DNA of 64,000 nucleotides from Kangiella sp. GTDB lineage: Bacteria > Pseudomonadota > Gammaproteobacteria > Enterobacterales > Kangiellaceae. The notes below the pieces were generated by a model. That model made no database searches, was not told the DNA's origin, and saw nothing but the letters and a program-made list of their open reading frames with translations. The translations under genes and the position numbers were made by a program. The stretch's first letter is position 1; each line of letters opens with the position of its first letter. Shown in pieces: positions 1 through 64,000 of the stretch. Where the stretch lies: the NCBI RefSeq assembly GCF_014762745.1, contig NZ_JABURJ010000135.1, positions 1-64,000 of the forward strand, in the 5' to 3' direction.

Positions 1-238
1 GTACCACGGCCAAACACAGCCTTGGAGAATGTTATAGTTATCATAATTTTCTATGCTCGGTCAACAAGTTTTACATTTATGTGACTATCGCCCCTTCCCC
101 TATTTTCCCATATAGAGAAAGGGATTTAGGTCGATATAGGGTCTAAAAAAATATTTGTCTCTGTACTTTTTTTAAGCAATAAAAAATATGCTTATCTTTT
201 TTTTCATATGTTATCCGGATGATACCGTGGCCAGCTTT
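1..238. other. Non-coding stretch upstream of glnA
   Basis: No convincing open frame on either strand. The stretch is A/T-rich with several T and A runs. It could hold the 5' region of a gene outside the window, but nothing in it is recognisable. The regulatory elements for glnA lie just to its right. Confidence 0.5.
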
Positions 239-259
239 TGCGCACCATTTTGGTGCACA
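239..259. promoter_or_regulatory. NtrC-type operator upstream of glnA
   Basis: A palindrome with arms TGCGCACC and GGTGCACA around ATTTT; the core is GCACC-N5-GGTGC at 242-256. This is the pattern of enterobacterial NtrC sites at glnA. It is centred about 108 nt before the glnA ATG and about 73 nt before the start expected from the -10 box at 310-315. A near-identical palindrome lies before ntrB. Assignment to the NtrC of this window is inferred from the match and the location. Confidence 0.7.
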
Positions 260-309
260 CTTCTATTGTAATCCTTGTCTTTTGATTAGTTTTAATCTTG
301 GTAGCCTAT

Positions 310-315
310 TATAAT
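310..315 (+). promoter_or_regulatory. Candidate sigma-70 -10 box of glnA
   Basis: A perfect TATAAT lies 42 nt before the glnA ATG. No good -35 hexamer sits at 16-18 nt; the nearest TTGATT (282-287) is 22 nt away. A weak -35 helped by an activator bound at the upstream palindrome would fit, but this is inference. A GGAG ribosome-binding site (345-348) precedes the ATG. Confidence 0.4.
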
Positions 316-356
316 AGCCTTCATCAAATTCCTTTTGACTCACTGGAGCACAAGTA

Positions 357-1766
357 ATGTCAGTTGAAAACGTTCTTAAAATGATTGAAGAAATGGATGT
401 TAAATTTGTCGACCTTCGCTTTACCGATACAAAAGGTAAAGAGCAGCACGTAACCATCCCGGCGCGTCTTGTTGATGAAGAAATGCTGACCGAAGGTAAG
501 ATGTTCGACGGTTCTTCAATTGCTGGCTGGAAAGGCATTAATGAATCAGACATGGTGTTGATGCCGGATGCTGCATCAGCTGTTATGGATCCATTCTTTG
601 AAGACGCTACATTGAACTTGCGTTGCGATATTCTAGAGCCATCAACAATGACTGGTTATGATCGTGATCCACGCTCGGTAGCTCGTCGCGCTGAAGAATA
701 CTTAAAATCAACAGGCATCGCTGACACTGCATACTTTGGTCCCGAGCCAGAATTTTTTATGTTTGAAGATGTTCGTTTTAAAACAGACATGAGTGGTTCC
801 TTCGTTAAGATCGATGATCCAGAAGCAGCATGGAACTCTGATAAATCATACGAAGGCGGTAACTATGCTCACCGTCCTCGCGTCAAAGGCGGTTACTTCC
901 CAGTTCCCCCGGTTGATTCGTCACAAGATATCCGTTCGCAAATGTGCTTAGTAATGGAGCAAATGGGTCTGCGCATTGAAGCTCACCACCATGAAGTTGC
1001 AACTGGTGGTCAGAACGAAATTGCTACTGAGTTTAATACGCTGATGCTAAAAGCTGACGAAGTTCAGATCTTAAAATATGTGATCCACAACGTTGCACAT
1101 GCTTATGGCAAAACTGCAACCTTCATGCCCAAGCCAATCGTTGGTGACAATGGTACCGGTATGCACGTTCATATGTCTTTAGCAAAAGATGGTAAAAACC
1201 TTTTTGCGGGTGATAAATATTCGGGCCTTTCTGAAGAGGCTCTATACTACATAGGAGGCATTATTAAGCACGCTCGTGCTCTTAATGCTATCACCAACCC
1301 TTCTACTAACTCATACAAACGCCTGGTTCCGGGTTTTGAAGCACCAGTTATGTTGGCTTATTCAGCAAATAACCGCTCAGCTTCAATTCGTATTCCACAC
1401 GTAACCAGCGCTAAAGCGCGTCGCATTGAAGTGCGCTTCCCGGATCCAATGGCAAACCCATACCTTGCATTTGCAGCCTTGATGATGGCGGGTCTTGACG
1501 GCATCCAGAACAAAATCCATCCTGGTGATTCCATGGATAAAGATTTATACGACTTACCAGCTGAAGAAGCCAAAGCAATTCCAACCGTTGCAAAATCGTT
1601 AGAACAGGCTCTGGATGCACTTGACGCAGATCGTGAGTTCCTGACTCGTGGCGGCGTATTCTCGGACGATATGCTTGATGCCTATATTGAGCTTAAACGT
1701 GCTGATATTGAACGTCTAAATATGACGACTCACCCTGTTGAGTTTGATATGTACTACAGCCTGTAA
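357..1766 (+). CDS. glnA: Glutamine synthetase type I
   Basis: ATP-dependent ligation of ammonia to glutamate, the main ammonia-assimilating enzyme, a cytoplasmic dodecamer. The 469-residue length is standard for the bacterial GSI-beta type. The N-terminal beta-grasp region holds the FDGSSIAGW segment, and the catalytic domain has [14 protein letters not shown] and NRSASIRIP. The adenylylation site is present as [10 protein letters not shown], with Tyr398 the expected target, so control by GlnE/GlnB is likely. It is the first gene of a nitrogen-control cluster with ntrB and an ntrC-like gene, has an NtrC-type palindrome upstream, and is followed by a strong hairpin terminator that separates it from the next gene. 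Confidence 0.98.
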
Positions 1767-1792
1767 TCAGAGCACTTTCAGCAAGCAATTTT

Positions 1793-1819
1793 AAAGCCCA
1801 GCTCACACTGGGCTTTTTT
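1793..1819 (+). terminator. Rho-independent terminator after glnA
   Basis: Stem AAAGCCCAG / CTGGGCTTT (1793-1801 and 1808-1816) with a six-base loop, running into a T tract. It lies 27 nt after the glnA stop. Confidence 0.88.
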
Positions 1820-1889
1820 ATTTTTGACAGTTGGCACAAACTGCCCAATACTTTGTCTAATTAAGTAGATTTATTACAGGGAGATTTTA

Positions 1890-2438
1890 ATGGTTATTAA
1901 AGTTTCATTCATTTTAAAACTGTCCTTACTCTGCATCGCCAGCCTGGCGGCAACACAGGCTGATGCCACTGTTTTATATAAAAAAGTGGATAAAGACGGC
2001 AAAGTAACCTACACCGACAAGCCCAGCGAAGACGCAGAAGCCATCACGGTAAAATCCAATAGAAATGTAGTGTCCACGCCTCGCATGAATACTCCCCCTC
2101 CACAAGGCACTGATGAGGAGGAACAGCAAGAAGCGCAGTATGATGTCTTTGCTATTGACAGCCCAGGCAGTGATGAGGGCGTCAGGGCAAACGATGGAAC
2201 AGTCAATATTGTGATAGGTATCTCACCCCAGATTCAACCTAACCATAGCATTAGGCTGCACATGGACGGAGCACAGGTTGGACAGGATCAAAAGATCCCC
2301 TATTTTAATTTAGGCAACGTCGATCGTGGCACCCATGAGCTGGTAGCAATGGTTATTAATGATGAAACCCAGGAAATTGTGCAGACCAGCAAGGCTGTCA
2401 CTTTTCATGTACTTAGAACATCGATCTTGAATCGTTAA
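1890..2438 (+). CDS. DUF4124-domain periplasmic protein
   Basis: 182 residues. An N-terminal signal peptide (hydrophobic run about residues 5-22, ending near ATQADA) is followed directly by the DUF4124 motif VLYKKVDKDGKVTYTDKP. The rest is a low-complexity linker and a C-terminal beta-rich segment with an RLHMDGAQVGQ-like strand pattern. A ribosome-binding site GGGAGA precedes the ATG. Proteins of this family are often found between glnA and ntrB in gammaproteobacteria; their function is not established. The glnA terminator upstream suggests it has its own promoter. Confidence 0.85.
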   Translation: MVIKVSFILKLSLLCIASLAATQADATVLYKKVDKDGKVTYTDKPSEDAEAITVKSNRNVVSTPRMNTPPPQGTDEEEQQEAQYDVFAIDSPGSDEGVRANDGTVNIVIGISPQIQPNHSIRLHMDGAQVGQDQKIPYFNLGNVDRGTHELVAMVINDETQEIVQTSKAVTFHVLRTSILNR

Positions 2439-2464
2439 CGCTGCTCCATAACCTTAACCCACAG

Positions 2465-2489
2465 ATAACGCACCATATTGGTGCGTTAT
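2465..2489. promoter_or_regulatory. NtrC-type operator upstream of ntrB
   Basis: A perfect inverted repeat with 10-nt arms (ATAACGCACC and GGTGCGTTAT) around ATATT. The core GCACC-N5-GGTGC is the same as at glnA. It overlaps the -35 region of the candidate ntrB promoter (-10 box at 2504-2509), the arrangement expected for autoregulation. No T tract follows, so it is not a terminator. Confidence 0.72.
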
Positions 2490-2500
2490 GGTTTCAGGCC

Positions 2501-2509
2501 TGCTATACT
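2501..2509 (+). promoter_or_regulatory. Extended -10 promoter of ntrB
   Basis: TGCTATACT matches the extended -10 pattern TGnTATAAT in all but one base. Transcription would start near 2516, about 19 nt before the preferred ntrB ATG. The -35 region lies inside the NtrC-type palindrome. Confidence 0.5.
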
Positions 2510-2534
2510 GCCCTTCTTTTTCGCCAGTTCTCCA

Positions 2535-3587
2535 ATGAATACCAAAGCGTTACTCGACCAGCTTTCTACCGCTGTCATGCTCTTTGATGTGCATGGGCGC
2601 TTTGCCTATTTGAATCAAACCGCTGAAAGTGCCCTGATGACCACTGCCAAAGTTCTGCTCGGTCAGCGTTACAGCTATTTTATCGCCAGTGACAGCCTTC
2701 CCCTTCGAGAGTTGTTAAAAACACTTAAGGAGAATGGCAGCTTTGCTCAGGATGATTTGCGACTGGAGCTGCTCAATGGTCGCAATATTATCGCCAACTT
2801 CAGTGGTCACTGGATTCATCTGGACAAGCCCTACTTGGCGGTTGAATGGCAGGATCGGCAAAGCATTAAACGTTATCAGCATGAACTGGGTATTCTGCAA
2901 CAGAATCAAATTAACAATAAACTTCTCGCGCAGTTAGCACACGAAGTTAAAAATCCACTTAGTGGCATAGCCGGTGCAGCTCAGCTTCTGGCGCAGGAGC
3001 TGCCCGAAGAACAGCAGGAATTCACCGATATTATCCAACATGAAATTGAGCGCTTATCGAGACTGGTCGATCGCATGCTGCTCGGCGGCAAGAAAGCGAG
3101 CAAGGTACAAATCAACATTCATGAGATCACCGAACAAGTTTACGATTTCTGCAGCATTAGCCTTCCTGCAGGAGTTCAACTCAAGAAAGACTATGATCCC
3201 AGCCTACCTGAACTTAATATTGCTCCGGAATCAGTCTATCAAGCCTTGCTCAATGTGGTGCAAAACGCGATTGAAGCCTGCACAGGCCAGGAACAATCAA
3301 ACATCACGATAAAAACCCGAGCTATTCCGCGCCACAGCATCGGTATTAAACAATACCCACTGACCATTCGCATTGATGTCATTGATAATGGTCCCGGAAT
3401 CGATCCTTCGCTACAGCCCAATGTCTTTATGCCTCTTATCAGCGGCAAACAAAGTAGCGGCCTGGGACTAGGAATTGCCCAGAGTCTGATTCAGCAGCAG
3501 GAAGGTATTATTGAGTTTGTCAGTGATTCTGCTGGCACAATATTTTCCATATATCTGCCCGTCATCAAAAGTCAGAGTGAAAGTTAA
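2535..3587 (+). CDS. ntrB: Nitrogen regulation sensor histidine kinase NtrB
   Basis: Sensor kinase/phosphatase that sets NtrC phosphorylation in response to PII. From the ATG at 2535 it has 350 residues, the length of E. coli NtrB; an upstream ATG at 2487 in the same frame lies inside the operator and promoter and is rejected. An N-terminal PAS domain (about 1-110) is followed by an H-box with His136 in LAQLAHEVKNPLSG, then the ATPase boxes QNAIEA, DNGPGI and GLGLGIAQSL. All catalytic motifs look intact. It overlaps the ntrC-like gene by one base, so the two are translationally coupled. Confidence 0.95.
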   Translation: MNTKALLDQLSTAVMLFDVHGRFAYLNQTAESALMTTAKVLLGQRYSYFIASDSLPLRELLKTLKENGSFAQDDLRLELLNGRNIIANFSGHWIHLDKPYLAVEWQDRQSIKRYQHELGILQQNQINNKLLAQLAHEVKNPLSGIAGAAQLLAQELPEEQQEFTDIIQHEIERLSRLVDRMLLGGKKASKVQINIHEITEQVYDFCSISLPAGVQLKKDYDPSLPELNIAPESVYQALLNVVQNAIEACTGQEQSNITIKTRAIPRHSIGIKQYPLTIRIDVIDNGPGIDPSLQPNVFMPLISGKQSSGLGLGIAQSLIQQQEGIIEFVSDSAGTIFSIYLPVIKSQSES

Positions 3588-4195
3588 TGAATGAGCAGGC
3601 AACCATTCTTGTAGTAGACGACGACAGTTCTATTCGCTGGGTGCTGGCTCGCGCATTACATAACGCTGAGTTTAAAGTAATTTCCTGTGATAATGGAGCT
3701 GAGGGACTTGAGCTGGTAAAAATTCACCAGCCCAATGTTGTGATAACCGATATTCAAATGGCCGGCATGAGTGGTCTTGAACTTTTAGAAAAGCTCAATC
3801 AGTCCCATCCCAACCTGCCTGTCATCATGATTACCGCTTATGCCGATACTGATATTGGCAGTCAGACTCACGAGCTGGGCGCTTTTGATTATTTGCCCAA
3901 GCCGTTTAATATTAATCAGGTGATCGATATCTGTCGCAAAGCGCTGGATAGCCAGTTGCCGAATACCCACTTACCGGCCTGGCAGCAACAAATTCATAAA
4001 ACCATTGAGCAGCATTACCATCAGGGGCAGACAGAGATATTGCAGCAAATTCAGGATGATTTTGAACGCTTTATCGTAGACAATGCCCTGCGACTGACTC
4101 AGGGCCATAAACAGAAAGCAGCCAAGCTGCTTGGCTGGGGACGCAACACCCTGACCCGCAAACTTCAACACTGGCAACAGCAGGAAGACGACTGA
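3587..4195 (+). CDS. ntrC: NtrC-like response regulator lacking the AAA+ domain
   Basis: 202 residues, where NtrC normally has about 470. The receiver (about 1-120) is clearly NtrC: VVDDDSSIRWVLARAL, phosphoacceptor Asp55 in VVITDIQMAG, Thr83 and Lys105 in DYLPKPF. The C-terminus (about 155-198) is clearly the NtrC Fis-type helix-turn-helix: TQGHKQKAAKLLGWGRNTL. The roughly 240-residue sigma-54 ATPase domain between them (GAFTGA loop, Walker motifs) is absent, replaced by a Gln/His-rich linker. The frame is open and shows no sign of decay. It should bind the GCACC-N5-GGTGC sites but cannot activate sigma-54 polymerase. A RegA/PrrA-type regulator shares this layout, but the sequence and the ntrB neighbour favour NtrC. 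Confidence 0.93.
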   Translation: MNEQATILVVDDDSSIRWVLARALHNAEFKVISCDNGAEGLELVKIHQPNVVITDIQMAGMSGLELLEKLNQSHPNLPVIMITAYADTDIGSQTHELGAFDYLPKPFNINQVIDICRKALDSQLPNTHLPAWQQQIHKTIEQHYHQGQTEILQQIQDDFERFIVDNALRLTQGHKQKAAKLLGWGRNTLTRKLQHWQQQEDD

Positions 4196-4657
4196 ATGTA
4201 CCACATCGTTTTATTTGAACCTGAAATACCACCGAATACCGGCAATATTATCCGTTTATGTGCCAACACTGGCTTTCAGCTTCATTTAATTAAGCCGCTC
4301 GGCTTTCAAATTGATGATAAGCGAATGCGTCGGGCCGGGCTTGATTATCACGAGTGGGCACAAGTCAAAATCCATGAAGACTATCAAGCGTTTCTTGAAA
4401 GTGAGCAGCCAAAGCGTTTATTTGGCTTAAGCACCAAAGCCAAAAACTATTTTCACCAGGTGGCTTTTGAGGATGGCGATTATTTGATGTTTGGGCCAGA
4501 AACGCGAGGGTTACCTGATCCGATACTCGAAGACATGGGTGAACACCTGCTGAGAATCCCTATGCGCCCCAACAGTCGTAGTTTGAACCTTGCGAATACG
4601 GTAGCTATTGTGACTTACGAAGTGTTACGACAGGAGCAGTTTGAGGGCTTTTTGTAA
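4196..4657 (+). CDS. trmL: tRNA (cytidine/uridine-2'-O-)-methyltransferase TrmL
   Basis: SPOUT-class SAM-dependent enzyme that 2'-O-methylates the wobble base of tRNA-Leu isoacceptors. At 153 residues it matches E. coli TrmL (157). Motifs are [15 protein letters not shown] near the start and the knot segments FGPETRGLP and [16 protein letters not shown] near the end. The ATG directly follows the ntrC stop codon with no gap, so it is probably co-transcribed with ntrB-ntrC. It converges on gpsA 16 nt away. Confidence 0.95.
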
Positions 4658-4673
4658 TCTATTGCAGGAAGAC

Positions 4674-5684
4674 CTATTCCAGGCCTTCTGACTTTAGATC
4701 TCGCGTTAACAGCTCGTGAGCCGCCTGGCGTGCATCAACACCCTCATAAATAATCCTATAGATGGCATCACTGATTGGCATCTCTACATTTAAGCGCTCC
4801 GCCAGCATTTTGACTTCCTTGGCGTTACGAACGCCTTCAACCACCTGTCCAATGGCATGTTCCGCTTCATCGCGACTGGCGCCTTTGCCTAAAGCCAATC
4901 CAAAACGGCGATTGCGCGACTGATTGTCGGTACAGGTTAAAACCAGATCGCCCATTCCAGCCATTCCGTTAAAGGTTTCCTGCTTACCACCTGCGGCTAC
5001 GCCCAGGCGAGTCATTTCGACCAGCCCCCGGGTAATTAATGCTGTGCGTGCATTGGCACCATAGCCTAAACCATCGGCAATACCGGCACCAATGGCAACC
5101 ACATTTTTGACCGCGCCACCAACCTGTACACCAACAATATCATCGCTGGTATAAACCCGGAATCGTTCATTGTGCAGTGCCAAGGCCAGCTGCTCAGCAA
5201 ACTCATCATTATTGGCAGCTAACGTGATAGCGGTTGGCATACCCAGAGCCATCTCTTTAGCAAAAGTAGGGCCGGATAAAATGGCGTGAGGTATCTCATC
5301 GCCTAAAATATTTTTTAATACATTACCCAGCAAATCACCGCTTTCCGGATCAAGACCTTTACTGGCCCAGACCAGCTTGCTGTCTAAGTTAACAAATGGC
5401 TTTATCAGGTTGAGCGTATCTCGAAACGCATGACTTGGAACAGCCACCAGAATTATCGGGTGATTCTCCAGTGCAGTTTCAATCTGATCCGTTACTGATA
5501 AGTTGTCGGGGAAAGCGACATCAGGAAGGTATTTGGTATTTTGGTTTACCTGTTGCATTTCGGCAACATGCTCGGCATTACGAGCCCATAATCGAACCGT
5601 GTGTCCATTACGGGCCAGTAACACTGCCAATGCGGTTCCATAAGAACCAGCCCCAAGAACCGCAAAGGATAGTTGCGCAGACAT
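4674..5684 (-). CDS. gpsA: Glycerol-3-phosphate dehydrogenase [NAD(P)+]
   Basis: Reduces dihydroxyacetone phosphate to sn-glycerol-3-phosphate for phospholipid synthesis. 336 residues. The N-terminal Rossmann motif is GAGSYGTALAVLLARNGH, and the catalytic domain has GGAVKNVVAIGAGIADGLG with the conserved Lys. The C-terminal all-alpha half is complete. Its start overlaps the secB stop by one base. The order grxC-secB-gpsA is the same as in E. coli. Confidence 0.97.
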   Translation of the reverse strand: MSAQLSFAVLGAGSYGTALAVLLARNGHTVRLWARNAEHVAEMQQVNQNTKYLPDVAFPDNLSVTDQIETALENHPIILVAVPSHAFRDTLNLIKPFVNLDSKLVWASKGLDPESGDLLGNVLKNILGDEIPHAILSGPTFAKEMALGMPTAITLAANNDEFAEQLALALHNERFRVYTSDDIVGVQVGGAVKNVVAIGAGIADGLGYGANARTALITRGLVEMTRLGVAAGGKQETFNGMAGMGDLVLTCTDNQSRNRRFGLALGKGASRDEAEHAIGQVVEGVRNAKEVKMLAERLNVEMPISDAIYRIIYEGVDARQAAHELLTRDLKSEGLE

Positions 5685-6193
5685 TAAGCGTTCGCTTCGC
5701 CTTGACCTGCTTGTTGCTGTTGAGCTTGCTGCATCGCCTGCTCATACAAAGCATTAAAATTAATTGGTTGTAACGTAAAGCGAGGGAAACCGCCACGTGC
5801 AATGATTTCTGATACAGCCTCACGCACATAAGGAAGAATCTGCTCGCAACAGAAAGTTCTTAACATACGGCTTCTAACTTCGTCTTCAAGACCTTTAATA
5901 CCAAATACACCACCGTATTTTACTTCTGCAATATAAGCAGTTTTCTCACCATTTTTTGCAGTGATAGTTACTTGAAGCTCTACTTCGTAACTGTCATTTT
6001 TTAAATCTTTGACTTGATTATTAAGGTTAACATTAATGCTTGGCTTAAATTGCTCAAGGAAAACCTCTGGTGAGTTTGGAGCTTCAAAAGATATGTCTTT
6101 TGCATAAACTGACTGGATTACAAGTTGCGCTCCTTCTGGAGTTTCAACTTTTTGTTCATTACCATTTTCTATGCTTTGATCTTGCTCTGCCAT
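5684..6193 (-). CDS. secB: Protein-export chaperone SecB
   Basis: Tetrameric cytosolic chaperone that holds preproteins unfolded and hands them to SecA. 169 residues, slightly longer than E. coli SecB (155) because of acidic N- and Gln/Ala-rich C-terminal tails. Core motifs include YAKDISFEAPNSPEVF near residue 31, GGVFGIKGL, and GGFPRFTLQPINFNALY near the end. It lies 28 nt downstream of grxC and overlaps gpsA by one base. Confidence 0.97.
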   Translation of the reverse strand: MAEQDQSIENGNEQKVETPEGAQLVIQSVYAKDISFEAPNSPEVFLEQFKPSINVNLNNQVKDLKNDSYEVELQVTITAKNGEKTAYIAEVKYGGVFGIKGLEDEVRSRMLRTFCCEQILPYVREAVSEIIARGGFPRFTLQPINFNALYEQAMQQAQQQQAGQGEANA

Positions 6194-6221
6194 AATCTTC
6201 TCTCTTTAATTTTAACTAATA

Positions 6222-6482
6222 TTAATTATTGTCCTGCAATAGTGGTAATAACTCACCCTTGCGGTGAAGTGCATACAGGTCATCACAACCTCCTATTGCG
6301 CGCTCATTGATAATAATTTGAGGAACCGTGTAGCCACCGGTTATAGATTCCATACGAGCTCTAAGCTCAGAATCCCCATCCACAGGAATCTCTTTATATT
6401 CAACCTGTAGTTGATCTAACAACGCTTTCGCTCTGACGCAAAATGGGCAGTAACGAGTGGTGTAAATGGTAACTTGTGACAT
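6222..6482 (-). CDS. grxC: Glutaredoxin 3
   Basis: Glutathione-dependent dithiol oxidoreductase of the cytoplasm. 86 residues, a standard single-domain glutaredoxin. The active site is Cys12-Pro-Phe-Cys15, where the commonest family form is CPYC. The cis-Pro segment is TVPQIIIN and the glutathione-binding GGCDDL follows. It sits in the yibN-grxC-secB-gpsA operon seen in E. coli. Confidence 0.95.
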   Translation of the reverse strand: MSQVTIYTTRYCPFCVRAKALLDQLQVEYKEIPVDGDSELRARMESITGGYTVPQIIINERAIGGCDDLYALHRKGELLPLLQDNN

Positions 6483-6513
6483 ATAGTACTCAAATATCGT
6501 CGGATGTTTTAGC

Positions 6514-6939
6514 CTAGCCTTTGGCTAAAGGCAAGTTTTCTGTAGTCCAGGACTGGATTCCACCTTTCAATTTATGCACATCGGTGAAACCCTGCTTTCT
6601 GAGTTGCATCGCGGCATTACCCGCCTGCACACCTGCGTTACAGACCATAATGATGGGGACCTCTTTGTGTTTTTCAAGGTCCTTGATTCGGTCCTTAAGT
6701 TTACCGAAAGGAATATTGATCGAGCCTGGAATATGCCCTTTGTTGAAATCAGCAATGGCTCTCAGATCCACAACCACCGCATTCTGCTTGTTGACCATTT
6801 GCGTCATTACTAATGGAGTCAATGACTTAGAGCCGCTGGTCGCGGTTTTAATCATGCTAATAATTAAAAGCAGGGTGAATGCCAGCCAGGCAGTACCCAA
6901 AATCGGATGGTTGCCGTAAAACTCGAGTAGTTGTTGCAT
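6514..6939 (-). CDS. yibN: Membrane-anchored rhodanese-like protein (YibN type)
   Basis: 141 residues. One N-terminal transmembrane helix (about 15-31) is followed by a rhodanese domain with VVDLRAIADFNKGHIPGS and the catalytic loop VCNAGVQAG, with Cys100 as the expected persulfide carrier. It is the first gene of the operon with grxC, secB and gpsA, with 31 nt to grxC. The sulfur acceptor is unknown; in E. coli the homologue is an inner-membrane protein in the same position. Confidence 0.88.
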   Translation of the reverse strand: MQQLLEFYGNHPILGTAWLAFTLLLIISMIKTATSGSKSLTPLVMTQMVNKQNAVVVDLRAIADFNKGHIPGSINIPFGKLKDRIKDLEKHKEVPIIMVCNAGVQAGNAAMQLRKQGFTDVHKLKGGIQSWTTENLPLAKG

Positions 6940-6980
6940 CTGCTAATAAGCCTTTGGATTTCACAAAATAGAGACAGCGC

Positions 6981-6986
6981 ATTATA
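6981..6986 (-). promoter_or_regulatory. Candidate -10 box of the yibN-grxC-secB-gpsA operon
   Basis: On the minus strand a perfect TATAAT lies 41 nt before the yibN ATG. No convincing -35 hexamer stands at the usual distance. It lies in the 159-nt gap between yibN and the NfeD gene; that gap also holds a short imperfect palindrome near 7002-7030 and no small gene. Confidence 0.4.
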
Positions 6987-7098
6987 CACAAAACAGCGGC
7001 AAGGCCTAGATCCTATAGGGCTTCTATGGCCAAATTATCGCGCCAGTTAAAACGACAATGGAGGCCGCAGCCCCCATTCCCATCGGCTAACATGACGG

Positions 7099-7566
7099 CT
7101 ACCCCTCAGGGTTAACCGGTTCAACTTTCAGGGTTGCTCCTTCAAAGCCAGTAACTTTCACTTTGTGCCCCTCAGGAAGCTCAGGTCCTTCTACACGCCA
7201 GTAGGTATCGCCGACTCGAACCTTGCCAACACCGTTTTCGATGGCGTTACTCAAGGTAAACTCCCGACCGACCAAAGACTTACTGCGCTGATTAAGGGAT
7301 CCGCTGTCATCATCCTGATCCAACTTGTGCTTTTTGGCGTAAGATTTCCATAGAACAAGACTGGCAACAGACAGAATAGAAAACACCAGCCACTGCATTT
7401 CTGGAGGCATTAAACCAGGCACAATCAGTTGCAGCACGCCAACCACTAAAGCTCCCACACCAAACCACAATAAAATGGCGCCAGGAGCAAACATTTCCAG
7501 GATTAACAGCACCAGCCCAAACACCAGCCAGTGCCAATATTCCATTTGCTGAAAAAATTCCATCAT
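7099..7566 (-). CDS. ybbJ: NfeD-like membrane protein (YbbJ type)
   Basis: 155 residues. Two to three transmembrane helices fill residues about 10-75 (HWLVFGLVLLILEMFAPGAI and onwards), followed by a soluble C-terminal OB-fold (about 90-152) with GVGKVRVGDTYWRVEGPEL. This is the short NfeD1b type that partners SPFH proteins. It lies 6 nt downstream of the SPFH gene, the usual pairing. It probably helps organise or control the SPFH oligomer in the inner membrane. Confidence 0.88.
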   Translation of the reverse strand: MMEFFQQMEYWHWLVFGLVLLILEMFAPGAILLWFGVGALVVGVLQLIVPGLMPPEMQWLVFSILSVASLVLWKSYAKKHKLDQDDDSGSLNQRSKSLVGREFTLSNAIENGVGKVRVGDTYWRVEGPELPEGHKVKVTGFEGATLKVEPVNPEG

Positions 7567-7572
7567 TACCCC

Positions 7573-8490
7573 TTATTTCTGGCCAAAGGATTCTTTAGCA
7601 ATTTCAGCGATTCCGGCCACCGAACCAATCACCGAAGAAGCCTCAAGCGGCAACATCAACAGTTTTTGATTATCGGCAGTGGCAATTTGCGCTAAGGCAT
7701 CAACATATTTCTGCGCAACGAAGTAGTTAATCGCCTGTACATTACCTTCGGCTATCGCTTTCGATACCATCTGCGTCGCATTAGCCTCAGCTTCGGCCTG
7801 ACGCTCGCGCGCTTCCGCTTCGCGGAATGCCGCTTCTTTTTCACCTTCCGCTTTCAAGATAGATGATTGCTTCATACCCTCAGCAGTTAAGATTTCTGAC
7901 TGTTTGGTGCCCTCGGCTTCAAGAATCTTGGCACGCTTCAAACGCTCAGCCTTCATCTGCTGCGCCATCGCATCGACCAGATCACGGGGCGGCAAAATGT
8001 CCTTAATCTCTATACGCGTTACTTTAACGCCCCAAGGATTAGTCGCTTCATCAACAATCGTCAAAATACGCGCATTGATTTCATCACGCTTAGAAAGCAT
8101 CCAGTCCAGATCCATGCTACCTAATACGGTACGGATATTGGTCTGCACCAGATTTTGCATGGCTCTATGCAGCTGATTGACTTCATAGGTCGCCTTAATC
8201 GGGTCGATCACCTGGAAAAAACACACCGCATCAATAGTGACGGTGGCGTTATCCTGTGAAATAACCTGTTGTGCAGGAATATCCAGTACCTGCTCTTTCA
8301 TATTCACCTTGGCCGCGACCTGATCCATGATAGGCACAATGATATGTAATCCCGGAGTCAGCACCTTACGGAACTTACCAAATCGCTCAACCGTATATTC
8401 AAAACCCTGATTAACGGTTTTAATCCCCGAAAATAGTAAGAAAACGACAAAAACAACCAACACAATTATAGTTATTAAACCTGCATCCAT
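7573..8490 (-). CDS. qmcA: SPFH/stomatin-like protein (QmcA type)
   Basis: 305 residues. An N-terminal membrane anchor (about 5-22) precedes an SPFH/band-7 domain (FEYTVERFGKFRKVLTPGLH to about 200) and a long Ala/Glu-rich coiled coil with repeats around LEAEGTKQSEILTAEGMKQS. Proteins of this family form large membrane ring or cage assemblies and influence membrane proteases. It is followed by the NfeD gene and is divergent from gpmI. Confidence 0.9.
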   Translation of the reverse strand: MDAGLITIIVLVVFVVFLLFSGIKTVNQGFEYTVERFGKFRKVLTPGLHIIVPIMDQVAAKVNMKEQVLDIPAQQVISQDNATVTIDAVCFFQVIDPIKATYEVNQLHRAMQNLVQTNIRTVLGSMDLDWMLSKRDEINARILTIVDEATNPWGVKVTRIEIKDILPPRDLVDAMAQQMKAERLKRAKILEAEGTKQSEILTAEGMKQSSILKAEGEKEAAFREAEARERQAEAEANATQMVSKAIAEGNVQAINYFVAQKYVDALAQIATADNQKLLMLPLEASSVIGSVAGIAEIAKESFGQK

Positions 8491-8662
8491 TAAATCATCC
8501 TCTTTGTTTATTGGAATTGTTAAAGCATTAACTATAGGTAGTTTTTCACAATGAAATCAATTGTTTTTATGTAATCAAGTTTATCTTAAAGGCTCTGGCT
8601 GGCTTAGAATCGAGGCAAAAGGTACAATAGCGCCAACTTTCAGCAAGCTAATTCAAAAATCC

Positions 8663-10198
8663 ATGAGTAACACGCCGAAACCTATGGCCTTAATCATCCT
8701 TGATGGTTGGGGTTACAGCGAAGATCCAACCGACAACGCCATCATGGCTGCCCATACCCCTAACTGGGATAAATACTGGCAACAATACAGCCATACACTG
8801 ATTTCCGGCTCTGGCACCGACGTTGGTCTACCTGACGGACAGATGGGTAACTCTGAAGTGGGTCACCTCAATCTTGGCGCAGGCCGTGTGGTCTATCAAG
8901 ACTACACCCGCATCAGCAAGGCCATTGTTGACGGTGATTTTTTTGACAATCAGGCTCTCGTTGCAGCCATTGATAAAGCCGTAGCACAGAACAAAGCGGT
9001 GCATCTGATGGGACTACTGTCACCGGGTGGCGTTCACAGCCATGAAGAACACTTTCACGCAGCGCTAAAACTGTGTCATCAGCGTGGCGCTAAAAAAGTC
9101 TATATCCATGCATTTCTGGATGGCCGCGATATGCCGCCACGTAGCGCGGAGGCCAGTCTTAAGCTGATGCAACAGGTATGCGAGCAACAGGGTGTCGGTC
9201 GTATTGCCAGTATCATTGGTCGTTACTATGCGATGGATCGCGACAATCGTTGGGAGCGCATTGAAGAAGCCTACCAAATGCTCACCGAAGGCAAAGCCGC
9301 TTATCAAGCCAATGACGCCGTTGCTGGCTTGCAAGCTGCTTATGAGCGCGACGAGAATGATGAGTTTGTTAAAGCTACAACTATTGGTGAGCCTGCAATA
9401 ATAGAGGATGGTGATTCAGTCATTTTCATGAACTACCGCGCTGACCGTGCACGCCAATTAAGTAAGACTTTTGTGAACGATGATTTTGATGGCTTCGTAC
9501 GCAAAGCTCGCCCTCAACTTGCCGACTTTGTGATGCTGACCGAATATGCATCTGACATTCCTGCCAGCGTCGCCTATCCGCCAATCGCCATGACTAATGT
9601 GCTTGGCGAGCATTTGATGAAACTTGGCAAGAAACAGTTGCGTATTGCCGAAACGGAAAAATATGCTCACGTAACTTTTTTCTTTAATGGTGGTCGCGAG
9701 GAACCCTTTGCTGGCGAAGACCGCAAACTCATTCCGTCTCCCCAGGTTGCAACCTATGACTTACAACCTGAAATGAATGCGGCCATGGTCACCGATCACT
9801 TGGTTGAAGTCATCGAAAATCAAAGCTATGACGTTATTATCTGCAACTTTGCTAACCCCGATATGGTAGGTCACACTGGCAATTTTGAAGCCACGGTAAA
9901 GGCTATTGAAGCACTGGATGTGTGTATTGGTCGCATCGTTGAAGCTTTAGAAAAAGTCGGTGGTGAAGCATTGATAACCGCTGACCATGGCAACGCTGAA
10001 AAAATGGCTGATGCTTCTACCGGACAGGCTCATACGGCTCACACTAACGAGCCGGTGCCATTACTTTATATCGGACGAAGTGCTTCAGTTAAAATCAGTG
10101 ATGGAGTACTCTCGGATCTGGCACCGACCATGTTAAGTTTGATGGGCTTGCCGATTCCTGAAGAAATGACGGGGCGTCCAATCTTTGAAGTTAACTGA
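8663..10198 (+). CDS. gpmI: 2,3-bisphosphoglycerate-independent phosphoglycerate mutase
   Basis: Interconverts 3- and 2-phosphoglycerate with two Mn ions. From the ATG at 8663 it has 511 residues (E. coli 514), starting just before the metal-binding [12 protein letters not shown]. The nucleophile is Ser64 in [24 protein letters not shown] near the C-terminus supplies further metal ligands. A longer in-frame ATG at 8561 gives an unconserved leader and a -10-like TACAAT (8623-8628) lies inside that leader, so it is rejected. The gene overlaps envC by 14 nt. Confidence 0.96.
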
Positions 10199-11360
10199 TT
10201 TGTTGTTTCGATCCTCACTCAAGCAAGTACCACAGTATCTCCTGCTGGTGCTTGTTATTCTTTTTTCACCTCTTAGTCTCTCAGCTCAAGATCAGCAGCA
10301 GGCCGAGCAGGAATTGGAACAATTAAAGCAGGTCATTAGCCAACTGCAGAAACAGCTTGCTGAAAACCGCAGTCAGCAAAGCGATACCGAAAAGGCCATT
10401 CAGGCGATTGATGTAAAATTATCTGCAGTCAGCAAGGAGCTGCGCGACACGCAAACTAAAATCACCCAAAACAAGCGACAGCTCAACCAGTTAAAGAAAC
10501 AAAAAACTGAAAAAAATATCCTTAAAGAAAAACAACGCAAACAACTCGCATCCCAGCTGCGCAGTGCCTATATTGCAGGCCAGGAAGAATACATCAAACT
10601 TCTACTTAATCAGGAAGATCCCGCAAAAATCTCGCGCATGCTGCAATACTACCGTTACCTGAATAAGGCACGGATTCGTGACATTGAGGCGCTGCAGAAA
10701 ACCTTGCAGGAACTGGAGCAGGTCGAACAGCAAATCAACTCCACCACGTTGGAACTAACTCAGCTGGAAGCACAACAAAAGCAGCAGGTTGATCAGCAGC
10801 TTGCTTTAAAGTCTGCGCAGACAGAAGCCTTAAAAGCCCTCAAGAAAGAATACCAGAATCAAAATACCCGTCTTGCACAGCTGAGAAAAGATGAGCAGGA
10901 ATTACAGGCCATTATTTCTTCACTGCAAAAAACTCTGGAAGAATTTGCGCCGAAGCAGTCTCTAAAAGGCCTTGCTCAATATAAAAACAAATTAAACTGG
11001 CCAGTTAAAGGAAGCATCCAACATCGCTTTGGCAGCAACAAGTTTGAAAACAAAGTAAAATGGAACGGTATCGTTATCAATGCATCCTCAGGACAAATTG
11101 TGCAGTCCATCCACAATGGGCAAGTGGTATTTGCTGATTGGTTGCGCGGGTTTGGACTAATGGTTATTATCGATCATGGTCAGGGCTATATGTCGCTATA
11201 CGGGCAGAACGAAAGCCTGCTCAAATCAACAGGGGATTGGGTTGAAGCAGGTGAGCCAGTCGCCACTGTCGGTCGAAGTGGTGGTAGCACAGAACCTGGG
11301 CTCTATTTTGAGATTCGCTATAAAGGCAAACCACAAAATCCAGTCAACTGGATTAAGTAA
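10185..11360 (+). CDS. envC: Murein hydrolase activator EnvC
   Basis: Periplasmic activator of the AmiA/AmiB amidases at the division septum. 391 residues: signal peptide (about 17-35, ending SLSAQ), a long Gln/Glu/Lys-rich coiled coil (about 36-255) and a C-terminal LytM/M23 domain (about 275-391). The LytM domain is catalytically dead: WNGIVI replaces the HxxxD zinc site and GLYFEIRY replaces the HxH site, as in E. coli EnvC. It starts 14 nt inside gpmI and is followed by ctpA, a common gammaproteobacterial order. Confidence 0.95.
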
Positions 11361-11387
11361 ACGCACAATTGGAATTGAGGGAACTAG

Positions 11388-12635
11388 ATGAAGCGCATTG
11401 TATTCTGTTGCATGCTGGTGCTGATAATGCTGCCAATGACTGGCCTGGCAGAGCACCCTCATGATGATTCATCTCAAAATCCAAAGCCTGAACCTTCAAT
11501 TGAAACCCTCCCGCTTGATGAATTGGCTGCGCTGGCCGACGTTTATGCAGAAATTAAAAAATCCTATGTACACGAGCTGACCGATAAGGAAATTCTCGAT
11601 GGGGCAATCCGAGGCATGCTGTATAACCTTGATCCTTACTCCAGCTATCTTAACGCAGAAGAGTTCGCCCAATTAGAAGAAACTGCAACGGGCGATTATG
11701 CCGGAATTGGTATTGAAGCTTTACACCTCGAGGATGGCATCAAAATCATGGCCGTGGTCGAAGGCTCTCCAGCCAAAGAGGCGGGTCTGGAAGTCAATGA
11801 TATGATCACGGCTATTGGCGATATTTCAGCAAAAGGTCTTTCTGATGTTGAAGGCTCTGATTTAATGCGCGGTCCACCTGGTAGCAAAGTCACTCTCGAG
11901 ATTATCAAAGCCAGAGACAATAAAGCAGAGACCATAACCATCACCCGCCAAATCATTCACACCACCAGTGTCAGGTATCAGTTACTGGAACAAGGTATTG
12001 GCTACGCCCATATCAATGAATTCCAGATCCGCTCGGCCAATGACCTGAGCAAAGCCATTAGTGCAATGGAAAAGCAAAATCAAAAGCCACTGGCAGGATT
12101 TATTCTGGATTTGCGCAACAATCCCGGCGGTTTGTTAGATGGTGCGATTGAGGTCAGTGATCTATTTTTAAATGACGGTATCATTGTTTCAACCAAGGGT
12201 CGTCTGCCCGAAGGTAATGACTCCTACTCTGCAACATCAGGTGATATCCTTCGTGGCAAACCAATGGCTGTTTTAATCAATAACAGCTCTGCCTCGGCTT
12301 CAGAAATTGTCGCCGGAGCCCTCCAGGATCATCACCGAGCCACCATTATTGGCACCCCTTCCTACGGCAAAGCCATGGTTCAAACCATATTGCCAATCCA
12401 TGGCGGCAACGCTGTCAAATTGACCACTGCACTCTACTACACTCCCGATGGCCAATCGATACAGGGCTCAGGCATTACTCCCGATATAGTTGTTGAGTTT
12501 GAGGCCATTGATGACACACAAAACGAGCGTTTGGCAAGCCGTGCCGGTGAAGTACTCAAAGATTACCAGCGGGACAATCAGGTGATGGCTGCCTTAAAAC
12601 ACCTGTCAGCACCGCCTGAAAATGTAAAGCTCTAA
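11388..12635 (+). CDS. ctpA: C-terminal processing peptidase, S41 family
   Basis: Periplasmic serine protease, 415 residues. A signal peptide (about 1-21, ending GLAEH) precedes a PDZ domain (about 95-180, GIGIEALHLEDGIKIMAVVE) and the S41 protease domain. The catalytic dyad fits Ser in NNSSASASEIVAGAL and Lys in GTPSYGKAMVQT. LDLRNNPGGLLDGAIEVS is the family signature. It follows envC by 27 nt in the gpmI-envC-ctpA operon and may act on septal or envelope proteins. Confidence 0.95.
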   Translation: MKRIVFCCMLVLIMLPMTGLAEHPHDDSSQNPKPEPSIETLPLDELAALADVYAEIKKSYVHELTDKEILDGAIRGMLYNLDPYSSYLNAEEFAQLEETATGDYAGIGIEALHLEDGIKIMAVVEGSPAKEAGLEVNDMITAIGDISAKGLSDVEGSDLMRGPPGSKVTLEIIKARDNKAETITITRQIIHTTSVRYQLLEQGIGYAHINEFQIRSANDLSKAISAMEKQNQKPLAGFILDLRNNPGGLLDGAIEVSDLFLNDGIIVSTKGRLPEGNDSYSATSGDILRGKPMAVLINNSSASASEIVAGALQDHHRATIIGTPSYGKAMVQTILPIHGGNAVKLTTALYYTPDGQSIQGSGITPDIVVEFEAIDDTQNERLASRAGEVLKDYQRDNQVMAALKHLSAPPENVKL

Positions 12636-12827
12636 ATGCAATGCACTCTTTCCTAACTAGTTGTTTTACAAAGTAATCTATCTTTGTAATTATTTGTAGT
12701 TAAAACATAAATTCTTTCACTACAAACTGGATATAGAATTTCCATTTACAATAAATGCTGTTTTGTTCATATTAGGTAAAGTTTAATTTCTTTATATTTA
12801 GCACTATACCTAACTCGGAGAAGATCA
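12636..12827. other. A/T-rich intergenic region before the PKD lipoprotein
   Basis: 192 nt with no gene. It contains an inverted repeat, TACAAAG / CTTTGTA, near 12667-12688, which is not followed by a T tract. It is probably the promoter and operator region of the next gene, whose ribosome-binding site is GGAGAAG. Confidence 0.4.
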
Positions 12828-14714
12828 ATGCAGCTTATTCGTGGCACCCTGCTAATTGCTACTATCCTGTTACTGGCCGCCTGTGGTGGTGGCTCCAGTG
12901 ATGGCGATTCAACTCAACCTCCCTCAAACCAGGCTCCTACAGCCAATGCCGGCACAGACATCACTGTAACCGAGGGTGAGCTGGTTGAACTAACAGGTTC
13001 AGGAACTGATAGCGATGGCACCATCAGTAGCTATAGCTGGACACAGGTCAGTGGCACCAATGTCACACTCAGTTCAACCAACACAGCCACAACCAGTTTT
13101 ACAGCACCTGCAACAACTTCAAGCCTACAGATTACATTACGTCTAACAGTGACGGATAATGATGGCGCAACCGATAGTGACGAAGTTATTATCACAGTCA
13201 ACACGGCAAATGCACCTGAATCAGTCACTGTTTCTGGCAAGATCACTTACGACAACGTTCCACATAATACTGTGACCAATGGATTAGATTACAGCAATAC
13301 GAATCAGGATCCCGTTCGAGGTGCAACGATTCAGGTTCTACAGGGAAGCACAGTTATCGCAACTTCTAAAACAACTGCGGATGGCAGTTACAGTTTTAAT
13401 CTTCCCTCTTTGATTGATGTCAAAATTCGTGTTCGAGCAGAACTTACTCAATCAGATATCTCAAGTTGGGATGTACAGATTGTCGATAATACCAATAATA
13501 AAGCTCTCTATGCGCTGGATTCTGCTATTTTTTCAACAGGCGTTGCTAATCAGACCCGTAACCTGAATGCACCTTCGGGCTGGGGTGGTACCAGCTATAC
13601 TTCAACCCGTGCGGCGGCGCCATTCCATATTCTGGATCGTGTCTATGAAACTATTAAAAAGCTTGAGTCAGTAGATAGCTCCATTAATCTGCCTGCACTC
13701 GACATTAACTGGAGCGTTAATAATGTGCCGCAATCAGGAGATCGTACCTTAGGCCAGATCACTACCTCTTTCTATAGTAATGGTGAAATTTACTTGTTAG
13801 GAGCCGAGGATACAGATACTGACGAATATGATGGTCATGTCATCATTCACGAGTGGGGACACTATTTTGAAGATAAACTTGCTCGTTCGGATAGCATAGG
13901 AGGCTCTCACTCTGGCGGTGATCGCCTGGATATGCGCGTTGCATTTGGCGAAGGTTTTGGTAATGCCTGGTCAGGAATCATCACGGATGATCCATACTAC
14001 CGAGACTCCTTCGGTACCAGTCAGGCTCAAGGTTTCGCCATTAATGTTGAAAACAATAATGTTTCTAACAAAGGCTGGTTTAGTGAAGGTTCGGTTCAGG
14101 CCATTTTATATGACCTCTATGACGGTCTGAATGATGATACTGCGACGCTTGGGCTTGCCCCTATTTATGAAGTGCTAATCAATGAGCAGAAAAATACTGA
14201 TGCCTTTACCAGTATTTTCAGTTTTATTACCTACTTAAAGGACAATAACCCAGCACAGGTTACTCAAATTAATAGTCTGGTCAGTGAGCAGCAAATTGTA
14301 ACCAATACGGATATCTGGGGAACTAATGAAACGAACAACGGTGGTAACGTTGAAAACTTACCGGTCTATATCACAATCTCCCCAAACAACAGCCCAGTTG
14401 AAGCTTGCACCAATACAACCAATGGTGATGATCGCAATAAGCTTGGCAATCACCGGTTCTTAAGGCTCAACGTGGCAAGTAGCGGCAGTTATACCTTAAG
14501 ACTGACTCCCGTTATTGCAAACACACATGATGTCGATGCTTATATCTACTCACAAGGCAGTTTAGTAGCATTTAACGAGGATTTTGGAACCGGGCAAGTC
14601 AATGTCACCACAAACCTGCAGGCGGGCACCTATGTCGCGGATACCTTAGCCTATGACTCAAGTGGCTCCAATATCGCAGCCGCTTGTTATGATGTTGAAC
14701 TTATTAGTAATTAA
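12828..14714 (+). CDS. Lipoprotein with PKD, metallopeptidase-like and PPC domains
   Basis: 628 residues. A lipobox signal (LLLAACGGG, lipid Cys19) is followed by a PKD/Ig-like domain (about 36-128: AGTDITVTEGELVELTGSG), then a carboxypeptidase-regulatory-like beta domain (about 135-215: VRGATIQVLQGS). A central region carries a zinc-metallopeptidase motif, His341-Glu342-Trp-Gly-His345 in IIHEWGHYFEDKL, with a possible third ligand in AFGEGFGNAW. The C-terminus (about 530-628) resembles a bacterial pre-peptidase PPC domain. It probably acts on the cell surface or in the periplasm; the substrate is unknown. A second lipoprotein gene follows after 14 nt. Confidence 0.75.
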   Translation: MQLIRGTLLIATILLLAACGGGSSDGDSTQPPSNQAPTANAGTDITVTEGELVELTGSGTDSDGTISSYSWTQVSGTNVTLSSTNTATTSFTAPATTSSLQITLRLTVTDNDGATDSDEVIITVNTANAPESVTVSGKITYDNVPHNTVTNGLDYSNTNQDPVRGATIQVLQGSTVIATSKTTADGSYSFNLPSLIDVKIRVRAELTQSDISSWDVQIVDNTNNKALYALDSAIFSTGVANQTRNLNAPSGWGGTSYTSTRAAAPFHILDRVYETIKKLESVDSSINLPALDINWSVNNVPQSGDRTLGQITTSFYSNGEIYLLGAEDTDTDEYDGHVIIHEWGHYFEDKLARSDSIGGSHSGGDRLDMRVAFGEGFGNAWSGIITDDPYYRDSFGTSQAQGFAINVENNNVSNKGWFSEGSVQAILYDLYDGLNDDTATLGLAPIYEVLINEQKNTDAFTSIFSFITYLKDNNPAQVTQINSLVSEQQIVTNTDIWGTNETNNGGNVENLPVYITISPNNSPVEACTNTTNGDDRNKLGNHRFLRLNVASSGSYTLRLTPVIANTHDVDAYIYSQGSLVAFNEDFGTGQVNVTTNLQAGTYVADTLAYDSSGSNIAAACYDVELISN

Positions 14715-14728
14715 ATAGGACTCCTATT

Positions 14729-15259
14729 ATGAAATCACTCTCAGTATTCCTAAGTCTTGCCGCCAGTTTAATGCTAGGAGTAGTGTCTTTGACCGCCTGC
14801 GCCAAGCAAACTGAAGCAGATAAAAGCAATCATACCTATCAAAGCCCAGGCAAACCTGGTCCTAAAGTATCCATCAACTACAGGGTCAGCAAAGAGCGAG
14901 TTGCCGTCGGTGAGGCAGTAGAGGTTTACCTTTCAACCAGCAGCTTAAAACAGGATATTACAGCGCGGCTGCAAACCACTGACCATTTGCTACTATCTGG
15001 CAACTCTCAAATGACCTTTAAAGCTGGGTCCCAGACTCAGCAAACAGAGGAACAGGTCATTACGGTGATCCCGCAAACAGAAGGCATTCATTTGCTGACG
15101 ATTTATGCCAAGGACTTGTCAGTGGCCTATGAAAAGCCTATCGCCATCCAGATAGTTGCCGGCAGCAAACCTATCCAGGAGTATCTGGAAATCAATGGAA
15201 CATTGGAACAGCAGGACAATGGTGAAACGGTTATTTCAATGCCTGCAGAAGAAAAGTAA
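14729..15259 (+). CDS. Putative lipoprotein of unknown function
   Basis: 176 residues. The signal peptide has a lipobox VVSLTACAK (Cys24). The rest looks like a single beta-sandwich domain (about 48-165) with alternating strands such as VSINYRVSKERVAVGEAVEVYLS. No enzymatic motif is seen. It follows the PKD/metallopeptidase-like lipoprotein by 14 nt and ends before a strong terminator, so the two form one operon and probably work together. Function not recognised. Confidence 0.75.
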   Translation: MKSLSVFLSLAASLMLGVVSLTACAKQTEADKSNHTYQSPGKPGPKVSINYRVSKERVAVGEAVEVYLSTSSLKQDITARLQTTDHLLLSGNSQMTFKAGSQTQQTEEQVITVIPQTEGIHLLTIYAKDLSVAYEKPIAIQIVAGSKPIQEYLEINGTLEQQDNGETVISMPAEEK

Positions 15260-15280
15260 TGGTCATTGTTACCAATAAAA

Positions 15281-15310
15281 AACAGCGAGCAATGCTCGCT
15301 GTTTTTTTTT
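15281..15310. terminator. Terminator, probably bidirectional
   Basis: Stem AACAGCGAGC / GCTCGCTGTT with an AAT loop, followed by nine T on the plus strand and preceded by an A run. It lies between the convergent lipoprotein operon and nudE and can serve both. Confidence 0.9.
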
Positions 15311-15314
15311 ATTA

Positions 15315-15884
15315 TTATCTTTTAGCTAAATAATCTTTTAATAAATACAAAGCCGCGATACTGCGCGCCTCACTGAACTCCTCGATCTCCAGCAACTTAT
15401 CCATGTCACTGATTTTCCATTCTACTACTTCAATCGGCTCTGGCTCATCGCCTTCCAGCTTGCTCGGATATAAATCCTCGGCAACCACAATATCCATCTG
15501 ATGACTCAAATAACCCGGTGCCAGACTAACTTTACGAAGTACCTTGAGCTCTTTGGCGGCAAAACCCACTTCTTCCTGTAGCTCTCGGTTTGCTGCATGC
15601 TCACTGGTTTCACCAGCATCAATTAGTCCTTTTGGAAAAGCCAATTCATAACGTTCAACACCAGCAGCATATTCTTTTATGAGCAGCATGGTTTCACTGT
15701 CCAACAAAGGAACGATCATGACAGCGCCATGTTTGCCTGCTTTGAGTCGCTCATATATGCGATAGACCCCATTCGAAAACTCAAGCTCCATCTCTTCCAC
15801 ACCAAAAATTCTTGTCTGTGCTATTAGCTTAGTATTTTTAATTATAGGTGGTTTAGGCATTTCCAGTTTATCCAATAATTTCAT
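15315..15884 (-). CDS. nudE: ADP compounds hydrolase NudE
   Basis: Nudix hydrolase acting on ADP-ribose, Ap3A, NADH and similar compounds in E. coli. 189 residues (E. coli 186). The Nudix box is complete, from GLIDAGETSEHAANRE to the LQEEVGF end. It overlaps yrfG by 17 nt and is the last gene of the long minus-strand run that begins with gspC. Confidence 0.93.
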   Translation of the reverse strand: MKLLDKLEMPKPPIIKNTKLIAQTRIFGVEEMELEFSNGVYRIYERLKAGKHGAVMIVPLLDSETMLLIKEYAAGVERYELAFPKGLIDAGETSEHAANRELQEEVGFAAKELKVLRKVSLAPGYLSHQMDIVVAEDLYPSKLEGDEPEPIEVVEWKISDMDKLLEIEEFSEARSIAALYLLKDYLAKR

Positions 15885-16542
15885 TCAGTTGGTTGATGTA
15901 AGGAAACTTCATTCCATCCTTCTCGGGCAGTGATAAATCAGGCTGGCTCACTGACAGAACCAGTTTAACACCAGATTGTTGCGCTACCGTTAAAATCTCT
16001 TCTGAATCATCAACAAATAAGCATTTGTCGAAGGAAATATCAATTTCCTGCTGCAACATTGCCCAGAACTCCGGTGACTCCTTGGGCTTTGAAAATTGAT
16101 GGGATGAGAAAATATCGTCAAAGTACTTTGCGATTAAAACACGATCCATTTTGACCGTCAGTGTATCAGGGTGGGCATTGGTTACAAGAATCAATCGCTT
16201 GTTGTGAGTTCTAGCTTTATTTAGAAACTCAACAGTTCCTGGCCGTAAAGCAATGTTGTGCGCAAGCTCATACTTATGCTTGATGATATCGATGCCTAAT
16301 TGCTCACTCCAGAAGTCAGTACAGTACCATTGCAATGTGCCTTTATATTCATGGTACAGATCAAACAGCTGTTTTTGAGCCAGCTCAGGCTCGATACCCA
16401 ATTGCTCAGCATACAGTTTAGGCACCTGTCTCAACCAGAAATCATTATCAAAAGCCAGATCAAGCAAAGTACCATCCATATCAAGAAGGACAGCCTCCAG
16501 TTCATTCCACTGTTGCTGGGTTAAGGCAGGCGACCATTCCAT
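15868..16542 (-). CDS. yrfG: GMP/IMP nucleotidase YrfG (HAD family)
   Basis: HAD-superfamily 5'-nucleotidase, 224 residues. Motif I is LLDMDGTLLDL near residue 20, motif II is LVTNAH, and motif IV is FVDDSEEI. The four-helix cap lies between motifs I and II. It overlaps gspN at its 5' end (22 nt) and nudE at its 3' end (17 nt). In E. coli yrfG, nudE and hslR are also close together; here the gsp operon stands between yrfG and hslR. Confidence 0.9.
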   Translation of the reverse strand: MEWSPALTQQQWNELEAVLLDMDGTLLDLAFDNDFWLRQVPKLYAEQLGIEPELAQKQLFDLYHEYKGTLQWYCTDFWSEQLGIDIIKHKYELAHNIALRPGTVEFLNKARTHNKRLILVTNAHPDTLTVKMDRVLIAKYFDDIFSSHQFSKPKESPEFWAMLQQEIDISFDKCLFVDDSEEILTVAQQSGVKLVLSVSQPDLSLPEKDGMKFPYINQLNEIIG

Positions 16543-17267
16543 TTTATTACCACTCGATTATTTTCAGTTCTCCCCAATTGAGTCAACCATTGTTTAATCT
16601 GTGAAGGCACATCAGTTTGTGTACTAACATTGAGTTGATACTGCTTATCAAAACCCACCTCAAGGGTTCCCTTCAAATCTAGCATGCCAGGGTTATCCGT
16701 GATCGTCAGTAAAGCACGTCCATTCTCGGTGCGCTCTATGGTGAAATGAATGTCCCCCAATTCCAGTACGGAATTAGGGTAGCCTACCACCGCATTTTGC
16801 CACAGTCCCTCGGCTGCTAACTTCACTACCTCATCCGACGCCAGTTCTAGCTCTTGAACCTTTCCACTGAAATGACCTGATAGCTCAGTGATTGGCAGCT
16901 TTACCCACTGCAAAACACTCGTGGCATCCAGCTCATAGTCTGTGTTCAGCACGCTTACAGATTGCCGATTGAGTTTGAAACTACCGTCAACAAACAGGTG
17001 CTGATCATTGATCTGTATGTCAGAAGAAAGACTACCTGATAGCAATGACCAGAAACTGGTTTGCATTGAAATGTTGTGAATTGTCTGATCACGGTATGCC
17101 ACCGAATCGAGGGAAGTATTCCAGATTGTCCCTGCCGGCTGACTGAATGAAACCTGCGGTAGCGATTGTGTGAACCAGGGCAAGACAACCCTCGCCGGAG
17201 CCATGCTTACAATAAAGATAAGCAGGACTACAATAACCGCAGTAGAGCTGATGACTAATTTCTTCAT
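16521..17267 (-). CDS. gspN: Type II secretion system protein GspN
   Basis: Inner-membrane accessory protein of the type II secretion system, 248 residues from the ATG at 17267, which overlaps the gspM stop as ATGA. A longer in-frame start at 17378 lies inside gspM and is rejected. One N-terminal transmembrane helix (about 3-22) is followed by a periplasmic beta-rich domain (VSFSQPAGTIWNTSLDSVAY, GSFKLNRQSVSVLN). GspN is dispensable in some T2SS. Confidence 0.88.
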   Translation of the reverse strand: MKKLVISSTAVIVVLLIFIVSMAPARVVLPWFTQSLPQVSFSQPAGTIWNTSLDSVAYRDQTIHNISMQTSFWSLLSGSLSSDIQINDQHLFVDGSFKLNRQSVSVLNTDYELDATSVLQWVKLPITELSGHFSGKVQELELASDEVVKLAAEGLWQNAVVGYPNSVLELGDIHFTIERTENGRALLTITDNPGMLDLKGTLEVGFDKQYQLNVSTQTDVPSQIKQWLTQLGRTENNRVVIKWNGRLP

Positions 17268-17746
17268 GAAGCTTTGATCAATTTGATCGAAGCATCCACT
17301 TTGCCAACTGCATCCTTTTTTGAAACCCTTAAGGTATCTACCACCAAACCCCGATCTTGCTCTAACTGAGAGATCCAACGTAACAACTGATCAAACTCGA
17401 CGTCATCAAGTCGCAACTGAATTTCTTTATTTCTTTCTCTTTCTTCGATTCTGGAAAAACTCAGACCAAAGCTTTTAGCAGTCTGATTAACCAGCTGATT
17501 CAAAGAGATATTGGTGTTATTTACTTTTGCTGGGCCGGCACTTTTAATCGCTGCGACCTGCTTGTTAACAGTCATCACCTGATTTTCGTAATAACTCAAA
17601 TCATCATTGAGACTCTTGTAATAATTTCTTAGCGGCAAAATCACTAATAAGAAAATCAGCAAAATGGCCAGCGTAATTCCCAGCGCGATAACCATGTTCC
17701 TTTCGCGCTCCTGTAATCCAGAATACCAGGTTTTTAATGCACTCAT
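17264..17746 (-). CDS. gspM: Type II secretion system protein GspM
   Basis: Inner-membrane platform protein, 160 residues. A short cytoplasmic tail (WYSGLQERERNMV), one transmembrane helix (about 19-38) and a coiled coil lead into a small ferredoxin-like periplasmic domain. It partners GspL, whose stop overlaps its start by 4 nt. Length and layout match the family (about 160). Confidence 0.92.
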   Translation of the reverse strand: MSALKTWYSGLQERERNMVIALGITLAILLIFLLVILPLRNYYKSLNDDLSYYENQVMTVNKQVAAIKSAGPAKVNNTNISLNQLVNQTAKSFGLSFSRIEERERNKEIQLRLDDVEFDQLLRWISQLEQDRGLVVDTLRVSKKDAVGKVDASIKLIKAS

Positions 17747-18978
17747 TCTTTAACTCCTACAGAAATTCTCGCCGACCAGACACCACCATTTTCTGATGCG
17801 TTTCTCATGTCAACTTTCATCCCCGCCGACTCCAACTTGTTTTGCGCAGCGGTCAGCGTGGAATAGTCGCTAGTCTCAACATCAAAGCTTAACTGCGCCA
17901 TGCTGGATAAATATTCCAGCTGCGATACCTTTATAGTTTGTGTATCAATGGCAGCCAAAGACTTATCCAGCAATAACATAAAGCTATTGGATGAAGCAGC
18001 ATTACCACCCAAAGTTGAAAAGCTATTGGAAACCTGTATCAGCCCGGTATTAACATCAGTTACGTTCGGATAAAGTTGCTGTATACTGGCCAATATCTGT
18101 TGCTCGTATTGGCTTCTCTGTTGACCGAGAACAATCATCTGACTCACCAAATATATCAAGCCAACTACCAGCAGAGCGGCGGCCGCAACGGCCGGCAGTT
18201 TCCACAGCCCTAAATTCATCTGATGTTTCTTTTGTGAGGAAAACTCCTGTTGCAGCAGGTTTATTGATGAATAGCTGAACTGAGTACACAACCACTCAAA
18301 GCTATCTTCGACAGGCATTTTCTGTATCGCCAGACCAGCCATACCTGAAAGTAATTCGGTATTCTCATCCGGACTATAAATTCTGATTGCTTGCGAGACG
18401 GTTTGGTTTTCTTCAAATTGAGTCTGAAGGTTCCAGCTGATCAAATCAGCAAGCATGTCGGCTTCGGTTGACCAATACTCATTCGCAGACTGTCTGACCA
18501 GAATCGCATCATCATGCTCCAGTAGCGACCAGGCATCATCGAAAAGAGGTAAACAGGCTGCATCGGAAATCACAAAGTCAGGCTCAATAGATGCCTGCTT
18601 GAGTCTGTCCAACAAGTCTGCCAGATAAGCTTTATCTACCACATTAACCGCAAGCATTCCGTCAGTGTTAACGCTACCTAAGGCAAAGAGTTGTTGCTCA
18701 ACGTTATCAAGTACCTGCTCTTCGAGAATGTAAGGTACTGCCTTTTCAAGCTGCTTACGATTACGGGTTGGTGCCTTAACTTTAAAGCAGCGCACACGAC
18801 TGGCAGGTAATAACAAAATGACCTGGTGTTCCATTGCCTGCTCGGCAAGTGCTACCAAGTCATCCAGCAATAACTCGCCCTGCTCCTTAAAGGCAGCTCC
18901 TGATTCCCCAGTCGATAAGAGCCCCCACTCTAATGACTCTTCATCACTTTTTAATCGAATAAATAATCGATCTTTCAT
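17743..18978 (-). CDS. gspL: Type II secretion system protein GspL
   Basis: Platform protein that recruits the GspE ATPase to the membrane. 411 residues: a cytoplasmic actin-like domain (about 1-240; ESLEWGLLSTGESG, VILLLPASRVRCFKVKAP), a transmembrane helix (about 258-280, LPAVAAAALLVVGLIYLVSQ) and a periplasmic ferredoxin-like domain. The gene stands 2 nt after gspK and overlaps gspM. Confidence 0.94.
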   Translation of the reverse strand: MKDRLFIRLKSDEESLEWGLLSTGESGAAFKEQGELLLDDLVALAEQAMEHQVILLLPASRVRCFKVKAPTRNRKQLEKAVPYILEEQVLDNVEQQLFALGSVNTDGMLAVNVVDKAYLADLLDRLKQASIEPDFVISDAACLPLFDDAWSLLEHDDAILVRQSANEYWSTEADMLADLISWNLQTQFEENQTVSQAIRIYSPDENTELLSGMAGLAIQKMPVEDSFEWLCTQFSYSSINLLQQEFSSQKKHQMNLGLWKLPAVAAAALLVVGLIYLVSQMIVLGQQRSQYEQQILASIQQLYPNVTDVNTGLIQVSNSFSTLGGNAASSNSFMLLLDKSLAAIDTQTIKVSQLEYLSSMAQLSFDVETSDYSTLTAAQNKLESAGMKVDMRNASENGGVWSARISVGVKE

Positions 18979-18980
18979 TG

Positions 18981-20066
18981 TTAGTCTCCAATGTGGCGTG
19001 CAACCACTTCAAACTTATTCTCTGACTTCATCAATAATGATTGCACTTTGGCGCTGCCAGATTGCACCATAGCTTTTGCTGTTAACTGCATATATTGGCT
19101 GTCAAACACTAAGCGGCCACGCCCATCCTGAGATACTTTACCACTGCCCAAAGTCTCAAAAAAGCTGGCTTCGTCATAACCATCCTCTGGCAGTTGCTCC
19201 AACGCCTGTCTTACTGTTGCCAGATCAACGTCCTCTAATAAAATCCAAACTAGCTCTGCCTGCTCAGGTTTTACCGTATTAACATTGATGGTGCCCTGCT
19301 CAGTAGGTAGCACGCAAATGTAGTCTTTTATACTGTCATAGATTGCTGCATTAAACCCTTTGACCACCATCAGTTCACTGGTATGCGCCATGAAGGTGTT
19401 AGCCGTACGGTAAGGCTTGGTTAGCCCTGTGTAAGTATAGTCTTCCGCACCATCAATTCCCGCAGGCTCCAGATCATCATCAATCCAGTCGCGTACAGCA
19501 GCTCCCAGTGCCTGAGGCGAACTCTCGCTTTGCTCTATCAAAGGCTCAATCAGTTTTGCGAATAATTTTTGTCCTGGTAGCTGCTCGTCTGGCTGACCAC
19601 CAGTTTCTTCGACAACCTGCAGGCCTCCACCACCATTACCTCGGGCGCTCTCTTCACTTCCGGCCTGAACAACAGGCTCCATGATAATGCTATTGAGATT
19701 GAAGCAACTGTGCATATCTCTTACCGAACCTTCTAATTGCCCCATATTCTGCTCAATCGGAAACATCATCGGATTTTGCGCCCAGGGTTGATTACGATGA
19801 ACTCGTTCCTGCTCACTTTCCTCGAAGTACTCCTGCAGTAAACTTTTAGCAAACTCTTCCGCGCCATACATATATTGGTAAGCTCTGGAGCTATTAATAA
19901 TATTGGCAGTCCGCTGATTATTCATGTGCTGATTCGATAATATGTGGATTGCCATGATGCTCAATACTGAAAATATAACCAGCACAGTTATCAGAGCAAT
20001 ACCTTGCTGACTACGGGCACTATATTTGCCGCTGGCCATGGGTTTTAATGGACGCCGGGCGAACAC
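18981..20066 (-). CDS. gspK: Type II secretion minor pseudopilin GspK
   Basis: Pseudopilus tip protein, 361 residues. Prepilin motif QQGIALITVLVIFSVLS with the hydrophobic N-terminal helix; GspK has no Glu at +5. The GTG at 20066 overlaps the gspJ stop by one base and has a strong ribosome-binding site GGAGGT five bases upstream, so it is preferred to the ATG at 20039, which has none. The globular domain carries a Gly/Glu/Gln-rich insertion around residues 130-165 (ARGNGGGGLQVV). Confidence 0.93.
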   Translation of the reverse strand: MFARRPLKPMASGKYSARSQQGIALITVLVIFSVLSIMAIHILSNQHMNNQRTANIINSSRAYQYMYGAEEFAKSLLQEYFEESEQERVHRNQPWAQNPMMFPIEQNMGQLEGSVRDMHSCFNLNSIIMEPVVQAGSEESARGNGGGGLQVVEETGGQPDEQLPGQKLFAKLIEPLIEQSESSPQALGAAVRDWIDDDLEPAGIDGAEDYTYTGLTKPYRTANTFMAHTSELMVVKGFNAAIYDSIKDYICVLPTEQGTINVNTVKPEQAELVWILLEDVDLATVRQALEQLPEDGYDEASFFETLGSGKVSQDGRGRLVFDSQYMQLTAKAMVQSGSAKVQSLLMKSENKFEVVARHIGD

Positions 20067-20773
20067 TAGCGACCTCCCCTTCTCACACTACCATCATTAT
20101 TGTCACGGCCTGGCTCGCCATTACCGGGCTCGCCTTCTCCTCGGTCTCCGCCTCGCTCACTACCTGCAAGATCAGGCATAGGGAAAAGTCGATAAATTTC
20201 ACCAAAGTCGTCCAGTTCAATCGTAACTTTTATTGCTTCTGGCATAGTTCCTTTTGAGCCTCGATCAATAATCCAGTCTTCTTTCCAGTTATCCCGCTCC
20301 AGAAATTCCACTTTAAAACTCTTGAGCCCAGTGAGCATCACACGCGTCAGTTGCTGCCCTTCCTGTGCCGGGTCAACATACATCCAATGATGTCTTAACA
20401 GCTCATCATCAACAAACTCATACTTCAAATGCTGAAGCTCGCTACGAGAGAGCTTGGCAGGGTTCCGCCAGCCGGCCCGGGTAAACTCCAGGTAGCTGTT
20501 GACACTATTGGTTTCACCAACTATTAGCGGTGAGGTATCACCGTACTCATCTCGTCTGGTTCGAGGCACCAGATAACGAATATCCTCTTCCAGCTGCCTG
20601 ACAGCCATCTGTACTTCACGCAGTCGCTGAATCTGTTTGTCATTTGAATCGGTAGCATTTTGCACAAAGGTAAACACCTGCAGTGCACCTGCAACGACAA
20701 CACTAAAAACAAAAAGTGCAACCAGGATTTCGGTGAGCGTAAATGCTGACTGTTTTGCAAATAGTTTTTTCAT
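20066..20773 (-). CDS. gspJ: Type II secretion minor pseudopilin GspJ
   Basis: 235 residues. The prepilin cleavage motif is QSAFTLTEILVALFVFS, followed by the helix and a beta-rich domain. The C-terminal 35 or so residues are a Gly/Glu/Arg/Asp-rich tail (RGGDRGEGEPGNGEPG), which looks disordered and is unusual for the family. It overlaps gspI and gspK by one base each. It forms the pseudopilus tip with GspI and GspK. Confidence 0.93.
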   Translation of the reverse strand: MKKLFAKQSAFTLTEILVALFVFSVVVAGALQVFTFVQNATDSNDKQIQRLREVQMAVRQLEEDIRYLVPRTRRDEYGDTSPLIVGETNSVNSYLEFTRAGWRNPAKLSRSELQHLKYEFVDDELLRHHWMYVDPAQEGQQLTRVMLTGLKSFKVEFLERDNWKEDWIIDRGSKGTMPEAIKVTIELDDFGEIYRLFPMPDLAGSERGGDRGEGEPGNGEPGRDNNDGSVRRGGR

Positions 20774-21153
20774 CAGCGCTTATCTTTCTTTCCGACAAAA
20801 CCAATCATTGCAAAACTGCCCTGCTCACCAAGCAGAATGGTTACCGTAACTCGGCGCATATCTTCATTGGCCGTATTAACGACCTCTTGCTCCCAGCGCC
20901 ATTCCTGACCAGCAAAATCTACTTCACCCTGTCTTTTACCGGTCGACGGCCACTCATCTTTGAGCTGTAACTCTGCTAGATGATTTTGTGCAATATAGCT
21001 GGCCAGAGTCCGCTCTTTAGCATTGCCAATCGCGGTAACACTGGCGGCATATAACCCCGTCAGCATAGGTGTTATAAAAATAGCAAACACTGCCAAAGCT
21101 ATGAGCAGCTCTAGCAGACTTAAACCTTTCTGTTTCGTTATGTTTGCCATCAT
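20773..21153 (-). CDS. gspI: Type II secretion minor pseudopilin GspI
   Basis: 126 residues, standard for the family. Prepilin motif KQKGLSLLELLIALAVFAI with Glu at +5 after the Gly. It is the proposed nucleator of the pseudopilus tip with GspJ and GspK. The gene overlaps gspJ by one base and lies 17 nt after gspH. Confidence 0.92.
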   Translation of the reverse strand: MMANITKQKGLSLLELLIALAVFAIFITPMLTGLYAASVTAIGNAKERTLASYIAQNHLAELQLKDEWPSTGKRQGEVDFAGQEWRWEQEVVNTANEDMRRVTVTILLGEQGSFAMIGFVGKKDKR

Positions 21154-21170
21154 CAGTATTAGCCAGCTAA

Positions 21171-21809
21171 TTAAAAGGGAGCATTTAATTCTAAATCCCA
21201 GTCGTGTCGATAGTGTCCTTCCATAGCGGGCTCCATGGTTATCTCTCCCATATAGTTGCCATTAATCCGATAAAACCTGGCATCATCTCGGTCCAGTCCG
21301 ATGGTGACAGTGAACTCATTCATTTCACCGCTGGACAGGATAAATATTTGTGGTGGTTTGGTTTCTTTTTCAGACTCCTCACCATCCGAATCGCCCAGAT
21401 CTTCTTCATCCGCCGAGTTCGCCAGTAAAGCTTCCTGACCTTCAACATTGATATACATTTCAATAGGCTCTTCAAGCTCAATATCCTTAAGCAGGCTATG
21501 TTCCTGCAAAGGATTCCAGCGTGTGCCATCATAAATCAAAAAACTATAGCCATTCTGCTTAACGCGGATTCCTATTTCTACTCCACGTAAAATCGACTCT
21601 TCCTGCGCAACCTGCATCAAACCAAACAACTGGTGTGCCCGATTTTTAAGTTTTGCAGCATCGTTATCAGAAAAAGCGATAACAGCAACAGAAAGCATGA
21701 TACCGGCAAGTGCCAGCGCTATAAGAATTTCAAGCAGGGTAAACCCTGCCTGAAAATTTGGATGGCGTAAAAAACCCTTACTGGTTGTCGCGGTTGAAAT
21801 TGGCTTCAT
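21171..21809 (-). CDS. gspH: Type II secretion minor pseudopilin GspH
   Basis: 212 residues from the ATG at 21809, which has a GGA a few bases upstream; the longer frame to 21869 gives an unlikely leader inside gspG. Prepilin motif QAGFTLLEILIALALAG, then a beta-sandwich domain. Between strands lies an acidic insertion (ANSADEEDLGDSDGEESEKE), not typical of GspH. It overlaps gspG by 32 nt. It links the tip to the major pseudopilin shaft. Confidence 0.88.
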   Translation of the reverse strand: MKPISTATTSKGFLRHPNFQAGFTLLEILIALALAGIMLSVAVIAFSDNDAAKLKNRAHQLFGLMQVAQEESILRGVEIGIRVKQNGYSFLIYDGTRWNPLQEHSLLKDIELEEPIEMYINVEGQEALLANSADEEDLGDSDGEESEKETKPPQIFILSSGEMNEFTVTIGLDRDDARFYRINGNYMGEITMEPAMEGHYRHDWDLELNAPF

Positions 21810-22248
21810 GTACATTCCAAGGACTGATGTCCATATTTTCGCCTTCACCACCAGGACGGCCATCGGCACCTAGCGTGTAAAGGTCATAATCATGATTTCG
21901 GCCAGGCTGCATATAGATATATTCACGTTTCCACGGATCGGTTGGAATGGCACGACTTCCAAGATAGCCATTTCGTGGGTAATTCTGTGGTACCGGGTTA
22001 GTTGTTGGCTTTTCAATCAAGGCTCGCAAACCCTGTTCCGTGGTTGGGTAATAACCATTGTCGAGCTTGTAGTTCTGTAATGCCATTTCAATAGTACCGA
22101 GATCTGACTTAAGCTTTTGTAGGTTGGCTTTGTCAGTATTGCCAAGCAAGCTCAAAGTTACGACTGTACCCATAATCGCTACGATTGCCAAAGCAATCAA
22201 AATTTCAGTCAAGGTAAAACCTTTCTGTTTGCGCAATATACGTTTCAT
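21778..22248 (-). CDS. gspG: Type II secretion major pseudopilin GspG
   Basis: 156 residues. Prepilin motif RKQKGFTLTEILIALAIVAI, then the conserved GspG C-terminal region with NGYYPTTEQGLRALIEKP, YLGSRAIPTDPW and YDLYTLGADGRPGGEGENMD; the Asp residues form the calcium site in the family. It is the shaft subunit of the pseudopilus. Processing needs a prepilin peptidase (GspO/PilD) that is not in this window. Confidence 0.96.
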   Translation of the reverse strand: MKRILRKQKGFTLTEILIALAIVAIMGTVVTLSLLGNTDKANLQKLKSDLGTIEMALQNYKLDNGYYPTTEQGLRALIEKPTTNPVPQNYPRNGYLGSRAIPTDPWKREYIYMQPGRNHDYDLYTLGADGRPGGEGENMDISPWNVHEANFNRDNQ

Positions 22249-22266
22249 TTCAACTCCGAAAATAAT

Positions 22267-23490
22267 TTAACTCGTAATAGAATTTGTTAGCTCGAAAATA
22301 GGTAGCATCATGGCCAGTACAATAAACATCACCATGCCACCCAAAGCCAGAATAATCAGTGGACCCATGATATTGAGAGCAACATCGACACTATTTTCAA
22401 ACAAGCTTTCCTGATTGTCTGAGACCTGCTGCAACATCTGCTCTAATTCACCACTGGCTTCACCACTACCGATCATGTGGATCATCATCGGTGGAAACAG
22501 GCCAGATTGCTGGAGAGCCACTTTCAAACTGCTACCTTCGCGAACTTTAACCGCGGCTTCTGCAACAGCCTGACGCATCTTCAAATTAGACAATACTTTG
22601 CCGCCAATATTCATGGCTTCCAGCAAAGGTACGCCACTGGAATGCAAAATACTTAAGGTACTGGAAAACTGGGCTGTGTTCAGGTTACTGGACAAACGAC
22701 CAAATACTGGCATTTTCAAGATCTTAGCGTGCCATCTACGTTTGTTGTCTTCATTACGAAGCCAGTAACGCATTCCGACAAACATTAATACCAGTAATAT
22801 CAGTGTATAAAGACCATAATTAATGACGAAGTCACTGATACCAATCAAAATCTTAGTCAGAACCGGTAATTCCTGGCTCATGTGGGTAAACTGCTCAACC
22901 ACTTTAGGTACCGCAAAAACCATCAGACCGGAAACCACGCCCACCGCAACCAGAATCAGCACCACCGGATAAACCATAGCCGCTGATACCTTGCTGTTAA
23001 TTTTTTGACGGCGCTCGGTATAGTCGGCTAAACGATTAAGAACCTTATCAAGGTGACCTGCCCGTTCACCAGCAGCAACCATGGAGCGATATAGCTCATT
23101 AAAGACATTAGGAAATTCTGCCATACCGTCCGCAAGTGTGTGACCCTCGAGTACTTTGGCGCGAACACCCAAAATAATACTTTTAACTTTACCTTTGTCC
23201 GTTTGATCGGCAACAGCCTTTAGAGCTTCTTCAATTGGTAAAGCGGCTTTAACCAGAGTTGCCAATTGACGTGTGACCAGAGCAAGGTCAGCAACTTTAA
23301 TGGAGGGCTTGAAGAAACCACCAGAGCTTTTCTCACGCGCTTTCTGCGCATCACCGATATGCACCACTTCAAGTGGCGTCATATCTTTTTCTCTTAATTG
23401 CTGGCGAATTTGACGAGGTGTATCGGCTTCAAGAACACCTTTTTTCTGCTTACCACGAGCATCCAGCGCAATATATTCAAACGCGGCCAT
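22267..23490 (-). CDS. gspF: Type II secretion inner-membrane protein GspF
   Basis: 407 residues, polytopic platform protein with two homologous cytoplasmic T2SF domains (about 70-195 and 270-395) and three transmembrane helices (about 170-190, 220-245, 375-400). Motifs include TRQLATLVKAALPIEEAL and the repeat copy TAQFSSTLSILHSSGVPLLE. It overlaps gspE by one base. Confidence 0.96.
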   Translation of the reverse strand: MAAFEYIALDARGKQKKGVLEADTPRQIRQQLREKDMTPLEVVHIGDAQKAREKSSGGFFKPSIKVADLALVTRQLATLVKAALPIEEALKAVADQTDKGKVKSIILGVRAKVLEGHTLADGMAEFPNVFNELYRSMVAAGERAGHLDKVLNRLADYTERRQKINSKVSAAMVYPVVLILVAVGVVSGLMVFAVPKVVEQFTHMSQELPVLTKILIGISDFVINYGLYTLILLVLMFVGMRYWLRNEDNKRRWHAKILKMPVFGRLSSNLNTAQFSSTLSILHSSGVPLLEAMNIGGKVLSNLKMRQAVAEAAVKVREGSSLKVALQQSGLFPPMMIHMIGSGEASGELEQMLQQVSDNQESLFENSVDVALNIMGPLIILALGGMVMFIVLAMMLPIFELTNSITS

Positions 23491-25019
23491 TAATCCTCCC
23501 GCGTGACACGCAACACTTCTTCGACAGTTGTCATCCCTTCCAGCACACGCTTGCGGCCATCCGCTCGAATGCTTGGCGTCGCTTTGCGCGCGTGGCGCTC
23601 CATATCCTGCTCGCTGTTATTGTTGTGAATCATGGTACGCATCTGTTCATCAATCAGCACTAGCTCATAGATACCCTGACGTCCACGATAGCCATGATAG
23701 TTACAGGCCTCACAACCATCTGGATGATAAATTGTCGGCGGGTTCGAGGTGTCAAAACCCATCAACTCACATTCTTTCTGATTGGCAACAGCTGGCTTTT
23801 TACACTCAGGGCATAACACTCTCACCAGTCGTTGTGCCAAAACACCCAGCAAACTGGTCGAAAGCAAAAATGGTTCAACCCCCATATCCTGCATACGGGT
23901 TACCGCACCAATCGCAGTGTTGGTATGCAGTGTTGAAAGCACCAGGTGACCTGTCAAACTGGCCTGCACTGCAATTTGCGCCGTTTCCAGATCACGAATC
24001 TCACCGACCATCACCACATCCGGATCCTGACGCAAAATAGCACGCAAGCCACGGGCAAAGGTCATATCCACTTTCGGATTAACCTGAGTCTGTCCAATGC
24101 CATCGATCAGATACTCAATCGGATCTTCAACGGTCAGAATATTACGTGTAGCATTATTGAGAAGTGAAAGACCTGCGTACAAGGTGGTTGTTTTACCCGA
24201 ACCTGTTGGACCGGTAACGAGAATAATACCATGCGGCTTATGCAACAGATCGCTCATCAGCTGCATCGTCTTGGACTCCATGCCCAGATGCGAAAACTCA
24301 AGACGTCCCGCTTCCTTATCCAACAGACGCAGCACCACCCGCTCACCAAAACTTGATGGCATAGTGGACACACGAACATCCACGGCACGGTTGGCAATTC
24401 TTAATGCAATTCGACCATCCTGAGGAATACGCTTTTCGGCAATATCCAATTTACCCATAACCTTGATCCGCGATACCAGCAGTGGTGCCAGTTTACGGTT
24501 AGGCTGTAATACCTCACGCAAAACACCATCAACGCGGAAACGAACTGACAAGGTTTTCTCAAAGGTCTCGATATGAATATCCGAAGCATTTTCTTTAATG
24601 GCTTCGGTCAGCAAGGCGTTGATTAATTTAATAATGGGGGCATCGTCTTCGGCCTCAAGCAAATCTTCCGTTTCTGGCATTTCTTCGGCCAGACGGAACA
24701 GATCCATTTCATCGCCAAGGTCTTCCATGGTCTGCCGTGCATCTGCCGTTCCGGATTGATAGAAGGCACTGAGACGACTTTCAAATTCAGTTTCGTTTAA
24801 TTTTTCAATCTGGAAACGATAAGGATAGTGACGGCGAACTTCCAGCAAAGCCTGCGGAGCTGTTCCTTCACGCATGAAGCACTGCATACCATCGTCAGTT
24901 CGGATCAGAAAAACGCCATGACGCTTGGCAAAACTAAAAGGCAAAGGACGAAAGCCCACCTCTTTCGCGGTAGCCTCCGTCACTGGCTCAATATGTTCAT
25001 TTGCCATTTGCTCAGCCAT
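23490..25019 (-). CDS. gspE: Type II secretion ATPase GspE
   Basis: Cytoplasmic hexameric ATPase that drives pseudopilus assembly; 509 residues. N-terminal GspL-binding region, then Walker A ([14 protein letters not shown]), Asp box ([18 protein letters not shown]), Walker B ([12 protein letters not shown]) and His box ([15 protein letters not shown]). A tetracysteine zinc module (CPEC about 45 residues before CEAC) is present as in EpsE. It overlaps gspD and gspF by one base each. Confidence 0.97.
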
Positions 25020-27166
25020 CAGTCTTCTTTAGCCTCGCCTGTGTCTTCCTGTTGTAAAGTGTCTTCCTGCATATACTCTTCATAAGTTGGCGGTAACACC
25101 AAGGCTTCATCATAAGTTGGCAGAACTTCAGACTCTTCTTCAGGCATCAAACTAATACCACGATTAGCCTGCTCAATCTGTTGCGCTCTAATATAACTGT
25201 ACTTGGCACTACTCAACTCACGCAGTTCTTCATCATCTTTCAAAACAGTAGGATGTATGAAGACCATTAGATTACGCTTAATTTTTTGTGTACGTTGTGA
25301 TTTAAAGGCGTGACCCAATACAGGAATATCGCCCAGGATTGGTACTTTTTGTGAGCTTTGTTGAATATCATCATCAATCAAGCCACCCAGCACTACCATG
25401 CCACCATCAGGAACCAGCACCGAAGTTTTTACTTCACGTTTGTTGGTTACCACGTCCACATTGGTTGAACCGGCGATAGATGATACTTCCTGCTCGATAT
25501 CCAGACGAACGTAATTACCTTCATTAATCTGTGGAGTCAGTTTCAACATCACGCCCACGTCTTTACGCTCAACATTCTGGAAAGGGTTAGAGTTGTTATC
25601 ACCGAGAGTGGAGCCAGTAATAATTGGAATTTCCTGACCTGACTTGAAGATAGCTTCCACATTATCAAGGGTCGTGACACTCGGACGCGACAATGTATTA
25701 GAGTCAGTCACACCTTCCAGTGCTCGAATGAATGCACCCCAGCTAAAGCCATCGGGTCTGATTCGAGCAACGCCTAAACCAAGACCTTGCATACCGCCCA
25801 GCACCTCAGCCAATGCCACACCCTGATCACCAGCAGTGCGTCGGGTTTCGGTTCCGGTAATGGCACCGGTTTCAGGATCTCGCGTAAACACTTCTTCTTC
25901 GGTGCCGCGTGCAGCAATCGCACCTGCAGCAACATTACCAATACCCGGTCCCGTGTTAGTAAAGTTGACCACACCACCTGGAGCACTGCCGCCATCTGGG
26001 GCGAACAACCACTGAATACCCAGCTCTTTCGCTTTATTGTCTGAAATTTCAACAATAATGGCTTCAACGTGAACCTGCTTACGACGAATATCCAACGCAC
26101 GGATCACTGAGTCAAATTCACGCATAATATCTGGCGGTGCAGTTAAAACCAGAGCATTGGTTTCTTCGTGAGGTTGGATACTATATAGCGAACGTTGCGC
26201 GGCCACTCCACCAGTTGCAGCACCACCAGCTCCAGCACGACCTGATGCAGCAGCTTCTTCTTTCTGCTTAATTTCACCAATGCCGGAAAGCACCTCCGCC
26301 ACCTGCTCCGCCTTCGCATATTTCAGAAATACAGTTTTAGTATTACCCATAGAGTTTAGCGGGCGGTCCAGGCTGCCAATAAGAGCTCGTAAACGTACCC
26401 GTTGACGATCATTAGCGCTCAACAAAATACTGTTGGTTCTTTCATCAGCAACATAACGCGGCTCCTGCACTTCGTTGCCCTGTTGCTGGCGCCCACTACG
26501 ACTTAAGCTCTCAAGAATTCTAACGATTTCACTTGCTGAGGCATGCTCTAATGGAATCACTTCAATTTCTTCATCATTGGCCTTATCCGTTCGGTCGATA
26601 ATCTCACTGATGCGACGAACGTTAGAAGCTGAGTCATGAAGAATCAGGGTATTAGTACCTTGAACCGCAAATAAATGACCTGAGGTTGGTGAAACCAAAG
26701 GACGCAACACATTCATAATTTGTTGCGCATCGACGTTCTGTACCGGTATGACCTGAGTAATATAGCGATCACCATATTCATCTAGGTTTGAGACATTGAC
26801 TGGAGAGTATTCAGAGCGGGCCTGCTGATCGGGAACAATCTTGACCACACCATTTGCTTCAATGGCTTGAAATTTATGGACCTGAAGCGCTGAAACAAAA
26901 ATGTTGTAAATCTGATCTTTGGTGTAGTCCACATTTCCAGCAGTAATAATAGTAACTTTCAGTCCTTTGACACGTGGGTCTACGATCATCGTTTTACCCG
27001 TGATTTTGGCTACGGTTTCTACAACCTCACGAATATCTGCGTCTCTGACATTCAACCTTTCAGCGTTCGCACTAAAGGATGATAGTAACAGGCCAGCAGC
27101 ACATACCGTCATGGTTAAACTGCTACCCAGTCGTTTCATACGAAATTTCTTGAGTGTCTGTATCAT
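25019..27166 (-). CDS. gspD: Type II secretion secretin GspD
   Basis: Outer-membrane secretin channel, 715 residues. The signal peptide (ending SANAE) is followed by N0 ([20 protein letters not shown]), N1-N3 repeats and the C-terminal secretin domain ([16 protein letters not shown]). An Ala/Gly-rich stretch in N3 ([15 protein letters not shown]) and a Glu-rich C-terminal tail of about 50 residues, probably the pilotin-binding region, are visible. It overlaps gspC by 4 nt. Confidence 0.97.
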
Positions 27167-28113
27167 TGGATTCTTCTCTCATTTGGATCTGACTTTTGCT
27201 GCTGTGACAGCTCTGACAAACCCAGCAATAGTGTTACGGGCTGTCCATCTCTCTCAATCGTAATTTCCAGCGAATCTGCACTGGTCAACTCATTAGCGAT
27301 ACCCAACAAACCCTGTTCGTTAAGTTGTGTTCCGTTAACTGACTTGATGACATCATTGCGTCTCAGGCCAAGGCGAGCAAACATTCTTGGGTCACTACCA
27401 GGAGCAACTTTATATCCGGTTACCACACCACTTTCATCAACAACCGGCTCAAATTTGGCTAAATCGGCCAATGACTGAGGATCGGTGAATACCTTATCTT
27501 TCATGTCAGCCAGCTCACTGGTTAAACGACTATCACGGCGCTTGTCGATGGTTCTTTCAGCAGTCGGCTCGGCCGCTTTCAATTCTTGCTTAGGTTTGGT
27601 TAATGCACTCTGATCAAGCTGCTCTTCCAGTGTCAGAGTTTCCAGCTTGCCATTATTTTTCAAAATGACTTTCAGAGTTTCAACCTTTTCCAGAACCACA
27701 TTGCCGTTCACTTGCAACTTATCATTAATAAAGTAGGCTTTTTCATCACGTCCATTAGCCTGAATTATGGCACTGGATAATCCTTCTTCAGAGGAAACGT
27801 AGGTTCCCAGCAACTTCAGATTAAGGCGAGTTTCTTCGGCCTGCACCGTTTCTTCCTCAACCCGGCCAGCTTCTCCAAAGACATGCATAGATACCAGCTT
27901 GTTGACATCAACAGCTGAACGGTTAGTTTGTTGGGGACGTGTTTGAACTACAGGTTCAGCGTGTTGCGGTGGTTGAAAAAAACCAATCCACAACCATATT
28001 AACTTAGCAACTATATACAAAGTCAGTACAGTCAATAAAGCGGCTAGCACCTGCGCAATCAACCTACCCCGTTGTTGCACAAACTGGCTTATTTTTTGAG
28101 TTATAGGATTCAT
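27163..28113 (-). CDS. gspC: Type II secretion protein GspC
   Basis: Inner-membrane protein that links the platform to the secretin; 316 residues. One transmembrane helix (about 18-46), the HR domain (about 85-165, LNLKLLGTYVSSEEGLSSAI) and a C-terminal PDZ domain (about 215-305, GSDPRMFARLGLRRNDVI). It is the first gene of the gspCDEFGHIJKLMN operon, divergent from hslR across a 140-nt gap that must contain both promoters. Confidence 0.95.
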   Translation of the reverse strand: MNPITQKISQFVQQRGRLIAQVLAALLTVLTLYIVAKLIWLWIGFFQPPQHAEPVVQTRPQQTNRSAVDVNKLVSMHVFGEAGRVEEETVQAEETRLNLKLLGTYVSSEEGLSSAIIQANGRDEKAYFINDKLQVNGNVVLEKVETLKVILKNNGKLETLTLEEQLDQSALTKPKQELKAAEPTAERTIDKRRDSRLTSELADMKDKVFTDPQSLADLAKFEPVVDESGVVTGYKVAPGSDPRMFARLGLRRNDVIKSVNGTQLNEQGLLGIANELTSADSLEITIERDGQPVTLLLGLSELSQQQKSDPNERRIQ

Positions 28114-28253
28114 GAGTTACTGTGTCACGAAAAGTCGTTGTGTTCCCTCGTAATTGTTCGGCATCCTTCCTGCAGATCGCCTATAATCGGAAATAGTCCC
28201 ATGCAGGAGCTGAGAAAGCAAGCAAGATACTGTAAAGAATAGTAAGGTTCAAG

Positions 28254-28643
28254 ATGGTAGTTGACATTTATGTGAGATTAGACAAATGGCTTTGGGCAGC
28301 GCGTTTTTTCAAAACTCGAGCTCTGGCGAAGGCTGCCATCGAAGGTGGGAAAGTTCATTGCGACGGTGTTCGAGGCAAACCCAGCCGTCAGGTTCAGCTT
28401 GGTATGAGTATAAAAATTCGCCAGGGGTTTGCTGAAAAAACAGTCATTGTCGAAGGCCTGTCGGAACAACGCGGCCCGGCCAAGGTGGCTCAGACTCTTT
28501 ACAGAGAAACCGAAGAGAGCATCGAAAAGCGGGAACAGCTTGCGGTTCAACGCCAGTCGATGCCTTTTTCAGAGCATAAGCCTGACAAAAAACAACGCCG
28601 TCAGATCCACCGTTTCTTGCGCCAGCAGGATAAAGACTCATAA
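28254..28643 (+). CDS. hslR: Ribosome-associated heat shock protein Hsp15
   Basis: S4-domain RNA-binding protein that rescues stalled 50S subunits carrying nascent chains. 129 residues. The S4 motif runs VRLDKWLWAARFFKTRALAK through AAIEGGKVHCDG; a basic C-terminal tail follows. It precedes hslO by 34 nt, as in E. coli. Confidence 0.95.
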   Translation: MVVDIYVRLDKWLWAARFFKTRALAKAAIEGGKVHCDGVRGKPSRQVQLGMSIKIRQGFAEKTVIVEGLSEQRGPAKVAQTLYRETEESIEKREQLAVQRQSMPFSEHKPDKKQRRQIHRFLRQQDKDS

Positions 28644-28677
28644 CCAATCAGCATTAATTAAACATCAGAGAGCATTC

Positions 28678-29550
28678 ATGTCCGATCTTATTCAGAGATT
28701 TACATTTGCCGATTTACCGGTTCGTGGCGAGATCATCAGCCTTGAGCAAAGCTTCCAGACTATCTGCGAACAGCACCAATATTCAGACACCCTGCGCCAC
28801 CTGCTTGGCGAAGCCTTGGCAGCGACTGCCTTAATGGCTGAAATCATAAAGATCGAAGGCAAGGTTTCGCTACAGCTGCAAAGCCCTTCGCAGGTCAAAT
28901 TGCTGGTCACCGAATGCAATAATCACGGCCATATTCGTGGCGTCATGCACCCGCTCGATCCTGATATTACAGATTATGACTTCAAAAAGTGGACTCAGGG
29001 CGGCACCCTGGCCATTACCATTGAGCCGGTGCAAGGCCACCGCTACCAGGGTATTGTTTCGCTGGAAAAAGACAGTCTTGCGGCATGTCTTGAAGATTAC
29101 TTTACCAGTTCCGAGCAGTTGCCGACCTATCTCAAACTGTTTGTTAGTAAAGAGCGGATTACCGGGGTCTTCCTGCAGGCCATGCCTGATGAGGGCAATC
29201 AAGAAAAGGATCGACAGACTGCTTTTGAGCATGTCACCACATTAGCCGAAACCATTACTGATGAAGAGGCACTCACATTATCTCATCATGATCTGCTCTA
29301 TCGCCTGTTCCATCAGGACAAGGTAACTCTGTACACGGAAAAACCGATCCAGTTCCAATGCAGTTGTTCACGTGAACGTAATGAGCGGGCCCTGTTAACC
29401 ATTGAGCCACAGGAGTTGATGCAATTGGCCGAGGAGCATGATGGTAAAGTTGAGTTAGTATGTGATTTTTGCAGTAAGAAGGAAGTGTTTACCCAGCAGG
29501 AAATTGCGCAGCTTATCACCACTAATCAGGGTAGCGAATCGGTCAATTAA
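28678..29550 (+). CDS. hslO: Redox-regulated chaperone Hsp33
   Basis: Cytosolic holdase switched on by oxidation and unfolding. 290 residues from the ATG at 28678 (MSDLIQRFTF); a longer frame start inside hslR is rejected. The C-terminal zinc switch is intact: CSCS and, about 30 residues later, CDFC. It pairs with hslR. It converges on envZ, with a short GC hairpin (CCTGC / GCAGG) near 29564-29580 but no T tract. Confidence 0.96.
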   Translation: MSDLIQRFTFADLPVRGEIISLEQSFQTICEQHQYSDTLRHLLGEALAATALMAEIIKIEGKVSLQLQSPSQVKLLVTECNNHGHIRGVMHPLDPDITDYDFKKWTQGGTLAITIEPVQGHRYQGIVSLEKDSLAACLEDYFTSSEQLPTYLKLFVSKERITGVFLQAMPDEGNQEKDRQTAFEHVTTLAETITDEEALTLSHHDLLYRLFHQDKVTLYTEKPIQFQCSCSRERNERALLTIEPQELMQLAEEHDGKVELVCDFCSKKEVFTQQEIAQLITTNQGSESVN

Positions 29551-29595
29551 TAAAGGAGAACCTGCCTGACTTGCAGGAAGCTCTAGTGAGAAGTT

Positions 29596-30900
29596 CTAAT
29601 GAAGAGGAATCTGCAGGCGCGCTTCCAGGCCTTTCTCGGCGCGGTTATGCAAAGTGACCGTGCCACCGTGCATTTCTGCAATACGACGGACAATTGCCAA
29701 TCCCAAACCTGAGCCGCCGCCACTTCTGGCCGAATCGCCCCGGGAGAATGGCTGGAATAGATGCTCCATCTCGGCATCCCTGATACCCGGACCTTCATCC
29801 AGCACCGATAGCTGAATCATCTTATCCTCAATTTTGGTGGTGACCTTTAGGGGTGGCCCTGCGTATTTCAGGCCATTCATGATCAGGTTAGTAATTAATC
29901 GCTTCATTGCCAAGGGTTTAAAATAAATCTTCGGCAATTTCCCCAGCTCAAAACTGATATCCTGAGTTTGTAATCTGACCGACTTGATACATTCTTCAAC
30001 CAATGCATTTAAGTCACCGAGCTGCTCGCGCTCATCCCGGCCATCACGCACGAACGAAATGAACTGGTCAATAATCTGATCCATATCCTCGGTATCCCGC
30101 ACAATCCCTTCGCGTAACTCTTCATCCGCCTCACCCATAAACTCAGTGGCTAAGCGAATACGCGTTAATGGTGTGCGCAAATCATGCGAAACACCGGCCA
30201 GCAGCAAATTACGATCCTGCTCCAGCTGCTGCACATTGCGCGCCATCTGGTTAAAGGCTCGTGTCACGGTGACCATTTCTTCAAGCCCCTCTTCCTTTAA
30301 CTGGCCCGGATTGTCACCACGACCAATTTCACGCGCGGCAAATTCCAGGCGGCGCAGTGGACGGCTGATCTGCTTGGTGAAAATCCAGCCTCCGAGCAGA
30401 CTTAACAATAAAATTACCGATATATAGACCACGGGCGGGTGGATATAAAAACCTTCGAAAGGATCCATCGCGATTCTGAGCCAGACATTGGTATGCTGCG
30501 GAGATTTAATCCAGTAATAAATGTTATCGGATTCTTCTACCCGCATTTCAGTCTGGGTTTCACTGACGCCCAGACTCTCAGCCAGCTGCTCGGTCAACAC
30601 GCTGTATGGACGCGCCTCTCTAAGCTGTTTTGGCTCGCCCATACGGGTGGAAATAAACTGGATGCGTTGGTTATCCATAATCTGCTGACGCACCGAGCCA
30701 TCAATTTTCCCTTCAAACTCCAGCGCCTGCAATTCAAGTGAAGTTTTCACATCCGCCGAAAGCAACTGCACCAGCTGCTTCATTGAAGGCTGCGCCACAT
30801 ACCAGGAGATCGACAGATAAGACACCCACTGATTAATCAGCAACAGGCAACCGACCAATACGGCAATACGGCCAAATGCTGATTTAGGCAGAATACGCAT
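29596..30900 (-). CDS. envZ: Osmosensor histidine kinase EnvZ
   Basis: 434 residues (E. coli 450). Two transmembrane helices (about 8-30 and 158-178) flank a periplasmic domain; a HAMP domain ([18 protein letters not shown]), the H-box [17 protein letters not shown] and ATPase boxes ([31 protein letters not shown]) follow. The intact catalytic motifs and the adjacent ompR identify it. 50 nt separate it from ompR. Confidence 0.94.
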
Positions 30901-30950
30901 GAAAGCTAGTGATAGAGACTGTCAAAGGGAACAGAGCAAGACCTGAGCTA

Positions 30951-31673
30951 TCAGGCCTCACCACCATCTGGAACGAACACATAGCCCACGCCCCAGACCG
31001 TCTGGATATAACGCGGATGGGCCGGATCGGCTTCAATCAGACGACGTAAACGCGATACCTGTACATCAATGCTGCGTTCCAGCGCTGAGTAATCACGACC
31101 ACGAGCCAGATTCATCAGCTTGTCGCGAGATAATGGTTGACGAGCATGCTCAACCAATGACTTCAACACCGCAAACTCGCCACTAGTCAATGAAATAGGA
31201 TTACCATCATCGGTCATCTCGCGGGTTGCCAGATTTAGAGTAAAGCGCCCAAAGCTGACGACTGTTTCGGAGTTACTTGGAGCCCCTGGAATATGTTTGG
31301 CCTGGCGACGAAGCACTGCACGGATACGAGCCAACAGCTCACGGGGATTAAAAGGTTTCGCCAGATAGTCATCCGCACCCACTTCCAAACCGACAATACG
31401 ATCCACTTCATCGCCTTTCGCAGTCAGCATAATGATTGGGATGGGGTTATTCTGGGAACGCAGGCGGCGGCAAATGGAAAGACCGTCTTCACCAGGAAGC
31501 ATCAAATCGAGAACCATCAAGTGATAATTCTCACGCTCCAGAAAACGATCCATCTGCTCAGCATTTTCAACAGTGCGGACCATAAAGTCCTGCTCTTTCA
31601 GATAACGCTCCAGTAGACTTCGCAAACGAACGTCATCATCAACCACTAATATCTTCGGAGTTTCTTCAGTCAT
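30951..31673 (-). CDS. ompR: Response regulator OmpR
   Basis: 240 residues. Receiver domain with acidic pocket VVDDDVRLRSLL, phosphoacceptor Asp in MVLDLMLPGEDG and Lys in DDYLAKPFNPRELLARI; then a winged-helix domain with LTSGEFAVLKSLVEH and IDVQVSRLRRLIE. Very close to enterobacterial OmpR. It partners EnvZ and probably controls envelope porins and other genes. Confidence 0.97.
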   Translation of the reverse strand: MTEETPKILVVDDDVRLRSLLERYLKEQDFMVRTVENAEQMDRFLERENYHLMVLDLMLPGEDGLSICRRLRSQNNPIPIIMLTAKGDEVDRIVGLEVGADDYLAKPFNPRELLARIRAVLRRQAKHIPGAPSNSETVVSFGRFTLNLATREMTDDGNPISLTSGEFAVLKSLVEHARQPLSRDKLMNLARGRDYSALERSIDVQVSRLRRLIEADPAHPRYIQTVWGVGYVFVPDGGEA

Positions 31674-31973
31674 AACCCAACATTCCTTCTACTTTATTAT
31701 GCGCTTTCTATTAAGCGCCCCCGTTACATTATTAACGTCTATTAGAATTACATCAGTAACTTTTATCAGAAAGGCCTTTTCTTGTCTTGTTATTAATTGT
31801 CAACAAATTGGCCATAAAAACAAACAATTAGTCATGCTCCAGTAGCGCTTTACCCTTGATTTACCCACAGTTGAGCGCTGAGTCAAAGCCGACTTGGGCA
31901 TTTTGTTCTTTTTTCATAGGTTTCGAAGCACTATACTATGCCGCCATATTTTCCCCAATAAGCACTTAACAAG
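31674..31973. other. Divergent promoter region ompR / tex
   Basis: 300 nt without a gene. It is A/T-rich and contains a -10-like TATACT about 40 nt before the tex ATG. An inverted repeat around 31711-31723 (GCGCTTTCTATTAAGCGC) is close to the ompR start. No other structure is convincing. Confidence 0.4.
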
Positions 31974-34295
31974 ATGTTACAAATAAACCAACAGATAGCT
32001 CAAGAGTTAAATGTTCGCCCGCAACAGGTAGAAGCTGCGGTTCGCTTGCTGGATGAAGGCTCGACCGTACCCTTCATCGCGCGTTACCGTAAAGAAGTCA
32101 CTGGCGCACTGGATGACACCCAGCTACGGGATCTTGAGCAGAGACTGGGTTATTTGCGCGAACTGGAAGATCGCCGCGCTGCCATTCTTAAAAGTATCGA
32201 AGAGCAGGAAAAGCTGACACCAGAACTGAAATCTTCGATTGAAGCAGCCACCACCAAGAGTGAACTGGAAGATTTATACCTGCCCTATAAACCCAAGCGT
32301 CGCACCAAAGCCCAAATCGCGCGCGAAGCAGGTCTTGAGCCATTGGCCATGGATTTATGGCAGAACCCAGCGCTTGATCCTGAAGCCGAAGCAGAGAAAT
32401 ACCTCAATCCTGAACATAAAATTGAATCGACTAAAGATGCGCTGGACGGCGCCCGTCAGATTCTGATGGAAGTATTTGCGGAAAACGCTGAACTGCTGAA
32501 AACACTGCGCGAATACCTATGGGATAACGCCTTTATTCATGCCAGGGTCATTGAAGGCAAAGAAAAAGAAGGCATCAAGTTCTCTGACTATTTTGACCAC
32601 AGCGAAGCTTTCAAAACCATTCCTTCCCATCGAATCCTAGCTTTGCTGCGTGGCCGCAACGAAAACATTCTGACCTTGCAGATGGTTTCTAACCAGGAAC
32701 TTATCAAAGACCCTGAAGCCAACGACCCTTGCCTGTCGATGGTTGCCGAGCATTTTAATATCAAAGATCAGAAGCGACCGGCTGATTACTGGCTACAGCA
32801 GGTAGTCCTCTGGACCTGGAAGATCAAGCTGCACCTATATCTCGAAACTGAATTATTAGCCAAAGTGCGTGAACTGGGCGAAACTGAAGCAATACGTATC
32901 TTTGCCCGCAATTTGCATGACCTGCTAATGGCTGCTCCGGCTGGTGCCAAGGTGACCATGGGGCTGGATCCGGGCTTGCGAACTGGTACTAAAGCAGTGA
33001 TTGTCGATGAAACAGGCAAGTTGCTGACACAAACCACCATCTTCCCACATGCGCCACAAAATCAGTGGGACCAATCATTACGCAAACTGCAGACCTTATG
33101 TGAAATGCACAAGGTTGAGCTTGTCAGTATCGGCAATGGTACTGCATCAAGAGAAACCGACAAGCTGGTAGCCGAACTGATAAAAATGGCACCGCAACTT
33201 AAATTACAAAAGATCATGGTCAGCGAAGCAGGAGCTTCGGTCTACTCTGCATCGGCACTGGCCGCACAAGAATTCCCTGATCTGGATGTGAGTTATCGTG
33301 GCGCTGTATCCATTGCCCGTCGCTTACAGGACCCTCTGGCAGAGCTGGTAAAAATTGAGCCTAAGTCTATTGGTGTAGGTCAATACCAGCATGATGTCAG
33401 CCAAAGCCAGCTGGCAAAAAGCCTCGATGGCGTGGTCGAAGACTGTGTGAATGCGGTTGGCGTTGACCTGAATATGGCTTCTGTTCCGCTACTGACCCGC
33501 GTTTCAGGCCTGAGTAAAACCATTGCGCAGAATATCGTTAACTGGCGCGACTCTAATGGCCGCTTCAATAACCGTAAGCAGCTTCTCGAAGTTGAGCGCA
33601 TGGGGCCGAAAACCTATGAGCAGGCCGCAGGCTTCCTGCGTATTCGTGATGGCGACAACGCTCTGGACAGCTCTGCAGTTCACCCCGAAGCCTATCCAGT
33701 GGTTGAAAAAATGATGCAAGCTCTTGAACTGCAGGACGTGCATCAGTTGATGGGCAACTCAGATAAGTTACGTCAGGTTAAGGCTCAGGACTTTACAGAC
33801 GAAACCTTTGGTTTACATACCGTTAATGACATTTTGAAAGAACTGGACAAGCCGGGCCGCGACCCACGTCCGGAGTTTAAAATGGTCCAATTTAAAGAAG
33901 GTGTCGAAACCCTGAGTGACCTGAAAATTGGCATGGAACTGGAAGGGGTTGTCACCAACGTAACCGCCTTCGGTGCCTTTGTGGATGTTGGCGTCCATCA
34001 GGACGGTCTGGTGCACCTGTCAATGATGGCCAATGAGTTCATTAAAGACCCGGCAGAAGTGGTAAAAGCCGGCGATATCGTCAAGGTCTGGGTGCTGGAC
34101 GTAGATATACAGCGTAAACGCATCAGCCTGTCGATGATTGGCCCCGATGCTCAGGCCGCATCAAAGCCCGCTCAAAAGCGCGATGCTAAATCCCATAAAA
34201 AAGGCAACTTTAAAGGAAACCAATCCGCTAAACGTGGTCAAAATAAGCCGCAGGGTGCTTTTGCCGATGCTTTGGCGGCAGCCCTGAAGAAATAA
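31974..34295 (+). CDS. tex: Tex-family RNA-binding transcription accessory protein
   Basis: 773 residues. N-terminal helical Tex region ([20 protein letters not shown]), YqgF/RNase H-like domain ([18 protein letters not shown]), helix-hairpin-helix domains ([20 protein letters not shown]) and a C-terminal S1 domain ([20 protein letters not shown]) followed by a basic tail. It binds nucleic acid and influences transcription; the exact role is unclear in the family. The ATG at 31974 gives the standard N-terminus. Confidence 0.95.
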
Positions 34296-34370
34296 GCCGC
34301 AAGGAAATGGTTACAAATTGTCACTTTTAAACCGTCTATGTCACGGGTAGTATTGCGAAACGTAACTGCT

Positions 34371-34390
34371 TGCACTTTAAACCAAGTGCA
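34371..34390. repeat. Short inverted repeat upstream of dsbB
   Basis: TGCACTT and AAGTGCA arms around TAAACC, in the 147-nt gap between tex and dsbB. No T tract follows, so it is more like an operator than a terminator. The half-site spacing does not fit the NtrC pattern seen elsewhere in the window. Confidence 0.35.
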
Positions 34391-34442
34391 GGTAGTGTGC
34401 GCTATTCGCGTCCTGTGAACCAAAGACACAAGAGCATATCAC

Positions 34443-34955
34443 ATGAATTTAAATAGCCGTGGCTGGAACTTTTTTGGTGCTTTCATCTGTTATCAGTTAC
34501 TGGTAACCGCCTTTTACTTCCAGTACGTTGATGGACTCGAGCCTTGTCCATTATGCATGTTCCAACGAGTCGCTGTTGCGGCCATGGGTATTGTGCTTCT
34601 CCTGAACGCAATCCATAACCCACCCATCTCTTCCATCAGCAATCGCATCTACCAGATCCTGGGATTACTAACCACGTTTGCTGGTATCGGAATTGCCGGA
34701 CGCCATGTCTATCTACAAAGCCTGCCAGAAGGCGAAGCACCAGCTTGTGGTGCACCCTTAGATTACATGATGGATGTTTTACCCTTCATGGAAGTTTTAC
34801 AAACCGTATTAACGGGCGCCGGTGAATGCGCCAAAATCAGCTGGAGATTCTTAGGAATATCAATGCCTGGCTGGATGCTGATCATATTCATCATAGCGGC
34901 GCTGGTCTTTGGCTTTAGATTGTTTAAAGCATTCCAGCAACCAAAACCACTTTAA
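34443..34955 (+). CDS. dsbB: Disulfide bond formation protein DsbB
   Basis: Inner-membrane quinone reductase that reoxidises DsbA. 170 residues, four transmembrane helices. The first redox pair is in EPCPLCMFQR; the second is Cys in APACGAPLDYM and Cys in GAGECAKISW in the second periplasmic loop. Layout and length match the family. Confidence 0.93.
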   Translation: MNLNSRGWNFFGAFICYQLLVTAFYFQYVDGLEPCPLCMFQRVAVAAMGIVLLLNAIHNPPISSISNRIYQILGLLTTFAGIGIAGRHVYLQSLPEGEAPACGAPLDYMMDVLPFMEVLQTVLTGAGECAKISWRFLGISMPGWMLIIFIIAALVFGFRLFKAFQQPKPL

Positions 34956-34979
34956 TCCTAAGGTACAACCGAGGCTCTT

Positions 34980-35276
34980 ATGATCCGAGTTATTATCGAG
35001 CGAGTTATCAGCGAAGGTAAGCTAGACGACTACCATGCGCTAATCCGCCAAGCCAAAAACAAAGCCAGCAACTCTGCCGGTTTCTTAACCGGTGAAATTT
35101 TCCACGTTAAAGATAATCCTAATCATGTCATCGTCATGTCATGCTGGGATTCATTTGAGACCTGGGAGGTGTGGGCAGAGTCAGAACAGCGTTTGGATTT
35201 ACTAGACGCCATGCGCCCCTTGCTGGAATCAGACGAAAAAGTCACTGTGCTGGAAAGCAGTAATATTAAAAGCTAA
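34980..35276 (+). CDS. ABM-domain (antibiotic biosynthesis monooxygenase-like) protein
   Basis: 98 residues, a single small dimeric alpha+beta barrel. Pattern: strand IRVIIERVISEGKLDDYHAL, helix, strand VIVMSCWDSFETWEVWAES. The family includes monooxygenases and many members of unknown function; no substrate can be assigned. It lies 24 nt after dsbB, with a strong terminator after it, so the two are probably co-transcribed. Confidence 0.8.
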   Translation: MIRVIIERVISEGKLDDYHALIRQAKNKASNSAGFLTGEIFHVKDNPNHVIVMSCWDSFETWEVWAESEQRLDLLDAMRPLLESDEKVTVLESSNIKS

Positions 35277-35292
35277 TTTATTCCTTCCCAAT

Positions 35293-35321
35293 AAAAAACC
35301 AGCTGATTTAGCTGGTTTTTT
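35293..35321. terminator. Terminator after the ABM gene
   Basis: Stem AAAAAACCAGCT / AGCTGGTTTTTT with a GATTT loop. The A run on one side and T run on the other allow function in both directions, between the ABM gene and the convergent DUF962 gene. Confidence 0.9.
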
Positions 35322-35346
35322 TGTGCCTATAACCTTCTGAATATTA

Positions 35347-35673
35347 TCAAAAATACTTAGGCCATTCTTTTTTCAGCTGCCCAGTCATAGCCATAAACAG
35401 CATCTTATAATCAGCCATCAGTGACCATAATGGGTAGGTGAATGTGGCTGGACGGTTCTTCTCTATGGTGAAGTGACCGATCCAGGCCGGGCCGTAGCCA
35501 ACCACTAATACCAACGGTAACCATAGCCACTGGGCAGTAGCGATAAGGTAAATCAGCAGAACCAATGATGTGGTCGTGCCGACATAATGCAGCAGGCGGT
35601 TACTCGGCAAGCGATGCTCGCCGAGATAAAAAGGCCAAAACTCTTTGAAGGTTTTAATGCTTTTTTCCGCCAT
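35347..35673 (-). CDS. DUF962 / Mpo1-like membrane protein
   Basis: 108 residues with two hydrophobic segments (about 33-48 and 50-64). The family motif FWPFYLGEHRLPSNRLLHYVGT near the N-terminus and GPAWIGHFTIEKNRPATF are present. The yeast member Mpo1 is a dioxygenase in phytosphingosine breakdown; the role in bacteria is unclear. It lies 18 nt downstream of the FKBP gene. Confidence 0.85.
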   Translation of the reverse strand: MAEKSIKTFKEFWPFYLGEHRLPSNRLLHYVGTTTSLVLLIYLIATAQWLWLPLVLVVGYGPAWIGHFTIEKNRPATFTYPLWSLMADYKMLFMAMTGQLKKEWPKYF

Positions 35674-35691
35674 AGCCCTTACTACCGTTTA

Positions 35692-36633
35692 TTACTGGTC
35701 GTCGCCCGTAGCTTCTTTAACTTCCTCTTCAACTTCCTGAGCAGCTTCTTCAACAGTTTCCTGAGTCGTTTCAGCAGCCTGCTCTAACTCTTGAGCAGCT
35801 TCTTCAACCTGCTCTTCAAGCTGTTCGTCGATGGCTGGTTCTTCGTCAGGTTGAACTGGCTCAGTTGGGTTGATATCAAGTAGTTCAATTTCAAAAACCA
35901 GGGTTGAATTGCCCGGAATAGTACCGCGATCCATTTCACCATAAGCAAGCTCAGGCTCAATCACAAACTCGTATTTATCACCCACATTCATCAACTGAAC
36001 GCCTTCAGTCCAGCCTGGGATAACGCCACGCAAAGGGAAGTCGATTGGCTGTTTACGAGCATAAGAACTATCGAATTCTTTACCATCGATAAAGGTTCCA
36101 CGGTAATGAACGCGTACGGTATCTTCAGCCTTAGGACTTTGGTCGTTACCGCTTGCCTCGATCACGCGATACATCAAGCCTGACTCGGTGGTTTGAACAC
36201 CTTCTTTTTGTGCATATTCTTCACGGAAAGCTTCGCCGGCTGCCAGATTAGCTTCTGCTTCTTTTTGTGCTTCAGCTTCCAGCTTCGCCTGGTGCTCTTC
36301 CATCTTAGTGTTCAGATTGTTCTGGAAGGCGTCCATCTGCTCATCAACTTCTTCATCTGTTAGCTGAGCATTACCAGCAAAACCATCTTTGATGCCATCT
36401 GCGACAATCTGCGGATTAATCTCTATGCCATATTCTTTCAAAGACTCGAAATTCTGGCCCATCTGCTTGGAGAAATTGACTCCTATTGCATAAGCAGCTT
36501 TATCATACTCACCTTTGAACTCGGCAGCTTGCTGAGCAGTTTCTGGTTTTGCAGTTTCACTTTTTGTATCACTTGATTGCTCACAGGCAACCAATGCAGC
36601 GCTTAACGCTAGAACTAAAGTTGTTTTCTTCAT
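35692..36633 (-). CDS. Lipid-anchored FKBP-type peptidyl-prolyl isomerase
   Basis: 313 residues from the ATG at 36633, which gives a signal with lipobox AALVACEQ (Cys17); a longer in-frame start at 36705 adds an unlikely leader. The N-terminal FkpA/Mip-type dimerisation region (about 40-140, AYAIGVNFSKQMGQNFESLK) precedes the FKBP domain (about 150-253, DTVRVHYRGTFIDGKEFDSS). A Glu-rich tail of about 60 residues (254-313) that resembles a coiled coil follows, which is unusual. It probably folds envelope proteins. Confidence 0.9.
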   Translation of the reverse strand: MKKTTLVLALSAALVACEQSSDTKSETAKPETAQQAAEFKGEYDKAAYAIGVNFSKQMGQNFESLKEYGIEINPQIVADGIKDGFAGNAQLTDEEVDEQMDAFQNNLNTKMEEHQAKLEAEAQKEAEANLAAGEAFREEYAQKEGVQTTESGLMYRVIEASGNDQSPKAEDTVRVHYRGTFIDGKEFDSSYARKQPIDFPLRGVIPGWTEGVQLMNVGDKYEFVIEPELAYGEMDRGTIPGNSTLVFEIELLDINPTEPVQPDEEPAIDEQLEEQVEEAAQELEQAAETTQETVEEAAQEVEEEVKEATGDDQ

Positions 36634-36715
36634 AGTTAGTTGTTTCACTGATATTTTCCCCAAATAGTGGTTGAAAAACAGGCATTGTGCAGGAGATATC
36701 TGCAAAATGCGAGGT

Positions 36716-37225
36716 CTAAACCTGTAACTTTTGAACTATTACTCCTAGTTCAGAAGCTTCCAGCAGGGCTTCATCCGCTTCGATTCGCGATTGAGCCTGA
36801 GTTTGAATATAGAAACGTAAATTACTCATTGGTTCAACAGAGTGCGGCACGATTGGCCAAAAGGGTAACAAGCTCTTAACTGCCTGTTGTTGCACCAGTT
36901 TTTCGCCTTTAAGCTCAAGTGCCAGAAGCTTTTTATACTCTTCTTTTTGCCCCAGATGTTTGGCCTGTCGCCGTCTGTTACGTAATCCAGCTACTGCCTG
37001 AGAAGCCTGTAACCCCTCGCGGATCACTTTTTTCCAGACCACCGAGTCCATAGCTATCCCCTGTTCTTCCGCCCATAAGGCCAGAAGCACATAGTTAACA
37101 TTGAGTTGATAGCTATCCTGTAGCTTGAGTAATAGGGGTTTGACCTGCGCGGCCTCATAAAAGACGCACGACCAATCCCAGAAATTATCCTGATGATGTT
37201 GTAATAACTGTTCCTTGACCATCAA
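36716..37225 (-). CDS. DUF2390 / TIGR02444 family protein
   Basis: 169 residues, all-helical, no signal or membrane segment. Family features are FWDWSCVFYEAAQVKPLLLK near the start, QLNVNYVLLALWAEEQ, and RNRRRQAKHLGQKEEYKKL in the middle. Function unknown. It lies 23 nt downstream of the DUF423 gene and 82 nt upstream of the FKBP gene. Confidence 0.82.
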   Translation of the reverse strand: MMVKEQLLQHHQDNFWDWSCVFYEAAQVKPLLLKLQDSYQLNVNYVLLALWAEEQGIAMDSVVWKKVIREGLQASQAVAGLRNRRRQAKHLGQKEEYKKLLALELKGEKLVQQQAVKSLLPFWPIVPHSVEPMSNLRFYIQTQAQSRIEADEALLEASELGVIVQKLQV

Positions 37226-37248
37226 CTTACCCCATTCGTTGATTCCGG

Positions 37249-37632
37249 CTATTGATTATTATTGTCAACCTTGCTGGCAAAGACGGCCCAGAAAAAGACT
37301 AGCCAGCTTATAATGAGTAGACTTCCGCCGAGTGGGATTACTTTACGGATCAGCTCACTGCCCGTCAATGCGTAAAAGTAGAGACCACCGCTAAACCCGA
37401 TGATACCGGCAAACATCAGCCAGCCAGCCAGCTCTCCTCTGCGATTGGCCAGATAGCCCGAAACTAGCCCCACGGCTAACAGGCCAAGTGCATGATAAAT
37501 CTGATATTGAACCCCAAGTTCAAACAGTCTTTGCATGTCCGCGGGTAAGCTTAGGGCATGAGATCCCATAGCTCCAAGAGCCACCCCGAGCGCCATAAAC
37601 ATGGCGCCATGTAGAATAAAGTGCTTTTTCAT
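37249..37632 (-). CDS. DUF423 membrane protein (YgdD-like)
   Basis: 127 residues, four transmembrane helices. Family motifs GVALGAMGSHAL and FELGVQYQIYHALGLL are clear. Function unknown. It probably starts the operon that continues with the DUF2390 gene; the 115-nt gap to its divergent neighbour should hold promoters. Confidence 0.87.
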   Translation of the reverse strand: MKKHFILHGAMFMALGVALGAMGSHALSLPADMQRLFELGVQYQIYHALGLLAVGLVSGYLANRRGELAGWLMFAGIIGFSGGLYFYALTGSELIRKVIPLGGSLLIISWLVFFWAVFASKVDNNNQ

Positions 37633-37747
37633 TAAGACGTTAGAATTTTAAAAAGAGCCTAGTATTACATGAGAAAAGAGGTTTACAAAATCTGCGGTTT
37701 TATAATTAAGCCCTTTACGGGTAAAATGACCAAAATTTTTTAATGAT

Positions 37748-39247
37748 TTGAATCCCTTGGCTAAAAAACCCAGCAAAACATCCGCACTCGTCATTGGCCT
37801 GGCCTTTGGCCTGCTGAAACTGTTCGCAAAACTCCCTTATCCTTTTGTGATTGCCTGTGGCCGTCAGCTGGGGCGCTTACTCTACCGGGTGAAAAGCCGC
37901 CGCATTATAGTCGAAGCTAATCTGCGTTACTGCTTCTCGGAACTGAGCTACGCAGAGCGCCAAAAGATGTGCAAGGCTCACTTTCTGGCACTGGGCGAAG
38001 GTTTTGCCGAGTTGGCATTGGCCTGGTACAAACCTTTCAAAAAGCTGGAAAAATACCATGAGATTCGTGGACTTGAGCATTACGAAAAAGCTCAGGCCAC
38101 CGGACGCGGCATTTTATTTCTGGGTTATCACAACACCAGTTTAGAACTGTCTGGCGCCATTATGTCGCGCTATCTCGAATTTGCTGCCTTTTATCGACCT
38201 AACAAGAATCCTGCACTCGACTATCATATCCAAAAAGGGCGTAATAACCGCACTCAGACCATGGGCCGCAATGACATCCGTTCTATAGGCAAGTGGCTGA
38301 AATCCGGCAAGAATTTATGGTTTATGCCGGATCAGGATATGGGTCGCAAGGCGACCGTATTCGCCCCCTTCTTTGGAAATCCCATGGCAACGCTCAATTC
38401 GCCAATGCGCATCACTAAACTGGGCAATGCCATTGTGCTGCCAGTCAGTTACCACAAGGACAAGAAGGGCAAAATGATTGTCGAAGTTCTGCCTGAAGTA
38501 GAGTTTACCGGCCAGGATGACATCGACTGCACCATGACCAATAAGATTCTCGAAGCCTGTATCATGCAGGCACCGGAACAATATTATTGGGTTCATCGTC
38601 GATTTAAAACCCTGCCCGAGGGCCAGCGCACCATCTACAAGCAGAAACCACCCAGGCTCAAGGCAATTAGTGCAGAGCAACATGATGGTGCCATAAGTTC
38701 TGGCAAAACACTGACTAGACAGGAAGGCCTGCCAAAACTGGTACGCACCTTCGACGGACAACTGCTGAATATCTTCCCTCGCCGCACCAGTCTGGCCATT
38801 GATATTACGCGCCAGGAACTCAAGCGTATGCTGGACAAGTGCTCTCTGTTTACTTTCCGCGGTTTCTACACCATCACTCCACAGGAATTTACCCTGTGCG
38901 AGGAGCGCAATGCCTACATGTTGCGTTACCTTGAAGTTCCCGGAGTCAGTCTAAGCCATATCCCAGCCGATCGTCACGAACCCACCGCCATTCTGCTCGG
39001 TAGCTGGCTCAACCATCTGCATAACGAAGGGATTTATTTGAAAGATATTCGTCAGACCAATATTCAGATATTGCCCAATGGCTCTTTTATCTTACTCAAC
39101 CCGACTAACTGTGAGTTTTTTGACCGTGAAGTGAAGGAGTCTTTGCGCGAAAAAGATCGTCAGCAGATGATGGAAGCAATTGCTTTATTAAAAGACAGTC
39201 AGCGTTGCCGTGAGCTTTTTATTGAGCAATATCAGATGAAGCCTTAA
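37748..39247 (+). CDS. LpxL-like acyltransferase fused to a KdkA-like pseudokinase
   Basis: 499 residues. Residues 1-300 form a lipid A late acyltransferase (LpxL/LpxM type): N-terminal hydrophobic helix and HxxxxE motif His128/Glu133 in GYHNTSLELSG. Residues about 330-480 align with the KdkA kinase encoded at 47498-48208: LNHLHNEGIYLKDIRQTNI matches its catalytic loop, with Asp433 and Asn438 kept, but the metal-binding DFD is replaced by NPTN (451-454) and the loop His by Leu. The start appears to be TTG. It probably acts on lipid A at the inner membrane; the C-terminal part may bind Kdo or the partner enzyme. Confidence 0.82.
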   Translation: MNPLAKKPSKTSALVIGLAFGLLKLFAKLPYPFVIACGRQLGRLLYRVKSRRIIVEANLRYCFSELSYAERQKMCKAHFLALGEGFAELALAWYKPFKKLEKYHEIRGLEHYEKAQATGRGILFLGYHNTSLELSGAIMSRYLEFAAFYRPNKNPALDYHIQKGRNNRTQTMGRNDIRSIGKWLKSGKNLWFMPDQDMGRKATVFAPFFGNPMATLNSPMRITKLGNAIVLPVSYHKDKKGKMIVEVLPEVEFTGQDDIDCTMTNKILEACIMQAPEQYYWVHRRFKTLPEGQRTIYKQKPPRLKAISAEQHDGAISSGKTLTRQEGLPKLVRTFDGQLLNIFPRRTSLAIDITRQELKRMLDKCSLFTFRGFYTITPQEFTLCEERNAYMLRYLEVPGVSLSHIPADRHEPTAILLGSWLNHLHNEGIYLKDIRQTNIQILPNGSFILLNPTNCEFFDREVKESLREKDRQQMMEAIALLKDSQRCRELFIEQYQMKP

Positions 39248-39253
39248 CTGGAA

Positions 39254-40279
39254 TCATCTATTCAGGATACTGCTCAGTTTAGCCATAACCTCATCAACAC
39301 TGATCAGATCCATGGCCTGGCGGTTATGCACCCGCGTCCGCCAGGAAATCTGATTCGGCTCCTTGCCCAGAAACTGCTTTACTGCCTGTTCAAACTTGTC
39401 GATGGTATATTCCTGATTAAGATAAGGCCCAGATAGTTTACTCGGCGCAACCGCATACAAACCAATCACCGGAGTGCCCACCCCATTGGCTATATGCGCT
39501 GGACCAGTATCTGGTGCAATACATACTTTGGCCTTCTGCAAGATGGCAGCCAACTGCTGCAAATTGGTTTTGCCAACACGGTTAATAACATCTGCCTGCT
39601 CTTCAATTTCCTTAGCGAGTGTCTTATCCAGCTCATCCGGCCCACCGGTTAGTATTACCGGTAAATTAAATTGCTGCTTAATCTTTTGAATCAGTTGCAC
39701 ATAACGCTCTACTGACCAGCATCTCTCCAGCTTGCTCGCCGCAGGGTTAATGACTACAAATTGCTCGGGTAAACTCAATTCAAGAGCAGACTGTTGATTA
39801 TCCTCTGAAACACTAATAACCCAATCATCAGCAGTCACTTGCAACGGCTCGCCGATTAAAGTCTCTGCAAAACGCTTAAAGCTGTCATGCAGGTGCTCAT
39901 CAGCAAAGGCTATTTTTTCGTTAGTAAACAACCACTGCCAATCACGCGCACGGGTTCTATCGAATCCTATCTTTCGGCGGCTGTTAAAAAGCGGGTAAAT
40001 TAAATTAGCGCGAGCACTCGCCTGCATCGCTAACACGGCATCAAATTGAATATCAGCCAACTGCGTTTTCAAGGCTCGATAATCAGCAATACGCTTCGGT
40101 TTGTCGATGGGAACAAAATGTAACCGGGGATGATTGCAGTCCTTTAATAATGAATAAGCCGCTTGGCCGATAATCCAATGCAATTCCAACTCAGGCTGCT
40201 GTCTTAATAATGCACGAACCACCGGTAATACCAGCGTACAATCACCAATCGCGGATAACCTGACTAACGCAACCTGCAT
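39254..40279 (-). CDS. Glycosyltransferase family 9 (heptosyltransferase-like)
   Basis: 341 residues, cytoplasmic GT-B fold. N-terminal VALVRLSAIGDCTLVLPVVR, then FVVINPAASKLERCWSVERY and the nucleotide-sugar site CIAPDTGPAHIANGVGTPVI. It probably adds heptose to the LPS inner core. A second GT9 gene (48293-49375) is distinct from it; which is WaaC and which WaaF or WaaQ cannot be told. It converges on the acyltransferase with a 6-nt gap. Confidence 0.88.
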   Translation of the reverse strand: MQVALVRLSAIGDCTLVLPVVRALLRQQPELELHWIIGQAAYSLLKDCNHPRLHFVPIDKPKRIADYRALKTQLADIQFDAVLAMQASARANLIYPLFNSRRKIGFDRTRARDWQWLFTNEKIAFADEHLHDSFKRFAETLIGEPLQVTADDWVISVSEDNQQSALELSLPEQFVVINPAASKLERCWSVERYVQLIQKIKQQFNLPVILTGGPDELDKTLAKEIEEQADVINRVGKTNLQQLAAILQKAKVCIAPDTGPAHIANGVGTPVIGLYAVAPSKLSGPYLNQEYTIDKFEQAVKQFLGKEPNQISWRTRVHNRQAMDLISVDEVMAKLSSILNR

Positions 40280-40288
40280 TGATAATCC

Positions 40289-41668
40289 TTAGATCCTATC
40301 CTGTAATGGCTCTCTATCCAGCGCAATGTAAGCACCTGCTCGAATACCGATTTTTAAGAATAGCACCGAACTGAGTGCTCGCAGTAGCATAAAGGCATAG
40401 AAAGCCCACCACAAGCCATGGTTGCCATAACTTTTAGTCAGGAAATACAGGGGAATAAACCCGACAATGACTGCAATCAGCATCGAGTTGCGCATGGCGC
40501 TGATTTGCGAGGCACCAATAAAGACGCCATCCAGCCAGAAGCTCCAGACAGAAACAAGCGCCATAAAAATGATATACAGATGATAGGGCTCGGAAGCTTC
40601 GATGACACTATCAATAGTCGTGATCAGGCCAATAAATTCCTCAATAAATAGCCAGAACACCACAGCGAAAATCACACTGACCAGCAGCGACCACAAACCG
40701 CCAACATTGATGCTCGAACGAAAATCGCGCCAGCTATTGCGACCCACCGCCTTGCCCACCAAAGCCTCAACCGCATTGGCAAAACCATCCAGTCCGTTAG
40801 CAATTAACAACAGGAAATTCAGCAGTATGGCATTGATTGCCATTACCTCGTCACCCAGCTCAGCACCACGCGCATGAATGGTAAAAAAGACCAGTTCCAG
40901 CGCCAAGGTTCGAATCAGTAAATCACCATTTAAGCTGAGCAATCGTTTTAGCTTATACCAGGCCAGTTTAAATTTATTAGCAATAGGATATTTGGCCAGC
41001 AGCCGCACCACATGATAAGCACCAAATGCAAAACCTACCGCTTCAGCAATCACGCTGGCCAGCGCTACACCCTCAACAGTCATGCCCAGACCGAGCACAA
41101 AATAAAGATCCAGCACGACATTAAGCAGGTTAATAATCAGCAGCATCCAGAAAGGAATACGCGCCGTCTGCATACCCAGAAACCAGCCAATCATCACCGC
41201 ATTGAGCAAACTAAACGGCAAGCCCCAGATGCGAGTATTCCAATAAGCCAGAACACTCAACTCCACCTCAGTGGAACCCTCAATCCACCACAGAATCAGA
41301 TCAATCAGCCAAGGGTTCAGTAACAGCGTCAGCAACGCCACCGATAAACCCAACAGAGAAGACAAAAACAACCACTGCCGGATCGCCACATGATCTTCCG
41401 CACCATAAGCCTGCGCCACCAACCCCGTCGTAATCATCCGCAGAAAACCCATGGTCCAGACGATAAACGTAAACAAAGCCGCACCCAAACCAACTGCCGC
41501 CAGATAATGCGCCTCCGGCAAATGCCCCATCACCGCAGAATCCACCAATCCCACCAACGGCACCGTCATATTCGACAACAACATTGGCAACGCAATAGCC
41601 CAAATCGCCGAATGCTGATCCCGACGGGCTAGATCTTGTTTTAAGGTTTTATAGGTCCAGAGTTTCAT
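40289..41668 (-). CDS. MATE-family efflux transporter (DinF-like)
   Basis: 459 residues, 12 transmembrane helices in two halves. The N-terminal half has MLLSNMTVPLVGLVDSAVMG and GFLRMITTGLVAQAYGAED, typical of the DinF branch. It exports cationic or other compounds in exchange for Na+ or H+; substrate not predictable. It lies 9 nt upstream of the heptosyltransferase gene. Confidence 0.9.
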   Translation of the reverse strand: MKLWTYKTLKQDLARRDQHSAIWAIALPMLLSNMTVPLVGLVDSAVMGHLPEAHYLAAVGLGAALFTFIVWTMGFLRMITTGLVAQAYGAEDHVAIRQWLFLSSLLGLSVALLTLLLNPWLIDLILWWIEGSTEVELSVLAYWNTRIWGLPFSLLNAVMIGWFLGMQTARIPFWMLLIINLLNVVLDLYFVLGLGMTVEGVALASVIAEAVGFAFGAYHVVRLLAKYPIANKFKLAWYKLKRLLSLNGDLLIRTLALELVFFTIHARGAELGDEVMAINAILLNFLLLIANGLDGFANAVEALVGKAVGRNSWRDFRSSINVGGLWSLLVSVIFAVVFWLFIEEFIGLITTIDSVIEASEPYHLYIIFMALVSVWSFWLDGVFIGASQISAMRNSMLIAVIVGFIPLYFLTKSYGNHGLWWAFYAFMLLRALSSVLFLKIGIRAGAYIALDREPLQDRI

Positions 41669-41712
41669 ATGATTTGTGTGGCAAACTTCAGGCTGATTAT
41701 TTAATTGTAGGT

Positions 41713-41945
41713 GTGGGTTTCGCCACTCGGCGAGTCACTTTTTCTTGCGTGCCCAAGAAAAAATAACCAAAAAGAAAGGCACCCCAGTCGTTAGGTCCTT
41801 CGGACTTCCCTCGCTCATCAAAGCTATTACGGGCCGCCAATACGAAACGTCCTGTTTCGAAGTGGCTAAATTGGGCGTCCTGCCCAGTTTGCCCTATAAC
41901 TTTTCTTCTCTCGGCTAACTCTAAGGGGAAATCTTGGAGCTAGCC
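41713..41945. repeat. Hairpin-rich element, probable dispersed repeat
   Basis: About 230 nt in the 315-nt gap between the MATE and SCO genes. It contains a string of inverted repeats: TTTTTCTTG / CAAGAAAAA (41739-41762), GTCC / GGAC near 41795, CGAAAC / GTTTCG and GGGC / GCCC further on. Hairpin-rich elements with this sort of opening (TTTTTCTTG-N6-CAAGAAAAA) are widespread intergenic repeats in Xanthomonas, Pseudomonas and other gammaproteobacteria. Short frames inside it are not believed to be genes. Only one copy lies in the window, so the repeat status is inferred. Confidence 0.5.
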
Positions 41946-41983
41946 TGCAACTTTATCTTTTTCCTAATACTACCAGTCTGGGA

Positions 41984-42634
41984 TTAGAATTCTGACTGTT
42001 CCCTCAAAATTTCATAATCCCTCGCCACAGTTCCAACTAAATCTTCGCCCGGTAACACTTCATCTGGAGTCAGCAGTGCGTAACGGCGGCCAAGAGGATC
42101 GATGATAAACCAGCGCGCCGTGTGTTCTACCAGATAGTTATCAGGATCATCATGGCCAGGAATTTTATAGAAAGTAACGCCAATCGACTCGGTCAGTTTA
42201 CGGGTTTCTTCAAGACCTGCATTGACGCCAATAAAGCCTTTGTTAAATGCCGGAACATATTTGTTTAATCGCTCTAAAGTATCGCGCTCAGGGTCCACCG
42301 AGACCATCACTACCTGCGTCGACTTAGCAATATCTTCCGGTAGTTTTTGCATAACCTGGTTAATATTGCTCATCGCCGTTGGGCACACATCCGGGCAGGT
42401 GGTAAAGCCAAAAAAGACGATACTCCAGTTGCCAATAAAGCTTTCCTGATTGAAGGATTCACCGGTGTGGGTTTTGCCCTCAAAGTTGGCGATTGCACGT
42501 GGCTCGCCAAAAGTGCGAATCAGCTGCATCTCTTTGGGTGCAAATAATAGTTGGTACGACATAACACCAGCCATGAGTGCAAGCACCGCTGTCAGAATGA
42601 ATATCATTTTGCCAAATGCTGAGTTCTTCTGCAT
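41984..42634 (-). CDS. SCO1/SenC-family copper chaperone
   Basis: 216 residues. N-terminal membrane anchor (about 9-30), then a thioredoxin-like domain with the copper motif CPDVC in FGFTTCPDVCPTAMSN and the copper-ligand His in YLVEHTARWFIIDP. It delivers copper to the CuA site of cytochrome c oxidase. It ends the minus-strand run SURF1, SCO-like protein, ctaA, ctaB, SCO. Confidence 0.93.
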   Translation of the reverse strand: MQKNSAFGKMIFILTAVLALMAGVMSYQLLFAPKEMQLIRTFGEPRAIANFEGKTHTGESFNQESFIGNWSIVFFGFTTCPDVCPTAMSNINQVMQKLPEDIAKSTQVVMVSVDPERDTLERLNKYVPAFNKGFIGVNAGLEETRKLTESIGVTFYKIPGHDDPDNYLVEHTARWFIIDPLGRRYALLTPDEVLPGEDLVGTVARDYEILREQSEF

Positions 42635-42651
42635 ATTAGCCTCTGCTCTGG

Positions 42652-43599
42652 TTAAAAATTAATAAAGGGATCGACATAGTGATCGATCAATAAGAATGCG
42701 AATAAGAAGGTCAGGTAACCAATCGAAACCCCGAAGGTTTTCATGGCAATGCCATCACGCTCACGGTATTTCAGTACAACCGTGTAATACAGGAACCACA
42801 GTCCAAGGCCTATCGCACCTACCAGATAGATGATGCCACTCATGTGAGTCAGATAAGGCAGTAAGGTCGACAGAATCAACAGAACGGTATAAAGCACAAT
42901 GGAAGTTTTGGTGAAGTCTTCGCCATGCGTCACTGGCAACATTGGGATTTCTGCTTTGGCATAGTCTTCGATACGATGAATCGATAGCGCCCAGAAATGG
43001 GGCGGCGTCCAGGTGAAGATAATAAGCACCAGTAGCCAGGCATGTGGATCAGCCGAACCGGTCACTGAAGTCCAGCCCAGCAACGGAGGAATCGCGCCAG
43101 ACAGACCACCAATCACAATATTCTGTGGCGTCGCACGCTTTAAAAACATGGTGTAAATAAAGGCATAACCCACCAGGCCGCCAAGGGTGAATACGGCGGT
43201 TAATGGATTGACCAGAAACCACAACATGGCCATCGCAACAGCCGCAAGTACGGTCGAGAAAATCACCGCATTGCGAGGCTTGACCCGCCCCTGAGCAACC
43301 GGGCGCTGCATGGTGCGCGCCATCATGGTATCGATGCGTGCATCTACCACGTGATTGACCACGGCCGCGGCACCCGATGCAAAGGCAATACCCAGAGTAC
43401 CAAAAATCAACGCATTCAAAGGTGGGAACCAGCTTTGAGTGACATCATTGGCCAGAAACATGCCGACGACGGCAGTAAAGACCAATAGATAAACCACCTT
43501 CGGTTTGGTCAGCTCGTAATAATCACGCCATGTTATGGGACGGCCCTGGCTTTTCGGCGCACCCTCTGTTGCCTGGGTTTGCTGATTCGAATTAGCCAT
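42652..43599 (-). CDS. ctaB: Protoheme IX farnesyltransferase
   Basis: Converts heme B to heme O; inner-membrane UbiA-family prenyltransferase. 315 residues from the ATG at 43599, which has a GGAGG site seven bases upstream; the longer frame start at 43659 is rejected. The two Asp motifs are NHVVDARIDTMMART and IHRIEDYAKAEIPML; nine helices. It overlaps ctaA by 8 nt. Confidence 0.95.
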   Translation of the reverse strand: MANSNQQTQATEGAPKSQGRPITWRDYYELTKPKVVYLLVFTAVVGMFLANDVTQSWFPPLNALIFGTLGIAFASGAAAVVNHVVDARIDTMMARTMQRPVAQGRVKPRNAVIFSTVLAAVAMAMLWFLVNPLTAVFTLGGLVGYAFIYTMFLKRATPQNIVIGGLSGAIPPLLGWTSVTGSADPHAWLLVLIIFTWTPPHFWALSIHRIEDYAKAEIPMLPVTHGEDFTKTSIVLYTVLLILSTLLPYLTHMSGIIYLVGAIGLGLWFLYYTVVLKYRERDGIAMKTFGVSIGYLTFLFAFLLIDHYVDPFINF

Positions 43600-44701
43600 G
43601 CTTGCCTCCCGCTCGTTTTGGTTGTTTAAACTGCCAACTGACCAAAAAGTTAACCGCAATTAGAGTGAGTAATAAAATAACGCCACCGCCATTGTGGGCA
43701 ACCGCAACGTAAAGTGGCAGTGCGAATATGATGTTGCTAAAGCCCAGCAGCATTTGTCCGATGAGCACTAATGCCAGAGCACGACCAAAGTGACGGATCA
43801 GAACGCTGTCTTTTTCACGAATCATCAGGAAGGCCAATAAACCCACCACCAGGAAAACGATATAGGCGCCAATTCGATGGCTGACATGAATAGCCACTTT
43901 CTGCTGATGACTTAAGACACCACCCTCATAATTGATAAAGGGTTCACCCTGAGCTTTAGCCAGGTCGGCTTCAAATTTTTCCTGCTCCAGAGCCTTGAAC
44001 TCGTCGAACTCAAAACCTTTTTGCCATAGGTCATAACCGCCCTTGAAATCTACATTCTGGGTCCAGCCATCATTACAGAAAGGTAATTCAGTACAGGCAG
44101 TCGCCGCATAGTTAGCTGCGGTCCAGCCGCCCAAAGCAATCTGCATAATCACCAGAACGAAACTGACCACTGCCAACTTTTTGAATTTCTTGGCCACCAC
44201 CTGCGACAGAGAAACAATCTTCGGTCTTAATTGCAGAATGTATAAAAACAATAGCGAAATAATTGAGAAGCCACCCAACAAATGCAGCATCACGACAAAA
44301 GGATGCACTTTTAAGGTGACCGTCCACATTCCCAGCAGCCCCTGGAAAATGACCAGCGGAAGCAAAATGGAGGGAATTAAAACCGGAATGGTTGAATCTT
44401 TACGACGCCCGCGCCAGGCGCCGACAAACAGAATAATAATGACCAAACCAATCGCCTTGGCGAAGTGGCGGTGGATCATTTCAGGCCAGGCTTTATCGGC
44501 CTCGAAAACCTGATTGTATTCCACCTCAGCCTGCTTGATGTAGTCAGCATCCTGAGGAACGGTGAAGTGACCATAGCAGCCAGGCCAGTCCGGACAGCCA
44601 AGCCCAGCATCGCTCAGACGCGTCCAGGCTCCTAATAAAATCACGCACAGCGCCAGAATACTGGCAAAGATCGCAAACTTACGTAATGTTTTCTTTTGCA
44701 T
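43592..44701 (-). CDS. ctaA: Heme A synthase (COX15/CtaA)
   Basis: Oxidises the heme O methyl group to give heme A. 369 residues, eight transmembrane helices. Conserved residues are in LLGAWTRLSDAGLGCPDWPGC, EMIHRHFAKAIGL, and the C-terminal half copy VAIHVSHRIGAYIVF. It implies an aa3-type terminal oxidase in the cell. It overlaps ctaB. Confidence 0.95.
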   Translation of the reverse strand: MQKKTLRKFAIFASILALCVILLGAWTRLSDAGLGCPDWPGCYGHFTVPQDADYIKQAEVEYNQVFEADKAWPEMIHRHFAKAIGLVIIILFVGAWRGRRKDSTIPVLIPSILLPLVIFQGLLGMWTVTLKVHPFVVMLHLLGGFSIISLLFLYILQLRPKIVSLSQVVAKKFKKLAVVSFVLVIMQIALGGWTAANYAATACTELPFCNDGWTQNVDFKGGYDLWQKGFEFDEFKALEQEKFEADLAKAQGEPFINYEGGVLSHQQKVAIHVSHRIGAYIVFLVVGLLAFLMIREKDSVLIRHFGRALALVLIGQMLLGFSNIIFALPLYVAVAHNGGGVILLLTLIAVNFLVSWQFKQPKRAGGKHG

Positions 44702-44714
44702 CGATAGTACCTAC

Positions 44715-45326
44715 TTACAAACCTGTGGCCTTAATGGCACGTCGCACATCATCACGCAGACCTTTGCTGCGCATTATCGCTTCCTGCTCATCAGCTACTG
44801 GCTCGTAGCGCATGAAAATATTGCCATGCACATCCATCAAATAAATCTTGCCTGTTTCAAGCTGCACGCCATCGCCTATCGTGGGCTGACCATTGCCACG
44901 AGCCAACCGCAGTTGCTCGCTATCCTGCACCTTGTCTTCATAAATAATATCGTCAGGGAAAACGATCAGACGGGTTAACTTTTCAGATTCTTTTCCAAGA
45001 GTGGCATGAGTCTGGGTCAACCAGTGAATATTCAGCTCACAGGCTTCATCACAGGTATTCTGATCTGGGAAATAAATCCACCACCACTGAGTTTCAAAAT
45101 CTTTGAAATGTAGCGGCTGGTCATCCACACCAATCCACTGGAATTGGTCAAAATGAGGATAAGGCATATCCAGAAGGGTGCCGTTATTTTTGGTGGCCAC
45201 CTGGAACCATCCCATGTGCATCGCCACATAAGCCAGAATCACTGGCGCGGCAAAAACCAGAACTAACGCCGAAACCACTTTGCGGTTTTGGCTGCGTACT
45301 TTCGGGTCAACCGTTTGCTGACTCAT
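44715..45326 (-). CDS. SCO-like membrane protein of the COX assembly cluster
   Basis: 203 residues. One transmembrane helix (about 18-38), then a soluble domain with a Cys-x3-Cys motif in NTCDEACELNIHWL, the same spacing as in SCO copper chaperones, and a thioredoxin-like end strand KIYLMDVHGNIFMRYEP. The usual copper-ligand His of SCO is not obvious. Genes of this kind stand between SURF1 and ctaA in many proteobacteria. It probably helps oxidase assembly. Confidence 0.8.
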   Translation of the reverse strand: MSQQTVDPKVRSQNRKVVSALVLVFAAPVILAYVAMHMGWFQVATKNNGTLLDMPYPHFDQFQWIGVDDQPLHFKDFETQWWWIYFPDQNTCDEACELNIHWLTQTHATLGKESEKLTRLIVFPDDIIYEDKVQDSEQLRLARGNGQPTIGDGVQLETGKIYLMDVHGNIFMRYEPVADEQEAIMRSKGLRDDVRRAIKATGL

Positions 45327-46092
45327 CTTGTCTCTCTCGCTTAAGATTTAAAACCATAAATAAAATGATCAGAACCAAAGCCATACCAAACCACTGTATG
45401 GCATAAGCAATATGCTTTTCCGGAGGACTAGCCACCAACTCCCACTGCCTGACGAAGGGTGAGTTCGGCTCTGCCTGCTGCCTGACCACAAAAGGAGCGG
45501 TATGATACCCTATTTCGCCTGCTTTTTCTGCAATAGTTTCCAGATCAAACTGGCCGATTAGCCAGGCATCGTCGAACTTCTGCCACTGGGCATTTTGCGC
45601 CACAATCTGATTGGCCCCCTTGGAAAAATAGAGCTGACCTTCAAGCTTCTGATCCTCGAAAGTAGGGATTGTAGGGACCTTCTGGTAAAAATCTTGTCGA
45701 GGCAGCCAGCCGCGACTGACTAATACATATCCCGGAACTGATTTGCCAACGCTTGGCTCAATTTGCCATAAGCCATAAATCTCGTAGCCCAGCCTTCCCT
45801 CGTGCTTTTGATTGTCCACCACCAAATGGAGATCAGGCACCGGCTGACCAGCCAGCGTAACCTTGGTCTGATCAGGGTTGTCCAGCTGTAAAGCCCGCTC
45901 AAGGCTGATACTTTGCTCGCTGGATTTAGCTTCCAGGCTAGCTATCAAGTCACGTTTTTCCTCGGCACGATCCAGTTGCCAGATCCCAAGCCGCAACAGC
46001 AGGGGCAACAGCAGTAAAAAGGCCAGCGTGGGAATCAGGGTCGGCGCAAATCGGCGCCCGCCTATCGATATTTGAAACAAAGGTTTTGACAA
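45307..46092 (-). CDS. SURF1-family cytochrome oxidase assembly protein
   Basis: 261 residues. Two transmembrane helices near the ends (about 15-34 and 230-250) with a large periplasmic domain. Family motifs include LLRLGIWQLDRAEEKRDLI near the N-terminus, GYVLVSRGWLPRQDFY and the C-terminal HIAYAIQWFGMALVLIIL. It helps heme a insertion into subunit I. It overlaps the SCO-like gene by 20 nt. Confidence 0.93.
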   Translation of the reverse strand: MSKPLFQISIGGRRFAPTLIPTLAFLLLLPLLLRLGIWQLDRAEEKRDLIASLEAKSSEQSISLERALQLDNPDQTKVTLAGQPVPDLHLVVDNQKHEGRLGYEIYGLWQIEPSVGKSVPGYVLVSRGWLPRQDFYQKVPTIPTFEDQKLEGQLYFSKGANQIVAQNAQWQKFDDAWLIGQFDLETIAEKAGEIGYHTAPFVVRQQAEPNSPFVRQWELVASPPEKHIAYAIQWFGMALVLIILFMVLNLKRERQDESANG

Positions 46093-46140
46093 AACAAGCC
46101 CTTAGTATTCTGACGCTTCTGTTTTCAGGGCCAATCAGCG

Positions 46141-46146
46141 TATAAT
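46141..46146 (+). promoter_or_regulatory. Candidate -10 box of the DUF2909-DUF3667 pair
   Basis: A perfect TATAAT on the plus strand 64 nt before the DUF2909 ATG, in the 118-nt divergent gap with SURF1. No good -35 hexamer is seen at the usual spacing. Confidence 0.38.
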
Positions 46147-46210
46147 GCGTCACTGACACTTAGACAAATACCAGTCCCTTAGCGATTGGCTGGAAGCAAA
46201 GAATTAAATT

Positions 46211-46483
46211 ATGTGGATTAAAATTGTACTTATTATATTGATGCTGGCCATATTATTCAGCCTTTTTAGGGGCCTGTTCTTTTTAGGCAAGGGTGATGAA
46301 GAGTCCAGTAAAAAGCTGGTCAAGGCGCTGAGCTGGCGTATCGGCCTTTCTATCTTATTGTTTATCATCGTAATTTTGCTACATTACTTTGATGTTATAG
46401 AGTTTAGAGAAAGCGTTCTACCGGTAGAAACCTCATCGCAAGGAAGTCATAGTGAGTCAGCCCAGCTCCCAAAAACCTGGTAA
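46211..46483 (+). CDS. Twin transmembrane protein, DUF2909
   Basis: 90 residues. Two transmembrane helices: about 3-27 (IVLIILMLAILFSLFRGLFF) and 45-65 (LSILLFIIVILLHYF), with a charged loop GKGDEESSKKLVKALSWRIG between them. This family is a constant companion of SURF1 and cox genes in proteobacteria. The C-terminus overlaps the next gene by 32 nt. Confidence 0.85.
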   Translation: MWIKIVLIILMLAILFSLFRGLFFLGKGDEESSKKLVKALSWRIGLSILLFIIVILLHYFDVIEFRESVLPVETSSQGSHSESAQLPKTW

Positions 46484-47486
46484 ATATTGCAATCAATGTG
46501 GGCAGAAGACCTTTCGCCCACAAAGAACCATCAAGGAACTGCTGGTCGAGTTCGTCGAAGACTGGCTCAACTACGATTCAAAAGTCTTTAAGACCGCGCG
46601 CATGCTGGTCAAGCCCGGCGCCTTATCACGTGACTACTTCAACAATTCGCATCACAAAAACCATTACGTCACACCGATCAAGCTTTACCTAATCCTGTCG
46701 ATCATTTTCCTGATTATGACCAAGGTGGGCGGTTTTAACATCACCAATGTTCAGTTTGGTGGAACCGATATGACAGAGCAGCAACAGGCGGAACTGCAGC
46801 AGAACTTGGCTGAAGTCAGAAACGAACTAGGTGACGACAAACTGATCAGTCCAAACGTGCTCAAGGCGCTTGAAAATGCTGAGAAGCAGGCTGCTCCGCA
46901 GGAAAAGCGCGACCCGGTAGAAATGGCGCTTAACTGTAAATCTGAAGCCAAAGACATGTTTCAGTTATGGCCGCAATGGCTCGACCAGGCATTGGAAGAA
47001 CGCATCGACAAACTGTGCGACACCTACCACGACATTTCCTACTTACCGGAAGAAAAGCAGAAAGCCGCGCGCAGTGCTTTAGGATTGTCGATTGTTCAGA
47101 ACATGATTGAAGTGATTCCGCAGACAGTCCTTTTTGCCCTGCCGATTTTTGCCTTGCTACTGGGCTTGTTTTATTTATTCAAAAAGCGACTCTACGTTGA
47201 GCATCTGGTCCTGCTGATCCACAGCCACAGCTTCATGTTTGCGGTAATTCTGCTGTATCTGGGCTGGGTACAACTAGTCGGTTGGTTGCCGCAACTGCAA
47301 GTGTTGCATCTCGGCTGGTTCGTCTTCTTTGGACTGTTTATTTATCTGTTCTTCGCCCAGAAGAATTTCTATCAGACCGGGTACTGGGCAACTATCTGGC
47401 GCTTCTCACTCTTTGGCCTGCTTTATATGGTCATTTTCAGCTTTATGCTGATCATTGCGTTATTGATTGGTTTAATGTCGGCCTGA
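46452..47486 (+). CDS. DUF3667 membrane protein with zinc ribbon
   Basis: 344 residues. An N-terminal CNQCGQ half-ribbon (only one Cys pair visible) precedes the DUF3667 signature DYFNNSHHKNHYVTPIKLYL and five or so transmembrane helices, the first at about 78-95, then a soluble insertion (about 105-215) and four helices to the end. Function unknown. It overlaps the DUF2909 gene and converges on kdkA. Confidence 0.8.
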   Translation: MSQPSSQKPGKYCNQCGQKTFRPQRTIKELLVEFVEDWLNYDSKVFKTARMLVKPGALSRDYFNNSHHKNHYVTPIKLYLILSIIFLIMTKVGGFNITNVQFGGTDMTEQQQAELQQNLAEVRNELGDDKLISPNVLKALENAEKQAAPQEKRDPVEMALNCKSEAKDMFQLWPQWLDQALEERIDKLCDTYHDISYLPEEKQKAARSALGLSIVQNMIEVIPQTVLFALPIFALLLGLFYLFKKRLYVEHLVLLIHSHSFMFAVILLYLGWVQLVGWLPQLQVLHLGWFVFFGLFIYLFFAQKNFYQTGYWATIWRFSLFGLLYMVIFSFMLIIALLIGLMSA

Positions 47487-47497
47487 TTGCTTACAGC

Positions 47498-48208
47498 CTA
47501 ACCGTTATATCCTTGCAGCAGATATTGCCAGTCGCTGTCCTGCCAGTTGAAGTCGGAGAATTTTGAACGCTCCTTTCGCAGGGATCGTTGCAGCCGCGCC
47601 AGGTTAGTTTCTAGCTTGGCGCCATTGTTAGCAATCAGTCGTCCTTTATCAAAATCAATCAACCAGAACTTACCCTGATCGTCCAACAGAATGTTGTGAA
47701 TGTTTAAGTCGGAATGATAGACACCCTTATCGTGAAATTGCTTAATCAACGCTCCTACTGCCTGCCACTCGTCAGCGGAAAGTGAACGCTGTCGCAAAAC
47801 ATGGAAAAGGTCCTGTGTATTTTTAATCAGTCCGATGATGATTGAAGCGCGATAGGTAAAACCATTTTTATCCACCATCAGGGCCACGGGTTCGGGCACC
47901 GGCAAGCCCTTCTTACGCATCTTGCGCAACAGCGCAAGCTCACGATAAGCGCGCGTTCGTTTCAGGCCAATGAATAGATAAGAATCTTCAACCCACTTCG
48001 ATAAAATGCCACCCCGGAAGTATTTTCGCAGCACGAACTGCTCGTCCTGCTGTTGAAAAAACCAGGTGGTATTTCGTCCGGTTGAATGTCCAATGATAGC
48101 TCCCTGCTCTGCTAATAGTTTTGCATCAAACCAGTCGCTGGTAACCTTGTCGCGATAGCGCTTGGTTGTCACCAGGAACCGATTTCTGTCAACTTGTTCA
48201 ATTTTCAC
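47498..48208 (-). CDS. kdkA: 3-deoxy-D-manno-octulosonic acid kinase KdkA
   Basis: Phosphorylates the Kdo residue of the LPS inner core at the inner face of the inner membrane. 236 residues. Catalytic loop His165-Ser-Asp167 with Asn172 (VYHSDLNIHNILL) and metal motif Asp185-Phe-Asp187 (WLIDFDKG) are intact. The N-lobe has RNTTWFFQQQDEQFVLRKYF. It lies next to a heptosyltransferase gene and is divergent from it. Confidence 0.93.
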   Translation of the reverse strand: MKIEQVDRNRFLVTTKRYRDKVTSDWFDAKLLAEQGAIIGHSTGRNTTWFFQQQDEQFVLRKYFRGGILSKWVEDSYLFIGLKRTRAYRELALLRKMRKKGLPVPEPVALMVDKNGFTYRASIIIGLIKNTQDLFHVLRQRSLSADEWQAVGALIKQFHDKGVYHSDLNIHNILLDDQGKFWLIDFDKGRLIANNGAKLETNLARLQRSLRKERSKFSDFNWQDSDWQYLLQGYNG

Positions 48209-48292
48209 AGAAAAGTAAGCGGGACTGATGGTTGGTTTATCGCCTACTATACATTAAAATCGTCGCAAGTCCCTAATTTTCAAGGCCATACT

Positions 48293-49375
48293 GTGTTAAA
48301 AGAGCTCCCTCAATCGCCGCAGTCGATCTGCATATTGCGCCTTTCAGCTATCGGCGATGTCTGTCATGCAGTCTCCACGGTGCAGGCCATCCAAAGGCAG
48401 TACCCCGAGGCCTTAATTACCTGGATCATTGGCAAGATCGAAGCGCAACTGTTAAAAAACTTGCCCGATGTTGAGTTTATTGTCTTCGACAAAAGCAAGG
48501 GCATGAAAGCATATTCTGAATTGCGTCAAGCGATGAAAGGTCGCCAGTACGACATTCTGTTACACATGCAACTAGCCTTCCGCGCCAATCTTGCCGCCTA
48601 TTTTATTCCCGCCAAAATCAAACTCGGCTTTGAAAAAAAGCGCAGCAAAGAACTTCATTCTCTGTTTGTGAATGAACATATTACTGATAGCAAAGGAATG
48701 CATGTTTTAGAAGGCTTTCGTGATTTTGCCCGTGCCATTGACGTGCCCGATAGTGAGCCCTTATGGAACATTCCGCTACCGCATGAAGTAGAATTGTGGG
48801 CCGACAATCAATTGCCACAAGAACCTTTCATGGTGATTTCCCCGGGGGCCAGCAAAGCGGAACGTAACTGGCTGGCTGCACGCTACGCCAAAGTGGCTGA
48901 TTATTGTCATGGTAAAGGTTTCAAAGTGGTCATGACCGGAGGGCCAAGCGCGATGGAACGTTCGCTCGGTGATAGCATCTTGAGCCATAGCAAAAGCCCA
49001 ATAATCGATCTAATCGGCCAAACCAACTTAAAACAATTATTGGCGGTGCTGAAAAAAGCACAGTTTGTTATAGCGCCTGACTCAGGGCCTGCACATATGG
49101 CGGTTACTCAGGGCACACCTGTTATTGGTCTGTATGCCCACAGCAATCCAAAGCGCACAGGCCCCTATCTCTATCTGAACTATGTTGCCGACGCCTATAC
49201 CCGCAATGCAACTTCGCAGCTTAACTGCAAGGCAGAAGAACTTCCCTGGGGCTATCGACTGAAAGGGGACAACCTGATGCAACAGATTAGTGTTGAACAG
49301 GTTACCCAGTTAATTGATCAGCTAATCAGAGAAACTCTAGATAAAAATGTTGTAGACCAGAATGGTCACCAGTAA
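48293..49375 (+). CDS. Glycosyltransferase family 9 (LPS heptosyltransferase)
   Basis: 360 residues from a GTG at 48293, which directly precedes the conserved ICILRLSAIGDVCHAVSTVQ region; a longer frame to 48194 runs through kdkA's 5' end and a TATACA -10-like box and is rejected. Also present are FMVISPGASKAERNWLAARY and the sugar-nucleotide site FVIAPDSGPAHMAVTQGTPV. The neighbouring kdkA suggests it is heptosyltransferase I (WaaC), but this is inference. Its 3' end overlaps the small membrane-protein gene on the other strand by 39 nt. Confidence 0.87.
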   Translation: MLKELPQSPQSICILRLSAIGDVCHAVSTVQAIQRQYPEALITWIIGKIEAQLLKNLPDVEFIVFDKSKGMKAYSELRQAMKGRQYDILLHMQLAFRANLAAYFIPAKIKLGFEKKRSKELHSLFVNEHITDSKGMHVLEGFRDFARAIDVPDSEPLWNIPLPHEVELWADNQLPQEPFMVISPGASKAERNWLAARYAKVADYCHGKGFKVVMTGGPSAMERSLGDSILSHSKSPIIDLIGQTNLKQLLAVLKKAQFVIAPDSGPAHMAVTQGTPVIGLYAHSNPKRTGPYLYLNYVADAYTRNATSQLNCKAEELPWGYRLKGDNLMQQISVEQVTQLIDQLIRETLDKNVVDQNGHQ

Positions 49376-49465
49376 GGCAGCAACTGCGCCCTGACAAACA
49401 TTTAAAAAGACATCTTCTGCGTCATACTCATGCTCATGTTTTGGCTTAACTATTTTAGGTTTCAT
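49337..49465 (-). CDS. Tiny single-pass membrane protein A (paralogue of 50431-50547)
   Basis: 42 residues, below the usual gene-calling size. A ribosome-binding site GGAG stands five bases before the ATG. The first 18 residues are charged (HEHEYDAED), followed by a single transmembrane helix (about 23-42). It aligns without gaps over 30 residues with the second tiny protein: HEYDAEDVFLNVC against HEFDVKDYVLDAC, then ALLV against VLLV. The shared Cys24, D15 and D18 stand out. Function not known; it lies downstream of the membrane-anchored winged-helix regulator. Confidence 0.7.
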   Translation of the reverse strand: MKPKIVKPKHEHEYDAEDVFLNVCQGAVAALLVTILVYNIFI

Positions 49466-49663
49466 GGATTCTCCTTGCTTGCGCTGTTTTCCAATGAGCT
49501 TTCAGTATTCAATAAAATTGCTCTAAAGTCCTGTTCAGCTTCTGAGCTTTTAAAGCTATTCAGAAGCAATGACTTAGATCAAGTCGCATATGCTTCATCA
49601 GACATTCTTAAGAGTTTCTTAAGACAAATGACGCAAAAGTAGTTCAGGTATTACAGCCAGCTG

Positions 49664-50326
49664 TCATAGATATACGATAAAAATGGTCTGCAACAAGAGG
49701 ATGGATAATAAAATGAAAAGCACCAGCTTTAATTTTTTATGCTGAGAAACCGCCTCCTGATGATAGCCATCATTTTTTTTAGCGACGAATATTTGCAGGT
49801 TAACGGGCTTTAACTCAGAAGCAGTCGCCAGACGTTTTGCATCCTTGGTCATTTCACTTTTGTGCGCTGTGTTAAAAGCATAACCATTGGCACTGATTTC
49901 AGTCGTCAGCTGCCTGTCATCATGACGTCGGCCATAGGTAGGTTCGGATTGATGACCGCCATTGATATGGCCCTTAGCCTTAACCTTATCGTGCAGTACC
50001 CTGTAAACCGGATTAAGGCACAGCATATAACCCTGGCGTGTAATGGTTTTCAATTGTGGGCTACGATGCTCTTCAACCTGTCGAAATGTTTTACGCAGTT
50101 TTGAAATGCTACAGTAAATGGCATCGTCCGTGATGGAAACGCCATGCCACACTTCGCCAAGCAAGTCATCCTTTGAAACCAGCTCCTCCGCATGGTCGTA
50201 CAGGCAGACTAATACTTGCATCACCCTGGGTTCCAGCTCAAAAGTTTGCTCATCGATCATAAGCCTGTTGAGGGCAGGATCGACCTGCCAGTCAACAAGA
50301 TTAAAGCATCGCGAAGTGTGTGGCAC
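49664..50326 (-). CDS. Membrane-anchored winged-helix regulator without periplasmic domain
   Basis: 220 residues. An OmpR/CadC-type DNA-binding domain (about 8-105) has FELEPRVMQVLVCLYDHAEE, SITDDAIYCSISKLRKTF and TITRQGYMLCL. A polar linker (about 110-195) leads to one C-terminal transmembrane helix (about 200-220, LVLFILLSILLLQTIFIVYL) that ends the protein. CadC/ToxR relatives usually carry a 200-residue or longer periplasmic sensor; here none is left. The stop codon is clean, so this looks natural. It may need a membrane partner; the two flanking tiny membrane proteins are candidates. Confidence 0.8.
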   Translation of the reverse strand: MPHTSRCFNLVDWQVDPALNRLMIDEQTFELEPRVMQVLVCLYDHAEELVSKDDLLGEVWHGVSITDDAIYCSISKLRKTFRQVEEHRSPQLKTITRQGYMLCLNPVYRVLHDKVKAKGHINGGHQSEPTYGRRHDDRQLTTEISANGYAFNTAHKSEMTKDAKRLATASELKPVNLQIFVAKKNDGYHQEAVSQHKKLKLVLFILLSILLLQTIFIVYL

Positions 50327-50430
50327 AGCCAGTTCCTTGTCTTTCGACGGGCAAATAAAGTGTCAGATGTTCGTAACTCGGGACTTCGAATCCTTAGACC
50401 ACTAAAGCAACTAGAAGTTACCGTAACATA

Positions 50431-50547
50431 TTAAATTATACTGAAAATAATCATCCCTACCAGTAAAACCGCAATGACTGCCCAGCAGGCATCCAATACA
50501 TAATCTTTAACATCAAACTCATGTGTTTTTTGGGTTTTAGTGTTCAT
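50431..50547 (-). CDS. Tiny single-pass membrane protein B (paralogue of 49337-49465)
   Basis: 38 residues from the ATG at 50547, which has AGGAG seven bases upstream; an in-frame ATG at 50553 is too close to that site. A short polar head (NTKTQKTHEFDVKDY) precedes one transmembrane helix (about 17-38) with Cys21 and Trp22. It shares the HE[YF]D-x2-D-x2-L-x2-C pattern and the helix with the tiny protein downstream of the regulator. It lies 104 nt upstream of that regulator gene, on the same strand. Confidence 0.7.
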   Translation of the reverse strand: MNTKTQKTHEFDVKDYVLDACWAVIAVLLVGMIIFSII

Positions 50548-50766
50548 ATCCATACTCCTTTTCAGTGACTAAACAATTTTCTTGTTTCTACTTATCAGAC
50601 ACGAAAAAGAACGATACCGTTGTTAGTAAATGTAACCAGACATTTCCACGATCAAATAACTGTACCATTTTTGGGAAAGTGCAAAGAATGTATGCCAAAT
50701 TATGTTTCCAGACACACATCTGAATAGATTTTCGGACATACTTTTTGTTGCAGGAAGGTTTTATGA

Positions 50767-52362
50767 TCAAAAACTGGTGGTTGCAGTAATACTGAAATCC
50801 CAATCATTGAGATAATCAGAATTAACCGGCCTGGCAAAATTTATGTTGACCAGATTACGCCCACTGGAACGTGAAAAGAATAATCGTATACCCAGGCCTA
50901 CTGACGCCAGCGTCCCCTCCTCCTGATTGGGATAGAGGGTGTCACCCTTTGCCCGACCAATGTCGGTAAAAGCTGCAAAGCCGACATCGACCAATTTAAA
51001 CAAATTAATCCCCGGGTAATACCGCTTCTCCAGATTAATCAGATAGGCCTGATCGCCATGCTGATATTGCAATGGATAACCGCGTAAACCGGACTCGCCC
51101 CCAATCGAGATAGGCCTGTCAATAAAAGGATTCTCTGCTCCCCAGAATTGCAGCTTGCCGTACCATATTCGAGTGCTCGATGCGTTATGAAAATATTCAT
51201 AGCCTAGTGAATAATAATAGGTTGGAGTCAGGCCATTTTCCGGCTCAACGCCTTCGCTTGTAAGCCAGGTGGTATAAAGATGCTCCTCATTAATTTGATT
51301 GGTATAGCGTGAATACCAGTTCCAGTGTACAGCCTTCTGGTATTTACTGTTGCCGATATTGACTCCCACTCTGAGATTATGGCGCCAGCCGAGCTGAACA
51401 TCCTCTACCCGGCCAATCAAATACAGGTTGCGGGTTTTGATAAAATTATCTTCTATATAATCAACCCCAAACCAAGGGTAGCTAAAGTTTCGTTCCTCCG
51501 GTAGCCCAATCGTTAATGGCCCTTCCATAAAGCTATCTTTTCGCTGAGTATATCCAAACTGAAAACGGACTGTCCGATCGTTCACCAGCCCTTCAGATAT
51601 CCCATAAGCCCCCTCAAAGTGGTCGATCTTATGTTCAAATACATTAACCTCTTCATCGTTACTGTAGATGGTGTCATCCCGACGCTCGGTATTGACGTAA
51701 AAATCAGCTCCCCATTCGTCGTCCAGTGTGTAGAAAGGCTTGCTTAATCCTAAGGAATATTGTTCTCCATCAGAAGTATCAGACAAAACCAGCGAAGCCT
51801 GAACATGGTGTTCTGTAGAAACCTGGGAAGCCAGCACCAGCGAGTAGCCGCTACGTTGCTGCTCTTTAAAATATAGCATGGTGGCCCTAAGCCCATGCCC
51901 CAACAAATTATCGTCTTCTATACCATAGGAATATTCGGTAATCCCTCCCTTACGACTGACATCCACCTTTGGTACCAGCGTCCAGTTTTCCCAAGTGTTT
52001 ACATCAATAATGATTCCATCGCCGCTATCCGACTCTTTCCAGGTCACTCTGGCATCGCGCAGAAATGATTTCGCCCTCAAAATTCTTTCTGCTTCATCTA
52101 TGCTTCGCAGAGTAATGCTATCGCCTTTCTTGAAAGGTAATAATCGACTGATGACATAGGGGTAGGTGTCAATGTGTAGTTTGTCGGCAGTTTCATACAA
52201 CCAGCCTGTACGCTCTTTTTCACTAAAAATTGGATTGACGACAATATTAATTTCTTCAATTTTGACTTTGTCTTCAGCCCATACAGCAGCACCATACATC
52301 GTTAGCATTGCTACCAACAACAGCGCCTTTGTAAATAGTAAAACTGCCTTACAAGCCTTCAA
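50767..52362 (-). CDS. Omp85/BamA-like outer membrane protein
   Basis: 531 residues. Signal peptide (about 10-30, ending AVWAED), a POTRA-like N-terminal domain (about 33-125, with LPFKKGDSITLRSIDEAERI) and a 16-strand-type beta barrel ending in TTSF, the C-terminal Phe signature of barrel proteins. SIGGESGLRGYPLQYQHG carries the RGY/F lid-lock motif of the Omp85 family. With one POTRA domain it is shorter than BamA or TamA and may be a two-partner or D15-like exporter. No substrate gene is adjacent. Confidence 0.82.
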   Translation of the reverse strand: MKACKAVLLFTKALLLVAMLTMYGAAVWAEDKVKIEEINIVVNPIFSEKERTGWLYETADKLHIDTYPYVISRLLPFKKGDSITLRSIDEAERILRAKSFLRDARVTWKESDSGDGIIIDVNTWENWTLVPKVDVSRKGGITEYSYGIEDDNLLGHGLRATMLYFKEQQRSGYSLVLASQVSTEHHVQASLVLSDTSDGEQYSLGLSKPFYTLDDEWGADFYVNTERRDDTIYSNDEEVNVFEHKIDHFEGAYGISEGLVNDRTVRFQFGYTQRKDSFMEGPLTIGLPEERNFSYPWFGVDYIEDNFIKTRNLYLIGRVEDVQLGWRHNLRVGVNIGNSKYQKAVHWNWYSRYTNQINEEHLYTTWLTSEGVEPENGLTPTYYYSLGYEYFHNASSTRIWYGKLQFWGAENPFIDRPISIGGESGLRGYPLQYQHGDQAYLINLEKRYYPGINLFKLVDVGFAAFTDIGRAKGDTLYPNQEEGTLASVGLGIRLFFSRSSGRNLVNINFARPVNSDYLNDWDFSITATTSF

Positions 52363-52503
52363 TACACATCCCTTAGCTATTTTATTATGACCAAATTCTC
52401 GCCTTTGATTTCCATCATAAAACGACTTTCGACAGAAGTCATGCGTTGAATTTATTTACAGTTTTCATAGAGTTAGCAATGCAAATCTGACTATCTATAA
52501 CTG

Positions 52504-52532
52504 TTGACAAAGTATAAGTCATTAACTAGCAT
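52504..52532 (+). promoter_or_regulatory. Sigma-70 promoter of the three-gene operon
   Basis: A perfect -35 TTGACA (52504-52509), 17-nt spacer, and a -10 TAGCAT (52527-52532, 4 of 6 matches). It lies in the 290-nt gap before the first gene, giving a leader of about 115 nt. The remainder of the gap shows no gene. Confidence 0.5.
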
Positions 52533-52652
52533 CACTCGCAAATGGAATTTTAAATGGTTACACCAATACAGAAAGGACACAAGTCTCATGATGAGCAAGT
52601 GGCTTTCTGTACATAGTTTTACTAACCAAAACCAAAGACAAGGAGAAATTTT

Positions 52653-53432
52653 ATGTCTGGAAGCAATGAAGCCGTTGAATTGGCAACCCACCTACCCGAA
52701 ATCGGTTTTCCCGAATTCACCACCAAACTGGTAAGCGATGTTTTTGACTCATTAATCGCATCCAACTTACGTCAAACCGAAGCCTATGTTGAACTGTTGA
52801 AAGAAACAGGAAAGTCGTTGCAGGCATTCATCAATGATACCAAGGATGATATTGATGGGAATATGCTATTACAGTTCTTATCTAAAGTTGTAGGCGCTGA
52901 TAAGGATGGTAATCCAAAGGTAAGACCGGGAGCTACCTTAGCAAAAGCTGATGCAGACCTAATCGGTGAAGCAGTCAAAATTGATGACGATGCCTTTAAA
53001 GATAACGGTAAAAACCTTCCCACTGGTGCCTTGGACGAAGATAAGTTCAACACCATACTTGATGCTGTTGCCAATCGCCTTGCTGCTGATAAATATACCC
53101 TGCTCAAAGAAATGGTTAAGCAAGGTTTGCTTCGCTTAGTCATCGAACAAGGTGAAATTGAAACACGCCTGACCTTTAACACTTACGGTTCATCCTATCT
53201 ACAAAATCGCTCTACCGATTACAACCGCAAGAACTTTAACTTCCGAGCTAAAGCCAAAACTGGTGGTCTATTATCAGGATGGGTTAAAGCCTCTGCTTCA
53301 ACATCCTATAACAGCGTTAAAGTTTCAACCGCAACTAAGACCGACATTGACCGCTCAAGCAGCAGCGTACAAATCTATGGTCGTGTCCATCTGAACTTTA
53401 AAACTGATTACCTACCATTAGATCAAGACTAA
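52653..53432 (+). CDS. Unrecognised protein, operon gene 1 (paralogue of gene 2)
   Basis: 259 residues, no signal peptide or membrane segment. A helical N-terminus (about 18-60, FPEFTTKLVSDVFDSLIASN) precedes a charged middle and a beta-rich C-terminus. Residues about 160-178 (VIEQGEIETRLTFNTYGS) and the end (VQIYGRVHLNFKTD) match gene 2 at the same positions. Between them lies a Ser/Thr-rich stretch (SASTSYNSVKVSTATKTD). AGGAG precedes the ATG. The family is not recognised; a cytoplasmic structural or assembly role is possible but unproven. Confidence 0.8.
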   Translation: MSGSNEAVELATHLPEIGFPEFTTKLVSDVFDSLIASNLRQTEAYVELLKETGKSLQAFINDTKDDIDGNMLLQFLSKVVGADKDGNPKVRPGATLAKADADLIGEAVKIDDDAFKDNGKNLPTGALDEDKFNTILDAVANRLAADKYTLLKEMVKQGLLRLVIEQGEIETRLTFNTYGSSYLQNRSTDYNRKNFNFRAKAKTGGLLSGWVKASASTSYNSVKVSTATKTDIDRSSSSVQIYGRVHLNFKTDYLPLDQD

Positions 53433-53445
53433 GCGGGAGAGCATT

Positions 53446-54300
53446 ATGTCAGAAGAAATTTTGACGCCCGCTGATATGGGCTTCGCCGAATTTGTGGCGA
53501 AGCTCATCTCTGAAGTATTCGACGCCGTCGTCACTTCACAAGCGGAGCAACAGGAAAAATTACTGGAAATTAAAGAGCTTGTTAGTCAGCCTGAAGGTTT
53601 GTTTATCGACAATTTATTACAGGACGATACCTTCCTCGAACAAATTGATCGCCTGCTAAGCTCTTATTTTCCAACTACCAGTGATAACAGCAGGCACGCT
53701 ATTTTCGAAGGTGCTCCCTATAAAGTAAAAAAGGGTAGTAGCCCTGAGTCACCCGCTATTCTGGAACAGCTTGGACTGGATCTTACTGATACTGATTCTG
53801 CCAAAAAGGGAAGTTTTACCGAACTTGATGTTTTAGAAATTTATCGTGCTGCGGCAAGACCATTTGCTCAGCAAAAACGTCAGGCCATGATCAATGCTAT
53901 CGAACATGGTTTTTCTAACATCATCGTCGACAGCGGTAAAATCAATGCCAAGTTCACATTCAATACTTCAGTAGAGCGCGAAGACTCAGAAGAAGAAGCA
54001 GCACCTGCAAACGGCGGGGCAGAAAAACCTAAGCCCAAGCCGAAAGCGAAAAAAGCGGTGCTCGATAAACGCATTAAGCTCAAAGATTCCATTCGCAAGT
54101 CGGTCATTGATACAAAAACAATCAGTGCACGTAGCCGTATACTGTCTAATCCAACCATAAAGGCGGGTATACTTAAACCCAAACTTACGGAAGATATAAA
54201 AGTTGCCATCAAGCCTGCCAACAATCGCGATCCTCAGGCCTCAACCACCACTGCTAATATCTACAGTGAAATTGAGCTAAACTTTAAGTCAATCAGGTAG
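53446..54300 (+). CDS. Unrecognised protein, operon gene 2 (paralogue of gene 1)
   Basis: 284 residues, no signal or membrane segment. The N-terminus MGFAEFVAKLISEVFDAVVT matches IGFPEFTTKLVSDVFDSLIA of gene 1. At residues about 158-176 IIVDSGKINAKFTFNTS corresponds to VIEQGEIETRLTFNTYG, and the C-terminus IYSEIELNFKS to IYGRVHLNFKT. A Lys/Pro-rich linker (KPKPKPKAKKAVLDKRIK) is specific to this copy. The gene starts 13 nt after gene 1. Function not recognised. Confidence 0.8.
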   Translation: MSEEILTPADMGFAEFVAKLISEVFDAVVTSQAEQQEKLLEIKELVSQPEGLFIDNLLQDDTFLEQIDRLLSSYFPTTSDNSRHAIFEGAPYKVKKGSSPESPAILEQLGLDLTDTDSAKKGSFTELDVLEIYRAAARPFAQQKRQAMINAIEHGFSNIIVDSGKINAKFTFNTSVEREDSEEEAAPANGGAEKPKPKPKAKKAVLDKRIKLKDSIRKSVIDTKTISARSRILSNPTIKAGILKPKLTEDIKVAIKPANNRDPQASTTTANIYSEIELNFKSIR

Positions 54301-54305
54301 TCGTT

Positions 54306-55001
54306 ATGCCCAGTGTTGATTTAGAAGATATGGTTCATCTGGTACACGGCGAGCTCACAACGGCTTTAGCCAGCACCAGTACCTACTACGACGCGCCTAT
54401 GGTGGAGATTTCATCCATCAAGGTGCGTATGGGTCAGTTCCCAAGTTCGCAGGAACAGACTAACCTGCAACTGGATACCGAGCGTTATCCGCTCGCTCAG
54501 GATGGCTGGCAACTGGAAGTTACTTATGATGCCAAGAAAAAGTCTAACCAGAAAGCTCTCGAACAGCTCACTCAGTCTGGAACACCGAGCATCATCGCTT
54601 ACGACTACCTATCCAAGCTGCCCATCCGTTATCTTAACTCTTCCGATACCAAGCTCATTCAGGCTCTGGCAAAGTCAGGTATCGAGTCACTTGCCGATCT
54701 GGTAGAGCTGCCTGCGCAGCAACTCTTGCAAGTAAAGGGTGTTCCAGCTGCAACTTTACGTAGTACTCAGGCGGCAGCACGACTTGCACTGACTGATCCT
54801 AATCTTTTTATTCCTGATGATATTCTTGAACAATCTCTAGGCAAGTTTCTGGATGGCTTCCGTCTCCTAAGTGAGCAAGATTATAGCTACTATGACTGGA
54901 ATACCCTTGAAGTGATTTATGAGTGGCTACAGCAGCTTGAACTTTGCCTTAGCCCACAGTTAATTCGTGTGCTTACTTTCGAAAAGCTTCTTGAAGAATG
55001 A
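54306..55001 (+). CDS. Unrecognised protein with helix-hairpin-helix, operon gene 3
   Basis: 231 residues, predicted cytoplasmic. N-terminus LEDMVHLVHGELTTALAST is again an amphipathic helix, followed by a strand segment VEISSIKVRMGQ reminiscent of the beta motif in genes 1 and 2, so the three may share a fold. Residues about 117-162 (LAKSGIESLADLVELPAQQL, VKGVPAATLRSTQAAARL) are a helix-hairpin-helix unit like those in DUF4332 and DNA-binding proteins. It lies 5 nt after gene 2. Function not recognised. Confidence 0.78.
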   Translation: MPSVDLEDMVHLVHGELTTALASTSTYYDAPMVEISSIKVRMGQFPSSQEQTNLQLDTERYPLAQDGWQLEVTYDAKKKSNQKALEQLTQSGTPSIIAYDYLSKLPIRYLNSSDTKLIQALAKSGIESLADLVELPAQQLLQVKGVPAATLRSTQAAARLALTDPNLFIPDDILEQSLGKFLDGFRLLSEQDYSYYDWNTLEVIYEWLQQLELCLSPQLIRVLTFEKLLEE

Positions 55002-55097
55002 TCAACGCCTAATTTTCTGTATTGGCTTTCTGTCTTTGCTTTCTTACCCCGCTTTTATGTATGCTAATTGTAAGATATAAAATAGCTGGAATGCATA

Positions 55098-56996
55098 GTG
55101 CTGCCATTACTGAAAATTCTTCTGATTGAAGACGACAAACCCATTCTCTCTGAATTAACTCATAACCTGTCAAAAACCATTGATAACTTTGAGCGTACCG
55201 ATGTAACCCTGGAGGTCATTGAGTGCGACACGCTTGCAAAAGGCCTCGACTATATTCGTGACGATGGTGACATCCAGGCAGTTATTGTTAGCTGGCAGAT
55301 TCGTGAGAACGCCATTGCTAATCGCTATGCCCAGTTCATTGACGAGTTAAAATCTATCCGTCTGGAATTGCCGGTTTACGTATTAGGTGATGATAGCAAA
55401 GGGCTCGATATCGTTAATGAATCAGAATATATCGAATCCTTCTTTTTCAAGGATGATGTCCTATCCGATCCCGAGTCCATCCTCGGTTATATCATCAATG
55501 ATTTTGACGATCGCTGTGAAACGCCTTTCTGGACAGCCTATAAACGCTATGTAGCCGAATCTAATGATTCCTGGCACACACCAGGGCACAGTGGCGGAGC
55601 CAGTTTTAGAAACTCACCCTACATCCGCGACTTTTATCAGTTTTATGGCCGCAATGTTTTTGTCGGTGACCTTTCCGTTTCGGTAGACTCCTTGGGCTCA
55701 CTGTCCGATAGCACCAATTATATCGGTCGCGCCCAACAGGCTGCGGCAACAACCTTTGAAGTTAAACGCACCTATTTCGTCACCAATGGTTCATCCACCT
55801 CGAACAAAATCATTCTGCAGACGCTGCTGCGCAAAGGTGACAAGGTCATTATCGATCGCAACTGCCATAAGTCTGTGCATTACGGAATTTTACAATCTGG
55901 CAGTATGCCGATTTATCTGTCCAGTATCCTCAATCCGAAATACGGCATTTTTGCACCGCCTTCGCTGGCTGACATGAAGCTGGCGATTAAGCAAAACCCC
56001 GATGCCAAACTATTGGTGTTGACCGGCTGCACGTATGATGGTCTGTTAAGTGATTTAAAGCAGGTCGTAGATTTAGCCCATGCCCATAACGTCAAAGTCT
56101 TTATTGATGAGGCCTGGTTTGCTTATTCATTGTTCCACCCACAGTTTCGCTATTACTCAGCGATTAACGCAGGGGCAGACTATGTCACCCACTCTGCGCA
56201 CAAAGTAGTGTCGGCTTTCTCACAGGCTTCCTATATTCATATCAACGATCCGGACTTTGATGAAGATTTTTTCCGCGAAATTTTCAGCATCTACGCCAGC
56301 ACCTCACCTAAATATCAGCTAATTGCCTCGCTTGATGTGTGCCATAAACAGCTAGAGATGGAAGGTTATAAGATCTTAAATTCGCTACTCAATCATGTCG
56401 CAGAATTCAAACAACAGATGGCCACTTTAAATAAAATCAAAGTGCTCGATGGCAAAGACTTCAAACATATTTTTCCACATTTTGAATCGGATAATATGGG
56501 GCATGATCCTTTAAAGATCCTGATCGACATCAGCGAACTGCCTTACTCACACAAAGACATTCATAAATACCTATTGGATGAAGTTGGGCTGGAGATCGAA
56601 AAATACACCCACAGCACCATTCTTGTGTTATTAACACTAGGCGGCACACGCTCGAAAATTATCCGCCTCTACAATGCACTGAAAAAACTAGACAGCGGCC
56701 GCGTCAAACTCACCACCTCAAGCCGTCGCTCCAAAATACCGGACAACCTGCCACCTATCGAACTGGCCTGTCTGCCTAACGAAGCCTTCTTTGGCGCTCG
56801 TGAATGCATCCCAATTTCAGAAACTGAAAATCGCATCTGCGCTGGATTAGTCACGCCCTATCCACCAGGCATACCCTTGCTAGTCCCCGGCCAGATCATC
56901 AGACGCCAACAACTGGATTACCTGGCAGCACTGACCAATCAGAACCTAACCATTCAGGGCAGTTTTGATGGCGAGATTTATGTTCTGAAAGAGTAA
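55098..56996 (+). CDS. Orn/Lys/Arg decarboxylase family with degenerate receiver-like N-terminus
   Basis: 632 residues, GTG start. The PLP domain has the family motifs WHTPGHSGGASF, DEAWFAYSLFHP and the Schiff-base Lys369 in THSAHKVVSAFSQAS; the C-terminal domain ends with PYPPGIPLLVPGQII. The N-terminal 130 residues resemble a receiver (LKILLIEDDKPILSEL), but the phosphoacceptor position reads AVIVSWQI, so it is a pseudo-receiver like the wing domain of inducible decarboxylases. The substrate (Lys, Arg or Orn) cannot be told, and no antiporter gene adjoins. It lies 96 nt after the three-gene operon. Confidence 0.88.
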   Translation: MLPLLKILLIEDDKPILSELTHNLSKTIDNFERTDVTLEVIECDTLAKGLDYIRDDGDIQAVIVSWQIRENAIANRYAQFIDELKSIRLELPVYVLGDDSKGLDIVNESEYIESFFFKDDVLSDPESILGYIINDFDDRCETPFWTAYKRYVAESNDSWHTPGHSGGASFRNSPYIRDFYQFYGRNVFVGDLSVSVDSLGSLSDSTNYIGRAQQAAATTFEVKRTYFVTNGSSTSNKIILQTLLRKGDKVIIDRNCHKSVHYGILQSGSMPIYLSSILNPKYGIFAPPSLADMKLAIKQNPDAKLLVLTGCTYDGLLSDLKQVVDLAHAHNVKVFIDEAWFAYSLFHPQFRYYSAINAGADYVTHSAHKVVSAFSQASYIHINDPDFDEDFFREIFSIYASTSPKYQLIASLDVCHKQLEMEGYKILNSLLNHVAEFKQQMATLNKIKVLDGKDFKHIFPHFESDNMGHDPLKILIDISELPYSHKDIHKYLLDEVGLEIEKYTHSTILVLLTLGGTRSKIIRLYNALKKLDSGRVKLTTSSRRSKIPDNLPPIELACLPNEAFFGARECIPISETENRICAGLVTPYPPGIPLLVPGQIIRRQQLDYLAALTNQNLTIQGSFDGEIYVLKE

Positions 56997-57106
56997 CGAC
57001 TATATAAGCAATATTTGCGAGTATGAGTAACGCTTTGCTCTAAGGTGTGGCAGAATCTTGGCGGGACTTTCCCATGTCCTGAGTCTTACCAAGCGCATTC
57101 TATGAG

Positions 57107-60100
57107 CTAAAGCGTTATCTCCTTCGCAATCATCTCGGCTTGTTTCAATACCGTTTCTGTTGCCAGTTTTTGCATGTCTGGTGGATAGCCGTATTGTCTC
57201 AATGTCCGCTTGATGATTACTTTCAGTTTTGCTCGTACACTTTCCTTGATTGTCCAATCGATGGATGCGTTTTGCTTTACTCGCTCGGTCAATATCACCG
57301 CCAGTTCTCTCAGTTTGTCTTGCTGCATGAGTTGTTTGGCTGAGTCGTTATTAGCCACTGCGGTGTAGAAAGCATATTCAAAGTCAGACAGTCCAAGTTT
57401 TTTGGCCTCACTGTCCATGTTTACGATTTCCTTACTCAACTTGATGAGTTCGTCCATCACTTCGGCAGCAGTCAAAATCTTGTTGTGGTACTTCTTGATG
57501 GAGTTCTCTAACATTTCTTTGAGCGACTTGCTCTTGACCAAATTCTTTTTAGAACGTGCTTTTATCTCATCATTCAGTAATTTCTTCAAAACTTCCAGCG
57601 CCACATTTTTGTGTTCCATTCCCTTTAATTCCATCAGGAAGTCCTCAGATAGAATGGAAATATCTGGTTTCTTAATACCTGCGGCATCAAAAACGTCAAT
57701 CACTTGCTCCGAAACCAAGGCCTGGTCAATTACTTGACGAATAGTGGTTTCAATTTCTTCATCGGTTCTGCCTAAACCTGTTCCGTCAAACTTGGCCAAA
57801 CGTGCTTTAACCGCTTGGAAAAATGACACTTCATCTTTCACGTCCATTGCTTGCTCGTGCGGAACGGCAATCGCAAAGGCTTTGGATAGGGCGGTTACTT
57901 CATTGATGTATCGTTTCTTACCGTCTTCCAGTCCGAGAATGTGTTCTTCTGCTGCTAGAATCATGGAAAGCTTTTGTCCTGTTTCGGCTTGGAAATAGTC
58001 TTCATACGGGAATCCGCTGTACATCTGTGAAACTACTTCCAGTTTTTCGAGCATCAACTCAACGGCTTGGGCTTGGGCAATGGTTGGGTCGCCTTTTCCT
58101 CCTGCATCAGAATAAAACGACAATGCTTTCTTCAAATCAGAAGCAATGCCCAAATAATCAACGACCAAACCACCTGGCTTGTCCTTGTACACTCGGTTGA
58201 CCCGTGCAATGGCTTGCATCAGGTTATGGCCTTTCATCGGTTTGTCAATGTAAAGGGTGTGCATGCTTGGTGCATCAAAACCAGTAAGCCACATATCCCG
58301 AACAATCACCAGTTTCAATTCATCGTCTGGGTCTTTCATGCGGTCGGCAAGGGTTCTTCGCTGTTGTTTGGTAGTATGATGTTTGGCAATTTTCGGTCCA
58401 TCTGAAGATGATGAAGTCATTACCACTTTAATCACGCCTTTGTCCAAATCATCTGAATGCCACTCAGGCTTTAACTTGATAATTTCCTCATACAAGTCAG
58501 CTGCAATCCTTCTGGACATGGCGACAATCATGCCTTTGCCTTCAAATACTTCTTGGCGTTGACCAAAATGCTGAATGATATCGTTGGCTACATTCTTAAT
58601 GCGGTTTTCACTGCCGATTAAGGCTTCCAATTGTGTCCATTTGGCTTTGGCTTTTTGTGTTTCGGTAAGTTCTTCTCCGTCCAACTCATCATCCAATTCC
58701 TCTACCAGCTTTTTACCTTCTTCGCTTAGATTGACTTTTGCCAAACGGCTTTCATAGTAAATGCGAACGGTTGCTCCGTCTTCTACGGCTTGGGCAATGT
58801 CATACACATCGATATAGTTTCCAAAAACTGCAGGTGTGTTGACATCCGTGCTTTCAATAGGTGTTCCAGTAAAACCGATATAGGTAGCATTAGGTAAAGC
58901 ATCACGCATGTACTTGGCAAAGCCGTACATGGTTTTCTTACCTACCACATTGCCATACTCGTCCTTTTCATCTACTGTTTTAGCTTTGAAACCATATTGC
59001 GTTCGATGGGCTTCATCAGCAATCACAACAATGTTTTCTCGCTCCGAAAGGGTTTCGTACACATTGCCTTCTTCGGGTGAGAACTTCTGAATGGTGGTAA
59101 AAATCACACCACCGGAAGCCACTTTCAGTTTTTCCTTTAAGTCGTTTCGGTTTTCTATTTGTTTAGGCTCTTGTCTTAATAACTGAGCAGAAGAAGCAAA
59201 GGTGTCAAAGAGCTGATCGTCCAAATCGTTTCTGTCGGTGATGACCACAACGGTGGGATTATCCAACGCCAACACGATTTTACCCGTGAAGAACACCATG
59301 GAAAGGGATTTCCCGCTTCCTTGGGTATGCCAAACCACACCACCTTTCCGGTCACCTTTGGGTTGCTTCTTAACCCCAGGTAACCCATAACTTTCAGGCG
59401 ATTCCATCACCATGTTGGTGGGTGTTTCTTTTTCTGCCGTATAACCTGTGGCACGCATGGCAGACTCTACTGCTCGATTTACAGCATAGTATTGATGATA
59501 AGCCGCTAATTTTTTGATGGTTGAAATGGTGGTTACGCCTGTTTTGGCATCTTCCTTTTTCGATTTTTCAAAAACAATGAAATGCCTGATCAAATCCAGC
59601 AAGGTTTCTTTGTTGAGCATGCCATTGATAAGCGTTTCCATTTGGCTCACCAAGTGTGATGCTTCTTCTTTGCCGTCTGCCGATTTCCAAGCCATAAACC
59701 GACTCATACCCGATGAAAGCGTTCCTGCTCTGGCTTCTAATCCATCTGAAATAACCGTGAATGCATTGTAGGTAAACAGACTTGGAATAACTGCTTTGTA
59801 AGTTTCTATTTGGCGGAATGCCGATTTGATGGTGGCGTTTTCGTCTGCTGCATTTTTCAGTTCCATCACTACCAAAGGAATACCGTTTACAAAGAGAATG
59901 ACATCAGGGCGTTTGTTGACGCCTTCTTCTACCACCGTAAATTGATTGGCGACAATAAAATCATTGTTTTCAGGTGTGTTGAAGTCGATTAACCATACCA
60001 AATCACCTCTTTGCTGTCCGTCTTTTTGATAGCTGACTTTGATGCCTTCGGTCAATAAGCGATGAAAGCTTTCATTGTTGGTCAATAACTCGGGCGAATG

Positions 60101-60331
60101 GATACGCTGAATCTCTTTGATGGCTTCTTCTTGTGCAGTAGGTGGCACGGTTGGGTTAATTCTTCTCACAGCTTCTGCCAAGCGATGCGTGAGCAGGATT
60201 TCTTCGTATGAACTCCGTTCGGGATATTCGCCATCATGGGCAATACTTGGAGCATAGATGTATTCATAGCCCAAATGCTCCAACAATTTGATGGCAAAAT
60301 CTTCTATGCTATGTTCGGTTATTCTTGTCAT
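57107..60331 (-). CDS. hsdR: Type I restriction endonuclease subunit R
   Basis: 1074 residues, full length. The N-terminal nuclease has the PD-(D/E)xK residues Asp143, Glu157 and Lys159 in RPDVILF and IPLVVMELK. The SF2 translocase has Walker A in TQGSGKSLSMVF, motif II in VIADEAHRTQYG, motif III FTGTPI and motif VI AIARVNRVYKDKPGG. The C-terminal part is helical, for binding the HsdM/S core. It cleaves DNA after ATP-driven translocation. It lies 10 nt downstream of the Shedu-like gene, as last gene of the operon. Confidence 0.96.
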   Translation of the reverse strand: MTRITEHSIEDFAIKLLEHLGYEYIYAPSIAHDGEYPERSSYEEILLTHRLAEAVRRINPTVPPTAQEEAIKEIQRIHSPELLTNNESFHRLLTEGIKVSYQKDGQQRGDLVWLIDFNTPENNDFIVANQFTVVEEGVNKRPDVILFVNGIPLVVMELKNAADENATIKSAFRQIETYKAVIPSLFTYNAFTVISDGLEARAGTLSSGMSRFMAWKSADGKEEASHLVSQMETLINGMLNKETLLDLIRHFIVFEKSKKEDAKTGVTTISTIKKLAAYHQYYAVNRAVESAMRATGYTAEKETPTNMVMESPESYGLPGVKKQPKGDRKGGVVWHTQGSGKSLSMVFFTGKIVLALDNPTVVVITDRNDLDDQLFDTFASSAQLLRQEPKQIENRNDLKEKLKVASGGVIFTTIQKFSPEEGNVYETLSERENIVVIADEAHRTQYGFKAKTVDEKDEYGNVVGKKTMYGFAKYMRDALPNATYIGFTGTPIESTDVNTPAVFGNYIDVYDIAQAVEDGATVRIYYESRLAKVNLSEEGKKLVEELDDELDGEELTETQKAKAKWTQLEALIGSENRIKNVANDIIQHFGQRQEVFEGKGMIVAMSRRIAADLYEEIIKLKPEWHSDDLDKGVIKVVMTSSSSDGPKIAKHHTTKQQRRTLADRMKDPDDELKLVIVRDMWLTGFDAPSMHTLYIDKPMKGHNLMQAIARVNRVYKDKPGGLVVDYLGIASDLKKALSFYSDAGGKGDPTIAQAQAVELMLEKLEVVSQMYSGFPYEDYFQAETGQKLSMILAAEEHILGLEDGKKRYINEVTALSKAFAIAVPHEQAMDVKDEVSFFQAVKARLAKFDGTGLGRTDEEIETTIRQVIDQALVSEQVIDVFDAAGIKKPDISILSEDFLMELKGMEHKNVALEVLKKLLNDEIKARSKKNLVKSKSLKEMLENSIKKYHNKILTAAEVMDELIKLSKEIVNMDSEAKKLGLSDFEYAFYTAVANNDSAKQLMQQDKLRELAVILTERVKQNASIDWTIKESVRAKLKVIIKRTLRQYGYPPDMQKLATETVLKQAEMIAKEITL

Positions 60332-60341
60332 CTAGTTTATG

Positions 60342-61622
60342 CTAATTCACTTTGCCCATCATGAGCTCTTTAAGGTTATTGAATCTTGCCAGCAGTTCAT
60401 CGAAGGTTAATATTTCCACATCTTTGCTATTGCTTCGGAATAATTCAAATGAACCCAATTCTTTATCGCTCAAATCTGAAATAGAACCCATCAATACAAC
60501 ACACTTTGAATTGAAGGTTTCAAATCCTTTGTCCTCACTATTCATCTTGTGAATGGCAAATTGTTTTTGAAAATTATCGCGTTGATTTAGAACCTGTGAA
60601 ATACCACCAGATAAATCGGAACTCATAGAAAACACATCGTTTCCTCTGTATGCAGCCCCCTTCTTAACTAAGTCAGTTTTATGTGTTTTGATTTCGATAA
60701 AAGCAACATTGTTGGTAAGGTTGTTTTTAACCAGAAAGTCTGTAACCTTCCCGTTTTTATTTGAAATTCCCTTACCTCCCACATAAGCCTCATCTTCATG
60801 CAAAATGATTGGAAAGGAAAAAATGTAAGAGAAAATCCAACTATGCTTTTTTAGGAAGCCTTGCCATTTTTTCTCGAGATTCTCAGTTTCTGTTTTTTGT
60901 TGCATGAGTTTTTCATAGTCTGCAATTACGTCATCAATGTATTGCTCATCTATCGTCTCTTTAGTTTTCAGCAAACTTTCAGGCGAAATGAAACCATCAG
61001 CAAGCATGAGTTTTTCAAAGAGTTCCTTTATGGCTTCTTTGTCAGTGTTTGAAAATTCATCTAGTGATTGCTTCCAAGTTGAAAGAGCAGTAGATATTGA
61101 ATTCTTTACATATTCCCTTTCAGCGGAATCAACTGCATCTGGAAACAGATTATGAAGCTCTTCTGATGCGAGAACTTCTCTATCTTGTTTCTGAATATCT
61201 AAATTGTGTTGGAAAACTTCGTGTAGTTTTATTAGGTCACTCTCTGATAAGGTCAGTGTCTTTCTATCTGCACTAAATGCGCTTTCACCCGTTTTGATGA
61301 TTCTAATTGTGTCCGTTGGGAAACTTGCTTCAATGAATTCAATAAGTGGTTTAAGAACTTTTGTAAACCCCAAGCCTCTTGATGATGACTTACTTACACC
61401 TACTGGCAATTGATTGCCAAATCCCTCATAAATGAACTGCTTAACTTTTGAATATTTTGGCCCTCCATTAAACCCAATAGGGTAGTGAACAACTTTGTCT
61501 GACCTTTTAAAAACTTCACGACAAATCTGGTCAATACCTTTTTCAGAGTCTACAAAATGATAGACCTCTTTTGTAGCCAAGTTTCTTTTTAATTGTTCTT
61601 CTCTTATTGGTTCGTCTGCCAT
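60342..61622 (-). CDS. Shedu-type (DUF4263) nuclease inside a type I RM operon
   Basis: 426 residues, not a canonical type I subunit. The C-terminal part (about 250-425) fits the SduA/DUF4263 domain: WQGFLKKHSWIFSYIF, AYVGGKGISNKNGKVTDFLV, VAFIEIKTHKTDLV, AAYRGNDVFSMSSDLSGGIS and QVLNQRDNFQKQ. The PD-(D/E)xK residues Asp295, Glu310 and Lys312 are all present. The N-terminal 240 residues are of unknown type and may sense or bind a partner. Spacing is 3 nt to hsdS and 10 nt to hsdR, so it is translated with the RM genes. Shedu is a known stand-alone anti-phage nuclease. Confidence 0.82.
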   Translation of the reverse strand: MADEPIREEQLKRNLATKEVYHFVDSEKGIDQICREVFKRSDKVVHYPIGFNGGPKYSKVKQFIYEGFGNQLPVGVSKSSSRGLGFTKVLKPLIEFIEASFPTDTIRIIKTGESAFSADRKTLTLSESDLIKLHEVFQHNLDIQKQDREVLASEELHNLFPDAVDSAEREYVKNSISTALSTWKQSLDEFSNTDKEAIKELFEKLMLADGFISPESLLKTKETIDEQYIDDVIADYEKLMQQKTETENLEKKWQGFLKKHSWIFSYIFSFPIILHEDEAYVGGKGISNKNGKVTDFLVKNNLTNNVAFIEIKTHKTDLVKKGAAYRGNDVFSMSSDLSGGISQVLNQRDNFQKQFAIHKMNSEDKGFETFNSKCVVLMGSISDLSDKELGSFELFRSNSKDVEILTFDELLARFNNLKELMMGKVN

Positions 61623-61625
61623 AGT

Positions 61626-62837
61626 TTAAATCTTTTCTAAAGTGGACTCGGAAACCCGCACCTCACCACTCATCAACTTCGGCAGCAGCGTATCCCGCAG
61701 GGCGGTTAGGGTGCGGATTTGGGTTTGGTTTTCAAAAATCTTATCAAACATTGGACTGACAAATTCATTGAACCTATCTAGTGTTGCTTCATCAGGCTGT
61801 AAGACAGGAATTTTGCTAAAATTTCCTGTATTTAAATTCAATGTTGCCGTACCTCCACTTGCCATAGCGTGTAAAAGGTCATATGAATTTTTCATTTCAC
61901 AATACAAGTAGTATCGGTATTCATCATCAGTTATGATTGAATTGATTTGCTGGTTTGTTTGAGAAGGAAAAGCGTTCATAGTTACCAAACCGACTGTCGC
62001 AATACAGCTTACATTGATTGATTTTGCTGGTAATGCTTTTTTCTCCTGAGATAGAAACCCCTCTTCACTCAATGAATCCTGAGTATCAAAAACAAATGTC
62101 TTCCCATGCATATCTGGAATTTTGATGAAAGGATATTCACCATCAAAATACTCAGGCTTCTTTTTACTTGGTGTTTTACCACAGATAATTTGACCAAATT
62201 CACTCAAAGGCCTTTCTTCCCATTCAGGATTGGGATTCTCCACAAACCACTGCCGAAAGAGCGTCTCCGCCATTTGCTCCAGGGTTTGGTTTTGGCGGTG
62301 CAGCAGGTCTATTTTGTCGTCTAAGCTGGATAGAACGGATGCGATTGCGTGTTGTTCAGATGGTGGTGGTAGCTTAAAATCATAGTCCTCTATTCTTGAA
62401 GGTGACGTATGCATTATGGAAGTTCCACTAGCTGAACTCACACAATACCATTGATACTCTGCAGTCCGCATCAACCAATAGAGATAATCCCTTGATACAT
62501 CATTATCGATGAACTCGACTAAACCGATTCGTTGATTATGAAGTAATACTTTACCTTTTATTGATGGAATTTTTGCTGAATATCCAAGCGTGTCAGACTC
62601 TTTACTTAAATCTGTCATAGTCACTACTATGTCACCTTCTGAAAGGACATAATCCTCTGGATAGTCTGAATTGAAATATTTGAACTTCGAAGATTTGAAA
62701 CCGCCACCAATTTTGAAGTTTCCAGGGGTCACAAGTATTGCATCGGTTTCTTCATCAGTGATGCTTTTCCCTTTAAAAGCATAGCCATGCTTGACTTTAA
62801 TAAAATCCCCAAGTTTTTTTGATTTCCACTCACTCAT
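61626..62837 (-). CDS. hsdS: Type I restriction-modification specificity subunit S
   Basis: 403 residues with two target-recognition domains. The first (about 1-150) ends in the conserved helix region [20 protein letters not shown] plus [19 protein letters not shown]; the second TRD (about 205-345) ends with the repeat-like helix [20 protein letters not shown]. The two helices space the TRDs, so a bipartite target is expected. It starts 8 nt inside hsdM and is read through to the Shedu-like gene. Confidence 0.95.
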
Positions 62838-64000
62838 TAATTTTCACTTTTTGAAGGTTAGCGGCAATGCGTTCGTTGAGTTCGACTTCCTTTTTGAGTT
62901 GGGCTTCAAACTCGGCTTTCAGGCTCGTAAAGTGTTCTGCAAAGTCAAAGTCATCTTCTTCCTCCGCCAGGCCTACATAGCGGCCTGGGGTGAGTACATA
63001 GTCCAGTTCGGCTACCCGTTCTTTGGTGGCAGAAGCACAGAAACCTTTTATGTCTTCATAGTTGCCATCGGTATTTCGCCAGTTGTGGTAGGTGCTTGCA
63101 ATGGTTTGTATGTCTTCCTCAGAAAGCACTTTGGTTCTGCGGTTTATCAAATGCCCCAAGTTGCGGGCATCAATAAAGAGAATTTCGCCAGTGCGGTTTC
63201 GGAACTTGCCATTACTGCGGTTGCGGCTCATAAACCAAAGCGAAGCAGGAATTTGGGTATTCAAAAACAACTTGGCAGGCAGGTTTACAATGCAGTCAAT
63301 CAAATCGGCTTCCACCAATTCTTTTCTGATGTCGCCTTCACCGCCACTTTTAGAAGTCAAAGCCCCTTTAGCCAATACAAAACCTGCTTGTCCGCTTGGT
63401 GCCAAGTGGTACATGAAATGTTGTATCCATGCATAGTTTGCATTTCCTGTGGGTGGTGTGCCGTATTTCCAGCGTCCATCTTTACGAAGCAAATCACCGC
63501 TCCAATCGCTCACGTTAAACGGTGGGTTGGCAATGATATAATCGGCTTTAAGGTCTTTGTGGGCATCATTCAAAAACGAGCCTTCGTTGTTCCATTTCAC
63601 TTGCGAGCTATCAATGCCACGGATAGCCAAATTCATTTTTGCCAGTCTCCAAGTGGTTTGGTTGCTTTCCTGTCCGTAAATGGAAATATCATTGATCTTT
63701 CCTTGGTGTTCGGTTACGAACTCCTCAGACTGCACGAACATTCCACCCGATCCACAGCAAGGATCAAATACTCGGCCTTTATAAGGTTCGAGCATTTCTA
63801 CCAAGAGCTCAACAACACTTCTTGGCGTGTAGAACTGCCCACCCTTTTTACCTTCTGCCAAGGCAAATTCACCCAGAAAGTATTCAAACACATGCCCAAG
63901 CACATCCGCACTTCGAGCTTTGGCATCACCCAAGGCAATATTACCAATCATGTCAATCAGTTCACCCAAACTGGTCGGGTCAAGGTTTTGTCGTGCATAA
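62830..64000 (-). CDS. hsdM: Type I restriction-modification methyltransferase subunit M (partial)
   Basis: N6-adenine methyltransferase. The frame is open to the window edge; the first visible residues read [20 protein letters not shown], the family pattern, so the true start lies outside and the TTG at 63969 is not the start. The SAM motif is [17 protein letters not shown], the catalytic motif is [12 protein letters not shown], and [20 protein letters not shown] is also conserved. The C-terminal helical region is complete. The 5' part, probably about 100 or more residues, is missing. Confidence 0.95.

Follow-up and report, generated by a model that had tools for sequence, protein, structure and literature searches.

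Why does the gene for a Shedu nuclease lie inside a type I restriction-modification (RM) operon, between hsdS and hsdR, and is the nuclease tied to the RM enzyme or carried by it? The question is raised by a stretch of 64,000 nucleotides from Kangiella sp., here called the window, in which the following features were located.

57107..60331, minus strand: hsdR, 1074 aa, with RPD..ELK (141-159), Walker A GSGKS and DEAH motifs
60342..61622, minus strand: Shedu-family nuclease gene (SduA-like), 426 aa, ATG start, between hsdS and hsdR
60345..60887, minus strand: C-terminal PD-(D/E)xK nuclease domain, residues 246-426 (PF14082 at 249-411; VIA-align 8ti9)
60687..60689, minus strand: K312 codon, invariant in alignments
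60693..60695, minus strand: E310 codon, invariant in alignments
60738..60740, minus strand: D295 codon, invariant in alignments
60888..61622, minus strand: N-terminal region, residues 1-245, predicted by AlphaFold2 as beta-rich (about 1-126), a long helix (127-159) and a helical linker
61626..62837, minus strand: hsdS, 403 aa, with a PF01420 match in two stretches
62830..64000, minus strand: hsdM with NPPF and GSGG motifs, running past the window edge and complete in the genome contig (515 aa)

The hsdM, hsdS and hsdR genes form an adjacent set, and all three products gave strong Pfam matches; judged by its motifs, the RM enzyme does not look broken. The hsdM and hsdS genes overlap by 8 nt. 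A gap of 3 nt (61623-61625) separates hsdS from the Shedu gene and one of 10 nt (60332-60341) separates the latter from hsdR, as had been reported in a first-pass annotation of the window. Co-expression, which the same annotation read from the tight packing with hsdM-hsdS-hsdR, is likely, and the order hsdM-hsdS-shedu-hsdR is probably transcribed as one unit. A search for an internal promoter of the Shedu gene was uninformative: the operon region held 15 promoter-like sites, and shuffled sequences gave an expectation of 16.1. On another contig of the same genome there is a second, distant HsdR relative (L106, G000:C60:11278-12501), with 38% identity over part of its length.

The 426-aa ORF was matched by Pfam SduA_C (PF14082, DUF4263) at residues 249-411 (E=7.4e-29, 101 bits, cut-off 27) and by 15 SduA models of PADLOC, the best of which was PDLC00384 (E=3e-77, residues 70-424). 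In NCBIfam no Shedu model was found for it, the three rows returned being far below cut-off. The nearest solved relative by sequence is B. cereus SduA 8ti8 (phmmer against PDB, E=2.4e-33), to which the nuclease domain is 34% identical. A full-length model (mean pLDDT 80; residues 270-302 below 50) was aligned by VIA-align with B. cereus SduA 8ti9 over 179 residues of the nuclease domain (Z 19.4, rmsd 2.5), and with E. coli SduA 8ps4 from 6-423 to 1-408, where Z was 16.4 but rmsd 14.8. D295, E310 and K312 are intact and do not vary in alignments of 10 and of 38 rows. The earlier call of a DUF4263-like nuclease with all three PD-(D/E)xK residues therefore stands, the profiles having placed the protein within that family and not outside it. 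By profile and active-site conservation, the ORF is a Shedu-family nuclease, and it presumably acts in defence. A chance ORF or misannotation was ruled out by profiles, conservation and dN/dS; the ORF is more than a chance frame because near-copies of it elsewhere show a Shedu dN/dS of 0.034-0.052 over six pairs.

The N-terminal part had been described as 240 unassigned residues. This is correct in that no Pfam family exceeded its cut-off there, but residues 70 onward lie within the PADLOC Shedu model, and the region aligns with its counterpart in standalone Shedu relatives. An additional domain precedes the nuclease, with residues 10-160 predicted at a pLDDT of mostly 80-97 per block of ten; modelled alone with AlphaFold2, the N-terminal region reached a mean pLDDT of 80. 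Foldseek returned no match below 0.001 for this model, and a profile of the region detected no solved relative among PDB sequences, the best row (E=1.8) being an unrelated protein. In VIA-align the top row was 8ps5, E. coli SduA with DNA (Z 4.5, rmsd 4.8, 132 residues aligned, 6-171 to 1-180), with unrelated rows at 4.1. In the portion of a review that covers it, E. coli SduA is described as clamping free DNA ends and nicking at a fixed distance (PMC12904381). An end-clamp-like N-terminal domain in the window protein is a lead, not a result, as the predicted fold resembles that of E. coli SduA only tentatively. The idea of an RM-specific N-terminal domain was unsupported, since standalone relatives have a region that aligns with it.

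Near-copies of the operon were found at three loci, in Seonamhaeicola sediminis (L014), in a Balneolales bacterium (L015) and, in part, in Cyclobacterium xiamenense (L016), with 88-91% DNA identity to the window outside hsdS. In L014 and L015 the similarity extends from the hsdM start codon to a few bases short of the hsdR stop, and the available flanks are unmatched. Within hsdS, the DNA matches the near-copies only at one block (62238-62357) and at the hsdM overlap, and HsdS identity is 28-60% (three pairs); therefore, the specificity gene was swapped and the remainder of the operon retained. The operon, Shedu included, appears to have travelled between bacteria.

The near-copy Shedu genes contain no internal stops, and their dN/dS values stand beside 0.021-0.029 for HsdR (six pairs) and 0.036-0.055 for HsdM (three pairs). 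By these ratios, purifying selection acts on Shedu about as it does on the RM subunits. There are hints that it may also have moved separately from the RM genes: between the window and L014, dS is 0.22 for Shedu and 0.62 for hsdR, although other pairs differ less and L014-L016 points in the opposite direction, and GC is 0.36 for Shedu against 0.43 for hsdR. In L016 Shedu homology begins only at about codon 97, with unrelated sequence at the contig start, which reflects either gene truncation or an assembly fault; hsdR is intact. L015 carries a 158-aa ORF without Pfam match (8303-8779) between hsdM and hsdS, which is absent in the window and L014. Among 60 relatives of the window's genome, a related Shedu was found in one, belonging to another genus, and no hsd gene was seen beside it on its 7.9-kb contig; therefore, the arrangement is not a family trait. 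The window's genome would have acquired it.

Recurrence of the arrangement was followed in a scan of species genomes, which yielded 137 confirmed Shedu relatives, of which the best 80 were kept. Addition of the window, of eight loci from plasmids and of two from genomes gave a set of 89 rows (82 different sequences). Rows L075 and L076 (short), L002 and L003 (places covered by L050 and L051) and L004 and L005 (re-fetched as L114 and L115) were dropped before the tree was made. A Shedu gene was scored as embedded when an hsd gene lay within 1.5 kb on the same strand, and as alone when both flanks were available for at least 3 kb and showed no hsd-like match up to 5 kb away; the hsd profiles were built from few seeds, and RM genes that are divergent or lie farther off may have escaped them. 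By this scoring, 22 rows were embedded (the window included), 45 were alone, three were near an RM-like gene (5 kb or less) and the remaining 19 were unreadable. These counts include seven rows identical to L009, without which the 82 rows comprise 22 embedded, 39 alone, three near and 18 unknown. The linkage thus recurs, as a search for the same gene order had been proposed to reveal, in 22 of 70 readable loci including the window's, on several RM backbones and in several phyla; this share is not an unbiased frequency, as four of the 10 proteins in the scan alignment were already RM-embedded (window, L006-L008). Uniqueness to the window's genome was ruled out by the Shedu genes found beside RM genes at other loci.

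A sample of the class Gammaproteobacteria, chosen irrespective of RM content, gave a complementary picture. SduA_C was found in 15 of 369 genomes, at 17 loci, of which the window's alone was seen within a type I RM operon. Among the remaining 16, one is in a BREX operon (L202) and another (L206) has an hsdM-profile match about 5 kb away; five (L204, L208, L212, L213 and L214) are on short contigs or near a contig end. With one of 17 class loci in a type I RM operon, the linkage cannot be general for Shedu either. On plasmids, eight of 140 records were inspected, and Shedu was embedded in four of the eight and not in the other four.

The position within the embedded loci is regular. In 18 of the 22, the Shedu ORF follows hsdS directly, at 25 nt or less or overlapping, a spacing that depends partly on the choice of the longest ORF. 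The exceptions are L067 (222 nt, in a decayed operon), L048 (beside hsdR), L052 (after hsdR, in an actinomycete) and L016 (at a contig edge). Among 24 hsdS-like ORFs of at least 200 aa in the scan loci, 13 immediately precede Shedu, 10 are located farther upstream of it and one is downstream. Three operon builds were distinguished. The first is M-S-Shedu-R, the type of the window. The second is S'-M-RhuM-S-Shedu-HAD or DUF3800-R-SprT, as annotated in L007, L008 and L013, and its hsd spacing is also present in L033, L036, L044, L045 and L053. The third, R-AAA-M-S-Shedu-ATPase, is annotated in V. fluvialis; Thalassotalea (L056) has similar DNA, as does Colwellia (L065) as far as the Shedu end. 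In the large operons L007, L008, L013, L033, L036, L038, L044, L045 and L053, a short extra hsdS-like gene precedes hsdM, and the annotated ones (L007, L008 and L013) also carry RhuM, HAD or DUF3800, and an SprT-type metalloprotease.

On the tree, the embedded label requires 11 changes, at least nine of them forced by starred branches, and none of 500 shuffles was as low. The label therefore appears clustered, to which near-copies contribute, yet repeatedly gained or lost. The window's clade of four sits among standalone relatives in this quick tree, in which long branches are present. Apart from the RM question, an identical Shedu protein was found in eight records (L009, L058-L064), a Citrobacter plasmid and seven genome contigs, whose carriers span families (Stenotrophomonas, Pseudomonas, Pseudochrobactrum and others) and point to very recent spread. 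In the open papers covered by a literature search, there was no clear account of Shedu in a type I RM operon; subscription papers and preprints (e.g. Payne 2024) were outside its scope. A figure legend in PMC11706625 names type I RM and Shedu among the defence systems near diDNase genes, which need not mean that the two adjoin.

The hsdS-hsdR interval was then considered from the side of the RM operon. HsdR relatives (E<=1e-150) occurred in 52 of the 369 genomes of the class, at 56 places. Upstream regions were fetched for 40 of the 56, and 12 of these 40, without recognisable hsdS or hsdR, were left out, so that 28 loci were readable. The interval was occupied in 26 of the 28 and empty in two, where occupied means a same-strand ORF of at least 100 aa, some of which may be spurious; at least once (L184), it is filled by an insertion-sequence-like integrase. 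Among the families listed (25 of 38), the 55 slot ORFs comprised nine Fic, seven RhuM, six Abi_C and four DUF3800 members, and there were also AAA/SMC, Schlafen-AlbA, IrrE-type peptidase, reverse transcriptase, DUF4268 and other proteins, the cargo spanning at least ten different Pfam families. At least eight slot ORFs matched the PADLOC candidate PDC-S23 and at least seven PDC-S05. A Shedu profile gave no match among 332 ORFs in the 40 regions.

The closest operons agree with this variability. The HsdR relative at 80% identity (G242, whose HsdR has one internal stop) has a RhuM/Fic gene in place of Shedu, which speaks against a specific coupling of Shedu with this HsdR. The relative at 77% (G176) has a slot gene 42% identical to the RhuM/Fic gene of G242. 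Four readable relatives at 46-47% HsdR identity carry SIR2 (two), DUF4268, and an SMC-like ATPase with Fic, and the contig of a fifth, G048, was too short. The window thus has a same-strand non-RM gene between hsdS and hsdR, and related operons hold other genes there. For the window's HsdR family, the interval is by these gene contents a general cargo site, with Shedu among its rarer occupants. It looks like a general parking place for defence genes and is not proof of cooperation between Shedu and HsdR.

Shedu is also found without its RM genes and in other systems. Plasmid pIDH5335-1 of V. fluvialis has the order XRE-PIN-hsdR-AAA-hsdM-hsdS-Shedu-ATPase. Compared with it, V. pacinii has flanks of 93 and 98% DNA identity and lacks a 6.7-kb stretch that starts early in hsdR and ends with hsdS. 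At the junction the alignments overlap by 9 bases, the start of hsdR remains, and the Shedu and ATPase genes are open. Another hsdM-hsdS-hsdR set starts 5.1 kb downstream of Shedu, and V. pacinii is therefore not RM-free. Loss of the adjacent RM genes with Shedu kept speaks for modularity. In L006 and L047 (9752-13146), the gene after Shedu encodes 672 aa, and its product matches a GHKL-type ATPase weakly (E=0.03, below cut-off). The two may represent the GHKL-Shedu fusion VcSduA in split form, and the pair was kept in V. pacinii after the adjacent RM loss. GHKL-type proteins of the paraMORC3 group were noted in RM neighbourhoods in 2008 (PMC2292703) and linked to Shedu later (PMC12137116), in the passages of these papers that treat them. 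In locus L202 (G086:C2, 3941-14387), Shedu belongs to a BREX operon, PglX-PDC-S02-SduA-PglZ-BrxL, between the PDC-S02 nuclease gene and pglZ. In the Bacteroidales locus L032 (7926-14488), downstream of Shedu come a type III RM methylase gene, one more ORF and the gene of a type III restriction enzyme.

Taken together, these observations are probably best explained by a complete type I RM operon that holds Shedu, in its hsdS-hsdR interval, as an independent and complementary cargo nuclease. Shedu would be made together with the RM enzyme from one transcript. Its N-terminal domain would sense a DNA structure, which in E. coli SduA is a free DNA end, and the C-terminal PD-(D/E)xK domain would nick or cut DNA near the sensed end. 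Shedu would work independently of HsdR and complement an RM enzyme that acts only on unmethylated recognition sites. The functional coupling that had been suggested for the packed genes finds little favour, as the slot holds other ORFs in 26 of 28 operons of the same HsdR family and 45 of 70 readable Shedu rows are alone. Several points count against this reading, whose end-sensing part leans on a weak fold match (Z 4.5). The regular pairing after hsdS (18 of 22), and the retention of Shedu while hsdS was exchanged, could reflect selection for a functional pair. V. pacinii still has its other type I RM 5 kb downstream and is an imperfect example of Shedu without RM. By analogy, TgvAB, another occupant of the slot, may argue the same way: in the portion of PMC11411939 that treats it, TgvAB by itself protects 10- to 100-fold less than the complete cluster does against some phages, for which the authors suggest expression effects.

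A two-step coupling is rather unlikely, in which HsdR cuts would create ends and Shedu would nick or degrade the fragments and block repair or rejoining, with the pair co-selected. Free-end clamping and nicking at a fixed distance, as given for E. coli SduA in that part of the review (PMC12904381), would suit the scheme, but no RM-specific adaptation is visible in the window protein, whose N-terminal region aligns with that of standalone relatives. The recurrence of Shedu beside DNA cutters or proposed nickers (type I RM, a BREX operon and type III RM) is offset by the 45 of 70 readable rows without an hsd gene within 5 kb. Likewise, the HsdR motifs of the window are intact and near-copies from different groups keep Shedu, yet in this family of RM operons the slot is filled by many other genes and the V. 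pacinii Shedu persists without an adjacent RM, though another is 5 kb away.

A wider form of this reading is also unlikely. Break-making systems (type I RM, type III RM and BREX) would repeatedly have recruited the end-acting Shedu, in type I operons mostly after the specificity gene, and Shedu would destroy or lock the fragments. If this were true, Shedu would be a shared amplifier of break-making immunity, co-selected with the RM backbone while hsdS was exchanged. A relay in which HsdR makes the ends and Shedu acts on them is an attractive possibility, and the back-up role treated below is less supported than such a relay.

That Shedu merely hitchhikes in a recombination hotspot capturing any gene, and contributes little in this host, is quite unlikely given the strong purifying selection on it (dN/dS 0.034-0.052 over six pairs, no internal stops). 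The highly variable slot, the Cyclobacterium locus (L016) with its partial Shedu homology beside an intact hsdR, and the differences in GC and in dS between the window and L014, which may mean separate exchange, would all fit such passive carriage. Least probable, and very unlikely, is the back-up nuclease, which the RM complex would hold inactive and release when a phage inhibits or evades HsdR: the tight packing after hsdS in 18 of 22 embedded cases and the back-up effectors proposed for BREX in the relevant part of PMC12839542 agree with it, but no RM-specific domain is seen, standalone Shedus have a similar N-terminal region, and V. pacinii kept Shedu after loss of the adjacent RM (another being 5 kb off), where one would expect a toxic enzyme under RM guard to disappear as well. 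As stated in the first-pass annotation, the back-up role upon HsdR failure is thus unsupported.

The locus extends by Shedu the range of defence genes known from the hsdS-hsdR slot of type I RM operons, and the pairing recurs in different RM backbones and phyla. Natural comparisons are provided by the near-copies with exchanged hsdS, by homologous operons with other cargo and by the Vibrio pair with and without the adjacent RM. The question whether end-sensing nucleases use the ends made by restriction enzymes is thereby made testable.

Among known systems, the back-up idea is similar in spirit to the anticodon nuclease PrrC, which is kept by the EcoprrI RM system. For a PrrC-like control of Shedu by the RM complex, the genomic evidence, namely the standalone relatives and V. 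pacinii, appears neutral to negative. B. cereus SduA (8ti8/8ti9), a single-gene system, is alike in the nuclease domain, whereas its N-terminal part has no sequence match to the window Shedu. The DNA-end-sensing E. coli SduA (8ps4/8ps5) matches the window protein by sequence in the nuclease domain only, and its N-terminal domain shows a weak fold likeness (Z 4.5). Shedu-BREX linkage and auxiliary or back-up effectors of BREX are described in the same part of PMC12839542; Shedu is there an auxiliary effector, and the host system is BREX in those loci but type I RM in the window.

Other defence genes share the position itself. RloF is also cited as a defence gene between hsdS and hsdR, in the excerpt that mentions it. 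DarTG2, in the RRDM island of EPEC, lies between hsdS and hsdR, and the site is called a potential recombination hotspot in the relevant passage of PMC12255303. Its place in a type I RM operon is thus that of the window Shedu; unlike Shedu, the cargo is a toxin-antitoxin pair, preceded by a repressor gene, rptR. TgvAB of Vibrio cholerae VPI-2, treated in parts of PMC11411939 and PMC12409362, is restriction cargo within a type I RM operon, like the window Shedu. It is a two-gene, GmrSD-like type IV enzyme against modified DNA, for which HsdR cleavage is not needed, and from the same slot it protects even with a restriction-dead HsdR, as stated in that portion of PMC11411939.
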